Source of the DNA: an uncultured Verrucomicrobiales bacterium
GTDB taxonomy: Bacteria > Verrucomicrobiota > Verrucomicrobiia > Verrucomicrobiales > DEV007
NCBI GenBank assembly: GCA_937891465.1
Contig: CALAHF010000184.1
Coordinates: forward strand, 1 to 52,690
Direction of reading: 5' to 3'
DNA: 52,690 nucleotides
The stretch's first letter is position 1, and every line of letters starts with the position of its first letter. The notes beneath the pieces are model-generated. The model did no database searches, had not been told where the DNA came from, and saw only the letters and a program-made list of their open reading frames with translations. The position numbers and the translations under genes were made by a program. Below are positions 1 through 52,690 of the stretch, piece after piece.

Positions 1-1329
1 AATTTGATTATCGACGGTGTGGCCACGGAGAGCGGCATGGAACCGTTCACGATGTTTGAAATCACGAAGCTGGGACTCGTCTATGCCGTTATTGGTTTTG
101 TGTATTTACTGACGATCGGGCGAAAGCTGTTGCCCAACCGGAGTTCGCTTGCCGAGCTGATCGCTCCGGCTGAATCGCGTGATTTTTTGACTCAATTTCA
201 GGTCGAGCCTGATTCGGAATTGATTGGAAAACCACTCACAGAAACCTTTTTGAAGGAGTTCTCGAGCGCCCAGGTTTTGGAAGTTCGGCGAAAAGGGCGC
301 GTATTAAAAACGCCTCTCGATAAACTTGAAATCCAGGAGCGGGACCGCCTTCTGATCACGCTTCATGGCACGAGTATTCAGAAATTACGTGAGACTGAAG
401 GGATTCGGTTTGATGAACAAAAGCATTTAAATTTGAAGGAATTGGAGTCCCGTGAATTGAAATTGATTGAGGGGATCATCGGCCCGCGGTCGAGAATGGT
501 TGGGAAGACACTTCAGCAAATCGGATTCCGCAGGGACTTTGGCGTTCACGTGATCGCAATTCATCGGCAGGGCGTGAATTTGAACAAAGATTTTTCGACG
601 TTGCGCTTGGAGTTTGGCGACACGCTGCTGATGGAAGGGCCTGTTGATTCGATTAATAAGCTTCAGCGTGAGCGTGATTTTGTAACGATCACCGAGCCTC
701 CGGAAATCAAAATAGATCCGACTAAAGTATGGCTCGGTGTTGGCGTGGCAGCCGCCTTTGTGTTCGGCGCGAGTTTTAAGCTGATGCCAATTCCTGCGTT
801 GGCAATTCTGGCAGCATTGGCGATGATTCTGCTCCGCTGCCTCAGTGCTCCGCAGGCTTATGAAGCGGTGCATTGGAATATTGTGTTCCTCATTTTCGGA
901 ATGCTCGGCGTCGGCATGGCGATGGAGCAAAGCGGCGCTGCTGAGCAGTTGGTTGGTGGCATTATGACGGTGTTTGGCCGATTTTCGCCCTTTGTCATCC
1001 TGGCCGTTGTTTATCTCCTCAGTTCGACTCTGACGGAGCTGATTTCCAATAATGCTGTGGCTGCGCTGCTTACGCCCATCGTGATTGGAATGGCATCAAA
1101 AGTCGAATACCTCGGCGAAATGGGAGTCGATCCGCGGCCATTTATCATCGCCATGATGTTCGGCTGCAGCGCGAGTTTTGCGACTCCGATCGGCTATCAA
1201 ACCAATACTTATGTCTACGGAGCGGGCGGTTACAAATTTACCGACTTTCCAAAAATCGGCGTCCCCTTGAATTTGATCTTGTGGGTCGTCGCTTCGATAC
1301 TGATCCCTATTTTCTGGCCGTTCCGCTAG
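1..1329 (+). CDS. SLC13-type anion permease with two RCK_C/TrkA-C domains (5' truncated)
   Basis: The reading frame is open from base 1, so the N-terminal permease half lies outside the window. The visible part starts with one hydrophobic segment. Two RCK_C (TrkA-C-like) domains follow, around residues 55-125 and 145-225 of the visible frame. A hydrophobic permease half follows, carrying the SLC13 signatures LISNNAVAALL and CSASFATPIGYQTN, which in the family form the ion- and substrate-binding hairpins. The family imports di/tricarboxylates or sulfate with Na+; the substrate cannot be read here. It ends in TAG, 9 bases from the converging NamZ-fusion gene. Family assignment is firm, substrate unknown. 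Confidence 0.88.
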   Translation, partial: NLIIDGVATESGMEPFTMFEITKLGLVYAVIGFVYLLTIGRKLLPNRSSLAELIAPAESRDFLTQFQVEPDSELIGKPLTETFLKEFSSAQVLEVRRKGRVLKTPLDKLEIQERDRLLITLHGTSIQKLRETEGIRFDEQKHLNLKELESRELKLIEGIIGPRSRMVGKTLQQIGFRRDFGVHVIAIHRQGVNLNKDFSTLRLEFGDTLLMEGPVDSINKLQRERDFVTITEPPEIKIDPTKVWLGVGVAAAFVFGASFKLMPIPALAILAALAMILLRCLSAPQAYEAVHWNIVFLIFGMLGVGMAMEQSGAAEQLVGGIMTVFGRFSPFVILAVVYLLSSTLTELISNNAVAALLTPIVIGMASKVEYLGEMGVDPRPFIIAMMFGCSASFATPIGYQTNTYVYGAGGYKFTDFPKIGVPLNLILWVVASILIPIFWPFR

Positions 1330-1338
1330 CGCTGCATT

Positions 1339-3723
1339 TCACTCGTAGATCAAAAACGTCGCGCGGCGTTTCTGAAAACTCTCAAACTCCGGCTCCCACG
1401 TTTTTCGAATTTTCTGCGGGCTGCGACTTTTCAAAAGTGCGTTCAAACTCGGTTGGTGGCGCATCAGGATATTTCCTTTTTCGGCCAAATTGTAAGTCTC
1501 GGGGTAGCGTTTGTGGATTGCGGTTGCGATCGCCAAGCCGACATCAATGGGGCTGATTTTGTTCCTGTCGGTGATTGTAAAACGGACGCCGCCGCAGTCT
1601 TCGTTCTTATAAACCGAAGCGTCCGGGGTAAATCGAATCGGGGTGAAGCGGATGCCTTCAAGCCCGGCTGAATTGAGTTCATCAACAAGTTTGCCTTCGC
1701 TGATCCATGGCGCACCGATTAGCTCGAATGGCGTCCGGGTACCGCGACCCACAGAAATATTCGTGAATTCCAGTAGCCCGATTCCCGGATATAGAATGGC
1801 TTCGGTGAGACTCCGCATGTTCGGCGATGGATTGATCCAGGGCAGCCCCGTTTCGTCAAAAAGCATGACGCGCCGCCAGTTTTTTACGGGGATAACCGTG
1901 AGATCGAGTTTCAGTTTCCTCTCAGCGACAAACATTTTGGCGAGCTCTCCAACGGTCATGCCGTGTTGGATTGAAATGTCGTGATAGGCGACAAAATCGT
2001 TTCCTTCGCCGGAACGAATCGGGCCATCGACTTTCACGCCGCCGATTGGATTGACGCGATCCAGGACAACGAATTTCTTACCGTGTTTCGCGGCGGCTTC
2101 CATGCAATTTCCCATCGTTGAAACGTAGGTGTAGTAGCGGCAGCCGATGTCCTGAATATCAAAAACCAGTGCATCAATTCCCGCGATCTGTGAGTCAGTT
2201 GGCTTGCGTTCATTGGCTTTGTAGAGCGAGTAAATCGGCGATCCTGTGGTCGGATCTTTCCCGTCATCAATAGAATCCTGATCGAGCTTCCCGCGGATTC
2301 CGTGTTCGGGGGAAAACAGCGCCTTCAACTCGACGCCGTCCGCTTCATTCAGCAAATCAATCGTCGCGCGGTGCTCAAAATTCACGCCCGTGTGATTGGT
2401 GATCAGGCCGATTTTTAATCCGCGCAGCGCCGCGAAATCGGACTGCACCAACGTGTCGATTCCATTGTAAACTCTACCTGCCGGGGGATCGGCGGCCACT
2501 TGAGTGAAATCATCATCGTTTGTTTTAAATTGTGTAAGCGGCACTTTTTCGGAATACCCAACCGCTTCGCCCGCCAGAGTTCCCAGTTCGATTCGAAGGT
2601 CTTTGATGCGACCGGCTTCCGTCGGGTGATTTCGGTTCGATAGGAAAATCAGGAACGATTTTGACGCCGGATCTGCCCAGATTGAAGTACCGGTCCAGCC
2701 GGTGTGGCCGAACCCTTCACGCGGGAAACGCTCTCCGCGCTGATAGGCGAACGGCGATGAAATATCCCATCCCAGCCCGCGTTTCATGTTGAGCTTATCA
2801 GGCATGTGATTGCTCAGCATCAAATCCACCGTCTCTTTTTTGAAAACGCGTGTTCCATCCAATATACCGCCGTTGAGCAGCATTTTCACAAAACGGGAGA
2901 CGTCTTCCATCGTCGAAAATACACCCGCATGTCCGGCGACACCTTGCATGCGCCTTGCTACCGGATCGTGAACTTCACCGCGGATTGAACCATAGGCTCC
3001 GATCGTCGTCGTGGGGGCGACGCGCGAATCCGGCGTGAAATCGGGGCGGTAACCGGTGTCCTCCATTTTCAACGGGATAAACAGATTTTCCGCGGCAAAT
3101 TCATCGAGTCGCTGTCCTGAAATTCGCCGAATGATCTCGCCGAGCACGATGTAATTCGTGTCTGAATAGCGGAACCGCGAGTCCGGTTTTTCGATCAACC
3201 CCGCACGGATCGCTTTGCCGACGCCCGTGTCGTGGCCCCACCAATTCTCCGTCCGAATCGAGATCCCCGCTGGTAGACCGGAGCGATGAGTCAGCAAATG
3301 CTTCACCGTGATATCTTTGCGGTGCGCCGCGGTGACTGTCTTGTCTTTCGGAGAGTCATGGACGCCACCTTCTAAAAATTCGGGAAGAATCGTGTAAACC
3401 TTGGCATCGAGATCTAGCTTCCCGCGCTCCGCCAAAAGCACAATCGAAGGGGCCGTTGAAAGCACTTTTGAAAGCGACGCGAGATCAAAAATCGTGTCTT
3501 CCGTCATCGCCTCGGTTTTCGGAACTTTCGCTCGCGAACCGAAAACCTGCTGATGCTTTTCACCCTTCGATTCCAAGCGGAAAAATCCACCTGGAATTTT
3601 CCCCTGATTTACCGCCGTTTGAATTGCAGCATCAATTTTGAGCAACTTTCCCTGATCCAATCCAGCTCGAGCCACGAACGGAAAAAGAAAAAATACGAGG
3701 AGCAGGAAGAAAAGTCGTTTCAC
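1339..3723 (-). CDS. Serine beta-lactamase-like hydrolase fused to DUF1343/NamZ exo-N-acetylmuramidase domain
   Basis: About 794 residues, exported. The first half is a class-C beta-lactamase/esterase-like domain with the SxxK nucleophile motif SLSK near residue 83, a YSD motif (FRYSDTNY) and HTG in place of KTG (GFGHTGWTG). The second half, from about residue 420, is DUF1343, which includes the exo-beta-N-acetylmuramidase NamZ; its hallmark SPEHGIRG and the segment DIQDIGCRYYTY are present. NamZ removes terminal MurNAc during peptidoglycan recycling, so the fusion suggests periplasmic wall turnover (inference). I prefer the GTG at 3723: it begins a clean signal peptide (VKRLFFLLLVFFLFPFVARA) and has AGG 7 bases upstream. 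The ATG at 3768 would put 15 polar residues before the signal. Confidence 0.88.
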   Translation of the reverse strand: MKRLFFLLLVFFLFPFVARAGLDQGKLLKIDAAIQTAVNQGKIPGGFFRLESKGEKHQQVFGSRAKVPKTEAMTEDTIFDLASLSKVLSTAPSIVLLAERGKLDLDAKVYTILPEFLEGGVHDSPKDKTVTAAHRKDITVKHLLTHRSGLPAGISIRTENWWGHDTGVGKAIRAGLIEKPDSRFRYSDTNYIVLGEIIRRISGQRLDEFAAENLFIPLKMEDTGYRPDFTPDSRVAPTTTIGAYGSIRGEVHDPVARRMQGVAGHAGVFSTMEDVSRFVKMLLNGGILDGTRVFKKETVDLMLSNHMPDKLNMKRGLGWDISSPFAYQRGERFPREGFGHTGWTGTSIWADPASKSFLIFLSNRNHPTEAGRIKDLRIELGTLAGEAVGYSEKVPLTQFKTNDDDFTQVAADPPAGRVYNGIDTLVQSDFAALRGLKIGLITNHTGVNFEHRATIDLLNEADGVELKALFSPEHGIRGKLDQDSIDDGKDPTTGSPIYSLYKANERKPTDSQIAGIDALVFDIQDIGCRYYTYVSTMGNCMEAAAKHGKKFVVLDRVNPIGGVKVDGPIRSGEGNDFVAYHDISIQHGMTVGELAKMFVAERKLKLDLTVIPVKNWRRVMLFDETGLPWINPSPNMRSLTEAILYPGIGLLEFTNISVGRGTRTPFELIGAPWISEGKLVDELNSAGLEGIRFTPIRFTPDASVYKNEDCGGVRFTITDRNKISPIDVGLAIATAIHKRYPETYNLAEKGNILMRHQPSLNALLKSRSPQKIRKTWEPEFESFQKRRATFLIYE

Positions 3724-3728
3724 GATTA

Positions 3729-3743
3729 AACCTGTTCGATCGT
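3729..3743. repeat. Half copy of the 45-bp palindromic repeat
   Basis: AACCTGTTCGATCGT matches the right arm of the copy at 30036-30080 at 14 of 15 bases; no left arm or centre is present. Read on the minus strand, it supplies the ACAGG in front of the preferred GTG start of the NamZ-fusion gene. Confidence 0.55.
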
Positions 3744-3861
3744 GGCGGGGTTTACAAGTGAATTGCATGGCGCATTTATCGACGCCACAATGTTCTTTTC
3801 ATTAATTGCGAAACTTTCTACAATTACCTGGGTTTCATTACCCACTGGAAAATCAGACCTC

Positions 3862-4491
3862 ATGAAAAAGATCGAAAAAATCATTGGTTGGGTGGCCGTC
3901 GTGCCATTTGTGCTCATTCTTTCAAGCTGCAAAGAAGGACCCCCTGAAGAAACTGCTGAAAAGCCGACGATTCAGGCTCCTAAAAAAATCGTAAAAGAGA
4001 CGCCCGACGAACCCGTTGTGGCGGAAACCGATTCCAGGGAAGACGATCGGGACAAGCGCCGTCAGGAATGGGAAAACATGTCCGACGAAGACAAGGCGGC
4101 TCGGAAAGCTGAGTGGGACAAGCGTCGCGAGGAATGGGAAAACATGTCCGAAGAAGATCGTGAGAAAGCTCGCGATGAGCGTCGCAAGCAATTCATGGCT
4201 GAAGTAGACAAAAACGGTGATGGAAATCTTGGAAAAGACGAACTTCCTGAGCGCATGTGGGAATTCATGAGCAAGGCTGATAAAGACGGCGACAATCAAA
4301 TTACTGAAGTTGAGCGCACTGAGTTTCGCGCCGAGATGGAAGCCGAGCGCGCCATTCGCGAGCTGAGCGGTGAAGAATCACCACGCCGTGGATTTGGACC
4401 TCCCGGAGGTGGTGGCGACCGCAGAGGAAAAGGCGGATTTGGCGGAGGAAAAGGTGGCAGAGATGGCGGAGGCGGTAAGGGCGATCAGTAA
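3862..4491 (+). CDS. EF-hand-containing lipoprotein
   Basis: A 209-residue lipoprotein. The start at 3862 places a signal peptide with lipobox LSSC near residue 23. The body is acidic and helical, with an imperfect duplication of about 20 residues around EWENMSDEDK and EWENMSEEDR. Two EF-hand calcium loops follow: DKNGDGNLGKDEL (canonical) and DKDGDNQITEVE. The tail is Gly/Arg rich. Earlier in-frame starts from 3742 add sequence with no signal character and were rejected. EF-hand lipoproteins are common in PVC bacteria; a partner cannot be identified. It is divergent from the NamZ fusion and convergent with the solute-binding protein gene. Confidence 0.8.
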   Translation: MKKIEKIIGWVAVVPFVLILSSCKEGPPEETAEKPTIQAPKKIVKETPDEPVVAETDSREDDRDKRRQEWENMSDEDKAARKAEWDKRREEWENMSEEDREKARDERRKQFMAEVDKNGDGNLGKDELPERMWEFMSKADKDGDNQITEVERTEFRAEMEAERAIRELSGEESPRRGFGPPGGGGDRRGKGGFGGGKGGRDGGGGKGDQ

Positions 4492-4497
4492 TTTTTT

Positions 4498-4542
4498 ACG
4501 AATCAACAGGGTCAGTTCAATGAACAAACCCTGTCGGTTCGT
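4498..4542. repeat. 45-bp interspersed palindrome, copy 1
   Basis: Left arm ACGAATCAACAGGGT, centre CAGTTCAATGAACAA, right arm ACCCTGTCGGTTCGT. The arms pair at 13 of 15 positions and the centre contains GTTC/GAAC. It sits between two convergent genes. Confidence 0.9.
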
Positions 4543-4549
4543 TGCAGCC

Positions 4550-6793
4550 TTATTCCTTTTGGGGTGCGGGCTCTTTTCGAACCCACCAGGGGCGAACTGC
4601 TGAAAATCCGGTGCGACCAATCATGAGGTTTTCGGCGGTCATTTCGCCGTCGATTCGGGGACGAACTTGAACAAGCCCGCCACGTCGAATGGCGAGGTGA
4701 CGTCCGGTTTCGCAAAGAAAAAGGGCTGGCTGAAGCTCGGCAATTTTGTCCTGAAGTTTGCCGGTCAACTCGACGGCCTTTTCGGGATCGGTTTCGAGGA
4801 GAATTTGCTCAAGGAGGCTATCGACTTCGGAACTGCGGAGGCCGCAAAAGTTGCTGCTGCCGGGAGCGGCGAATCGCGAATGCCAGACAGAGCGTTGATT
4901 GCGGCCGACTTCAAGCTCCCACCCAAGAATGACGGCATCAAAGTTCGCTTCGGGGAACAAACCGAGAAGTTCGGGCCAGGGGAGGGGCTGGATATCGACG
5001 TCCACTCCGAGTTTGCTCCACGCGCGGGCCAGCTCAACGGCGAGTTTTTCGTTGAGTAAGTTTCCTGCATCATAGCCAATCGAGAAGGTAGCAGGTTTTC
5101 CGTCAGGGAGCTTCCATTGGTTATCGGGGCCGGATTTCCAACCGGCGTCAGCGAGTTTTTTTTTGGCTTCTTCGAGATTGAATCCGGGAGTGTTTGGCGA
5201 TTTTTTAGCGTAGGGGCTGCCTGGAAAGTAGAGCCCTCGGCAGGGCTTGGCTTCGTCGCCGGAGCATTCCCGGACGATGGTTTCGGTATCGACGGCGAGA
5301 GCGAGGGCGCGGCGGACTTTGGGATCGACGAAAAGATCGCGTCGCAAATTCCAGGCAACGAAGGTTTGGTAGCGGGGGACGTCATCAATGAACCGGATTT
5401 GATCCTGGTGGCGTTCCATCCAAAGCTGCTCGCGGGGATCGGGCTCCATGATGTCGATTCGTCCCAGCCTCATTCCGAGAAGGCGTTCCTCCCGATCGTG
5501 CATCATGCGGTAAATGATGCGCTCCTGCTTTGGGGCGCCGCGAAAGTAGCCGGTGTGAGCGGCTAGTATGACTCCTCCGTCGTCGCGTCTTTCGAGCATG
5601 GCGTAGGGGCCGCTGCCGATCGGTTTTTTGAAGAATTCGCGCCAGGCTTCGTCGGTCATGTTTCGGGTAAGCCGGTGGGCGGGGAGTATGGGAAGTTTTT
5701 CCCAACTCTCCAGCATGACGGCGCTGGAGGCTGCGCACTCGATACGGATTTCGAGTGCGCCGACTTCTTCAACGCTGTCCACAAACCAAAAATCGTCTTT
5801 CAAAGGGTAAATGGAGCCCGGACGGGTCAGTTCGTTGTAGGAAAAAATGACGTCTTTGGCAGTGATCGGCTCTCCGTCCTGCCAATGGAGATCGTCACGG
5901 AGCTTCAGGCTCATATCCATTTCGGTGTAGAAACTGGACTGGTCGAGAATGACGATTTCGGGTTCGAGATCGCGGTTGGATTCGTAGTAAAGCCGGATTT
6001 CTTTCAAAAAGAGATCGGTGTCGCCTTCGAGAAAGAGGTCGGCTTCCTGATCGTTGCGGTAGTGGAGCATCTGAACCTGGTTGCGTTCGACGGCATTTTC
6101 CAGAAACAGGCCGAGAGATTGGTCAATGGAATCGCGAATTCGAAGCCGAACTTTCAGTAACTCCGCTTTTTGTTCGGGTTTGAAGAGTGCCAAAAATTCG
6201 TCGACTTTTGAGCGGTCGTGGCCATTTAACCACGCCCGAAGGATGAGTCCCTCGCGCTTGGCTTCGAGAATGCCGACGGATTTTACGTTTTCTTCTTCCG
6301 ACTTCAGGATTTCGGCTCCGGCAATGGCGGACTCTTCGTCTTTCATCCGAAGCGTGATGCGCTGGTGTTCGCTCCAGGACTCGGCGAGATGAGCGCGCAA
6401 TTTCAAATCGTCATCACGCCGAAAGAGGCGTTCGAAAATCATGTCCGTAATTTCGCGAGTGACGCCGGTATTCGGGACAAACGGGTTGAATTCTCCGGGA
6501 GGCGACTGGACGACATAGATCATGTCCGCGCTGCGGGAGAAGCGGAATTGGCGCGCTTTTACCGACAGCCACAGACCCGCCGCGACGAGCGCAAACGGAG
6601 TCGTAAGAAGGACAACGCGAAACCACAGAATTTTGGACACGAGACAGGGTAGCCGGTTTCGGGATTTCTTCAAAATCTGTTCGAACCCTTCCGTTGAATA
6701 TGTTTCAGTCGTGATCTCCTGATTGAACCCCAATCGAAATTGCGTTGGTAATCGGCGTGGATGCGCTTCCGCCGTGCACTTAGCCTGAGGCAT
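4550..6793 (-). CDS. Membrane-anchored family-5 (oligopeptide-type) ABC solute-binding protein
   Basis: Up to 747 residues. After about 55 residues a hydrophobic helix (VVLLTTPFALVAAGLWLSV) is followed by an extracytoplasmic SBP_bac_5 domain, whose landmarks are the start of the lobe at PPGEFNPFVPNTG, LRDDLHWQDGEPITAKDV and GSGPYAML. The family binds peptides, nickel or sugars for ABC import. No permease or ATPase gene is adjacent. The helix lacks an obvious signal-peptidase site, so it may stay anchored (inference). The start is uncertain: the ATG at 6793 gives a long polar leader with no membrane signal, while a GTG near 6640 (VSKILWFRV) would start just before the helix. Confidence 0.82.
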   Translation of the reverse strand: MPQAKCTAEAHPRRLPTQFRLGFNQEITTETYSTEGFEQILKKSRNRLPCLVSKILWFRVVLLTTPFALVAAGLWLSVKARQFRFSRSADMIYVVQSPPGEFNPFVPNTGVTREITDMIFERLFRRDDDLKLRAHLAESWSEHQRITLRMKDEESAIAGAEILKSEEENVKSVGILEAKREGLILRAWLNGHDRSKVDEFLALFKPEQKAELLKVRLRIRDSIDQSLGLFLENAVERNQVQMLHYRNDQEADLFLEGDTDLFLKEIRLYYESNRDLEPEIVILDQSSFYTEMDMSLKLRDDLHWQDGEPITAKDVIFSYNELTRPGSIYPLKDDFWFVDSVEEVGALEIRIECAASSAVMLESWEKLPILPAHRLTRNMTDEAWREFFKKPIGSGPYAMLERRDDGGVILAAHTGYFRGAPKQERIIYRMMHDREERLLGMRLGRIDIMEPDPREQLWMERHQDQIRFIDDVPRYQTFVAWNLRRDLFVDPKVRRALALAVDTETIVRECSGDEAKPCRGLYFPGSPYAKKSPNTPGFNLEEAKKKLADAGWKSGPDNQWKLPDGKPATFSIGYDAGNLLNEKLAVELARAWSKLGVDVDIQPLPWPELLGLFPEANFDAVILGWELEVGRNQRSVWHSRFAAPGSSNFCGLRSSEVDSLLEQILLETDPEKAVELTGKLQDKIAELQPALFLCETGRHLAIRRGGLVQVRPRIDGEMTAENLMIGRTGFSAVRPWWVRKEPAPQKE

Positions 6794-6896
6794 TCGAATA
6801 GCCTATTTGAGTTCTGAAATCACGGAGATTCTAGAAAATGCGCTAAAGTATAGTGAGCTGCAACCGATTTGCGTATAAACTATGCTACGAGGGGTA

Positions 6897-8837
6897 TCAA
6901 AACGTCACAAGTGCCTCAGCTTGAGCGAGAACTATCTGGAATGGGATTTCTCCGAGGCTGCCGAATCGGTCGTCCTTCCATGTTAAACGCTCGCGAATGG
7001 CAGCCGGGCTGGCGATTCCGCACAGAAATCGAGCCAGTTGCCGCGGGCGTCGCAGGGAGGCATGTTTTTCGCCATGAAGCTCGTGAATCATCTCGACTTG
7101 ATCCGTTGAGAGCTCTCCGGTGATAGAACAGGAAAGGGGTAGGCGGGTCTTTGACGGAGCCTGGCAATTTCCGCAGGTGCCGCACTCTTCGGCCATAGAT
7201 TCGCCGAAATAATTTACAAATTGGCGTGTTAAACAGGTCCCCGATTCGCAAATCTCGATCACGTTTTCGATGCGAATCACCTCGGATTGTTCCCGCTTGT
7301 CGAAAAGCGCCATGAGCTTTTTTGTAAGAGCCGAGACATCGCGGGAAGCACCGGGAGCGATTTCATAGGCATGGCGAAGTTTGCTTGGTTTGGCGGTGAT
7401 ATCGCCCATTTCTTCAAGATACTGAATCGCCTGGCGAATACGATCTTCGGGCTGCTGAATTTTTAGTGAAACTTCTTCGATATCGAAAATAGTAGTAGAG
7501 TACCAACCTTTTTTCCCTGCTTCGAAGATCTGCTGCAAAAGCGCCTGCCGGTCGGCGTCGTATCCAGCCATGATTTGGGGCATTGTCGATATGATTTTCA
7601 CTCGAAACGCACCGTAAAAAGGCCCTTTGGGAATGAGAATTCCTTCCAGTTCGAGATAGGTGAGGGCGGTCGCAACGACAAGTGGACGGATGTCTTTGGT
7701 GGCTGACAAATCGTAACGCGATATGCTAAATGAATCCCCCTGCAGAAGCATGTGCTCGACGAGAGAGCGAATGGCGGATTCGGCCGGGGTGTCGCCGAAA
7801 ACGAAGTTTTCCAGAACGATCCGGTCGTCAGCACAGGCCAGAATTTCGCAAATCGCTTCGTTTCCGTCGCGGCCGGCCCGTCCACTTTCCTGAATGTAGT
7901 TTTCGAGCGATTTGGGCAGATTGAAGTGATAAACGTAAGTAATATTCGCCTTATCGATTCCCATCCCGAAAGCGATTGTTGCCACAACCAGATCGATTTC
8001 GTCGTCCATGAATCCATCTTGGACTTCGGCGCGATGTTCGTCCTTCATTCCAGCGTGATAAGCACGGGCGTTGAATCCAGCGGCCTTCAATTCACCGGCG
8101 ATCACTTCAGCCGTGCGTTGCAGGGTCACATAAACGATTCCAGGGCCGGGGGGGCGACTCTTCAAGCGTTCGATTAGCAGGGCAACGCGATCTTCTGACC
8201 GACAAGGCGTGGCGTGAAAGCTCAAGTTTTCCCTTCGGTAGCCGGTTTGGATGTGATCCTCCGGCGGAATATCAAAGCTGGCTCGAATATCGGCGGACAC
8301 GTTCGCCGTTGCGGTGGCGGTCAGGCCTAGAACGCGGGGAATCTTCAATTCTTCAGAAAGACTGGCGATTTTAAGATAATCGGGACGGAAATTATGACCC
8401 CATTCTGAAATGCAGTGTGCTTCGTCAATAGCGAGAAGGCTGATTTTGGCGACTTTTAATCTGCGCAGGAATCCTTCGTTCGCCATTCGCTCGGGCGCTA
8501 CGTAGAGCAGCTTCAACTCGTTTTTTTCCAGCTGATTGTAAATCTCGGCAACTTCTTCAGATGATAAGCTCGAATCGAGACGGGCGGCTGCAACCTCCAC
8601 GCGTTGAAGGGATTCTACCTGATCTTTCATCAGCGCAATCAGCGGAGAAATGACGAGGGTCAGTCCATCAAGCAAAAGCGCAGGCAGTTGAAAACAGAGG
8701 CTTTTTCCACCACCTGTCGGAAAAACCGCCAGAGCTGAGCGACCAGCCATCAGGATTTCAATCACCTCCAGCTGCCCTGGACGAAAGCTCTCGTGCCCGA
8801 AGGTGGACTTTAATATTTTCAGAGGGGAATCACTCAT
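6897..8837 (-). CDS. recQ: ATP-dependent DNA helicase RecQ
   Basis: 646 residues, a 3'-5' superfamily-2 helicase acting in recombinational repair and fork processing. Seen: Walker A TGGGKS (residues 41-46), DEAH at 138-141 followed by CISEWGHNFRPDY, motif V region IAFGMGIDKANI, motif VI QESGRAGRDG, and the RecQ C-terminal zinc-binding cysteines in CESGTCLTRQ and CGTCGNC. No HRDC domain is recognised in the roughly 100 residues after the zinc module. The gene is divergent from a degraded gene across an AT-rich 73-base gap. Confidence 0.97.
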   Translation of the reverse strand: MSDSPLKILKSTFGHESFRPGQLEVIEILMAGRSALAVFPTGGGKSLCFQLPALLLDGLTLVISPLIALMKDQVESLQRVEVAAARLDSSLSSEEVAEIYNQLEKNELKLLYVAPERMANEGFLRRLKVAKISLLAIDEAHCISEWGHNFRPDYLKIASLSEELKIPRVLGLTATATANVSADIRASFDIPPEDHIQTGYRRENLSFHATPCRSEDRVALLIERLKSRPPGPGIVYVTLQRTAEVIAGELKAAGFNARAYHAGMKDEHRAEVQDGFMDDEIDLVVATIAFGMGIDKANITYVYHFNLPKSLENYIQESGRAGRDGNEAICEILACADDRIVLENFVFGDTPAESAIRSLVEHMLLQGDSFSISRYDLSATKDIRPLVVATALTYLELEGILIPKGPFYGAFRVKIISTMPQIMAGYDADRQALLQQIFEAGKKGWYSTTIFDIEEVSLKIQQPEDRIRQAIQYLEEMGDITAKPSKLRHAYEIAPGASRDVSALTKKLMALFDKREQSEVIRIENVIEICESGTCLTRQFVNYFGESMAEECGTCGNCQAPSKTRLPLSCSITGELSTDQVEMIHELHGEKHASLRRPRQLARFLCGIASPAAIRERLTWKDDRFGSLGEIPFQIVLAQAEALVTF

Positions 8838-8910
8838 TTTGTAAGCAAATATGAAAAGAACGGGTTACGAAAATATTAAATAATCGTTATTGTAATAATT
8901 TTAATTATTT

Positions 8911-9234
8911 ATGAAGCTGAGATCACTCCTCTTGTTCTCAATCGCATGTTTTGTGCTTGGAGCCAGTCAGGCTTCTGCTCAGGTCGTGTGGTCATTCGGT
9001 TTCGAAGATGCAGATTATACGGCTGCTGGCGGAAATGCCATCGTGTTTGATTAGACTTTTGACGGAGTTTCCAGCGCAGCTTCGCTTATCGACAACGCCT
9101 ACATTTCAACAACCACCAACGATTTTCTCTATGGTGGAGATTATCAAGCGGCAACGGGTTTTGCGTCCGCGGCGACGGCGACCAATGGCAAGTCCAACAT
9201 CAATTGGGTGTTTTACACAACGACCTTCACTTAG
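8911..9234 (+). pseudogene. Degraded gene for an exported protein (two in-frame TAG codons, 3' end lost)
   Basis: ATG at 8911 starts a clean signal peptide (MKLRSLLLFSIACFVLGASQ, then ASAQ) and a secreted-looking sequence beginning VVWSFGFEDADYTAAGG. TAG interrupts the frame at codon 48 (9052-9054) and again at codon 108 (9232-9234). Between the stops the frame stays protein-like, rich in Ala, Thr, Ser and Asn (SAASLIDNAYISTTTNDF). After 9234 that character is lost and ribF begins at 9365. The composition resembles secreted autotransporter-like or PEP-CTERM-like proteins, but no family is recognised. TAG terminates other genes in this window, so recoding is unlikely. Confidence 0.65.
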
Positions 9235-9364
9235 GTTCCGTCCATTAGTCAGCTCTACGTGGGCGGATTTGGACGCGCCGTCGCCAGACTGCGTGAGGTC
9301 CGCTTTCTTGAATGTGCTCTTGCCCCATATCAAAATCAGGCGATAGGGTCTGCTTCGCGCATCG

Positions 9365-10303
9365 ATGAAAGTCCACACCCGTATTGCAGATCTCAGCACG
9401 ATCACAGGTCCATTGCACCTCGCGATTGGGGTGTTCGATGGTATTCATTTGGGGCATCAGGCGGTAATCGAAAACGCGACCGAATCTGCCAAAAACTCTG
9501 GCGGCACAGCGGTTGTTGTTACGTTTGATCCTCATCCCATCCGGGTTCTCGCATCCAAAAAAGCGCCGAGGTTGCTGGCCTCGCTTCCCCATCAGGTTCG
9601 CTTGCTTTCGAAAATGGGGATTCAGCACCTTCTGGTGATTTCTTTTGATACTGAGTTTGCCGAAAAGCCAGCCGAGTCATTCGTCAACGAACTGTGTGAG
9701 AGTGCTGCATCGTCCGGGGGAATTGCCCGTATTTCTGTGGGTGAAAGTTGGAAATTCGGCCGGGGGCGTGGCGGAGATGTTGCTTTGTTGGAAAAAATTG
9801 GAGCTGAACAAGGATTTTCAGTGAGTGGAGTGCCAATTTTTGAAATCGACGGAGTTCCAGTGAGCAGCACGCGGATTCGAGAAGCTGTCACCCACGGCGA
9901 ATTTGAGATCGCACGCGAGCTTTTAGGGCGGGCTTACTCAGTTCTCGGGACAGTGATCGAAGGCCGAAAACTCGGGCGAACCCTCAATTTCCCGACTGCC
10001 AATCTGGCCGTTCACAGCGAGCAATTGCCGCCGGTGGGTGTCTACGCAGTCCGCGCCGATGGAGCTGGTGATTCGTGGAATGGCGTCGCTAACCTTGGGT
10101 TTCGCCCAACCGTTGAAGGCGCCAAAGCTAAGCTTTTACTCGAGGTTCACCTCTTCGGGCTGAATCATGAAATTTACGGTGAAGATATCGAAGTGGAGTT
10201 CGTGAAATTCCTCCGCGGCGAGCAAAAGTTCGACGGCCTGGATGCGTTGAAAGCCCAAATCGCAGCTGATGCGAAAGCCGCGCGGGAGATGTTGGGCGAG
10301 TGA
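9365..10303 (+). CDS. ribF: Bifunctional riboflavin kinase / FAD synthetase
   Basis: 312 residues, the usual length. Makes FMN from riboflavin and FAD from FMN. The N-terminal adenylyltransferase domain shows GVFDGIHLGHQAVI, TFDPHP and the loop SVGESWKFGRGR, ending at SSTRIREAV. The C-terminal kinase domain shows GRAYSVLGTV, GRTLNFPTANL and VYAVRADG, then the helical tail KFLRGEQKFDGLDALKAQI. It lies directly after the degraded gene, with no recognisable partner. Confidence 0.97.
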   Translation: MKVHTRIADLSTITGPLHLAIGVFDGIHLGHQAVIENATESAKNSGGTAVVVTFDPHPIRVLASKKAPRLLASLPHQVRLLSKMGIQHLLVISFDTEFAEKPAESFVNELCESAASSGGIARISVGESWKFGRGRGGDVALLEKIGAEQGFSVSGVPIFEIDGVPVSSTRIREAVTHGEFEIARELLGRAYSVLGTVIEGRKLGRTLNFPTANLAVHSEQLPPVGVYAVRADGAGDSWNGVANLGFRPTVEGAKAKLLLEVHLFGLNHEIYGEDIEVEFVKFLRGEQKFDGLDALKAQIAADAKAAREMLGE

Positions 10304-10311
10304 AGCGATTT

Positions 10312-10992
10312 TTACTCGGCCAGCCGCACTTCTACCAAATCGCCCAATTTTACTCGTTTCGCCAATGCAGCCAACGCTTCCGCACCGACGTTGATGCAGC
10401 CCCCAGTCACCATTTTTCCGATCCGCGATTCATCTTGGGTTCCGTGAATTGCATACGAATACCAGCGGAATGTCCCTGCGTATTCGCCAAAGTGAAATGG
10501 CTGCTTTGCCTCTGTATCCAGAGGCTCAAGACCAATAAACGCGGCTCCGTATTCACCGCCTTTTCCATCACCATCGAAATCGATCGACGACATGTTTTTG
10601 AAAAGCTGGGACTTTAGAAACGCCTCGGTTTTTCCTGATTCGGAGACCAATTTAGGATCCATTTCAAACCGCGTTCCTGAAGTCAGAATTGCGTTCACTC
10701 GGAATTCGCCGAGCAGCGAATAGTTGCCCGTGAACGTTTTACCCTCTTTCAAAACGCCTTTTTTCCCAAATCCGACAACAAATTTCAATACGTCAGGATT
10801 CCCTTTTATTTGAAGAGTTCCGTAGCTTTTCTCAGGATCGGTTTCGTTGAGGTAAATCGTGATCTTGCGTCCGAAATTCGTCTCAGCCGCGATATTCGTC
10901 GTCATCGAGATCACAAGACTCGCCAAAGCTGCAGGAAATCGGCTGGCGAAAAAAGATGCGTCTGTTCGTCGATTCATAAAATCCAAACTCAC
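10312..10992 (-). CDS. L,D-transpeptidase (YkuD family), exported
   Basis: 226 residues. The YkuD/ErfK catalytic signature is the C-terminal HGTQDESRIGKMVTGGCINV, where His and Cys are the catalytic pair (family consensus HGT...G...SxGCIR). The family makes 3-3 peptidoglycan cross-links or attaches proteins to peptidoglycan. A hydrophobic N-terminal stretch (FPAALASLVISMTTNIAA) suggests export. The GTG start at 10992 overlaps the TGA of the sulfatase gene (GTGA), pointing to translational coupling; an ATG five codons later (10977) is equally possible. An unusual Asp/Gly-rich insertion (DFDGDGKGGEYG) lies before the catalytic motif. Confidence 0.85.
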   Translation of the reverse strand: MSLDFMNRRTDASFFASRFPAALASLVISMTTNIAAETNFGRKITIYLNETDPEKSYGTLQIKGNPDVLKFVVGFGKKGVLKEGKTFTGNYSLLGEFRVNAILTSGTRFEMDPKLVSESGKTEAFLKSQLFKNMSSIDFDGDGKGGEYGAAFIGLEPLDTEAKQPFHFGEYAGTFRWYSYAIHGTQDESRIGKMVTGGCINVGAEALAALAKRVKLGDLVEVRLAE

Positions 10993-12485
10993 TTCTTCTT
11001 TTTCTTCGCTGGTTTCCCATTTGGCCAGTGGATTTTCATCAAATCCGCGACCTCCTGATCGGTCAGCAATCCCGGAGATCGCGAACCCGCCCCTTTGTCC
11101 GAATTTGTCGTCAGCTTGTCGCCCAATTCGACACGGGCAATTTTGGCCTTTGCTAAAAGCGACTTCACGACTTCTGGATGTTCCGCCGCTACGTTCTTCG
11201 TTTCAGACATGTCATCAGCCAAATTATAGAGCTCGGGCTCGGTTAATTTTGCACTCGCGTAGGAATTGGGTGTCCCGTCATTACCGCCCGGTTTTCCGGC
11301 CATCGTTCGGTATTGATGCGGAAAATACAGTTTCCATTTTCCTTCAGAGACGGCGTGCAGCTCGTTCCGTTTGTAATAGAACCAGTAGCCATCCTTGTGG
11401 GGATTGGTCGCGCCTTCTTCGCCCGCTAGAATTGGCCAAATGTCGAGACCGTCGATTGTTTTCTCGGGTAAATCAGCGTCGATGAGATTTGCGATGGTTG
11501 GTAACAAATCGATGTTCATCGCCGGAGTGTCGCAGATGGTTCCTGCCGGAATTTTTCCCGGCCAGCGCATGATGCAGGGCTCGCGCATCCCACCTTCCCA
11601 CGCAGTGCCTTTGCCTTCGCGAAGCGGTAGGGCAGATCCTCCATGGGTCCCGTAGCTAAGCCACGGACCGTTGTCGCTTGTGAAAATCACCAACGTATTG
11701 TCGTCCAGCCCGTTGGTTTTGATCGCGTTCAGAATTTCCCCGACGGACCAATCAATCTCCGCAATGACATCCCCGTAAAGGCCACGCTCCGTGGTTCCCG
11801 CAAATCGATCACTGACGTAAAGCGGAACATGTGGCTGCGGATGCGGAACGTAGAGAAAAAATGGTTTGTGCTTCTTACGATTGATGAAATCGACCGCTTT
11901 GGTGGTGAGCCAGGTTGTCATCATTTTTTGATCGCCCTCGTCCGCGATTCGAAGTCTTTCATTCCCATCGAAGAGGGGAAGCGGAGGGAAATTTGCACCC
12001 GATGTGGGATGCTTTGGCCACATGTCATTCGAATAAGGAATCCCGAAATATTCGTCGAAACCATGTTGGAGAGGGAGGAACTTTTTATGATCTCCGAGAT
12101 GCCATTTTCCAAACGCTGCCGTCGCATAGCCTTTGGTTTTAAACACTTCTGCAAGCGTCATTTCATCTGAGTTCAGGCCCGTCCGACTTCCCGGTCCGAG
12201 AGCGCCGTGCATTCCGATTCGATTCGGATAACAGCCCGTTAGCAGTCCCGTCCGTGACGCTGAGCACACTGCTTGCGCCGCATACCAGTGAGTGAATTTA
12301 CGGCCCTCCGCCGCCATTTTATCGAGATGGGGCGTCTCAAAGCCTTTCGCGCCGAAAACTCCGACGTCTTCGTAACCCTGATCGTCCGTGAAAATGATTA
12401 CCACATTCGGCGGTCGATCCTCCGCAGAGGCAATGAGCGCCGCAAAAACGAGCGAGAGGACGAGGGCGATTCGGGAAAATTTCAT
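10989..12485 (-). CDS. Secreted type-I (formylglycine) sulfatase
   Basis: 498 residues from the ATG at 12485, which starts the signal peptide MKFSRIALVLSLVFAALIAS; an in-frame ATG 24 bases upstream was rejected because it dilutes the signal. The metal site is FTDDQGYEDVG and the formylglycine motif is C74-S-A-S-R78. Further alkaline-phosphatase-fold landmarks are GKWHLGD and FTSDNGPW. It hydrolyses sulfate esters, probably on sulfated glycans outside the cytoplasm; the substrate is unknown. The C-terminus is lysine rich (AKKKKK). It is coupled to the downstream L,D-transpeptidase gene. Confidence 0.94.
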   Translation of the reverse strand: MKFSRIALVLSLVFAALIASAEDRPPNVVIIFTDDQGYEDVGVFGAKGFETPHLDKMAAEGRKFTHWYAAQAVCSASRTGLLTGCYPNRIGMHGALGPGSRTGLNSDEMTLAEVFKTKGYATAAFGKWHLGDHKKFLPLQHGFDEYFGIPYSNDMWPKHPTSGANFPPLPLFDGNERLRIADEGDQKMMTTWLTTKAVDFINRKKHKPFFLYVPHPQPHVPLYVSDRFAGTTERGLYGDVIAEIDWSVGEILNAIKTNGLDDNTLVIFTSDNGPWLSYGTHGGSALPLREGKGTAWEGGMREPCIMRWPGKIPAGTICDTPAMNIDLLPTIANLIDADLPEKTIDGLDIWPILAGEEGATNPHKDGYWFYYKRNELHAVSEGKWKLYFPHQYRTMAGKPGGNDGTPNSYASAKLTEPELYNLADDMSETKNVAAEHPEVVKSLLAKAKIARVELGDKLTTNSDKGAGSRSPGLLTDQEVADLMKIHWPNGKPAKKKKK

Positions 12486-12535
12486 CTCTGAAACGTGACA
12501 GCATTTCACAGTTCGATCGAGCGAAAATCTCTCCC

Positions 12536-12580
12536 ACGATCAGATAGGGTTGAATCGCCGAACGTACCCTATTGGTTCGT
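12536..12580. repeat. 45-bp interspersed palindrome, copy 2
   Basis: Left arm ACGATCAGATAGGGT, centre TGAATCGCCGAACGT, right arm ACCCTATTGGTTCGT. The TAGGGT/ACCCTA pairing differs from the CAGGGT/ACCCTG of other copies yet stays complementary. It lies between two genes in tandem on the minus strand. Confidence 0.9.
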
Positions 12581-12589
12581 TGGAGAGAA

Positions 12590-14206
12590 TTAGTTCTGCA
12601 TTGCTTTCGCCAGCGTCGACGAGAGATCCTCGACCGCATATGGCTTTGGCAACACGCCGGCCCAACCATCGTTGGTGAGCAATTCTTCAGCATCATCATC
12701 GAAGTAACCGCTGGTCGCGATGACACGGGCATAATCGTCGAATTTTCGAATTTCGGCCATGACTTCTTTTCCGCTGAGACCGCCGGGCAACGTCATGTCG
12801 AGAAGCACGGCGTTGATGGGCTCGGTGGAAAGCGCGGAATCGCAATACATCTGAACGGCTTGTTGGCCGTTGGATGCTGAAACGGTGTCGTATCCGAGGT
12901 GGGCGAGCAGCTGAACGGCTGCTTCGCGAACGGAATCGGTATCGTCGACGACCAAAACACGACCATGGCCGCGTGTGATCTGAAATTTGGCAGCTCCGGA
13001 GTTTGCGGGTTTCATTCCCCGATCGGTGACGGCGGCTTCGCTGCCGGTATAAGCGGGAATCAGCACTTTAAATTCAGTGCCAACGTTCACCCGCGAGCTG
13101 ACAGTGATTGCTCCGGCGTGGCGTTCGACAATGGCTTTACAGGTCGCCAGGCCGATTCCAGTGCCATTTTTCTTGGTCGTAAAACTGGACCCAAAGATGT
13201 GTGGGATTGCCTCATCGGGAATTCCCTGGCCGCGGTCGCGAACGGAAATCATCACGTAAGGTCCGATGGGCAAACCAAGTTCATTCCCTTCCGGAGCATC
13301 GACGTTTTGTGCCGTCACCTGAATCACGCCGCCATTGGGCATTGCCTGACTGGCATTGATCATCAAATTGTGAAACACCTGCTGAACCTGAAGGGTTTCG
13401 ACTTTCACGCTCCGCAAATTTTCAACAGAAGCGACCTCGCAGCGAACGCTGGTGCCCATTGTCGAAATGTTGGCAACTTCGGTCAGCATCGGCGTCAGAT
13501 TGACGACTTCGATGGTGCTTTCTTTGCCTTTAGTGAAATCGAGAATTTTCTGAGCCAGCGAATGGGCGTGTTGAGTCGCGTCCTCGGCGTCTTCGATGTG
13601 TTTGCGCGCGGGGTTTTCCAACGGGCAATCGAGATGAGCGAGAGTCAGCTTTGTCCGAATGGCCTGAAGCGCATTGCGGAAATCGTGAGCGGTTCCACCC
13701 ACAAGAAGGGCGAGGGATTCGACCCGACTGATCTCCAAATTTTGACTGATGTCGTTGATGCCTTCAACCGCTAGCGTAGGTGGCTGGTGATGGCTTTCGA
13801 CCGCAGGAGCAACCTGCGGAAGGTGGCGAATCGTCATTGTGTAATTGGCGGTCCCGCCTTCGGAAGTGGTCACTGCAGAAATCGTCCAGCGGAGAGGGAT
13901 TTGTTTGCCGTCGTTGCGGACGATCTTCTTCTCCATCTGGAAAGTCTTATTGGTCGCGGCAACTTGCGGGAGGCGTGCGATCAAATCATTGAGAAATTCC
14001 GGATCGTAAATGATGCCGATCGGCTTGCCATTTAGTGACTCTGGATCCCATCCGGAAAGAACCCCCGCAGCGCGATTCGCGAATACAATTTTAGGACCCA
14101 TCGGCTGATCGGTATCCGTATCGATGATCAGAATGCCTTCACTGACCTGCTCAATCGCATGTCGGAGATGGTGATTGATCGATTTTATTTGTTCTGCTGA
14201 GCCCAT
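12590..14206 (-). CDS. Hybrid sensor histidine kinase: PAS - HisKA/HATPase - receiver
   Basis: 538 residues with no membrane segment, so a cytoplasmic sensor. The PAS domain spans about residues 15-130 (EGILIIDTDTDQPMGPKIVFANRAA-type start, broken here after 20). The phospho-acceptor is H174 in GGTAHDFRNALQAI. Kinase boxes are NLMINASQAMPNGG (N), DRGQGIP (G1) and GTGIGLATCK (G2). The C-terminal receiver has VLVVDDTDSVREA and the phospho-acceptor Asp in LLDMTLPGG. This architecture phosphorylates its own receiver or passes phosphate on; the output partner is not visible. It is divergent from rpmI. Confidence 0.92.
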   Translation of the reverse strand: MGSAEQIKSINHHLRHAIEQVSEGILIIDTDTDQPMGPKIVFANRAAGVLSGWDPESLNGKPIGIIYDPEFLNDLIARLPQVAATNKTFQMEKKIVRNDGKQIPLRWTISAVTTSEGGTANYTMTIRHLPQVAPAVESHHQPPTLAVEGINDISQNLEISRVESLALLVGGTAHDFRNALQAIRTKLTLAHLDCPLENPARKHIEDAEDATQHAHSLAQKILDFTKGKESTIEVVNLTPMLTEVANISTMGTSVRCEVASVENLRSVKVETLQVQQVFHNLMINASQAMPNGGVIQVTAQNVDAPEGNELGLPIGPYVMISVRDRGQGIPDEAIPHIFGSSFTTKKNGTGIGLATCKAIVERHAGAITVSSRVNVGTEFKVLIPAYTGSEAAVTDRGMKPANSGAAKFQITRGHGRVLVVDDTDSVREAAVQLLAHLGYDTVSASNGQQAVQMYCDSALSTEPINAVLLDMTLPGGLSGKEVMAEIRKFDDYARVIATSGYFDDDAEELLTNDGWAGVLPKPYAVEDLSSTLAKAMQN

Positions 14207-14457
14207 GCCAGGGGGATATGGTTGGGGAAAAGTAAGCTGAGAAAAGTGACTGAGTCTAAGCGGGGAGCTTAAACGGGAATATCTTTCTAACCTAAATTTT
14301 TAGTTAAGGGAAGTTTAATTTATGTGATTCTTGAAATTTTTAACGTCTTCATCTTCTCTTTATTCAGTTGGTGGCGTCTGAATGTCAAAAGGTGAGGCGT
14401 GATCTTTTTAAAAAACCCTTTGCAAGCAGGGCGTGACTGGATACATTCGCGCCCGCT

Positions 14458-14670
14458 ATGGCAAGAAGAGCAGGAAAAGCAAAAACACGTAAATCAGTCG
14501 CCAAAAGATTCAAGGTGACTGGTACTGGTCGTATTTTGCGTCGCAAACAGGGCAAACGCCACATTATGCGCCGTAAAAACGCGAAGCGTCGTCGTCGTCT
14601 CGGCCAATCTGCACTTGTAGCAAAGTGCGACGAGAAGAATGTTAAGGCAGAAATGCCTTTTGATCACTGA
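14458..14670 (+). CDS. rpmI: 50S ribosomal protein L35
   Basis: 70 residues, highly basic, with the L35 core KSVAKRFKVTGTGRILRRKQ and the conserved RRKNAKRRRRL region. It is slightly longer than the usual 64-66 because of the tail KNVKAEMPFDH. It precedes rplT as in most bacteria, but infC, the usual upstream gene, is missing here: upstream lies a 250-base gap and then a divergent kinase gene. A TTGCAA...TACATT pair 16 bases apart (14420-14447) could be a promoter, but would leave almost no leader, so it is not called. Confidence 0.97.
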   Translation: MARRAGKAKTRKSVAKRFKVTGTGRILRRKQGKRHIMRRKNAKRRRRLGQSALVAKCDEKNVKAEMPFDH

Positions 14671-14679
14671 TGTGTAAGT

Positions 14680-14766
14680 GATTGCGACCACTGAGTTTAA
14701 CGCTCAGAACAATCGAGGTGACTGGTGGAAAGTTAGTTTCCATCTGATCGAAGGGGTGAGTCACCC
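14680..14766 (+). promoter_or_regulatory. Structured spacer between rpmI and rplT, candidate L20 autoregulatory site
   Basis: Three consecutive hairpins can be drawn. The first has outer GATTG/CAATC (14680-14684 with 14710-14714) and inner CTGAG/CTCAG (14691-14695 with 14703-14707). The second is TGGAAA/TTTCCA (14726-14742). The third is GGGTG/CACCC (14754-14766). L20 is known to repress its own operon by binding mRNA structure in other bacteria. That this spacer does so is inference. Confidence 0.4.
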
Positions 14767-14812
14767 GATTGAAATTAAAACCAACAACCCGTTCGGAGGA
14801 TAAAAAAAATAA

Positions 14813-15196
14813 ATGCCACGTGCAACAAACTCACCGGCTAGCCGGAAGCGCAGAAAGCGCATATTGAAGAAAGCCAAGGGATTCCGCGGCTCTCGCTCAA
14901 AACTCTATAGAACAGCCAAAGATGCTGTCTTCAAGGCCCAGCAGTGGAACTACCGCGACCGTAAGAATCGCAAGCGTACGTTCCGCCGTCTTTGGATTCA
15001 GCGTATCAGCGCTGCAGCCCGCGAAAACGAGATTTCATACTCTCGTTTCACCGAAGGCTTGAAAGCTGCTGGTATCGAAATCGATCGTAAAGTCCTTTCG
15101 GACATCGCGATTCACGATGCGGCTGCATTTGCAGGTATTGCAAGCCAGGCGAAAGCCGCGCTTGAAGAAAAGCATGGTGATACTTCAGCTGCGTAA
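14813..15196 (+). CDS. rplT: 50S ribosomal protein L20
   Basis: 127 residues, a large-subunit assembly protein. Conserved parts are visible: [55 protein letters not shown] and the globular C-terminal domain [20 protein letters not shown]. The usual length is about 115-120; the additional residues form an Ala-rich tail. The ribosome-binding site GGAGG lies 13 bases before ATG, a long spacing. A strong terminator follows 41 bases after the stop; pheS, often next in this operon, is absent. Confidence 0.97.
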
Positions 15197-15235
15197 GCGG
15201 TCGGAGTTTTCGAATATTCCAAAATTTAATGAAGA

Positions 15236-15266
15236 AGGCAGGCTCGATTTTGGGCCTGCTTTTTTT
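15236..15266 (+). terminator. Rho-independent terminator of the rpmI-rplT unit
   Basis: The stem GCAGGC (15238-15243) pairs with GCCTGC (15254-15259) and is followed by seven T residues. It lies directly downstream of rplT. Confidence 0.85.
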
Positions 15267-15269
15267 GTG

Positions 15270-15311
15270 TTCGGCTTAAATGCCGACGTCCTCGTCGGTG
15301 TTTAAGCCGAA
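15270..15311. repeat. 42-bp palindrome downstream of rplT
   Basis: TTCGGCTTAAA (15270-15280) pairs perfectly with TTTAAGCCGAA (15301-15311). A 2-base mismatch (TG/TG) separates this from an inner CCGACG/CGTCGG stem with a TCCT loop. A related inverted motif, GCCGAC-agggac-GTCGGC, follows at 15362-15379, and GGCTTAAGCC at 15387-15396. Confidence 0.75.
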
Positions 15312-15400
15312 GGAAAGCTCAAGATGTTTGCACGTTTTCCAAGGGGCGAGCGATCTCATTTGCCGACAGGGACGTCGGCGGGCCTTGGCTTAAGCCCTAG

Positions 15401-17209
15401 TTAAGCCTTGGGCTCGGGCTTTTCCTCGCTTTCAGCGATGGTGGTTTGCTCGGCTTTCTTTTTCGGTACAACCTTTCTCTGCCCGGCCATTTCAACGGGG
15501 GCTGTTTCGTAGTCTGGAGGCATACTCAGCGCAACGGAATCGTCGACGGTCACTCCTTCTAGAATTTGAATGAATTCGTCGTTGTGATCTCCGATCTCAA
15601 TAACGTTCCGTTCATATTGGTTGCCCTTTTTTAGGAAAACAAAGTGCTCGTCGTGTTCGACAAAAACAGCCTGAACAGGGATGAAAAGAATATCAGTCAG
15701 TTCATTGACGATGATTTGCGTCTTTGCCGTCATGCCGGGCTTCAGGAAATCGTTGTTCCCTTCAATTTCGATCGTGGCCGGATAAACTTTGAGCGAGGGG
15801 TTGTAGCGAGATGCATTCGAATCAGGCAGCACTGCGACTTTGGTGACGACACCTTCAAGAGTCATATCAGGGACGGATTCAGCAGTGATCAAGGCTCGCT
15901 GGCCTCGCTCGATTTTTTTGATGTGCGACTCGTGAATATCGACGTCGACGCCGAGCTTTGACATGTCAGGAATCGTGAAAATCGGCTGACCAAGTTTCAG
16001 CGTCGCTCCAGCCGAAATGGCCTCGTAGTAGCGTGAGGTGTAATAATTGTCATTTGCTCCGCCGTAAGCCATCAGGCCCTGTTTTGAGGCGTAAATCACG
16101 CAACTGGCGAGCTGTTCTTCCAAATCCTGTCGCTTCTTCAATTCCAACTCGTAACGACGTTTGTATGAGCGGTATTTCGCGTAGACCTGCGACATTTTCG
16201 CCATTTTTTCCCGTTTTTCCCGAATCAATTCAAGCAAGGCTTCTTCATAGGAAGACAGCATCTTTTCAGCTTCTTTCGGAAATTCGTAGTCTTCGAAAAG
16301 ATCGAGCTCCGTCTTCTTCGTTTGCAGGGAAAGTTGGGCTTTCTCGAGGTTCACTCGCTCGTTTTCCAGCGTTGCTTTGGTAATGAAGTCTTTTTTTGCC
16401 AATCGTTCAGCACCGGCCAAAGATTCCTCGACGACTGAAAGTTCGGAAGCAGCGACTAGCGCTTCGTCCCGCATCCGGCGAATCGTTTGTTCAGCTTCTC
16501 CTTCTCCTAACTTATTTGATTTCAGGAAGGTATCGAAATCAATTTTCGCGGCTTGACTGTCTTCAGAATCACCTGTGAACGGCTTTTCTTCAATTTCTTC
16601 GCCTGCGCTTTCAGCCAGTTTATCGGAATCGAATGCCTCCAGAATGATCGCTGTCGCGTTTTCTTCGTAGAGGGACAGCGTTTCGTTGCTGTAAGGCAGC
16701 GCCATCGCTTTCAGGATCTGCTTTGCTGCGTCCGCCCCGACAAATTTTTCGAAATCAAGTAGCGAAAATCGCATGCTCTGCCGCACGAGTTTGATGTCAC
16801 TAAGCGCCTCACTTTCCTCGATATCGAGGTTCTGTTTTGCCTCAGCGTAAGTTGCTTGAGTTTGCTGAAACTGAACATCGTGATCGACCAGTTGCTCTTC
16901 AATCGTGCTGGGATCAAGCCGCACGAGAACCTTTTTGTTTTTCACGTCTTCCGCCGTCACCTCATAGCCTTCGTCGGCGATTTCGAGGATTTTTACTCCG
17001 GCCGTAGCCTTCACCATGTTGCGGACTTCCAGAGACTCCAGTGCTTGAATGTTTCCACCTTCCAGTACGTCAATCACCAGATCCCCTTGCTGAACCGCCG
17101 CCTCCGGAATTGCCGAAACATTGTCGCCCGACTTTCCAAACGGTTTAAAAATCATCAACCCCACCCCGATAAGAACGGCGAGGGAGATCCACCACATGTG
17201 TTTTTTCAT
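15401..17209 (-). CDS. HlyD/RND-type periplasmic adaptor (membrane fusion) protein
   Basis: 602 residues, long for the family. One N-terminal membrane helix (WWISLAVLIGVGLMIF) precedes a lipoyl-like half (VLEGGNIQALESLEVRN). A very long alpha-helical/coiled-coil hairpin occupies about residues 120-370 and carries an acidic insertion near residues 190-230. The beta-barrel and membrane-proximal region contains IPDMSKLGVDVDIHESHI and FLKPGMTAKTQIIV. Adaptors bridge an inner-membrane pump and a TolC-type channel. It follows the channel gene by three bases, so the two are co-transcribed. No pump gene is in the window, since the rplT terminator lies downstream. Confidence 0.88.
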   Translation of the reverse strand: MKKHMWWISLAVLIGVGLMIFKPFGKSGDNVSAIPEAAVQQGDLVIDVLEGGNIQALESLEVRNMVKATAGVKILEIADEGYEVTAEDVKNKKVLVRLDPSTIEEQLVDHDVQFQQTQATYAEAKQNLDIEESEALSDIKLVRQSMRFSLLDFEKFVGADAAKQILKAMALPYSNETLSLYEENATAIILEAFDSDKLAESAGEEIEEKPFTGDSEDSQAAKIDFDTFLKSNKLGEGEAEQTIRRMRDEALVAASELSVVEESLAGAERLAKKDFITKATLENERVNLEKAQLSLQTKKTELDLFEDYEFPKEAEKMLSSYEEALLELIREKREKMAKMSQVYAKYRSYKRRYELELKKRQDLEEQLASCVIYASKQGLMAYGGANDNYYTSRYYEAISAGATLKLGQPIFTIPDMSKLGVDVDIHESHIKKIERGQRALITAESVPDMTLEGVVTKVAVLPDSNASRYNPSLKVYPATIEIEGNNDFLKPGMTAKTQIIVNELTDILFIPVQAVFVEHDEHFVFLKKGNQYERNVIEIGDHNDEFIQILEGVTVDDSVALSMPPDYETAPVEMAGQRKVVPKKKAEQTTIAESEEKPEPKA

Positions 17210-17212
17210 CGC

Positions 17213-18919
17213 TTATCTACCTTCCTCGGCAAGTTGGGGAATCCAACTACCATCCTTATTAATGTAGAGGATCCCCATGTTCTGCCAAAGACGTAAACGT
17301 GCCAAAGTATGAGTGACAAGCGTTGCGGTGCGCTGGTTTTGAGCGTTCACGAGGTCGGTTTGCGCATCAACCAGATCCCGTGCCTCGCCTCGGCCTAGAT
17401 CGGCCAATTCGAATTGCTCATCCAATCGGCGAACTGCCAGCGAAACTCCCAGATCTGAGATCTCATAATTCCGTTTAGCTTGTTCCAAGGCGCGCCAGTC
17501 GTCGTAGATCTGAAGTCGCACGTTGTCGAAGTTCAATGAGTCGCTTCGTTTCGCCTGTTCTAATCCGATCAGAGCGGCGCGATAGACATTTCGATCTTCT
17601 TTTCGATCAAATGGCAGGTCCAAATCGATGGTTGCCGATAAATTCTGTCGTTTCAAATTCAAACCTGGAGTGATGTCACTTGGATCGCTGATGGCATCGT
17701 AATTCACTTCCAGATCGAGACCGGGAAGCAGCCCGTTTTCCGCGACTTTAATGCCCCGTTCTGCATCCACGATTTGATCCTTGGAAGTCTGCAGGTCGGG
17801 TCGAGTCACCAGCGCGACCTCAACAGCATCGTTTCGCGAGACGCCCGGGTCTTCGATTCGCAGATCTTTCAGTTCGGGATAATCCAGCACCAAATTGTCA
17901 TCAACCGGCAGGCCCAGGGTGATTTTAAAAGCGTCCAATTGGCTTTTGTAATCACTCAATGAATTGACCCAACGACTTTCCGCATTCAAAAGCGCTTGCC
18001 GGAGCTGTCCGATTTCGGTCTGCGTTCTCCGGTTTTCTTCAGCCAAAGCCATTTCGCGCTCCACGTTTTTTACAAATGCTTGATAGGCGACCCAGTTGTT
18101 CTGCACCTGATCCCGCGCCTGAAGCGTGAAGTAATAATCGTTCGCTATCCCCACGATGAACTCACGACGGAAGTTCGCGAAATCACGCAGCGAGTAGAGT
18201 AAATCACGTTCACCCTGAGTCAGAGCCTCCATCGTCGCCGTCGTTCCGCCACCACGAAGAATGGGTTGGAGAACCGAAACCGCAAGTTGGGAATTGTTCG
18301 CCTGACGATCGCCAATCACGAATTTGAGGAAATCGCTCGTAAAATCAGCAGCGATCCGCGCACCCGTTTTCGTCAGTTTGGAAACGCCGTAATGCCGGTT
18401 TTGAGACACCGTATTTTCCGCCACGATTGCGATGACCTCCGTCTCGACACCTTCTGGATCAACCGTTCGAGCGCCACTTTGGCGAGTGACATCACCGTCA
18501 GCAGCAAAAATAGGAGCGAACGCGTGTCTCGTCAGCGTTAAATTGAGCGCTTGGAGAAAAATGGCCTCCTTCTGCGTCAAATAATCGCGGTTGTGTTGAA
18601 TGGCTAAATGTAAGGCTTCATCCAGCGGAATCATCTTCGCGCTCGATTCGAGCTCCGCTTCTTTTCCGAGATATTCCGCGTTTTCGGGATTCATCCCCAG
18701 CCCCTCAAGCGTTGCCGGTTCGGGCAGGGTGATGTCGACATCTGCCCATTCGACGTTGTCTACGCCTTGAACCTTTTTCCCCAAAATCCGATTCGTCTCG
18801 CGATCAGCCCGTTTTTTGTATGCTGCTGAATGACAGCCTGACAAGCACACCGCCACAAACCCCACTGCGACTGACGCAGTGAGCGATCTTTTGAAAAGGT
18901 TGATGTCAAAGATGACCAT
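17213..18919 (-). CDS. TolC-family outer-membrane efflux lipoprotein
   Basis: 568 residues from the ATG at 18919, which is preceded by AGGA and begins a lipoprotein signal peptide with lipobox LSGC (near residue 30). The rest is the TolC/OEP alpha-barrel fold: heptad-rich helices, with repeated beta-strand regions such as TGARIAADFTSDF and LPGLDLEVNYDAISD, and a C-terminal segment EARDLVDAQTDLVNAQNQR. It forms the outer-membrane channel of a tripartite exporter with the adaptor encoded immediately downstream. An in-frame start 75 bases further upstream was rejected because it places arginine-rich sequence before the signal. Confidence 0.9.
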   Translation of the reverse strand: MVIFDINLFKRSLTASVAVGFVAVCLSGCHSAAYKKRADRETNRILGKKVQGVDNVEWADVDITLPEPATLEGLGMNPENAEYLGKEAELESSAKMIPLDEALHLAIQHNRDYLTQKEAIFLQALNLTLTRHAFAPIFAADGDVTRQSGARTVDPEGVETEVIAIVAENTVSQNRHYGVSKLTKTGARIAADFTSDFLKFVIGDRQANNSQLAVSVLQPILRGGGTTATMEALTQGERDLLYSLRDFANFRREFIVGIANDYYFTLQARDQVQNNWVAYQAFVKNVEREMALAEENRRTQTEIGQLRQALLNAESRWVNSLSDYKSQLDAFKITLGLPVDDNLVLDYPELKDLRIEDPGVSRNDAVEVALVTRPDLQTSKDQIVDAERGIKVAENGLLPGLDLEVNYDAISDPSDITPGLNLKRQNLSATIDLDLPFDRKEDRNVYRAALIGLEQAKRSDSLNFDNVRLQIYDDWRALEQAKRNYEISDLGVSLAVRRLDEQFELADLGRGEARDLVDAQTDLVNAQNQRTATLVTHTLARLRLWQNMGILYINKDGSWIPQLAEEGR

Positions 18920-19107
18920 TTTGGATTCCTGAGAACTGGGGCGAAGTGGTAGTTCCCCTGCCCTATTCATCAACCCGCGCCAATAGGCCAGCAAAAATGC
19001 GAAAAAACTGAATGTTGAGTCTCGTATCTGCGAAAGTGGTCACATTTCAGCACGTTTATCATCTTGAACGACCTAAATCTAAGGTGGAGGAATAGTGAAA
19101 GCGAATC

Positions 19108-20151
19108 ATGAACCCAGTCCTGACAAATCCTCCGACAACCGATCCCGCTCAGCTTCTTCGCTATCGGGACCGGCAATACGCGGCTGAACTCATTACTGCG
19201 GGCCTGATGCACCTCGATTTTTTCACGTGGTTGAACGAAAATGCAGGAGCCACCACCGAAGCGGTTTGCGACCACTTCGATTTTGTTGCCCGGCCAGCCG
19301 ATGTATTCTTTACCTTGTGCCGATCCAATAATTTCATCACGACCGATTCTGATGGGAAAAACGAACTTACCTCGCTGGCTCGCGAACATCTCGTCGTGGG
19401 TTCTCCGTGGTATCTCGGCCCCTATTACGCGCCGATTACTCAAACTCAAATCGTGCAGGATTTCGTAAATATTCTAAAAACCGGCAAGCCCGCCAATTGG
19501 CAGGCAGACGATGATGCCAGTGACTGGCACGAATCCATGGTCGATCCTGAGTTTGCCAAAAACTTTACCGATTTGATGAATTGTCGCGGACTCGGATTCG
19601 GACAGGTGTTGGCAAAAGCGCTGACTATTGAAGTCGCTGATCGCAAACATCTCCTCGATGTGGGTGGTGGATCCGGGATTTATTCGACGACGTTAGTGGC
19701 AGCCCATCCTCATCTCCGTGCGACAGTTCTCGAGCAGCCGCCCGTCGATGCGCTGACGCAAAAGGAAATCGAAAAACACGGACTCGCCGACAAGGTCAAC
19801 GTCCTCTCCGGTGACATGTTCACCGATCCCTGGCCCGCCGATGCCGACATGATTTTATTCTCCAACGTCCTCCACGATTGGGATTTTCCTGAAATGGAAT
19901 CCTTGCTTGAAAAAGCCGCGCAAAACCTTCCATCCGGCGGACTGCTGATCATTCACGATGCCTTCATAAACGACGATAAGAGCGGCCCCATAGCGGTTGC
20001 TGAATATTCCGCGTTGCTGATGAATATTACGCAGGGCAAATGCTATTCACCTCTCGAATACGGCCAGATTTTAGAAAAACACGGCTTCGAAGCCGGTGAT
20101 TATCACGACACCGTCGCTGATCGCGGATACATGACAGCGATTCGGAAGTGA
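19108..20151 (+). CDS. SAM-dependent O-methyltransferase (Methyltransf_2 type)
   Basis: 347 residues. The N-terminal 110 residues form a winged-helix dimerisation domain. The catalytic domain shows the SAM-binding loop LLDVGGGSGIYS, the acidic strand end TVLEQPPV, LSGDMFTDPWP and the family segment NVLHDWDFPEME, whose His is the general-base position in plant-type O-methyltransferases. Relatives methylate hydroxyls on small aromatics or secondary metabolites. No biosynthetic neighbours are present, so the substrate is unknown. It is divergent from the efflux pair and convergent with apt. Confidence 0.9.
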   Translation: MNPVLTNPPTTDPAQLLRYRDRQYAAELITAGLMHLDFFTWLNENAGATTEAVCDHFDFVARPADVFFTLCRSNNFITTDSDGKNELTSLAREHLVVGSPWYLGPYYAPITQTQIVQDFVNILKTGKPANWQADDDASDWHESMVDPEFAKNFTDLMNCRGLGFGQVLAKALTIEVADRKHLLDVGGGSGIYSTTLVAAHPHLRATVLEQPPVDALTQKEIEKHGLADKVNVLSGDMFTDPWPADADMILFSNVLHDWDFPEMESLLEKAAQNLPSGGLLIIHDAFINDDKSGPIAVAEYSALLMNITQGKCYSPLEYGQILEKHGFEAGDYHDTVADRGYMTAIRK

Positions 20152-20169
20152 CACCGCCTTTTGCGCAAA

Positions 20170-20214
20170 TCGAACTAACAGTATACGTTCGACGAACGAA
20201 CCCTGTTGCTTCGT
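20170..20214. repeat. 45-bp interspersed palindrome, copy 3
   Basis: Left arm TCGAACTAACAGTAT, centre ACGTTCGACGAACGA, right arm ACCCTGTTGCTTCGT. The left arm is decayed at its inner end. It lies in the 67-base gap between two convergent genes. Confidence 0.88.
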
Positions 20215-20218
20215 AAAA

Positions 20219-20752
20219 TCAGTATTTCAGCAATGCCTCGATCCGAACGTCATCACCGAGTTTTTCGCGGCCATTGAGAAATTCGAGTTCGATGAAAAAG
20301 CTCACAGCAATCAAATTTGCGCCGAGTTGGCTGATAAGCTCAACCGCTGCGCCAGCCGTTCCGCCGGTTGCGAGAAGGTCATCGACGAGCAGCACGTTTT
20401 CACCTTTGTGAAGCGCGTCTTTATGAAGCTCAATCTCGTCTTCGCCGTATTCTAATGCAAAAGCTTTGCCGATCGTTTGCCATGGAAGTTTACCCTTTTT
20501 CCGCATCGGGACAAAACCCGCGCCGATCCGATCCGCCAAGGCCGCGCCAAAAATAAAGCCGCGTGCGTCGATCCCGATGACTTTATCGATCTTCACGTCG
20601 CCAGCCGTTTCGATCAGGCCTGAGATCGCGAGATGAAACAATTCAGGATCCGAAAGCACCGTGGTGATGTCTTTAAAAATGATTCCCGGTTTCGGAAAAT
20701 CGTGGACGTCACGGATTCCAGAAGAAAGGCGGTCGAGATCAGCTTGATTCAT
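20219..20752 (-). CDS. apt: Adenine phosphoribosyltransferase
   Basis: 177 residues from the ATG at 20752, the usual length; upstream in-frame codons were rejected. Salvages adenine with PRPP to AMP. Seen: IRDVHDFPKPGIIFKDITT, typical of bacterial Apt, the conserved GIDARGFIFG, and the PRPP-binding loop VLLVDDLLATGGTAGAAVEL. Divergent from the sulfatase at 20869, with 116 bases between the starts. Confidence 0.97.
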   Translation of the reverse strand: MNQADLDRLSSGIRDVHDFPKPGIIFKDITTVLSDPELFHLAISGLIETAGDVKIDKVIGIDARGFIFGAALADRIGAGFVPMRKKGKLPWQTIGKAFALEYGEDEIELHKDALHKGENVLLVDDLLATGGTAGAAVELISQLGANLIAVSFFIELEFLNGREKLGDDVRIEALLKY

Positions 20753-20868
20753 GGCCGCGAAGGTGGCTGAGAATTCGGGATGTGGCAAGATTAGAGGTGG
20801 CAAAAAATTCAAGCAACCTTCAGAATCTCACAATGTTCGCAAAATTTAAGATCGAATCCGATCATTTC

Positions 20869-22242
20869 ATGAGGACGCCCCTCACATTTTCGCTGTTGTT
20901 CATCGCACTTTTTTCCACCGCTGCCGAGCCACCGAATATCGTGCTGATCATGGCCGATGACCTCGGTTGGTTTGATACGCACTTTCAGGGCAACAACGAT
21001 CTCGAAACCCCGAATCTCGACCTGTTTGTTCGCGAAGGAATGCTGTTCACGGATGGTTACGCGGCAGCTTCCGTCTGCACGCCGACCCGGGCAGCAATGA
21101 TGACCGGATTGTCTCCTGCTCGTCTCGGCATCACAAATCACGCCCCCGGCCACAAAGATGGAATGGTCCCGGATGGCCGGAAACAAGCCGGGGCGGAAAA
21201 GTTGACCTTCCTGCCGCTCGACTCTACCACTATAGCAGAGCGCCTCAAAAAAGAAGCGGGCTATGCCACTGGGTTTGTCGGGAAATGGCATCTCTCCCAT
21301 CGAAAAGGAAAAGATGAGCGTGATAATCCGTGGGAGCCACAGCTCCGTCCTGAATTTCAAGGCTACGACTTGAACATCGGCGGCTGTGATCGCGGAGGTC
21401 CGCCCAGCTATTTTGAACCCTACCGAATTCCCGCGCTGGAACCTCGCAAGGAAGGCGAATACCTGCCCACTCGTCTGGCCGACGAATGCATCGCGTTTCT
21501 CGAAGCCAACCGGAAGGGCCCGTTTTTTCTCACGTTCTGGAACTATTCAGTTCATTATCCGATCGAAGCTCCTGAAGATTTGATCGAAAAATATGAGAGT
21601 CGGGGAATCGAAAACCCGGTCTACGCCGCAATGATTGAGGGCATGGACCGGTCGATCGGCTGCGTTTTGAAATCGCTCGACGATTTGGAGGTGGCGAAAA
21701 ACACGCTGGTGATTTTCACTTCTGACAACGGGTCGCTTTTTGGGAACGGCCCGCTCCGGGCAAACAAAGGGCATCTCTACGAAGGTGGAATCCGAGTGCC
21801 GTGGGCGATTCGCTGGCCTGGAAAAATCGAACCCAAAAGCCAATCCGACGTTCCCATTATCAGTACCGACGTTTTTCCTACGTTACTTGAAGTTGCCGGC
21901 CTTGAGCCCAAACCAGATGTCCCGCAAGATGGAGAGAGCCTCATTCCGCTTCTCACTGGGAGCGGAAGTTTGAAAAGGGAATCCCTATTCTTTCACTACC
22001 CGAACTACGCGTTTCACAAACAAAACCGGCTCGCAGGGGCCATCCGAAAAGGTGACTTCAAGCTCATCCAGTTTTACGATGACGATTCGGTAGAGCTCTA
22101 TAATTTGAAATATGACTTGGGAGAGAAAACCGACCTTGCTGCGGCTCAGTCTGAAAAAGCGAAGACCCTAAAGGAAGAACTTGGTCAATGGCTTAAGGAA
22201 TCTGGAGCCAAGATGCCGATTGATTCTATTCCCGAAAACTAG
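20869..22242 (+). CDS. Secreted type-I (formylglycine) sulfatase, second copy
   Basis: 457 residues. The ATG at 20869 starts a signal peptide (MRTPLTFSLLFIALFSTAAE). The metal site MADDLGWFD and the formylglycine motif C70-T-P-T-R74 are present; the fourth position is Thr where Ser is commonest. Other landmarks are VGKWHLSH and FTSDNGSLFG. It probably removes sulfate from glycans outside the cytoplasm. It differs clearly from the sulfatase at 10989 in the loop around the active site, so it is not a recent duplicate. A gene-free 347-base stretch separates it from dnaK. Confidence 0.94.
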   Translation: MRTPLTFSLLFIALFSTAAEPPNIVLIMADDLGWFDTHFQGNNDLETPNLDLFVREGMLFTDGYAAASVCTPTRAAMMTGLSPARLGITNHAPGHKDGMVPDGRKQAGAEKLTFLPLDSTTIAERLKKEAGYATGFVGKWHLSHRKGKDERDNPWEPQLRPEFQGYDLNIGGCDRGGPPSYFEPYRIPALEPRKEGEYLPTRLADECIAFLEANRKGPFFLTFWNYSVHYPIEAPEDLIEKYESRGIENPVYAAMIEGMDRSIGCVLKSLDDLEVAKNTLVIFTSDNGSLFGNGPLRANKGHLYEGGIRVPWAIRWPGKIEPKSQSDVPIISTDVFPTLLEVAGLEPKPDVPQDGESLIPLLTGSGSLKRESLFFHYPNYAFHKQNRLAGAIRKGDFKLIQFYDDDSVELYNLKYDLGEKTDLAAAQSEKAKTLKEELGQWLKESGAKMPIDSIPEN

Positions 22243-22384
22243 GTTGGAACGACTCAATTGCAGGGCGTTGATACTGGAAAAATCTCTGAGGGCACCTGTA
22301 TTTATGGAGGGGCAAACGTGCGATTAGGAGACTCTGGACGACGAATGGCCCTGCATCTGTTGGACAACTGCCATTCTGGCACTT

Positions 22385-22403
22385 GCGCGTCATCCTGACG
22401 CGC
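22385..22403. promoter_or_regulatory. Perfect dyad GCGCGTCA-tcc-TGACGCGC upstream of dnaK
   Basis: An 8-base perfect inverted repeat with a 3-base centre, about 145 bases upstream of the transcription start predicted from the sigma-54 motif. That is within the usual range for an enhancer-binding-protein site. It could instead be a hairpin at the end of the sulfatase transcript, but no T run follows. Confidence 0.4.
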
Positions 22404-22510
22404 CCGAACGCCCATTTTGAGCCAATATGGCCCGAATTGTAAAGAGGCTGGAAATCGCTCTTTCTGCTTAACTTGCTCACCATTAGTGGTTCGAGCGTAA
22501 AAAATAGCAA

Positions 22511-22528
22511 TTGGCACGCCAAATGCAT
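22511..22528 (+). promoter_or_regulatory. Sigma-54-type -24/-12 promoter candidate for dnaK
   Basis: TTGGCACGCCAAATGCAT has GG and GC exactly 10 bases apart (22513-22514 and 22525-22526) and fits the consensus TGGCACG-N4-TTGCA at all but one specified position. The predicted start near 22537 leaves a leader of about 50 bases before the dnaK ATG. Confidence 0.55.
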
Positions 22529-22589
22529 GTAGAGAGCCAGAAATTTTAAACACAGAAACAAATCCCATTTTTGAAAGGAAACTTAATTT

Positions 22590-24542
22590 ATGAGCAAAAT
22601 TCTTGGAATTGACCTTGGAACAACGAACTCCTGCATGGCGATTATGGAAGCAGGCGAGCCGTCTGTTCTTGAAAACTCGGAGGGTGCCCGCACCACTCCG
22701 TCGGTTGTCGCTTTTTCGAAAGACGGGGAACGACTTGTTGGCCAGGCTGCAAAGCGGCAGGCAATCACAAACCCAAAGAACACTATTTTCTCCGCGAAAC
22801 GTTTGATTGGTCGCAAGTTCGCTGAGCTTTCAGAGGAGGAGAAGAAAACGCCTTACGCTATTGTTGAGGCTTCAAATGGCGACGCCCACATTCAGGTGGA
22901 AGTCGGTGGCGAGAAAAAAACGTTCAGCCCGCAGGAAATTGCGGCGATGGTTCTCGGTAAATTGAAGGCGGACGCGGAAGCAAAGCTCGGTGAGACAATC
23001 ACGGATGCGGTTGTTACGGTTCCAGCTTACTTCAATGACTCTCAACGGAACGCAACAAAGGCAGCGGGTGAAATCGCCGGCCTGAATGTTCAGCGGATCG
23101 TGAACGAGCCAACTGCTGCGGCGTTGGCTTACGGTTTGGATAAAGAATCGGAAGAAAAAATCGCGGTTTATGACCTCGGTGGCGGAACGTTCGATATTTC
23201 GGTTCTCGACATTGATGACGGATTTTTCGAAGTTCTCGCAACGGATGGTGACACGCTTCTCGGCGGTGATGACTGGGACAACGCGATCATCGAATGGATC
23301 GTGAAAGGCTTCAAAACGGACGAAGGCATCGATCTTTCCGGCCAGCCGGACGCGCTTCAGCGGATTAAGGAAGAGGCGGAAAAAGCGAAAATCGCGCTTT
23401 CGTCTTCTCAGAGCTACGAAATCAACCTTCCGTTTGTAACAGCTGACCAAACCGGTCCAAAGCACATTCAGAAAACGCTTTCCCGCTCGCAGCTTGAGCA
23501 GATGACGGATCACCTTTTCGAACGCACCAAGGGTCCTGTTTCAGCCTGTTTGAAAGAAGCAGGCGTCGGCGTCGGTGAAATCGATGAGCTGGTGCTCGTT
23601 GGTGGAATGACTCGTATGCCTAAAGTTTACGAAACGGCGAAAAAACTCGCAGGAAAAGATCCTCACCAGGGTGTAAACCCAGACGAGGTGGTTGCGATCG
23701 GTGCGGCGATTCAGGGTGGTGTCTTGGCGAAAGACCCATCGCTGGGTGACGTTTTGCTTCTGGATGTGACCCCGCTTTCTCTCGCAATCGAGACGATGGG
23801 CGGCATTGCGACTGCAATGATCGAGCGTAATACGACTATCCCGGCGAAGAAGTCGCAGGTTTTCTCGACCGCAGCCGACAGTCAGCCATCGGTTGATATC
23901 GTGGTCTGCCAAGGTGAGCGGAAGCTTGTTTCAGACAACAAAGTGCTCGGTAATTTCCGCCTCGATGGAATCGATCCCGCACCACGTGGTGAGCCTCAGG
24001 TTGAAGTCACTTTTGACATCGACCGAAACGGAATTCTCCACGTTTCTGCCAAGGACAAGAAAAGCGGCAAGGAACAGAAAATCTCGATCGAAGGTTCCAG
24101 CGGACTTTCGGACGACGAAATCGAAAAAGCGAAGCAGGAGGCCGAGCAGTTTGCCGACGCCGACAAATCGCGGATCGAAGAAATCGAAACACGCAACGTG
24201 GCTGAAAATGCTTCTTACACGGTGAAAAAGCAGATGGAAGAGATGGGCGACAATTTGCCCGATGAAGCCAAAACTTCGATCACCGAAGCGACTGATAAAG
24301 TCGATGAAGCGCTGAAAGGCGATGACATCGAAGCGATCAAGTCAGCGACGGATGAACTCCAGCAGACCTTTGCTCAACTCGCGGCCGCTGCTCAAGGCGC
24401 TGCTGGCGGAGGCGGAATGCCAGACGTCGAGCCTGCCGCTGACGGTGATGATTCAGAATCTGATGAGCCCAAAGCAGCAAAAGGCAAGGTCGTCGATGCG
24501 GAGTTCGAAGACGTGGAGTCCGACGATGCCGAGGAATCCTAA
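22590..24542 (+). CDS. dnaK: Chaperone protein DnaK (Hsp70)
   Basis: 650 residues, the usual length. ATP-driven folding chaperone. Seen: phosphate-binding loop [46 protein letters not shown], the adenosine motif [11 protein letters not shown], the linker [19 protein letters not shown] and an acidic C-terminus ending [11 protein letters not shown]. grpE and dnaJ are not adjacent. groES and groEL follow on the same strand after 184 bases containing a strong hairpin. Codon use is strongly biased, as expected for high expression. Confidence 0.98.
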
Positions 24543-24553
24543 ATCCTAAGAAA

Positions 24554-24585
24554 ATCCACGATGAGCGATTTTCCTCATCGTGGAT
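24554..24585. terminator. Strong hairpin after dnaK, possible terminator or processing site
   Basis: ATCCACGATGAG pairs with CTCATCGTGGAT: 12 perfect pairs around an 8-base loop, starting 12 bases after the dnaK stop. It is followed by AAAAC rather than a T run, so intrinsic termination on the plus strand is doubtful. It could instead act as mRNA 3'-end protection. Confidence 0.5.
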
Positions 24586-24726
24586 AAAACAGACTCAATC
24601 ACGCCACAAAACACTTTCAGCCGAGGTTAGACAAAGTACCGCCTCGGTTGTAGATTCAGCGCCCCACGCGGAGCGGATTTTCCAAAACCCAACAAAAAAC
24701 AAAACAGAACCAACCATTAACTAAAC

Positions 24727-25020
24727 ATGGCTACTACAATTACACCCCTCGGTCAGCGCGTCCTCGTGAAGCGGATCGAAGACGACACACAGCAGTCCGA
24801 AGGCGGGATTTTCCTTCCTGACACTGCTAAAGAAAAACCCCAGGATGCAGAAGTTATCGCACTTGGAAACGGCAAGAACGACGAAGGCGAAGTCATCGAG
24901 TTCACCGTTAAAGTTGGCGACAAAGTGCTTATTTCTAAGTACGGCGGCACCGAAGTTAAAATCGACGGCGACGAGTGTCTCCTTCTCAACGAGAGCGACA
25001 TCCTCGGAATCATCAGCTAA
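24727..25020 (+). CDS. groES: Co-chaperonin GroES (Hsp10)
   Basis: 97 residues. Caps the GroEL barrel. The conserved start [12 protein letters not shown], the mobile loop with [33 protein letters not shown] and the C-terminal [11 protein letters not shown] are all present. It lies 102 bases upstream of groEL on the same strand; that spacer contains a 45-bp palindrome. Confidence 0.98.
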
Positions 25021-25026
25021 CCCATT

Positions 25027-25071
25027 TCGAAACAACAGGGTACGTTCGATGAACCAACCCTGTTGCTTCGT
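25027..25071. repeat. 45-bp interspersed palindrome, copy 4 (inside the groES-groEL spacer)
   Basis: Left arm TCGAAACAACAGGGT, centre ACGTTCGATGAACCA, right arm ACCCTGTTGCTTCGT. One of the best-preserved copies, located between two genes normally co-transcribed. Confidence 0.92.
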
Positions 25072-25113
25072 GGAAAAGCAAACCAAGTAACTTTTTTACA
25101 AAGAACTAACTAA

Positions 25114-26740
<1,627 letters not shown>

Positions 26741-26742
<2 letters not shown>

Positions 26743-26765
26743 TCGAATTTCTCTGAAATTCGATT
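26741..26765 (+). terminator. Hairpin overlapping the groEL stop codon
   Basis: AATCGAATTT pairs with AAATTCGATT around a CTCTG loop, a 10-base perfect stem that includes part of the TAA stop. No T run follows, but a full terminator comes 20 bases later. Confidence 0.45.
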
Positions 26766-26785
26766 CTTCAAAAGAAGATATTCGA

Positions 26786-26823
26786 GACGGGCGAATCGGG
26801 AAACCGGTTCGCTCGTTTTTTTT
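26786..26823 (+). terminator. Rho-independent terminator after groEL
   Basis: The inverted repeat CGGGCGAATCGG / CCGGTTCGCTCG has two G-U-type or mismatch positions and a GAAA loop. It is followed by eight T residues. It ends the chaperone transcription unit. Confidence 0.85.
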
Positions 26824-26903
26824 GTTTGTGTGAACAAAACTCGTCCGACGAATTCCTGACTACGTCACTTGCGAAAAGCCCTGCCGTTTGTCACAGTTGC
26901 AGG

Positions 26904-29900
26904 ATGCGGCCTTTTCTTATTTTTACCTTAGCCATCGCTTCGGTTGTGGCTTTTTCTCAGGAAAAAGCGGCCCCCAAAATCCTTCTCCCCGAAGGACTGG
27001 TTGCAGAAATCGTCGCAGCACCTCCGCTGGTTGAGCATCCGATCATGGCTGCGTTTGATGATCTCGGCCGATTGTTTGTTTCTGAAAATGCCGGGTTGAA
27101 TCTGAACAAAGCAGGATTGGAAGAGCAAAAGCCAAGTTCGGTTCGACTTTTGACCGACACAAATGGCGACGGTATTTTCGATGAGTCGACCGTCTTCGCA
27201 GATGGACTGACGTTTCCTCAAGGCGCGTTGTGGTTGATGGATTCGCTCTACGTGATGTCACCTCCGAGTCTGTGGCGATTAGAAGATACGGACGACGATG
27301 GCGTTGCTGATGTTCGTGAAGAACTTGTCACCGGCTTCGATTATACGGGAAACGCCGCCGATGTTCATGGCCCGTTTCTTCATCCGAACGGTCGTTTGTA
27401 TTGGTGTCATGGCCGAAAAGGGCACGATGTAACCGACGAGTCGACTGGCGAAGTGGTAAGTCAGGCAAAGGGCGCTCGCATTTGGTCCTGCCGTCCCGAC
27501 GGCAGCGATCTACGCGTTTTTGCCGGTGGCGGAATGGACAATCCGGTCGAGGTCGATTTTACCGAAACGGGTGAAATCTTCGGGTCGGTGAATTTATTTT
27601 ACGGACGTCCCCGTGGAGACGTATTGGTGCACTGGATTCGGGGCGGAGCCTATCCGCGTTACGATCAGGAGGCTGTCATCGATGAATTTCTGCGAACGGG
27701 GCCACTCCTGTCTGAATTTCATAATTTCGGGCACGTCGCTATTTCGGGGATGTTGCGGTATCGATCCGGTCATCTCAATCCGGCATGGAAAGACACCGCC
27801 ATTGCGACGCATTTCAATACGCAGCAGGTCACGACAACGAAGTTTGGTGTGGATGGATCAACTTTTTCAGGCGGTGAAACCGAAACAATTTTCAAAATTA
27901 TGAATCCCGACGCACATATCACGGACGTGGTTGAAGATGCGAATGGAGATCTGTTAGTGTTGGACACGGGTGGTTGGTTCCGGATTGGTTGCCCGAGTTC
28001 ACAGGTCGCAAAACCGGATATCGCGGGTGCAATTTATCGAATTCGAAAAGCCGACGATAATGATTCTGAAATTGATTTTCGGGGTGTTGAAATCGATTGG
28101 GAAAATAGGGATCCGGACAAAATTGCGGCGCTACTCGACAGCGAACATTTTGCAATTCGAGATCGAGCAATCACCGAAATGGCCAGCCGCGGCCAATCAG
28201 CGATTCCTGAATTGCAGACCATTTTAGCGAATCCGAATTCTACCAGAACGGCCAAACAAAACGCCGTGTGGACGCTGTCGCGTCTTCGATTTTCCGGGGC
28301 CGTGGATTTGATTTTTGCATCGCTGGCAGATTCCGATTCAACGGTGGTTCAAGCTGCATGCAACGCAATCGCCGCGACTCGCTCGTGGCAGGTAATTCGG
28401 GAGAACGATCCGAATGAAGCAGCCATCGAATTCGAACGCAACGACGCCATGGGTCAAGCCCTCGCAAAACTGGTGCTCAGCGGTGAACCGCCCGTTGCTC
28501 GTGCGGCAGCATCTGCGCTCGGTGTCATGGCCGATCCGAACGCCGTTGGTTCGTTGCTTCGCGCAGCGGGACGTAAGAAAACCGATCGGTATTTGCAACA
28601 CGCGGCCATTCTTTCACTGATTGAAATTGGCGATCCAGAGGCAACCCGAATCCATCTGGAGCCAGGAAATGAAGGTCAGGCGATTGCGGCGCTGTGGGCG
28701 TTGGATCAAATGGAGAACGGAGATTTAGAGCCACTCGATGTCATCAATTTGCTCGATTCAAACAAAGACGTCCTTCGTTCGGTGGCGATTGAAATTGCTG
28801 CCGGTCATCCTGAATGGGACGCGGCGATTGCAAATCGATTCTTCGAATGGGAAACGGCAAATGAAGTTCAGCAAGCGACGATGGAGGCCATGATTCCTGA
28901 GCAAATTCATCTCAAACCAATGCAGGATGTGGTGACTTCTTTAATCCATTTTGATAATACCCTGAAAAATAATCGAATTGGCTATCAGGCGATTGCGAAT
29001 TCCAAGCAGGATTACCCCTTTCCCAATGTCTGGATTGAATCGTTTGAAGCCGAGCTTCATGCAACTCATCCCAAAAAAATAAATGAAGTTCTCGATGCGA
29101 TCGCCCGCATGCGACCGGATCCGCTCCCGGAAGTTTTCGAAGCTCAGCTCACTGCGATTTCGGAGAATGAGGCAAACCCCGTTCCCAAGAGGGTTCGGGC
29201 ACTCCGGGTTTTGAGCGGAAAAGATGGCCTGGTTTCGAAAAATGCATTTGATCTCTTGGTTGGCTTAATTGCTGCCGACACGTCTCCATTGCAACGTCTC
29301 GATGCCAGTCAAATGCTGGCTGGCTCAAGACTTACAAAAGCACAACAACTCGAAATCGCAAAACGCGTCCAGCATGCCGGTCCGCTTGATTTACCGCTGC
29401 TCTGGAAAATTCTTGATCGAACACGCGACCCTGAAACCGGAACGGTGCTCGCAGCAAATATTTCGAAATCGAGTGGATTTGGAAATCTGAATCCGGCTGA
29501 ATTGCGCCGCACGTTTGGCCGTTTTGATTCTGAAACTTTGAAAACGATTGAGCCTCAGATCGTGGAGCTTGAAAAGCGTGCCGCAGAAAGAAGTGAGCGA
29601 CTAGCGGCACTGGTTCCACTGGTTGAAAAAGGAGATCCTGAACGCGGTAAAGCTCACTTCCTTGCCGGAAAAGGAGCCTGCATTACCTGTCACCAAATTG
29701 GTGAAGCGGGACGTGCGATCGGCCCGGACCTTTCGACCATCGGCCGAATTCGAACCCATCGTGATCTTCTCGAATCGATCCTTTACCCCAGTGAATCGTT
29801 GGCTCGCGACTTTGAAACCTACAACGTCACTCTGAAGGACGGCACGGCACTGATGGGATTGATCAAGCGTGAAACGACCGATTTTGTTTATCTCACAGAT

Positions 29901-30047
29901 GTAACTGGAACCGAAAAGCCATTGAGTAGGGGAGACGTGAAAACAATCACCCCAATCGCGATGTCAATCATGCCGCAAGGTTTGGAGCAAGCGATGTCTC
30001 AAGAAGAATTGCTCGATCTCACCAGCTATCTCAAATCGATCCAATAG
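26904..30047 (+). CDS. PVC-type membrane-bound dehydrogenase / HEAT-repeat / haem-binding protein
   Basis: 1047 residues from the ATG at 26904, which begins a signal peptide (MRPFLIFTLAIASVVAFSQ). Residues up to about 400 form the propeller-like membrane-bound dehydrogenase domain of this family (LPEGLVAEIVAAPPLVEHPI, FDDLGRLFVSENAG). A HEAT-repeat section follows to about 850. The C-terminus carries the Verrucomicrobium/Pirellula-type haem-binding domain with CITCH (Cys926 to His930) and IGPDLSTIGR. These proteins are a hallmark of PVC bacteria; they are thought to oxidise sugars or alcohols outside the cytoplasm, substrate unknown. The stop codon TAG lies inside a 45-bp palindrome. Confidence 0.93.
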   Translation: MRPFLIFTLAIASVVAFSQEKAAPKILLPEGLVAEIVAAPPLVEHPIMAAFDDLGRLFVSENAGLNLNKAGLEEQKPSSVRLLTDTNGDGIFDESTVFADGLTFPQGALWLMDSLYVMSPPSLWRLEDTDDDGVADVREELVTGFDYTGNAADVHGPFLHPNGRLYWCHGRKGHDVTDESTGEVVSQAKGARIWSCRPDGSDLRVFAGGGMDNPVEVDFTETGEIFGSVNLFYGRPRGDVLVHWIRGGAYPRYDQEAVIDEFLRTGPLLSEFHNFGHVAISGMLRYRSGHLNPAWKDTAIATHFNTQQVTTTKFGVDGSTFSGGETETIFKIMNPDAHITDVVEDANGDLLVLDTGGWFRIGCPSSQVAKPDIAGAIYRIRKADDNDSEIDFRGVEIDWENRDPDKIAALLDSEHFAIRDRAITEMASRGQSAIPELQTILANPNSTRTAKQNAVWTLSRLRFSGAVDLIFASLADSDSTVVQAACNAIAATRSWQVIRENDPNEAAIEFERNDAMGQALAKLVLSGEPPVARAAASALGVMADPNAVGSLLRAAGRKKTDRYLQHAAILSLIEIGDPEATRIHLEPGNEGQAIAALWALDQMENGDLEPLDVINLLDSNKDVLRSVAIEIAAGHPEWDAAIANRFFEWETANEVQQATMEAMIPEQIHLKPMQDVVTSLIHFDNTLKNNRIGYQAIANSKQDYPFPNVWIESFEAELHATHPKKINEVLDAIARMRPDPLPEVFEAQLTAISENEANPVPKRVRALRVLSGKDGLVSKNAFDLLVGLIAADTSPLQRLDASQMLAGSRLTKAQQLEIAKRVQHAGPLDLPLLWKILDRTRDPETGTVLAANISKSSGFGNLNPAELRRTFGRFDSETLKTIEPQIVELEKRAAERSERLAALVPLVEKGDPERGKAHFLAGKGACITCHQIGEAGRAIGPDLSTIGRIRTHRDLLESILYPSESLARDFETYNVTLKDGTALMGLIKRETTDFVYLTDVTGTEKPLSRGDVKTITPIAMSIMPQGLEQAMSQEELLDLTSYLKSIQ

Positions 30048-30080
30048 GGTTTGTTCGATGAATAGACCCTGTTCGATCGT
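30036..30080. repeat. 45-bp interspersed palindrome, copy 5 (supplies a stop codon)
   Basis: Left arm TCGATCCAATAGGGT, centre TTGTTCGATGAATAG, right arm ACCCTGTTCGATCGT. The TAG of the haem protein (30045-30047) falls within the left arm, so the last residues of that protein are encoded by the element. Confidence 0.9.
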
Positions 30081-30089
30081 AATGACATT

Positions 30090-30134
30090 ACGAACCAATA
30101 GGGTATGCTCGGCTAATCAACAGGGTTGGATCGA
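30090..30134. repeat. 45-bp interspersed palindrome, copy 6 (degenerate right side)
   Basis: Left arm ACGAACCAATAGGGT, centre ATGCTCGGCTAATCA, right end ACAGGGTTGGATCGA, which matches the arm consensus at about 10 of 15 bases. The right end can also be read as a second left arm (TAATCAACAGGGT, 30114-30126). It lies 9 bases from copy 5 and abuts the sulfotransferase ATG. Confidence 0.75.
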
Positions 30135-31358
30135 ATGGTGCTGCCGTTGAATTTCCTGACAAGACTCCGTAATTTATTCAACGCCGCTTTCGATGATGCC
30201 TCCGAAATTTTATTCGCCCCATTTATGAAGCGAATGGTTGTCCATCCGATGTCCAGTGCGAGCTGGCGGATCTTTTCGGAGAAATTTCGGCGACACTCGC
30301 CGTTTCATGCCGCATCGCGTTTGCAGCGCTTTGCTGCGGTAGGGAGCCTGTTGGTTCGGCTTCCGTTTTATGCGTTGGAGAAACTCATCTTCAAGCGTCG
30401 CTTAGCGGATCATCACATTGAGAAAGGGCCGATTTTTATTGTAGGGCATTGGCGAAGCGGGACGACGCATCTGCACAATTTGCTTTCGCAGGATCCACAG
30501 TTTTCCTATCTGAGTTTCTCCAATATGGTGATGCCGCATGATCTTTTGCTGGGACGGATTCTACCAGTCATCCCGTGGATTATGAAATTTTGTATTCCGA
30601 AAACTCGCGGGATTGACAGCCTGACTTTGAACCCGCAGTCGCCGCAAGAAGAGGAGCTTGCGCTATTCATGCTGGGCGGGGTTTCGTATTACAATTGCTA
30701 TTTTTTTCCTCAGCAGTGGGATGAGTATTTTGCAGAATCCATTTCGAATCCCAATGATTTTTCCGAAGGTTTAAAGGCCGAAAAAGGCGTCGTGTTTGCT
30801 TATCATCGATTGATTTCAAAGCTCTCTTATTTTTACAAAGGGAAACGTCTGCTGTTAAAAAACCCGGCTTCGACGAGCCGAATTGCAATGTTGAAATCTC
30901 TTTTTCCGAATGCGAAGTTTGTTCACGTGCGCCGGAATCCGTATGCGGTTTTTGCATCCAGCAAAGCACGCTTGCCCCGGATGATCGATGGATTCTCATG
31001 GAATGATCCATTGGACATCAACTATGAAGACATCGCAGTGGACAGCTATCGCCTGCTGATGGAGCAATATTTTAAGCAGCGCGATTCGATCCCTGAAGAA
31101 GATTTATTCGAGACTTCGTATGAAGAATTGACCGAAGATCCTGATAAAGTGATTGCGGAGATCTATTCGAAATTCGGGCTGGAACGCAGCGAGGAAAGCC
31201 TTCAACGGCATGCTGATTATTTGAAATCGCAGAAGTCGTATCAGAAAAACAGTCACCGGATGACCCGAGCACAAGTCGAGCGAATCCAGAATGAGTGGGG
31301 CTTTGCCTTCCGTGAATGGAATTACGAAATGCCTGACAGACTGGAAATCGTCGACTGA
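30135..31358 (+). CDS. Sulfotransferase family protein
   Basis: 407 residues. Transfers sulfate from PAPS to an acceptor hydroxyl. Seen: the 5'-phosphosulfate loop IFIVGHWRSGTTHLHNLLS near residue 100 and the 3'-phosphate site FVHVRRNPYAVFASS near residue 260. Amphipathic helices at the N-terminus suggest membrane association. The start ATG at 30135 directly follows a palindromic repeat whose AGGG, 9 bases upstream, serves as the only Shine-Dalgarno-like sequence; an in-frame TTG at 30126 is inside the repeat. With two sulfatases in the window the cell both adds and removes sulfate, but no pathway link is shown. Confidence 0.88.
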   Translation: MVLPLNFLTRLRNLFNAAFDDASEILFAPFMKRMVVHPMSSASWRIFSEKFRRHSPFHAASRLQRFAAVGSLLVRLPFYALEKLIFKRRLADHHIEKGPIFIVGHWRSGTTHLHNLLSQDPQFSYLSFSNMVMPHDLLLGRILPVIPWIMKFCIPKTRGIDSLTLNPQSPQEEELALFMLGGVSYYNCYFFPQQWDEYFAESISNPNDFSEGLKAEKGVVFAYHRLISKLSYFYKGKRLLLKNPASTSRIAMLKSLFPNAKFVHVRRNPYAVFASSKARLPRMIDGFSWNDPLDINYEDIAVDSYRLLMEQYFKQRDSIPEEDLFETSYEELTEDPDKVIAEIYSKFGLERSEESLQRHADYLKSQKSYQKNSHRMTRAQVERIQNEWGFAFREWNYEMPDRLEIVD

Positions 31359-31359
31359 T

Positions 31360-32880
31360 TTACGATTTGAGAGCGGCGAATGCGGTTTCGAATTGAGCGA
31401 TTAAATCTTCAGGTTCCTCCAGCCCAATCCAGATGCGAATTAAGTTTGCGTCGACTCCACGCTCGGCAACCCAATCGAGTTCTTTGTAGTGCGCGAGCAT
31501 CGTGTACGGGCAGGCCAGTGTGTAGTTCGTGCCGAAGCTCGGGCCTTTCGTGACAGGTAGGGCATCGTAAAATGGTGGTGTTGTCTCGGTTGGGTTTTTT
31601 AACAGAATCGACATCAACCCGCTGTAACCAGATTCGTCATTTCGCATCGCTGCTTCGTAAAAGTCCGGTGTTTCCACGATCGGGTAGTAGACTCGCTCAA
31701 CCGCAGGATGTTGTTCAAGAAACTCGAATATGATTTCTGCGTTGTCATTGATCGCTTCGACTCGTTCCGCGTAGTGGCGTGAATTTTCCTCGAGCACAAT
31801 GGAGTCGAGTGCGAAAAGGGGATTGGACGATTCTTCTGCAGCAAGCAACTCGGCAAGCTCTGCCGCAAACGGGCTGTCTTTCCGCAGTGAAATTGAACCT
31901 CCCATGACGTCACCGACTCCGGAAAACGTTTTTGTAAGACTAGTCATGACCACGTCCGCAAACTGAAAGGCATCAATGTTAATCGACGTCGCGACGGAAT
32001 CGTCAACCGTAAATGGAACACCGTTTTCGCGAAGTAGATCCCGAATGCCGACAAGATCAGCGGTTCGCAAAAGCGGATTGGTTGGAGCCTCAGTGTAAAC
32101 CGCCGCGAGTGATTCGCCTTTATCAAAAATCGCTTTCAAAGCCGACAAGCCGCCATCATCGCCAGCGACCGAGATGTCGTGAAGCCCGGCTGGATTGAAC
32201 TCCTGCTGGATTTTCATCAGATCGACGTAGGGAAACTCGACCTGTGCCGTTGCCAAATCAGGGCGCATTTTTGTAACGCAACGATGGAGCGCTGAGATCG
32301 CCCCCATCCCGCAGGAAAAAAGAAAAACCTGTCCGGCCTTCTCACCGAGATGTTCAGCAACCCGGGCACGAATCACTTCGCGAGCACGATCGCCTGCTTC
32401 CAGCAAATGTGGATCAACTGGACCATCCGCCAACGCAGCCTCTGCGTTTCGGCTCGAAACGATTTCTCCTGTGTGCATCCAGTATTTCCAGGCGAACGGA
32501 TAAGCTTCCTGAGGAAAAATCAGGGTCGAGAGATTTTCCCAGCCGTAGGATTCTAGTTTACACGACGTGCCCGATTTCTGTTTCACGTAGTCAGCACAGC
32601 GCCAGGCGGCACCAAGAGATGGGAAAACCATGGCCATCTCATTGCTGTTTGGTTTGCAGAATTCATCTCGCGCTGCCAGAAAAAGCTCCGCGACATCCGG
32701 GTGGGCAACGAAACGTGGATAACCCGTTTCCAATTGATCGAGGACTGCTTTGTCGCCTTCCTCGTAGCCAATGACATGCTGCCAATGCGGCAAACAAACA
32801 GACACAGCATGAAGCGAATCCGGAATCGAGTGTCCCAGATCTTCCTTCTTCCAGAGAGGTTCAGTGAAAAGATCGCGCAT
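31360..32880 (-). CDS. Cys/Met-metabolism PLP-dependent enzyme with long N-terminal extension
   Basis: 506 residues, against about 380-400 for typical cystathionine gamma-synthases; the extra ~120 residues are N-terminal. Fold-I PLP features: FLFSCGMGAISALHR (cofactor phosphate region), EAPTNPLLRTADL, VDDSVATS (Asp pairing with the PLP nitrogen) and the Schiff-base lysine in SLTKTFSGVGDVMGG. The extension resembles that of fungal cystathionine gamma-synthase-like proteins (from memory, unverified). It forms a two-gene unit with the enzyme upstream (3-base gap). Its stop is one base from the end of the converging sulfotransferase gene. Confidence 0.85.
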   Translation of the reverse strand: MRDLFTEPLWKKEDLGHSIPDSLHAVSVCLPHWQHVIGYEEGDKAVLDQLETGYPRFVAHPDVAELFLAARDEFCKPNSNEMAMVFPSLGAAWRCADYVKQKSGTSCKLESYGWENLSTLIFPQEAYPFAWKYWMHTGEIVSSRNAEAALADGPVDPHLLEAGDRAREVIRARVAEHLGEKAGQVFLFSCGMGAISALHRCVTKMRPDLATAQVEFPYVDLMKIQQEFNPAGLHDISVAGDDGGLSALKAIFDKGESLAAVYTEAPTNPLLRTADLVGIRDLLRENGVPFTVDDSVATSINIDAFQFADVVMTSLTKTFSGVGDVMGGSISLRKDSPFAAELAELLAAEESSNPLFALDSIVLEENSRHYAERVEAINDNAEIIFEFLEQHPAVERVYYPIVETPDFYEAAMRNDESGYSGLMSILLKNPTETTPPFYDALPVTKGPSFGTNYTLACPYTMLAHYKELDWVAERGVDANLIRIWIGLEEPEDLIAQFETAFAALKS

Positions 32881-32883
32881 GGC

Positions 32884-34032
32884 TCAAGAATTCGAAAGCC
32901 CTTCACGCACATCGCGAATCAAATCGTCTATGTGCTCAATCCCAATCGAGAAACGCACGAGCGAATCAGTGATTCCCACGGCTTCGCGGCGGTCTTTCGG
33001 CACGCTGGCGTGAGTCATTGAGGCAGGGTGGCAGCAGAGCGATTCCACGCCGCCGAGGCTTTCTGCTTTAGGAAAAAATTTCAGGCCATTGAGAAATCGC
33101 TGCGTTTTCTCAAGGCTCATCCCGAGGTCGGTAGTTACAATTCCGGAACCACCTGACATTTGTTTTTTGGCGATTTCGTATTGCGGATGCGATTCCAAAA
33201 ACGGATAGCGAACTATGACGGCATCGGTCTCGTTTTCCAGGAAAGTAGCAAAGGCGAGCGCGTTTGACGAATGGCGCTCCATTCGAATGGCCTCGGTTTT
33301 TGCGCCGCGCATAGTGAGCCAGCAATCCATCGGCGATGGTTGCAAGCCGAGCGCTTTCTGGGCAAAAATCATTTTCTCCTGCCACTCGGCATCGTTCGTG
33401 CAAATCGCACCGACGAGTGCATCCGAATGTCCATTGGTGTATTTTGTAAGAGAAATCAGAGACAGGTCAGCTCCGAGTTCGAGTGGGCGCTGAAGGTAGC
33501 TTGATGAAAATGTGTTATCGACAACGAGCGGTGCATTTGCTGCGTGAGCGGCGTCTGCGGCACGTTGAATGTCGATGATTTTCAGATTCGGATTGGTTGG
33601 AGATTCAATCCAAACAATAGCAGGCTTGAAGTCGGCAATCTTATCAAAAGTCGCGTCCTCTGTGAAATCGAGATATTCGATCGAAACGCCAAATTTTGCA
33701 AAAACTTGAGCGAAGAGCCGAAACGTGCAGCCGTAAATGTTCTCTTCAGCAACGACGACATCGCCGGATTTCAGAGTGGAAACGAGTGCCGTGATCGCCG
33801 AAACCCCGCTGCCAAAAACGGTCGCAAATTCTGCAGATTCCAACTCAGCGATAGTCCGTTCGAGGAGACGAAAATTTGGATTTCCCGAACGCGTGTAATC
33901 GAATCCGTTGGGATTGCCGTATTCAAAAGTCGAAGTCAGCCAAACCGGAGGCGTTACGGCTCCGGTTTCACCGACAAAATCGCGGCCGGAATGGATCGCG
34001 CGGGTTTCGAAGTGGTCGTCGTGTTTGCTCAT
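32884..34032 (-). CDS. Cystathionine gamma-synthase / beta-lyase-type PLP enzyme
   Basis: 382 residues from the ATG at 34032; a TTG 21 bases upstream is less likely. Seen: FETRAIHSGRD and GAVTPPVWLTSTFEYG at the N-terminus, YTRSGNPNFRLLERTIAELE, the cofactor-binding VVDNTFSSSYLQRP and the Schiff-base lysine in SLTKYTNGHSDALVG. The family covers transsulfuration (gamma-synthase, gamma-lyase, beta-lyase), and which reaction occurs cannot be settled by eye. Together with the downstream paralogue it probably handles homoserine-ester or cystathionine chemistry for methionine. It is divergent from the PspC gene. Confidence 0.9.
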   Translation of the reverse strand: MSKHDDHFETRAIHSGRDFVGETGAVTPPVWLTSTFEYGNPNGFDYTRSGNPNFRLLERTIAELESAEFATVFGSGVSAITALVSTLKSGDVVVAEENIYGCTFRLFAQVFAKFGVSIEYLDFTEDATFDKIADFKPAIVWIESPTNPNLKIIDIQRAADAAHAANAPLVVDNTFSSSYLQRPLELGADLSLISLTKYTNGHSDALVGAICTNDAEWQEKMIFAQKALGLQPSPMDCWLTMRGAKTEAIRMERHSSNALAFATFLENETDAVIVRYPFLESHPQYEIAKKQMSGGSGIVTTDLGMSLEKTQRFLNGLKFFPKAESLGGVESLCCHPASMTHASVPKDRREAVGITDSLVRFSIGIEHIDDLIRDVREGLSNS

Positions 34033-34044
34033 GAATATGTTTGG

Positions 34045-34089
34045 ACGAATCAACAGGATTTAACCAACGAATCAACCTTGTTGACACGG
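34045..34089. repeat. 45-bp interspersed palindrome, copy 7 (contains a -35 box)
   Basis: Left arm ACGAATCAACAGGAT, centre TTAACCAACGAATCA, right end ACCTTGTTGACACGG. The centre has lost its inner palindrome and the right arm its outer end. The right arm contains TTGACA at 34081-34086. Confidence 0.8.
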
Positions 34090-34110
34090 AATGACAGAAA
34101 TCTCTATACT
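34081..34110 (+). promoter_or_regulatory. Sigma-70-type promoter upstream of the PspC gene
   Basis: TTGACA (34081-34086) and TATACT (34105-34110) are 18 bases apart. The predicted start is at about 34117, immediately before an ATG-TAA pair at 34118-34123. Confidence 0.55.
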
Positions 34111-34162
34111 CGTTTCCATGTAAAGAATTGTCCGATCATATGACGAAAAATACGTTGGTGGA

Positions 34163-34369
34163 GTGTGCGAGGGAATTGCCAAGGCATTTGATATCGATCC
34201 GGCTTTAGTCAGAATGATCTTTGTTTTCCTAACCGGTTTCACGGGAATTGTGCCGGGAATCATAACATATTTTACCGGCTGGCTGGTTACCCCAATGAAG
34301 GGCTGCCGGCCTCCGCTAGCGCGTTTACTAAAGCGGGAAAAAGTAAACGTCGCAGCATCTGTAGAATAA
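34163..34369 (+). CDS. PspC-domain membrane protein with an unusual 5' end
   Basis: A single PspC domain: GGVCEGIAKAFDIDPALVRM, then a membrane helix (IFVFLTGFTGIVPGIITYFTG) and WLVTP. Typical PspC proteins begin about 12 residues earlier with a sequence like RLYRSxDxKxxGGVCGG. The same frame here, from 34124, reads RIVRSYDEKYVGGV, so the missing N-terminus is encoded, but codons 1 and 2 are ATG TAA (34118-34123). Translation would have to begin at ATT (34127) or at GTG (34163, used here), the latter cutting off conserved residues. PspC proteins bind the membrane in envelope-stress responses. Confidence 0.7.
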   Translation: MCEGIAKAFDIDPALVRMIFVFLTGFTGIVPGIITYFTGWLVTPMKGCRPPLARLLKREKVNVAASVE

Positions 34370-34378
34370 GATTTGTCC

Positions 34379-35098
34379 CTAATTTTTCGGCTCAGGCTTC
34401 TCGATCTTCTTTTCTTCGAGGCCATCGATCTTTGCATTGATCATTTCGACATTAAGCCGTGATCCTTTACAGGTTCCCATAATGGCCACCGGCTGCCCCA
34501 CCGTCAGTAACGTGCGGCGATCGTTTCGACTGATCAGCCGCCCCTGCGCGGGCAAGACTTCAACGAACAGGCTGTTGTCACGCTTGAGTGTGCAGCGCAC
34601 CTGGGTGTCGAATCCGTCCGCGTTGAGAAAAATCTCAATGGATTGCGTGCCGCTTTCAAATTTCTCGATCGAGCCAATCACCTTCAGGTATTTGTCAGTG
34701 TATTGCTCGTCAGCCGAGCGGCGGTCTTCGGCATAAACGGCAACCAAATTGCTCGCGCTGACCTCAATCGGTTTCATCAAATCAGTGAGGCTATCGGCTT
34801 TCACTTTTCCGCCGACGGCCTTGGAGAGCTCGGCATTCTCAGCCCGCAAACTCGCGACTTCGTCCCGAAGTTTTCCGACTTCGATTTTAAGATCTTCGAC
34901 GCTTTTTGCGGTTTCGAGGTAGGATTCCTTCAAATCCGTAATCTGAGATGGCAAATTCGTGACTGAGTCCGGGACTTTCAAATCCTTCACCCTATCAAAA
35001 AGTCCGCCAAGCGTGCTACCAGACTCCTTTTTTTCACCTTGGGAAAAGGCGGTGCCAACTGTAACTAGGGCGGTGAAAATCAGCAGCAATCGTTTCAT
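34379..35098 (-). CDS. Exported coiled-coil protein with OB-fold (tRNA_anti-like) domain
   Basis: 239 residues from the ATG at 35098, with signal peptide MKRLLLIFTALVTVGTAFSQ. A coiled coil follows (SVEDLKIEVGKLRDEVASLR, about residues 70-100). The C-terminal half looks like the OB-fold family known as tRNA_anti-like: YTDKYLKVIGSIEKF, FEVEVLPAQ-like strands and VGQPVAIMGTCKGS. The domain usually occurs in secreted or membrane proteins of unknown role. The tail is Lys/Glu rich. It lies 59 bases downstream of the GHMP kinase, so the two are probably co-transcribed. Confidence 0.72.
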   Translation of the reverse strand: MKRLLLIFTALVTVGTAFSQGEKKESGSTLGGLFDRVKDLKVPDSVTNLPSQITDLKESYLETAKSVEDLKIEVGKLRDEVASLRAENAELSKAVGGKVKADSLTDLMKPIEVSASNLVAVYAEDRRSADEQYTDKYLKVIGSIEKFESGTQSIEIFLNADGFDTQVRCTLKRDNSLFVEVLPAQGRLISRNDRRTLLTVGQPVAIMGTCKGSRLNVEMINAKIDGLEEKKIEKPEPKN

Positions 35099-35157
35099 AG
35101 AAAAAGGTGGGGCCGAATTGGCGAGTTCCAAATGGATTTTTGCGTTAGCGATCCCGT

Positions 35158-36165
35158 TCAATCAGCGACCGGTTCGATGATGGGTTTAATGACGCCCAAG
35201 CCGAGGGGTTCGAGTTTCGCTTTCAATTTCTCAAACATTTTTTCATCTTCGTAGGTTCCGACGATCGCACCACCGGAGCCGGTGAATTTTGCCGTCGCAC
35301 CGACGGAGCGAGCGGTTTCAACCATGCGGATATTCCCTTCTCCGATCTTATAGAGGCTGCGGCGAAGATTGAAATTTTCGTCCAGCAGCGGTCCGATTTC
35401 CTGTCCGCGGCCTTGAACGAGTAGATTGCAGGTTTCCTGCGCAAGCTCTGCCCAGCGGTTCATTGCTTCGACAACTTCAGTTTCACCTCGATTGAAACGG
35501 CTTCGAATGTCGTTGTGAAAAACTTCGGTTCCTTCGGAAAGAAGGGTGTTAAAAGCCACGTAAAGGGGCGGCAGAGATTCGGGTTTCAACTGTTCGTATT
35601 TTCCAAAGCCTTGCTGATCCATGGCATCTTTGTCGAAATCCATGAACACGACGCCTTCATAGGCCTGAATGACACGATCCTGGAGGCCGGCGGGGATTTT
35701 GAGTTCATCATTTTCGACGGATAAAATCAAATTTGCCTGCACCGCACGAGGAATGGTGACTCCATAAAAAGCCATGAGCGCCTTCAGTGCAGCGGTGATA
35801 ATCGCGCTGGAGCCGGCCATGCCAACTCGGCTGGGGACATTCGATTTGTAGCGCAGCGTGAAAACCCGGTCTTCCAGATCGATTCCGTTTTCCACGCAGT
35901 GATCGTAAAAGCGCTTCACGGTGGCTTTCAGCAATCGGACGCCCCCGTAGTAGCCGAACAAGTCAACGTCTTCGCGAAGGGCAGCGAGGGTTTTAAAGGT
36001 GGAGTGGTCACGTCGTGCCGGCAAAATTTCGAGTTCGGGGGACTCCCACAGACAGATTTCCGCTTCGAAATTCCGAACGATGAATGAAATCGTCTTGCCG
36101 TTGTAACCATCAGAAGGATTTCCGATGAGTCCGGCGCGGGCGTAAGATTTTTTGCGAATAATCAT
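35158..36165 (-). CDS. GHMP-family sugar kinase resembling plant glucuronokinase
   Basis: 335 residues. GHMP kinase: ATP-binding motif PSRVGMAGSSAI (residues 111-122) and C-terminal KFTGSGGAIVG. The segments GLIGNPSDGYNGKTISF, EGYYGGVRLL-like DLFGYYGGVRLLKATVKRFY, AGLQDRVIQAYEG and VFMDFDKD follow, from memory, the pattern of plant glucuronokinase, which makes glucuronate 1-phosphate. Bacterial relatives are usually called only GHMP kinase. Substrate therefore inferred to be a uronic acid or similar hexose; moderate certainty. The start is ATG at 36165, and the downstream OB-fold gene follows. Confidence 0.82.
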   Translation of the reverse strand: MIIRKKSYARAGLIGNPSDGYNGKTISFIVRNFEAEICLWESPELEILPARRDHSTFKTLAALREDVDLFGYYGGVRLLKATVKRFYDHCVENGIDLEDRVFTLRYKSNVPSRVGMAGSSAIITAALKALMAFYGVTIPRAVQANLILSVENDELKIPAGLQDRVIQAYEGVVFMDFDKDAMDQQGFGKYEQLKPESLPPLYVAFNTLLSEGTEVFHNDIRSRFNRGETEVVEAMNRWAELAQETCNLLVQGRGQEIGPLLDENFNLRRSLYKIGEGNIRMVETARSVGATAKFTGSGGAIVGTYEDEKMFEKLKAKLEPLGLGVIKPIIEPVAD

Positions 36166-36201
36166 GAGCGTTTCGCGAAAGTTTTACCACAAATCTTGTC
36201 G

Positions 36202-37680
36202 TTACTCACCTCGCAAATCATAGCAAATCAGGCGAGCGGGAGTTTTGCTGACGAAATCTGTCTGATGTTGTGAAATGTAGAGCAGGCCTTTGCTGATCAC
36301 CGGAAGTGACCACGTCGATTGTGCGAAGAAGAGCTGCGTGCGGTCTATTTCTTCGTAGCCTTCTTCGGAAAATTTCAGAATCCCGAGCGTGCCGAGCTCG
36401 CCCAGCGCGTAATTTCTGCCATCCGCATGAAGCATGCATCCACGAAAATAACTGAGATTGTAATCGCGACCACCGGGGAGTTTTTCCTGCCACAGAGTTT
36501 CTTTGCGCCAGAGTTCGTCTCCGGTTTTTCCATTGTAGCCAACGAGCCACGCGTCCGGTTCGTTGCGGCCGCGAAACGCATAAATATTTCCGTCGAGGAC
36601 TTGTGGAGTCGTCCAGTGGCTACCTGCAAAAGGAGCTTTCCAGACCTCTTTCCATTTGAGATTTTCGGTGAGTTCTAAACAAACTCCGCCGATGACATAG
36701 GCTTCACTGATGTAAACGCGGTTTTCCCCGAGGGCGACGGGGTTAGAGCCGTTGACGCTTTCGAACTTCGGCGCGCGCCATGGAAACGAATCGAAAAGGG
36801 TGCCGGTTTTAGGATCGATGCAGAGCAAACCACCAGTCGGCGGATCGCTCTCGCCGCCAGCGAAAACGAGAAGCCGATCATCTCCACGCAGTTTTTTGAT
36901 GAGAGGCGATGCATAGCTGGCGCGCCATTCGTGCTGCGTTCCCCAGACCAGTTTGCCTGTATGTTGGTCAAAAGCGGCCACGGCGAGATTGCCTTTTCCG
37001 CCGAGGTTCAGGATGATTTTTCCATCATAAATAATCGGACAGCTGCCGTAGCCGAAGAAATAGGTGGGCAGCTCAAAGTCCGCAGTCAGGTCGCGCCGCC
37101 ACAGAACGGAGCCCGATGAAACGTCGTGGCAACTTAAAATCGCGGTGACGCCGATGGTGTAAACTTTCCCGCCATCGACCACGGCACTGGCTCGCGGGCC
37201 ATTGGAAAATCCGTAGCGGTCGCGGTATTCGATCGGATAACCCGTGCGCCAAAATTCCTTACCGGTGAGAGGATCGAGGCACTGCAGCGTTTCTTCATCA
37301 CCGATCCGATCGAACAGAAAGAGCCTGTCGTTGACGATAATGGCGGAGGTGTATCCTGTTCCTTTTCGCATCTCCCAAACCGGTTTCAGACCGCCCTCGG
37401 GGAATTTTGCCAGAAGGTGGGTTTCAGGTGATTTTCCATCGTCCGATGGACCTAAAAAGCGGGGGAATTCCGCAGTGACCGCGCCTTTCGCAAGCGGTTT
37501 GGGAGCCGCGTGATATGTCAATTCGGCGAAGTCCTTGGCTCCATCAAAAACTCCAGGTTTTGGTTCGGAAAACTTGGGCGGATTCGGATCTACGAAAATT
37601 TTGGGAGCCACTTCCTGGCCGGTGGCGCTGGAAATGGCAATTGCGAAGCTGGCTGAAAAAATAGCGAATCGGGATTTCAT
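36202..37680 (-). CDS. Exported PQQ-like beta-propeller protein
   Basis: 492 residues with a signal peptide (MKSRFAIFSASFAIAISSAT). The body contains repeated propeller blades of the PQQ/BamB type: LQCLDPLTGKEFWRTG, LSCHDVSSGSVLWRRD, AFDQHTGKLVWGTQ and GYNGKTGDELWRKE. It lacks the full set of methanol-dehydrogenase active-site features, so it is more likely a structural or binding protein than a quinoprotein enzyme. This class is abundant in PVC genomes. A 45-bp palindrome lies upstream of its start. Confidence 0.88.
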   Translation of the reverse strand: MKSRFAIFSASFAIAISSATGQEVAPKIFVDPNPPKFSEPKPGVFDGAKDFAELTYHAAPKPLAKGAVTAEFPRFLGPSDDGKSPETHLLAKFPEGGLKPVWEMRKGTGYTSAIIVNDRLFLFDRIGDEETLQCLDPLTGKEFWRTGYPIEYRDRYGFSNGPRASAVVDGGKVYTIGVTAILSCHDVSSGSVLWRRDLTADFELPTYFFGYGSCPIIYDGKIILNLGGKGNLAVAAFDQHTGKLVWGTQHEWRASYASPLIKKLRGDDRLLVFAGGESDPPTGGLLCIDPKTGTLFDSFPWRAPKFESVNGSNPVALGENRVYISEAYVIGGVCLELTENLKWKEVWKAPFAGSHWTTPQVLDGNIYAFRGRNEPDAWLVGYNGKTGDELWRKETLWQEKLPGGRDYNLSYFRGCMLHADGRNYALGELGTLGILKFSEEGYEEIDRTQLFFAQSTWSLPVISKGLLYISQHQTDFVSKTPARLICYDLRGE

Positions 37681-37765
37681 TCGTCACCAAAGTAGCACAG
37701 CGAAAAATGAATCCATAGTCGGGTTTAGGGTAAAACGCGGTCTGAAGTTCACCGTTTCATTTTCA

Positions 37766-37810
37766 ACGATCCAATAGGGTATGTTCGATGAACCAATCCT
37801 GTTGGTTCGT
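37766..37810. repeat. 45-bp interspersed palindrome, copy 8
   Basis: Left arm ACGATCCAATAGGGT, centre ATGTTCGATGAACCA, right arm ATCCTGTTGGTTCGT. In RNA the arms pair along nearly their full length if G-U pairs are allowed. It lies between two minus-strand genes. Confidence 0.92.
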
Positions 37811-37822
37811 AGATTTCGTAAC

Positions 37823-40800
37823 TTACTCGAGCCACCCGTCAGTGACGACACGCGTGATTACGAGGTGGTTGACCCCGTGAGGAAAAGACTGGTTTTCCAG
37901 TTCGACGGTAACGGCCAGTGGCGATGAATTCAGCGGCACGAGCTCATTCAATTTGGTGCCGATTGGTGAGGTCTTTGCAACAAAGGCCACTTCTTCGAGA
38001 TCTTTACTGCCATAAGGCGGTGCGAGTCGGAACACGTAGTAATCCTTCAGATTTGTAAAAGCCTCGGCGTCAGTCCCGTAATAAGTCGAAAGGTGCTCGA
38101 TGATGAGTTTGAACTTTTGCTTTCCGGCAATTTCACCGTTGTTGAATTTTACAAACAACTGATCGCGGAATTCGGCGTAAATGCCCCAGTCCACCTTCAA
38201 CAGATCTTTTTCCTGCCGAACTACGATCGGAAACTCGACAGCATCTTCGCTGGTAGTCACGTTGTATATCCAAAACGGACCGCCGTAATCAGGATCGGAC
38301 TCCATCTGTTCAAATTTCAGCGCCGTTCTGCCGAGCGGCTGATATGGCCAGTTCGTGTAATACCGCGCCATGGCGCCTTTTATTTCGTTGGAGCGATAGG
38401 TGTAAGGGATCAAGCTTTCCCAAGTTGGTGCTTCCAGAAATGTTTCGACCAGTTGTCGGGATTTCCCCAGCTTGCTGCCACCTGAACTCGATGGCGGCGT
38501 AAACGTGTTTGGCGCAGGAGCGGGTGGTCCGGCTACGGCACTCGCGGGAGGTTGTCTGAATTCACCAGTTGGACCGCCAGCTGAAAACGGTCGGGGTTGA
38601 ATTTCGGTCGTTTCGTCTGAAGTGGCAGCAACCGTATTAGGATTCGGGATAGTGGGAATGGCGTTTCCAGCGGCTTCGACAACTTCGTTCAAGGTTTCTG
38701 CCGCTGCCGGTGCAAGCGCATTCATCGCTTTGGTTATTTCTGCCGCCGATGGATTCGTTTCGATGGCTTTGTTCGCGGCCTCAATAGTTTCTCTGATTGT
38801 ATCGGGCACATTATCATCGGAGTTCACAATCGTAGCTGGAGTCTCAGGGGGGCTTCCCAAAATCACTGTATCGGAGCTTTCCGGCGCAGGCGAGGCCGCC
38901 GCTGAGACTGCGGAAGACCCTGTGCCGTCAGAAATCTTAAGCGAATTGAAGTTTTTGCCCGGGATTGCTGGCTGGGCAGTATCCGGAGAAGGCGTTGTAG
39001 CCGATCCAGTCACGATTCCGGTAGTTGTTGCTGTTGCTGAATCCGGATTCGGTGCTGATCCAGTGTCTGAGGGAACGCCAGTTGTGGCAATTTCATTTAC
39101 GGGATCCGTTGGAATTGGTATTGCCTCTTTTTCAGGAGGGCGCTCAACAGCTGGTTTATCGGTATCAACTGCAGGTGGCGAATTCGTTCCCTGAGCTTTG
39201 GTGGCTTTATCATCTAGATCAAAGACTCCAAACGCCTTTCCAACGAGAATGATAGCCACGCCGGCAAGAACGACAACTGTGCCGATGATTCCCGCATGAA
39301 ACATTCCGAACTTTCGTTTTCCTTCGTTTTCCTTCGTTATCTGTCTCAGGTGCACCAAACCTGTCTCAGGTGCACCAAACAAATCGTCAAAGGCGTTGTC
39401 GGTTTCGGGTGAAGCGAGTTCAGCTTTAGTGGAATCCTCAAAAATCACGTTCCCAAGACCGCGGTCTTCTTGAACTGGCTGGCGGCGTTGCGGGAAAAGT
39501 TTGCGCACGGTGTTCGGCTGTACTTGTGGCGGCTGCTCCATCGCAGGAGAGGGGGCCTGTCGGGGAGCTTGCTCGGGCGCAATGGCTTCAGTAAGTTGCT
39601 CTTGCAATGACTGAGTTGATGAGCCGGAATCCACTTGCTGAGGTTGCGGAACTTCGTCGCGCATTGCTGGAAGCACCGATGGCTCAACTGATTGAGCTTG
39701 AACCGGCGCTGGTGCTAGCTGCTGAACTGGCGCCGCCTGTACTTTCCGTCGCATCGCTGGAACCGCCGTGGGATCAGGGGCTGCCGGCGGTGCTTGGTTT
39801 TCAGAAATCTCCTGATGTTCTGTAGCTTTAGGCTCCGGACCTTTAGTTGGCATTAATATTGGCTCGACCGCTGGCTCGACCGCTGGCTCGACCGCTGGCG
39901 CGGAGGTGGACTGGGTTACGCCAGCCTGGCCATTGTTTAACTGCGGTAAATTGATTTTCGTTGGACCCGTTGGCTTTTTAGTCACGGGTTTTGGGGCAAC
40001 TGGCGTAGGCCCCGTCTCGGCTTTTGTTGCCAACGATACATCGAGCCGTGGGAGCGCTGATGTCGCAGGAGATTGCGATGGAATTGAAGGCTGAGGGCTT
40101 GCTTGAGGCGCCGCTGGTGAAGGAGACGCCTGTTGCTCCATGAAACTTGTCTTCGTCACCGGCGAAATCGGACGGGTTTCCGTTGATTCGATTGCGGCTG
40201 AACGAGCTGCTGCTGTTTTGGCAGCGTTTCGAGCATCGCGCTGAATCCGCGGAGGTGAAACTACTGGAGCTGTTGCTGGATGAATTGCGGCCGGTTTTTG
40301 AACCGTAGTTTCAACTGAAATTTGAGCTGGTTTTGGGGTGACTGCTGGAATCGAAGCAGGACTTACTTGCGCTGCTGGAAGTGCTGTCACAGTGACGCGG
40401 GGCTCCTCAGCAGATGGCTCTGGTTTCGGCGCAGGTTCAGGAACTTCAACAGGAACGGTGGGTTCCTCTTTCGGAGCTGGGGCCGGAGTTTCGAAAGAAT
40501 TCGCTACAATCGGCAGGGGCGCCAACTTTTCAGTTTTTTCCTGAAGCGGAGCCGAAACGGCAACCGGTTGAGGCGCGGTTGCCACCTCTGGTTGCGGTTG
40601 TGGAGCAGGCTCTGGCTGTGGATTTATTTCGTTAAAAGAATCCATTGCCGGATCCAATTCATCGTCCGTGATCGCCGATTGAAATGATTGCGGGAAAGCG
40701 GCTTTTTCTGCTGGAGCCGGCTTTGGTGTGGGGGCTGCAGGCGGGTTTAAATCCTCAATTTCGACGCGAGGTGGCTTTTCCCGTGTGGCGACATCCGGAG

Positions 40801-41110
40801 GCGGCGCTGCAACTGCCGTATTTACAGTCGATGTGTTCGTGCTGCCGTGACTAACGCTAATTCGCGGAGTTACCGGAAGGGGGCTCACCTTTGTCTCCGG
40901 GATTTCCTGCGCTGGAGGCTCAGGTTGAGATTGAATCGGTGGCCGCGGTGTTTTCACCTGTGGCTGTGGTTTTGGGCGCGGTGCAACAATCGTTCCACCA
41001 CATTTAGGACACGGTCCACTCACCCCTGCTAACTGCATCGGAACCTTTAAGGTCGCCGTGCATTTTGGGCATGAAAACGTGATTTTATTCTTTTCCGTTT
41101 GAACCTGCAT
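37823..41110 (-). CDS. Zinc-ribbon, proline-rich single-pass membrane protein
   Basis: 1095 residues. The N-terminus is a zinc ribbon (FSCPKCTATLKVPMQLAG then GPCPKCGG). About 580 residues rich in Pro, Ala, Glu and Thr follow. A membrane helix (GIIGTVVVLAGVAIILVG) lies near residue 620, then a second low-complexity stretch, and a folded domain of about 200 residues at the C-terminus (ARYYTNWPYQPLGRTALKF, DLLKVDWGIYAEFRDQLF). The layout suggests a cytoplasmic ribbon and an extracytoplasmic C-terminal domain. The function is unknown; zinc-ribbon/Pro-rich proteins are common in PVC genomes. Three internal repeat features are listed separately. Confidence 0.85.
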   Translation of the reverse strand: MQVQTEKNKITFSCPKCTATLKVPMQLAGVSGPCPKCGGTIVAPRPKPQPQVKTPRPPIQSQPEPPAQEIPETKVSPLPVTPRISVSHGSTNTSTVNTAVAAPPPDVATREKPPRVEIEDLNPPAAPTPKPAPAEKAAFPQSFQSAITDDELDPAMDSFNEINPQPEPAPQPQPEVATAPQPVAVSAPLQEKTEKLAPLPIVANSFETPAPAPKEEPTVPVEVPEPAPKPEPSAEEPRVTVTALPAAQVSPASIPAVTPKPAQISVETTVQKPAAIHPATAPVVSPPRIQRDARNAAKTAAARSAAIESTETRPISPVTKTSFMEQQASPSPAAPQASPQPSIPSQSPATSALPRLDVSLATKAETGPTPVAPKPVTKKPTGPTKINLPQLNNGQAGVTQSTSAPAVEPAVEPAVEPILMPTKGPEPKATEHQEISENQAPPAAPDPTAVPAMRRKVQAAPVQQLAPAPVQAQSVEPSVLPAMRDEVPQPQQVDSGSSTQSLQEQLTEAIAPEQAPRQAPSPAMEQPPQVQPNTVRKLFPQRRQPVQEDRGLGNVIFEDSTKAELASPETDNAFDDLFGAPETGLVHLRQITKENEGKRKFGMFHAGIIGTVVVLAGVAIILVGKAFGVFDLDDKATKAQGTNSPPAVDTDKPAVERPPEKEAIPIPTDPVNEIATTGVPSDTGSAPNPDSATATTTGIVTGSATTPSPDTAQPAIPGKNFNSLKISDGTGSSAVSAAASPAPESSDTVILGSPPETPATIVNSDDNVPDTIRETIEAANKAIETNPSAAEITKAMNALAPAAAETLNEVVEAAGNAIPTIPNPNTVAATSDETTEIQPRPFSAGGPTGEFRQPPASAVAGPPAPAPNTFTPPSSSGGSKLGKSRQLVETFLEAPTWESLIPYTYRSNEIKGAMARYYTNWPYQPLGRTALKFEQMESDPDYGGPFWIYNVTTSEDAVEFPIVVRQEKDLLKVDWGIYAEFRDQLFVKFNNGEIAGKQKFKLIIEHLSTYYGTDAEAFTNLKDYYVFRLAPPYGSKDLEEVAFVAKTSPIGTKLNELVPLNSSPLAVTVELENQSFPHGVNHLVITRVVTDGWLE
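39313..39332 (-). repeat. 10-bp tandem duplication in the membrane-protein gene
   Basis: TTCGTTTTCC occurs twice in a row (39313-39322 and 39323-39332). Alone it would shift the reading frame by +1. Confidence 0.9.
39341..39380 (-). repeat. 20-bp perfect tandem duplication in the membrane-protein gene
   Basis: CTGTCTCAGGTGCACCAAAC occurs twice (39341-39360 and 39361-39380). Alone it would shift the frame by +2; with the 10-bp duplication 8 bases away the total is 30 and the frame is kept. Confidence 0.95.
39861..39896 (-). repeat. 12-bp x 3 in-frame repeat coding AVEP
   Basis: GGCTCGACCGCT occurs three times in a row and encodes AVEP repeats in the proline-rich region. Confidence 0.9.
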
Positions 41111-41376
41111 CGATCTTTTATCTCTATATTCAATCTCAAACCTACAAATCCGCCTCCGCCTTTATTAAAAAGGGGAACGGTTTTCTAGCTGTTTCAACTG
41201 TTGAGCGGTCCGGTAAATTTTCGATGTCCACGAAAATTCACCGCCCGAATCTTAACATTGATTGCCAAAAATGCAAGAAAAGGCGAATTGCATCGCAAAT
41301 ATGATAATTATTGCATTTTTAAATTGTACGCAAATGAGCCCTTTATGTTCGGATTAACTGTTGTACCTCATTGATT

Positions 41377-42186
41377 ATGAAAATATTTAGACTGATTTTC
41401 CCGACTGCGATTTTCGCCATTATTTTTGTTATCTCCATTACGGCTCAGGACGAGAAAAATTCGCCCAAAAAAGAAAAATCGAAGAAATCTGGAGAAAAAC
41501 CGCTTCGAGCTCTCTTAATCACAGGCGGTTGCTGTCACGATTACGACATGCAGAAGAAGCTGATCACTGCGGGAATCAGCGAGCGCGCTGGGAGAAAAAT
41601 CGAGTGGAGCGTCGTTTATGAGCAGTTTTCGGGTAAAGATCACAAAATAGGGATCTACTCGCGAAAAGACTGGGCCAAAGACTTCGACGTCGTCGTCCAT
41701 AACGAATGTTATGGTGGCGTCACGGACAATGAATTCGTGAACTCGCTGGTGAAAGGCCATACCGATCACGGCGTCGGGGTGGTGATGATTCATTGCTCCA
41801 TGCACAGCTATCGCGCGGCGGAAACAGACGAGTATCGGAAGCTGATTGGGATCAGCAGCTACAATCATGGAAAGAAAAGTCCCATCAAGGTGACGAAACT
41901 CGCCGTGAAGCACCCCGTTACAGATCCGCTTCCGGCTGATTGGACCACGGTGAATGGCGAATTGTATAATTCAGCAAAAGTGTGGGACACCGCAACTCCG
42001 CTTGCCGAGGGAACGATCCCAACCACTGAGGGTCCGCAAGTGTGCATTTGGGTCAACGAATACAAAGGTTGCAAAACATTCGGCACCACGATCGGTCATC
42101 ACAACGAAACCATGCTGGATCCTATTTACATGGATTTACTGACTCGCGGCTTTTTGTGGAGCGCCGGTAAATTAAAGTCTGAATAA
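41377..42186 (+). CDS. Exported ThuA-domain protein
   Basis: 269 residues from the ATG at 41377 (a TTG at 41371 is the alternative). A signal peptide (MKIFRLIFPTAIFAIIFVIS) is followed by a Lys-rich linker. The ThuA-like, glutamine-amidotransferase-fold domain shows LLITGGCCHDYDMQKKLI, FDVVVHNECYGG, GVVMIHCSMHSYR and TFGTTIGHHNETM. ThuA domains occur in carbohydrate-utilisation loci, and in PVC genomes often near dehydrogenase/haem proteins; catalytic activity is not established. The region 41111-41376 upstream is AT-rich, and I see no clear promoter in it. Confidence 0.88.
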   Translation: MKIFRLIFPTAIFAIIFVISITAQDEKNSPKKEKSKKSGEKPLRALLITGGCCHDYDMQKKLITAGISERAGRKIEWSVVYEQFSGKDHKIGIYSRKDWAKDFDVVVHNECYGGVTDNEFVNSLVKGHTDHGVGVVMIHCSMHSYRAAETDEYRKLIGISSYNHGKKSPIKVTKLAVKHPVTDPLPADWTTVNGELYNSAKVWDTATPLAEGTIPTTEGPQVCIWVNEYKGCKTFGTTIGHHNETMLDPIYMDLLTRGFLWSAGKLKSE

Positions 42187-42199
42187 GGGCAGGGAATTT

Positions 42200-42244
42200 G
42201 CGATCGAACAGGATTACTTCAATGATCCAAGCCTATTGACTCGT
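42200..42244. repeat. 45-bp interspersed palindrome, copy 9
   Basis: Left arm GCGATCGAACAGGAT, centre TACTTCAATGATCCA, right arm AGCCTATTGACTCGT. A diverged copy, in the gap between two convergent genes. Confidence 0.8.
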
Positions 42245-42255
42245 GAAATTCCAAA

Positions 42256-44433
42256 TTAGCGACCGTTGCGGAATCGCCTGAAAATACTTCCGATACCGCC
42301 TTTTTTCTTCGGTTTTTCTTCAACTTCATCTTCAGTAGTTTCTTCATCTTTGTTGAAAATGGGGAGACCGTCGGCGTCGAATTCAACCGCCGAGCGGTTG
42401 CCTGCTTCCTGGGCGACGAGTGGTCCGTCTGCGTTCCGGAAAATCGGCGCGCGTAATGGTGTTGCGCGAACTGGTTCGGTGCTGGTCATGTAATCTTGAA
42501 CTTGGCCGGATTCTTCTCGCAATTTCTGAAGATTTTCTTTTGTCAGGTATTCTTTGAAAAAGTCACCGATGACGGGGGCGGCTTTACTTCCGCCGCCGAC
42601 TTTCTCTCCCGGGTCACCTTCGTAAACGACTGCAAATGAGTAAACCGGAGCGTCTGCCGGCATGAATCCAGCAAACCAAGCGAGGTTTTGTTTGTTGTCC
42701 CCAAGGCCCCGCCATTGGCCGGTTCCGGTTTTGCCGGCAATTGTCACGTTAGGGTGAGCTGCGTTTTTTCCGGTGCCTCGCCAATGATTCACGACGTTTT
42801 TCATGCCCTGGGTCACGGTATCGAGAGCTTGGGGTTCGATGTTCAGGCTGTTGAGTGTTTCGACAGGAAACGACTTGGCGACGTTGTGATTGATGTCCTG
42901 AATTTGTCGAACGAGACGCGGTTTTAAGACCGATTGGCGATTTGCGATTGCTGCCATCATTCGGGCAACTTGCAAAGGAGTCGCTTCGACCTGTCCCTGC
43001 CCGATCGCAATATTCGCTTCGTCACCGGATGAAAGTAGGTGGCCGCGTTCTTTATACGACCACCGGTTGGTGGGAATAAATCCGTCGGACTCTGAATTCA
43101 GGGGGATTCCGGTTTTTACACCCATGCCGAGGCGAAAAGCCATGGATGTCATTGAATCAGCTCCAGTTTCGACGCCGACTTCGTAAAACCAGGTGTTGCA
43201 TGAGCGCATCAATGCACCCACGACGTTCATTTGGCCTTCGCTTTCTTTTGCCCAGTTGTGCATCACGGTATCGCCAATAGTCCACGAAGTTGGGCAATCA
43301 TATAGCGACTGCGCAGAGACAACGCGATTTTCAAGCGCCGCGAGCGCCACGAGGACCTTGAAGGTTGACGCTGGCGGGTATTTCGCCTGAAATGCACGGG
43401 GAATAGTTGGCAAATCAGGATTGGCCAGCAGTGCTGCGTATTTTTCCGTAGAAATTGTCGGGATGAAGTCGTTCGGATTGAATTGCGGGAAACTGGCCAT
43501 CGTCACGATGTCGCCGTTCCGAACATCCATAATTACGATGGCACCTCGCTTCATTTTCTCAGCGAGTTGCTCTTCAGCAATACGCTGCATGTCGATATCG
43601 ATCGTGGTAATGACATTGAAGCCCGGCTTCGGTGGAGAAAGCGTTTCTTCTTTAATTTTGGTGCCGTCTTCTGCGAAAAGAACATTGATTTGGCCGGGGA
43701 CGCCGGTCAGAAAGTCATCAAAATGCTGTTCAAGACCCGCAATTCCTTTTCCGTCCCGCCAGAGAGGTTCGTAGGGTTCGATAGGTCCCAGTTTGCGCGG
43801 TGGGCGCTCGCCAACGTAGCCGATCACATGTGAGAGCATTTTCTGCTGCGGATAATGCCGAAGGTAAACGGGATGCAAAATCAACCCGTTGACGCGCAGA
43901 CGTTGCATGTCTTGGACCTGTTCTCCGGTGAGCGGCTCGGAAAAGGTGAGCGGCAGCCAGCGACGGTTTTTGTAGTGCGCCAGGACGGTTTTACCATCAA
44001 GATCCCATTCTTGACCGAGTAATTTATTTACTTTGATGATGATCTCGCCGGTGAATTTAAGAATCGTCTGATCATCCGCATCGGGAAGATAGGGGAAATT
44101 CAGGGCAGCGTAATAGGCGACTTTATTCTGGGCCAAAGGGTAGCCATTCCGGTCCAAAATTTGTCCACGCGGTGCAGGAACACTAAAATTGAATGTGCGT
44201 GCTTCCGTTCGGACAATCGCTGAAGAACCCAATTGCTTCGTTGTGCGCGGGGGTTGCGGGGATTCATCCTTTTTCGCAGCCGGGCTTTCGTTGTGAATTT
44301 CCTTTGGTGGAACTTCGATTTCCTGGGGAGGAACGGCAGGTTTTTCCACCGCACCTGTCTCGACTTGTGCGCGAAGTGAAGAAAGCGTGCTTCCAAGGAA
44401 AAGAGCAGCCAGAGCCGTAGTGAAAATTTTCAT
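42256..44433 (-). CDS. mrdA: Penicillin-binding protein 2 (peptidoglycan D,D-transpeptidase)
   Basis: 725 residues from the ATG at 44433. Class-B PBP that cross-links peptidoglycan during elongation. The dimerisation domain starts at PAPRGQILDRNGYPLAQN. The transpeptidase domain has the nucleophile motif STFK (Ser about 356), SCN in MRSCNTWFYEVG, and KTGTG. Before the PBP dimer domain lies an 80-residue Pro/Glu/Lys-rich linker. The N-terminal hydrophobic segment (IFTTALAALFLGSTLSSLRA) looks like a cleavable signal rather than a long anchor. The C-terminal tail is basic (IFRRFRNGR). rodA and mreC/D are not adjacent. Confidence 0.92.
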   Translation of the reverse strand: MKIFTTALAALFLGSTLSSLRAQVETGAVEKPAVPPQEIEVPPKEIHNESPAAKKDESPQPPRTTKQLGSSAIVRTEARTFNFSVPAPRGQILDRNGYPLAQNKVAYYAALNFPYLPDADDQTILKFTGEIIIKVNKLLGQEWDLDGKTVLAHYKNRRWLPLTFSEPLTGEQVQDMQRLRVNGLILHPVYLRHYPQQKMLSHVIGYVGERPPRKLGPIEPYEPLWRDGKGIAGLEQHFDDFLTGVPGQINVLFAEDGTKIKEETLSPPKPGFNVITTIDIDMQRIAEEQLAEKMKRGAIVIMDVRNGDIVTMASFPQFNPNDFIPTISTEKYAALLANPDLPTIPRAFQAKYPPASTFKVLVALAALENRVVSAQSLYDCPTSWTIGDTVMHNWAKESEGQMNVVGALMRSCNTWFYEVGVETGADSMTSMAFRLGMGVKTGIPLNSESDGFIPTNRWSYKERGHLLSSGDEANIAIGQGQVEATPLQVARMMAAIANRQSVLKPRLVRQIQDINHNVAKSFPVETLNSLNIEPQALDTVTQGMKNVVNHWRGTGKNAAHPNVTIAGKTGTGQWRGLGDNKQNLAWFAGFMPADAPVYSFAVVYEGDPGEKVGGGSKAAPVIGDFFKEYLTKENLQKLREESGQVQDYMTSTEPVRATPLRAPIFRNADGPLVAQEAGNRSAVEFDADGLPIFNKDEETTEDEVEEKPKKKGGIGSIFRRFRNGR

Positions 44434-44620
44434 GCGTGACACGTCGAATAATACCACGGGAAATACGCTGCGCGAGGCCAGATTCTTTCAAGAAAATACG
44501 CTATCGGCATTTTTCATCAGCCATTTATTTATTCTAAATGACGCATTTCCGATTTCAAGCAGGCACGAAAAAGCTGGAACTTCAGTCCGCGCCTCATTTC
44601 GTTCTACCGCTAATCAGGCC

Positions 44621-45214
44621 TTATTTGTGAGACTCGACGACTTTCAGGATGTCCGCGCGTGGAATACCGAGAGGTTCGCTGACGTCGGCGAACTTCGCAC
44701 GAGCTGTAGCCACTTGTTCAGTGGTGATTACTGAGCCTTTGTTACCGAAATTTTTCCGTGTGTAGCTCAAAACCGCTGCCATTTTTTGGTCATCAAGCGC
44801 TGCACCCAGGCCGGCCATCATGCCCATATATTCCATGCCCTCTTTTTTGATTCCTTTAAGCAAAATGAGAGTTGGTACTTCTGGATTCTCATGTAAAAGC
44901 AGTTCTGAACCAACGAATGAAGGTGCCATAGACATTGTTGGGGCCGGTTTCATGCCCTGTCCGTCTGCACCGTGGCATGCCATGCAAGTAGCGTAAGTGG
45001 CTTTCCCAAGTTCCACATTATATTGAGGAGTGGTCTGTGGCGGAGCCACGGGAGTCGCAACTACAGGCTGATGAAGGGCTCCATTCACAAAAGATGCGCC
45101 AACAATCGTGAGCATGGCGATGAGAGCTGCTGGGACAGCAAAAATGAAGATTTTTCCAATCACTTTGGCAATTGGGTTTTGCGGCTCGTCGTGGTCGTGA
45201 GAATGATCGCTCAT
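44621..45214 (-). CDS. Membrane-anchored c-type cytochrome
   Basis: 197 residues. A His/Asp-rich cytoplasmic start (MSDHSHDHDEPQ) and one membrane helix (IFIFAVPAALIAMLTIVGAS) precede a class-I cytochrome c domain with haem motif CMACH in TYATCMACHGADGQG. Met-rich segments MKPAPTMSM and MEYMGMMAG are candidate axial-ligand regions. It probably carries electrons on the outer face of the cytoplasmic membrane. The His-rich head recalls metal-binding leaders. No oxidase genes lie nearby in this window. Confidence 0.88.
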   Translation of the reverse strand: MSDHSHDHDEPQNPIAKVIGKIFIFAVPAALIAMLTIVGASFVNGALHQPVVATPVAPPQTTPQYNVELGKATYATCMACHGADGQGMKPAPTMSMAPSFVGSELLLHENPEVPTLILLKGIKKEGMEYMGMMAGLGAALDDQKMAAVLSYTRKNFGNKGSVITTEQVATARAKFADVSEPLGIPRADILKVVESHK

Positions 45215-45516
45215 GTCTTATCTGGTTTGTCTTCTAGAAAGCGGGACTGAATACTCATTTTAACGAAAGTCAACGGTATGCGCCCTTGCGAAAATACGTT
45301 CCGAATCGTCCAGTGGATACGATTGTCGTTCGGCTATTCGATCAAATACGGTCGATTCATCAATCAGACCCTGTGGATTCGAAAAATCGGTTGGAGATAT
45401 TAAGTCTCGACTCAGTTTTAAACCATTGCTGGAATTGCGCTCTGAGGGTGATTTGTTAATGGTGGGTATGGGCAGTGATTCGTCATGGTCAGTCCCTCAA
45501 ACTTAGAAATTTATTT
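45215..45516 (+). other. Gene-free divergent region
   Basis: 302 bases between the divergent cytochrome and flavoprotein genes. It contains one 45-bp palindrome at 45338-45382; no other clear signal and no convincing promoter were seen. Confidence 0.5.
45338..45382. repeat. 45-bp interspersed palindrome, copy 10
   Basis: Left arm TCGATCAAATACGGT, centre CGATTCATCAATCAG, right arm ACCCTGTGGATTCGA. The inner palindrome is decayed but both arms are recognisable. Confidence 0.8.
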
Positions 45517-46926
45517 ATGAGCGAACATTCTTACGATTTTGATTTTGTTGTCATCGGTGGCGGTAGCGCGGGCTACGCAGCCGCGCGAACGGCACATGAA
45601 AATGGGCTAAAAACAGCAGTGATCGATAGTGCTGAAACTCTTGGCGGACTTTGTATTCTCAGGGGCTGCATGCCGAGTAAAACGTTGATTGAATCTGCAA
45701 ATCGCATGCGATCGATCCGGCGTTCAGAAGAATTTGGCCTGTGGGCGAATGATTTTGGAAGTGACTCGGCGAAAATTAATGATCGGAAAAGAGTGCTGAT
45801 CGAAGATTTCGCGGGATATCGTCAAGGGCAACTGGAAGACGGGCGTTTTGAATTGATTCGGGAGCGGGCGCAATTTGTCGATGAGCACACGCTGGCGGTC
45901 GGAGATCGGAAAATTTCCTTTGCGACAGCCTTGATCGCCTCCGGTTCAAAAGTGTCACGAATTCCAATTCCCGGGCTCGAGGAAGCTGGTTATTGGACAA
46001 GCGATCACGTGCTCGATGCGCGGGAATATCCGGATTCGATTGTTGTGCTGGGGGGCGGTGCAATCGCCCTTGAAATGGCATGTTTTTTCGAAGGGATTGG
46101 CAAAGAGGTCACCGTGATTCAGCGGAGCGATCAGGTTTTAACCGGCTCGGACCGCGATGTGGCTGACGTTGTCGAAAAAGCGATGAACGAGGCTGAAAAT
46201 TGCACCGTCTACACCGGAACGAAACTGCTCCACGTGGAAAAAGCGGCTGACGGCGGAAAGACCGTGTTTTTTGAGCATGATGGCGTTGAGAAATCCGTCA
46301 CCGCGGGCGAGATTTTGCAATCACTGGGGCGCTCAGCCAACACAGATGGGCTGGGTTTAGCTAACGCTGGAGTTAAATTGCGCGATCGCGGTACACAGAT
46401 TTATTCTGACAATGAGCAAGTGACGTCTTGCCCCCACATTTTTGCGGCGGGAGATGTCACTGGTCTTTTAGAAATCGTTCACATTGCGATCGAACAGGGT
46501 GAAATTGCGGCTCACAACGCGGCCTTTCTGCTAGGTAAAAAATCCAGCGAGAGAAAAGTGATGGATTACCGTCTGAAATTACTCGGAATCTTTACCCACC
46601 CGGAAGTCGCTACCGTAGGCTTGAGTGAAGGCGAGGCCGAGGCTGAAGGGCGAACCGTTCACGTCGCGACCTATCCTTTTGATGACCATGGAAAGTCAAT
46701 GGTCAAAGGAGAAATTCACGGTTTCGTAAAGCTCATCGCAGACGCAGAATCCGGCGAGTTGGTTGGTGGGGCCGTGGTCGGTCCGGAAGCTGTCGATTTG
46801 ATCCATGAAATTGTCGTCGCGATGTATTTTCGAGCGACTGCTTCCGATTTGGCGAAAGTCCCTCATTATCATCCGACTTTGAGCGAAATTTGGACCTATC
46901 CAGCGGAAGATTTGGCGGAAATGTAA
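45517..46926 (+). CDS. Dihydrolipoamide dehydrogenase-like FAD/NAD(P) disulfide oxidoreductase
   Basis: 469 residues from the ATG at 45517. FAD-binding VVIGGGSAGYAAARTA, redox-active disulfide in GGLCILRGCMPSK (C-x4-C, where most Lpd have GGTCLNVGCIPSK), NAD-binding VVLGGGAIALEMACFF, the FAD segment HIFAAGDVTG and a C-terminal dimerisation domain with PHYHPTLSE (the catalytic His-Glu region). The overall family is clear; the substrate could be lipoamide, a metal such as mercury, or another disulfide. No 2-oxoacid dehydrogenase genes are adjacent, so a role in the usual complexes is not supported here. Confidence 0.9.
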   Translation: MSEHSYDFDFVVIGGGSAGYAAARTAHENGLKTAVIDSAETLGGLCILRGCMPSKTLIESANRMRSIRRSEEFGLWANDFGSDSAKINDRKRVLIEDFAGYRQGQLEDGRFELIRERAQFVDEHTLAVGDRKISFATALIASGSKVSRIPIPGLEEAGYWTSDHVLDAREYPDSIVVLGGGAIALEMACFFEGIGKEVTVIQRSDQVLTGSDRDVADVVEKAMNEAENCTVYTGTKLLHVEKAADGGKTVFFEHDGVEKSVTAGEILQSLGRSANTDGLGLANAGVKLRDRGTQIYSDNEQVTSCPHIFAAGDVTGLLEIVHIAIEQGEIAAHNAAFLLGKKSSERKVMDYRLKLLGIFTHPEVATVGLSEGEAEAEGRTVHVATYPFDDHGKSMVKGEIHGFVKLIADAESGELVGGAVVGPEAVDLIHEIVVAMYFRATASDLAKVPHYHPTLSEIWTYPAEDLAEM

Positions 46927-46992
46927 AATGTAAAAAAGAAGGTCTTTTCCCGTCGATTTTGAGATTGACTTTTACTTCAAAAAAACTACAAA

Positions 46993-47559
46993 TTGCGCGT
47001 GCTTAAACAGATCATCAACCAGGAACAGTCTGACAAATCGCCGAAGAAGGACGCGCCAGCGGCATCGCTGTTTTTAGACAAGCAGCAATCATCGCCGACA
47101 TCCAGTCCGAACATGAGTGGGAGCAAAAACATCCTTTCAAGTGACGTTGAGATTAAGGGAAACCTTAAGTTCGCGAACGACTTGATCATGGATGGCCAAC
47201 TTATCGAAGGGGCGGTTATTTCCGATGGCGATCTTACCGTTGGCGAAAACGCGACGATCAATGGAGAAATCCAAACGAGATCTGTTACCGTATTTGGCGT
47301 CGTAAAAGGCAACATTATGGCTACTGATCTTTGCGAATTGAAGCAAAATGCTGAGCTTCACGGAGACGTGACTGCTGGTAAGCTTGCCATAGAAGAAGGC
47401 GCCATTTTTATGGGATCGTCCACTGTTGGTGCAGCTGCTTCAGCTGTAGCAAAGAATAAGCCTGCTCCTTCGGCTCCAGCTTCCAAGCCTGCGGAAAATT
47501 CAGGTGGTGGTGGTGAGAATAAGCCAAATCCGGAAGGTGGTGGTAATTCGCACGGTTGA
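46993..47559 (+). CDS. Bactofilin (polymer-forming cytoskeletal protein)
   Basis: 188 residues. The bactofilin beta-helix spans about residues 42-140 (ILSSDVEIKGNLKFANDLIM, GDLTVGENATINGEI, LCELKQNAELHGDV). It is flanked by a disordered N-terminus and a Ser/Pro/Gly-rich tail. Bactofilins polymerise without nucleotide and organise wall-modifying enzymes or cell shape. The start is uncertain: TTG at 46993, GTG at 46999 or ATG at 47113; the upstream region is AT-rich with no clear ribosome-binding site. A terminator follows, then a second bactofilin on the same strand. Confidence 0.9.
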   Translation: MRVLKQIINQEQSDKSPKKDAPAASLFLDKQQSSPTSSPNMSGSKNILSSDVEIKGNLKFANDLIMDGQLIEGAVISDGDLTVGENATINGEIQTRSVTVFGVVKGNIMATDLCELKQNAELHGDVTAGKLAIEEGAIFMGSSTVGAAASAVAKNKPAPSAPASKPAENSGGGGENKPNPEGGGNSHG

Positions 47560-47658
47560 TTCCGGTTCAGGCGCTCTCGACTTTGTGAGGTGAAGCCCCT
47601 TTAAAGTCAATGTTTGCTGGTCTTGGTTGCCGGCAAACAACAGATGCAAATTTTTGAA

Positions 47659-47694
47659 AAACGCGCCCCCGAGATTCGGGCGGCGCGTTTTTTC
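47659..47694 (+). terminator. Rho-independent terminator between the two bactofilin genes
   Basis: AACGCGCC pairs with GGCGCGTT, with further CCG/CGG pairing inside, and a run of six T residues follows. It implies the second bactofilin has its own promoter. Confidence 0.8.
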
Positions 47695-47759
47695 TATCTA
47701 CCCTCGAAATATTGAGTAAATTAGCGATCACCCCCACAACTCCCTACCCGTAAAAAACG

Positions 47760-49373
47760 TTGTTTGGAAAAAGAAAATCGAAGGAGGTTCTGCTTGCATG
47801 CCCTTGCTGCGGACATCAACAAAACGAGCCTCGTCAGGGGTTGTCGACATTTTGTCGCGAGTGTGGTGAGCATTTTCGTATCAAAAACGGGGAGGCGGTC
47901 GCATCCGCCGCAGCTTCGGTGTCTGGCTTGACGTCGTTTCGCGAGCTGGGTGAGGTGGAAATGATTTCTGATACTCCGATTAGCCGTCGTAACCGATCGA
48001 TCGATGTGCAACCGGCTGCGAAAAAAGAGAAATTGGAATTTGAGGAACCTTTCGTTGAAAAGAAACAGGGTGAAAATGCCACGAGTGAAACCGATGTAAG
48101 TGAAACGGGCGCTGAGACTTGGTTGGAAGCCAGCCGGAAGTCGTCATTAGAAGTTAAAAAGGAGGAATTTGGAGAGATTCCGGAGGAGTCGGCTCCTGAG
48201 CCGGAAGCCCCAAAAAATACTCCCGTTGCGGAAGCCAAGCCTGACGCGAAGACGGCAACTTCAAAACCGGAGGTGAAAACTGACGATTCAGCGACTTCAA
48301 AACCGGCTTCGGATGTCGAGCCCCACTCCAAATCAAAGAAAAAAACATCTTCAAACAGGACAAGAAAAAAGGCCGCCAAATCTGAGCTGAAACCGCTCGC
48401 CGAAAAAGACAAGGTGATCACGAATCCGATCGCTCTGGCAGCTGCAGAGGCAGCAGAAAAGAACAAAGCCGTTCTCGAATTGGAGGCTAGTCAGCTTGAG
48501 AACGCTCCGAAGGATGATGATTCCGAATTGGAGGCTAGTCAGCTTGAGAACGCTCCGAAGGATGATGATTCCGAATTGGGAGCTGCGGCCCAGCCCAAAG
48601 AAACCCTCGCAGAGGGCTCGATGGGAGCATTGCTAGGTGGACTTTCGACCGATGTTGATGTCGCGATGAGCGCGGACAAAGTCGAGGTTGCTTCGGAAAA
48701 AACAGAACAGCGCAAGGTTGATGCCGATTCAACCCGGCCGCTGACTCCAACGAAAATGCCGGCGGATTATGCCCCGCCTTCGAAGAAAGACCACAGTTCC
48801 AAAGATCGGCCGATTCGTTGTTTTAGATGCAACCACCACCAAATGGTAAGTTTGGCTGCTTCTTCAACGCAATGCGGGCGGTGCAGCGTCTACATCAGTC
48901 TTTCGGATTATGATATTAAATCGTCGCAGTCTCAAACGATTCGAACCCGGGGAAATGTGACGATTCATCGCCGTGGATCACTCGTCGGATGTGATGTCGC
49001 CTGCCATGATTTGACTGTGTTGGGCAAGATTTCAGGATCAGTCGATTGCTCCGGCAACGCGACCTTCAAAAACTCGGGCAAAGTATTGGGCTCGATGCAC
49101 TGCAAGCACCTCCATGTGGACAAAAAGTGTGAATTGACCTTTCCGCAGGGAGTTGTTGCGGAATCTGCTGATATCCAAGGCATTGTGAATGGAGGCATCA
49201 CTTGTTCGGGTACGATAAAAATTCTCAAAACCGGTGCAGTCAACGGGGATGCAACGGCAAAAGCAATCGTCTTGAAAGATGGCGGGATTCTCTCCGGCCA
49301 GATGTCGATTCAACACGATGTCGATATCGAATTACCAATTAAGCGTGGATACGATCCTACGATCATCAGTTGA
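47760..49373 (+). CDS. Bactofilin with two zinc ribbons and an acidic/lysine-rich linker
   Basis: 537 residues. The N-terminal ribbon is CPCCGHQQ...CRECGEHF. About 300 residues rich in Lys, Glu, Ala and Ser follow. A second ribbon, CFRCNHHQ...CGRCSVYI, starts near residue 356. The C-terminal bactofilin beta-helix contains GNVTIHRRGSLVGCDVACHD, CSGNATFKNSGKVLGSMHC and GGITCSGTIKILKTGAVNGD and has several extra cysteines. The start is the TTG at 47760: a TAA lies 9 bases upstream in frame and the first ribbon must be included. The combination of zinc ribbons with bactofilin suggests an anchored or regulated polymer (inference). Confidence 0.85.
   Translation: MFGKRKSKEVLLACPCCGHQQNEPRQGLSTFCRECGEHFRIKNGEAVASAAASVSGLTSFRELGEVEMISDTPISRRNRSIDVQPAAKKEKLEFEEPFVEKKQGENATSETDVSETGAETWLEASRKSSLEVKKEEFGEIPEESAPEPEAPKNTPVAEAKPDAKTATSKPEVKTDDSATSKPASDVEPHSKSKKKTSSNRTRKKAAKSELKPLAEKDKVITNPIALAAAEAAEKNKAVLELEASQLENAPKDDDSELEASQLENAPKDDDSELGAAAQPKETLAEGSMGALLGGLSTDVDVAMSADKVEVASEKTEQRKVDADSTRPLTPTKMPADYAPPSKKDHSSKDRPIRCFRCNHHQMVSLAASSTQCGRCSVYISLSDYDIKSSQSQTIRTRGNVTIHRRGSLVGCDVACHDLTVLGKISGSVDCSGNATFKNSGKVLGSMHCKHLHVDKKCELTFPQGVVAESADIQGIVNGGITCSGTIKILKTGAVNGDATAKAIVLKDGGILSGQMSIQHDVDIELPIKRGYDPTIIS
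48477..48572 (+). repeat. Perfect 48-bp tandem duplication in the bactofilin linker
   Basis: 48477-48524 and 48525-48572 are identical base for base and encode the 16-residue unit ELEASQLENAPKDDDS twice. Absence of any synonymous difference suggests a recent event. Confidence 0.95.
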
Positions 49374-49420
49374 ATAAGATCCTGAATCGAAACGAAACGG
49401 TTTTCGTAGAAAGGTTTTTC

Positions 49421-50002
49421 TCAGTGAATTTCCACGGATTCGTTAATTCCTGATTCGTAGGTTTTATGGAGCAATTCGATCTGCTTCGCTCCTAATTTCT
49501 GTCCTGCGTGTGCAGCACCGAACAGAATCAAGAATCCTAGCATAGCGCCTCCCAATAGCCAAAACCCCCAAGGTGAACTTCCGATGAACCATTGAGAAAT
49601 TGCGAGAACTGCGGCAAACATTCCTAGAGAACCGATGAATAAATAGCCGAAAAGAAAGAGGGACCAAACATTCGCATTGGGGCCGTATTTACCCAACAGC
49701 TGTGTCTTTCCTTCATCAATTTCTTCCATTGATAAATTCAATCGGGGTGACCAGAAATGCCGATCTTCGTGAGGCATGCGCAGGCTGATGAAGCCGGGAA
49801 AGCTCTTCACCTCAAACTGAGCATCATCCCTGGAAATCCGGCGGGTGATTTTTCCTGCGCTTCTTCGATGCTCGTCGCCACCGTGTGATTGAATTCCGGT
49901 CTTGGACGGATACTGATCATCCGGAGATGATGCCGTTTTCCGGTTCCGAATGTCAATCGCGAAGCACTTCCTGAATGATGCGACAGGAGCCTTGGGATTC
50001 AC
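49421..50002 (-). CDS. Small membrane protein of unknown function
   Basis: About 193 residues from a GTG at 50002 with GGGGT upstream; the frame is open back to an ATG at 50104, but that overlaps the M48 protease gene by 65 bases. The soluble N-terminal part contains FEVKSFPGFISLRMPHEDR. Two membrane helices follow (FLFGYLFIGSLGMFAAVLAI and WGFWLLGGAMLGFLILFGAA) and a short tail. I recognise no family with certainty. It is adjacent to the protease gene and on the same strand. Confidence 0.6.
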   Translation of the reverse strand: MNPKAPVASFRKCFAIDIRNRKTASSPDDQYPSKTGIQSHGGDEHRRSAGKITRRISRDDAQFEVKSFPGFISLRMPHEDRHFWSPRLNLSMEEIDEGKTQLLGKYGPNANVWSLFLFGYLFIGSLGMFAAVLAISQWFIGSSPWGFWLLGGAMLGFLILFGAAHAGQKLGAKQIELLHKTYESGINESVEIH

Positions 50003-50039
50003 GAAAATTAATACCCCAGACCTGGCAGAACCACGTTTT

Positions 50040-50795
50040 TTAGGTGATCGATCCGGCTCTGCGGAAGGGGTGAGTCGAAAGAAAATCGGGGCCACCGCCT
50101 CCACCTGACGATTCCTGCAAAATCTTCATTACCTCGATGAGTTGACGAGCATCATAGCCGGCTTGCTTCATCAATTCAGCTCCAATCGTGTCCGACTCGG
50201 TTTCGTCGTCACGTGCGAATTTTGAGCTCAAGACCTTGTTCGCCATCGATCCGGTAGTGTGTCCACCCATACCACCATCGCCGCCGACCAAAACGGCGAC
50301 TGCCTGCCCGACGCCTGCGAAAAGTCCGCCTTTTGCCATCTGCTGATTGGAGTGTTTTGCCAAAACGTGACCGACTTCGTGTCCGAGAACGCCCGCGAGC
50401 TGATCTTCAGATTGGAATTTTTTCAGCAACGCAGCCGTGATGAAAACCAAGCCGCCGGGAAGAGCGAAAGCGTTCACCGCTTCTTCATCGCGCAACACAT
50501 GAAACTCAAACGGGTAGCCAATTGGCTTAGCGCCTGGTTCCAAAATTGAATTAGTATGAGTTACCAATTTAGCTCCGACCTTATCGACGAAATCCTGCGC
50601 TACCTGATCGGGATGAAGCCCGCCGTGCTGAGCGGCCATTTGATTGACTGCCTGCAATCCCATTTGAACTTCTTGCTCAGGAGTCAGAGCAACGCGCTGG
50701 ACCTCACCCGCGTAGGGGTTCGTTTCTTTCGTCGTCGAAATCGTGTATTTGATGTAGGCGAAAGCCAAAACGACAAGTGCGAAAATAATTCGCAT
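50040..50795 (-). CDS. M48-family zinc metalloprotease (C-terminus possibly frameshifted)
   Basis: 251 residues. One N-terminal membrane helix (IIFALVVLAFAYIKYTI), then an extracytoplasmic M48 protease domain: zinc motif HEVGH (residues 139-143), AFALPGGLVFIT before it and the third-ligand motif ETESDTIGAELM. Members act in membrane-protein or outer-membrane quality control. The family C-terminus usually reads STHPSxxxRI. Here it reads STHPFRRAGSIT then stop, while the next frame at the same bases reads PSAEPDR, which fits the family. One extra C in a CCCC run could explain this. Confidence 0.88.
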   Translation of the reverse strand: MRIIFALVVLAFAYIKYTISTTKETNPYAGEVQRVALTPEQEVQMGLQAVNQMAAQHGGLHPDQVAQDFVDKVGAKLVTHTNSILEPGAKPIGYPFEFHVLRDEEAVNAFALPGGLVFITAALLKKFQSEDQLAGVLGHEVGHVLAKHSNQQMAKGGLFAGVGQAVAVLVGGDGGMGGHTTGSMANKVLSSKFARDDETESDTIGAELMKQAGYDARQLIEVMKILQESSGGGGGPDFLSTHPFRRAGSIT

Positions 50796-50872
50796 TGTGC
50801 ACCCTGAACGTCCCCGTCCCCGAACCGCGCGGGTTTACTCCTGTTCTTGGTTGACGGCCGTAGCTGTTACTC

Positions 50873-50902
50873 ATGATTCAATAGGGTGGGTTCGTTCAGG
50901 CA
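50873..50902. repeat. Half copy of the 45-bp palindrome
   Basis: Left arm ATGATTCAATAGGGT and centre GGGTTCGTTCAGGCA; the right arm is missing because a full copy begins 2 bases later. Confidence 0.75.
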
Positions 50903-50904
50903 TT

Positions 50905-50949
50905 TCGAATCAACAGGGTCTGTTCATCGAACATACCCTATTGGATCGC
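50905..50949. repeat. 45-bp interspersed palindrome, copy 11
   Basis: Left arm TCGAATCAACAGGGT, centre CTGTTCATCGAACAT, right arm ACCCTATTGGATCGC. The centre retains GTTC/GAAC. It lies between two minus-strand genes. Confidence 0.9.
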
Positions 50950-51012
50950 GTAAGGGCTATCTTCCGGTTCCGCTGTCGCGGAATCCCCAGACCGCTGGCA
51001 AGCCAGCTTTTC

Positions 51013-51027
51013 GCCCTGTTGGTTCAA
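51013..51027. repeat. Right-arm remnant of the 45-bp palindrome
   Basis: GCCCTGTTGGTTCAA matches the right-arm consensus except at the two ends. No left arm is recognisable upstream. It lies 6 bases from the stop of the ThuA gene. Confidence 0.45.
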
Positions 51028-51032
51028 AAAAA

Positions 51033-52031
51033 TTACTTCGCGGGGCTGACTGAATCAGCCGCCATTTCAGACGCTGAAACTTCAGGAAAGGTCACTTTTC
51101 CTGTCGCTGCCCATTCGGCTGAGCGTTTGGTTGTTTCGTGAAAACCGCGGTCGGCCATCGCCACGGTACTGTGCCCCAGAGTGGTGTGGACACAGCGGCC
51201 TTTTCCATAGTCGACGACCATGATCATTGGCTCCATTTCTCCTGAACCACCCAACTTAGGATCTGCAAATGCGGACGCAAGAACGGTGACGTTTTTAGCA
51301 GGACCGCGAAGGCGGTCGTAAAGCTCGTCTTGAGCGTGCTTCCACTTCTTAGGTAATCCGGCGACAATCGGATGATCGTTTTGCGTTTCAATCATGAATT
51401 CGTGCTGTTTTCCGTGAGAACCGCCGCGACCGGCAGTCATGTCTTTGGTCCACTTTCCGTCACGAAAACGAAGATACGGGCCGGAGAGTTCTGAGCGTCC
51501 GCCCCAACCACCAACGGCGATCATTTCGTTGTAGGCTTTCCACTTCGGGAATGAGTTGTCGGCTGCGTGAACGGAAACGAATCCGCCGCCACCATTGACG
51601 TATTCTTCGAAAGACTTCTGAACTTCTTCAGGCCATGGCTCGCCGTTGTAGTTTGAAACCACCACGTCGAAATCACTGAAATTCGGGCGCCACGCGTCCC
51701 ATTTCCCTTTGCTCTCGGCTTTAATTTTCTCTGCCTTCATCATCCATCCCTTCAATTCAGTATTGAATTTTTCCATCGCTGCGTCGTCGCCATTCTTTGG
51801 CTTGCGGGGAGCGCGGGGAGGGCTGCCCGGAGCGGTTGACACGGTGACCTCGAATCGACCCGAATCTTCGAAAATCAATTTCAGAACCGGCGATGTCTCC
51901 TGCCAGGCGTGATTGTTTTGCCCGTCGACGAGGAGCAGTTTCAGTTTTTCATCTGCTTGTGTCGTCAGTGAAAATGAGAATGCGCTGACGAATGCGATGA
52001 GTGAAAGAATCAGGGATTTTCTGCGAATCAT
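51033..52031 (-). CDS. Exported ThuA-domain protein, second copy
   Basis: 332 residues from the ATG at 52031, starting a signal peptide (MIRRKSLILSLIAFVSAFSF). ThuA-type domain: KLLLVDGQNNHAWQETSPVL, FDVVVSNYNGEPWPEEVQ, GGGFVSVHAADNSFPKW, GRGGSHGKQHEFMI and HTTLGHSTVAMADRG. It is diverged from the ThuA protein at 41377 and contains an extra Pro/Lys-rich insertion (SPPRAPRKPKNGDDAAMEKF). The domain is usually linked to sugar utilisation, but activity is not established. Confidence 0.88.
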   Translation of the reverse strand: MIRRKSLILSLIAFVSAFSFSLTTQADEKLKLLLVDGQNNHAWQETSPVLKLIFEDSGRFEVTVSTAPGSPPRAPRKPKNGDDAAMEKFNTELKGWMMKAEKIKAESKGKWDAWRPNFSDFDVVVSNYNGEPWPEEVQKSFEEYVNGGGGFVSVHAADNSFPKWKAYNEMIAVGGWGGRSELSGPYLRFRDGKWTKDMTAGRGGSHGKQHEFMIETQNDHPIVAGLPKKWKHAQDELYDRLRGPAKNVTVLASAFADPKLGGSGEMEPMIMVVDYGKGRCVHTTLGHSTVAMADRGFHETTKRSAEWAATGKVTFPEVSASEMAADSVSPAK

Positions 52032-52199
52032 GGCGCTTATTTTAGGCGGAACAACGATTTTTGAAAGCTTCGATTTTCTCACATTCACGCTTTGAATGTC
52101 ATAAGAAAAAATTGATTAGCCGCATGAATTTTTAGTTAATTTTGCCACTTTTTCATAACTCATCCGTGTTCTGCGTGAATTTTGATATAGAATCCTGCT

Positions 52200-52690
52200 A
52201 TGAATTCAGAACGACAGCGGCCGGCTGAAGATCGCGCCCGGGAAAAAAACGGAAGCGTTGGGAGGTATATTGCTGAAATACAATGGGTTACGGTTCTGGA
52301 AGATTACTCTGAACAGCAGGACGCCTGGGATTACTTCACGCACGATCTGTCACGCAGCCGAGCCTATCGCTGGGGTGAGGACGGCTTACTGGGCTGGACG
52401 GATCGCCAATGTCGCGTGTGTTTTGCGCCGGTTGTGTGGAATGGAAAAGACCCAATCCTGAAAGAACGACTGTTCGGGCTGAATGGAAATGAAGGCAATC
52501 ACGGCGAGGACGTGAAGGAGAGTTATTACTACCTCGATGCCTCGCCGACGCACTCATACACCAAAGGGCTTTATAAATATCCGCAGGCCGAATTTCCTTA
52601 TGCTGAGCTAATTAAGCAAAATAAGGGGCGGGATAAAAACGGCTCTCTTTCAAAAGTGCAGAGCGGTTTCCTGTCTGAGTTTCAGAAAGA
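52200..52690 (+). CDS. MGH1/GH63-like glucosidase (3' truncated)
   Basis: 163 residues are visible; the frame is open to the end of the window. The region [20 protein letters not shown], then [17 protein letters not shown] and [20 protein letters not shown] are highly typical of the bacterial MGH1-like (GH63-related) glucosidase N-terminus. From memory, the family normally has EKNWKRWG-YLSERQW in the preceding segment; here it reads [15 protein letters not shown], consistent with two small compensating deletions. The catalytic residues lie beyond the window. It is divergent from the ThuA gene; the 168-base gap is AT-rich with no clear promoter. Confidence 0.85.

Follow-up and report, generated by a model that had tools for sequence, protein, structure and literature searches.

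A conserved sigma-54-type promoter with enhancer-like dyads at dnaK and a candidate two-component chaperone regulon in Verrucomicrobiota

Introduction

Sigma-54 enrichment has been predicted for the DnaK, GroEL, GroES, GrpE, DnaJ, and IbpA COGs in Planctomycetota and Bacteroidota, and in the available part of that source Verrucomicrobiota are associated with motility, ABC transport, and rpoN (PMC12316311). Sigma-54 has also been shown at chlamydial hrcA-grpE, where the regulator CtcC is described, in the portions of the reports available, as lacking a DNA-binding domain (PMC7482065, PMC8762339). Among open-licence papers, none was found whose title or abstract deals with control of Verrucomicrobiota dnaK by sigma-54. 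Promoters of the sigma-54 type stay shut without an activator, so under such control the supply of the essential Hsp70 would hinge on an AAA+ activator, and probably on a kinase signal as well. Here, a 52,690-nucleotide stretch of DNA from an uncultured Verrucomicrobiales bacterium (the window; GenBank contig CALAHF010000184.1) was analyzed together with dnaK loci from across the phylum.

Results

Promoter and dyads upstream of dnaK

A sequence-only reading of the window had described TGGCACG-N4-ATGCA with GG-N10-GC spacing before dnaK, a 19-base dyad 108 bases further upstream, and no CIRCE at dnaK or groES; all three observations held (Table 1). The promoter site satisfied the sigma-54 criterion (GG-N10-GC with TGGCAY and NTGC), and its score of 19.9, the maximum, was reached by none of 200 shuffles. 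TGGCAYN5WTGC had this single match in the whole window (expected, 0.36). The distal dyad is perfect (GCGCGTCA-tcc-TGACGCGC; none in 100 shuffles), and its start position is common to relatives. A proximal dyad, overlooked in the sequence-only reading, lies 32 bp (∼3 helical turns) downstream of the distal one. The two dyads are the only matches to GNGNCANNNTGNCNC in the window (expected, 0.80); as 19 of 100 shuffles also reached two matches, the pair is weak by count alone, and its weight rests on position and conservation. The third, weaker dyad was excluded from site counts. CIRCE was absent from the window with up to three mismatches allowed, and no RNA families were found in it. For the sigma-54 arrangement at dnaK it is conservation that decides, the window by itself being insufficient.

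Neither a sigma-54 site nor a UAS was seen in the 184-base gap between dnaK and groES, unlike the groES genes of G013 and G020, which have both. A hairpin identified by eye directly 3′ of dnaK (CCACGATGAG..CTCATCGTGG, 24554-24585) is likely the end of the dnaK transcript, ahead of groES.

Table 1. Features of the dnaK-groESL locus and of the candidate regulatory genes
Feature	Position	Strand	Basis or remark
Sigma-54 promoter TGGCACGCCAAATGCA (-24/-12, exact GG-N10-GC)	22512..22527	+	Pattern match, top score 19.9, kept in relatives; predicted start ~22537
Distal enhancer dyad (UAS) GCGCGTCATCCTGACGCGC	22385..22403	+	19-base dyad; 17-base consensus form from -126 relative to -24 box
Proximal enhancer dyad (UAS) TGAGCCAATATGGCCCG	22418..22434	+	9/10 consensus bases, start -94
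Third, weaker enhancer-like dyad CTGCCATTCTGGCAC	22368..22382	+	7/8 core bases; -144 from -24 box
dnaK (Hsp70, 650 aa), gene driven	22590..24542	+	TIGR02350 above cut-off
groES	24727..25020	+	Followed by groEL, 25123-26742
Candidate activator, L100-type NtrC-family bEBP (REC-AAA-Fis)	L281:4677-6056		PF00072, PF00158, PF02954
Soluble PAS-HisKA histidine kinase	L281:3459-4664		Encoded just before candidate bEBP

Conservation across Verrucomicrobiota

The loci read comprised 80 dnaK loci from named Verrucomicrobiota genomes plus the loci of 30 same-order genomes, and a further 75 places in 74 of 80 additional phylum-wide genomes; the other 6 had no dnaK match at an E value of ≤1e−170. Ten of 90 additional phylum genomes had been omitted from the dnaK search. 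They were chosen before their dnaK results were known, and for each a same-genus genome was kept or already read (five g14, three g45, one g26, and one g27). After 81 upstreams had been scored individually, the window, the 80 loci, and the 75 phylum-wide places were pooled for statistics (156 upstreams); 7 near-duplicates or sequences shorter than 200 bp were removed, leaving 149. The first 80 loci had already been viewed when the UAS consensus and scoring weights were chosen by eye. Thresholds were a sigma-54 score of ≥18.4 (maximum, 19.9) and a UAS match of ≥9/10 to TGNGNCANNNTGNCNCA, with 17.5 or UAS 8 as loose cut-offs.

A sigma-54 score of at least 18.4 was found in 129 of the 149 nonredundant dnaK upstreams, compared with 1.1% of shuffles. 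The UAS was present at ≥9/10 in 116 (0.4% of shuffles) and at ≥8 in 143 (6.2% of shuffles). The 73 retained phylum-wide upstreams were obtained after this choice and so test it more fairly; 61 of these carried the sigma-54 site, 62 the UAS, and 51 both. As a control, the upstreams of the remaining ORFs at these loci were scored: 8 of 403 reached 18.4, and the three of these with both elements all traced back to dnaK, either through an alternative start or through an ORF within the gene. All nominal P values are inflated by the relatedness of the genomes.

Seventeen of the 149 dnaK upstreams fell below the loose cut-offs. Neither element was shown well by the dnaK of G119 or by the second dnaK of G111 (G111:C1:2902908-2904818; upstream L393), a genome whose first copy has both. 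CIRCE at ≥14 of 18 positions was found in 0 of 149 upstreams, and a CIRCE element at dnaK was rejected. In 39 of the 149 upstreams (L048, L052, L069, G124, and G121 among them) the −24 box lay 26 to 32 bases before the dnaK start codon, and 33 of these 39 scored ≥17.5. With this spacing the transcription start would fall on or next to the ATG, giving a leaderless dnaK mRNA.

Candidate activator

An intact rpoN (TIGR02395; 432.5 bits, above cut-off) is present in the genome from which the window derives (the source genome), together with four bEBP-like proteins scoring >100 bits (L098, L099, L100, and L101), three of them with a GAFTGA loop. The fourth, the REC-AAA-Fis protein L101 (L101:1036-2406, C223), lacks the loop and is therefore probably no sigma-54 activator. 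L098 (L098:1000-2439, C97) has Glu at the receiver Asp place and is divergent from a PII-like gene with a sigma-54 site. L099 is an orphan, and L100 follows a histidine kinase gene. The candidate activator listed in Table 1 has the GAFTGA loop, the receiver Asp, and a kinase partner. A relative of L100 was found in each of 11 other genomes with fetched bEBPs (490 to 714 bits; paralogues, ≤296), and a protein match at an E value of ≤1e−60 in 96 of 96 phylum-wide genomes. In a tree of 80 sequences, the L100 type formed one clade of 45 (support, 98/99) that excluded L098 and L099.

Seven genomes (G070, G091, G074, G125, G106, G065, and G092), two of which are 0.9 Mb, carried a single PF00158 protein of >100 bits, in each case a member of the L100-type clade, and all seven had dnaK upstreams scoring ≥18.4 with a UAS of ≥9. 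The best UAS was at −58 to −60, not −103, in G125, G106, G065, and G092. The single bEBPs of G065 and G092 (L403 and L404) have GAFTNA in place of GAFTGA. Within the ∼3.5-kb stretches available for the seven, a kinase next to the bEBP was seen in G074 only. Since the L100-type family is present in all 96 genomes searched, and these seven genomes keep the arrangement with no other canonical bEBP, the dnaK activator is likely the REC-AAA-Fis response regulator adjoining the soluble histidine kinase, an assignment predicted from sequence with indirect support and no binding data.

The sigma-54 promoter could nevertheless be real and served by another bEBP of the L098 or L099 type, or several could share the dyads. 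The three GAFTGA bEBPs in the source genome, with the dyads tied to one of them by indirect evidence only, speak for this, but it is unlikely: in the 11 other genomes, relatives of L099 were found in 5 and of L098 in none, L098 adjoins glnK, whose promoter has no UAS, and the genomes with the L100-type bEBP alone keep the dnaK arrangement. Some genomes outside those 11 do contain L098-type proteins, as seen in the tree.

Chaperone regulon

A scan of 39 genomes for the −24 box (as GTGCCA) together with the UAS gave 86 matches, compared with 43 for the reversed control. Seventy were inspected; the remaining 16 comprised 6 at known dnaK positions and 10 that were not viewed. A −12 GC was present in 22 of the 70, and a chaperone gene lay downstream of 21 of these (11 dnaK, 8 Hsp20-like, and 2 groES; 1 had no gene). 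Pfam confirmed seven of the eight Hsp20 and both groES; the exception, L202, is cut by a contig end and had no Pfam match. The Hsp20 pair of the source genome (L272) has two UAS, at −137 and −93, plus the promoter TGGTATCTTTTGTGC, which the GTGCCA of the scan missed. Neither a sigma-54 site nor a UAS was found at its other Hsp20 gene (L275). Hsp20 was present in 7 of 12 genomes searched, with none in four genomes of genus g14.

A stricter −24/−12 pattern matched 18 times in the source genome (reversed control, 11). Matches shortly before start codons preceded dnaK, a gene for a 116-amino-acid hypothetical protein, and genes reading by eye as amtB, PII, and glnA, and among these sites only dnaK had a UAS. 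No autoregulation of rpoN or bEBP genes through a dnaK-type UAS was found in the short loci available. The apparent amtB, PII, and glnA sites, and the NtrC/AtoC-like score of the candidate bEBP, could point to an NtrC-type regulon for nitrogen or carbon control that includes chaperones incidentally, rather than control by protein stress. We consider this improbable, as no UAS of the dnaK type (strict pattern) occurs within 400 bp upstream of amtB, PII/glnK, or glnA, and the scan matches with a −12 box included chaperones and no nitrogen genes.

Geometry of the UAS and linker

Measured from the −24 T, UAS starts were most frequent at −104/−103, and lesser peaks lay near −93, −115, −126, −136, and −147. 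When sites from −108 to −99 were left out, the remaining 141 kept a period of ∼10.6 to 10.8 bp (resultant, 0.46) in phase with the main peak (Rayleigh P = 5e−13, a nominal value that ignores relatedness). A requirement for activators to meet the promoter on a single helical face predicts phasing of this kind. The linker between the UAS and the −24 box was AT-richer (GC, 40% versus 53%). IHF-like sites in the linker (≥8 of 9 consensus bases) were seen in 45% of the 149 dnaK upstreams and 18% of shuffles, which fits a DNA bend but is suggestive only.

Repressors such as HrcA or HspR usually act at chaperone genes through palindromic operators, and the dyads could be operators of this kind, with sigma-54 or another sigma factor driving dnaK without them as enhancers. 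This is very unlikely given that the dyads lie mostly 90 to 150 bp upstream of the −24 box and in helical phase with it, and that dyad and sigma-54 site together select chaperone genes. Nor was a sigma-70-type promoter (≥9 of 12) commoner in these upstreams than in their shuffles (15% for each), and a detectable one was rejected within the limits of a scoring that used E. coli-type hexamers only. Sigma-54 may thus be the sole promoter type at dnaK, a sequence-based inference no wider than those hexamers. A chance match of a short motif, to which the weakness of a single window by itself lends some color, has a negligible probability and was ruled out by conservation well in excess of that in shuffles and at other ORF upstreams.

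Discussion

Sigma-54 control of dnaK, as proposed from the window alone, is supported: rpoN and bEBPs, one family of which fits as activator, are present in the source genome, and the −24/−12 motif and dyads recur in relatives and throughout the phylum as sampled, although transcript and mutant data are lacking. The preferred reading, a sigma-54 dnaK promoter with paired dyads, the L281 bEBP and kinase, and a phylum-wide chaperone regulon that includes Hsp20 and, in relatives, groESL, is held with good confidence on sequence evidence, without transcripts, binding assays, or mutants behind it. The soluble PAS histidine kinase would phosphorylate the response-regulator bEBP, which would then bind the paired 17-base dyads and contact the closed complex as the AT-richer linker loops. 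ATP hydrolysis by the bEBP would open the sigma-54 RNA polymerase complex, and dnaK would be transcribed from the promoter at 22512-22527. The same circuit is predicted to drive the Hsp20 pair of the source genome and, in relatives, groESL; its occurrence at dnaK, Hsp20, and groESL implies a chaperone regulon kept across the phylum. What the sequence itself shows is the promoter, the dyads and their helical phasing, which genes belong to the regulon, and that rpoN and the activator family are present. DNA binding by the L281 bEBP, its phosphorylation, and the inducing signal are inferred, protein-folding stress being the obvious guess for the last.

The phylum of Chlamydia is usually grouped with Verrucomicrobiota. 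A broader proposal, for which we claim somewhat less than an even chance and have no rpoH or hrcA data, is that the sigma-54 two-component chaperone regulon is ancestral and the main proteostasis control of Verrucomicrobiota, taking the place that sigma-32 or HrcA/CIRCE would have at dnaK; the activator alone might then gate the essential Hsp70, and the chlamydial link of CtcB/CtcC and sigma-54 to hrcA-grpE-dnaK may survive from this circuit. The arrangement suggests a little-known mode of bacterial chaperone control. With promoter, enhancer, candidate activator, kinase, and coregulated genes named, folding-stress sensing becomes directly testable in a phylum that includes Akkermansia, and there is a concrete hypothesis for the role of CtcB/CtcC before Chlamydia turned sigma-54 to developmental genes.

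Comparison with known systems

A sigma-54-activated Hsp70 had been called unusual, which stands in relation to E. coli or Bacillus but not as a claim of novelty, since precedents are indicated in the accessible parts of three reports (PMC12316311, PMC7482065, PMC8762339). The arrangement predicted in Planctomycetota and Bacteroidota is alike in having −24/−12 sites at chaperone genes; unlike for Verrucomicrobiota dnaK here, no enhancer or activator is named in the available part of that source (PMC12316311). The CtcB/CtcC (AtoS/AtoC) system of Chlamydia trachomatis similarly joins sigma-54 and an AtoC/NtrC-like two-component activator at a heat shock operon, hrcA-grpE(-dnaK). As far as the accessible portions of the chlamydial reports go, it differs as follows: CtcC lacks the DNA-binding domain, whereas the Verrucomicrobiota candidate keeps a Fis-type HTH; a tandem sigma-66 promoter and CIRCE accompany the chlamydial operon, whereas Verrucomicrobiota dnaK has paired dyads and no CIRCE; and most chlamydial sigma-54 targets are late-developmental genes (PMC7482065, PMC8762339). 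HrcA/CIRCE and RpoH control act on the same target genes as the Verrucomicrobiota circuit but through a repressor with CIRCE, which was not found at Verrucomicrobiota dnaK, or through a sigma-70-family factor. The NtrBC and ZraSR circuits share the kinase and REC-AAA-Fis regulator, the paired upstream dyads, and the sigma-54 promoter, whereas the Verrucomicrobiota circuit targets chaperones and its family is conserved across a phylum. Its dyad sequence also differs from the NtrC site. Sigma-54 at chaperone genes has already been predicted or shown elsewhere, whereas the enhancer, the activator, and the phylum-wide spread appear to be new.
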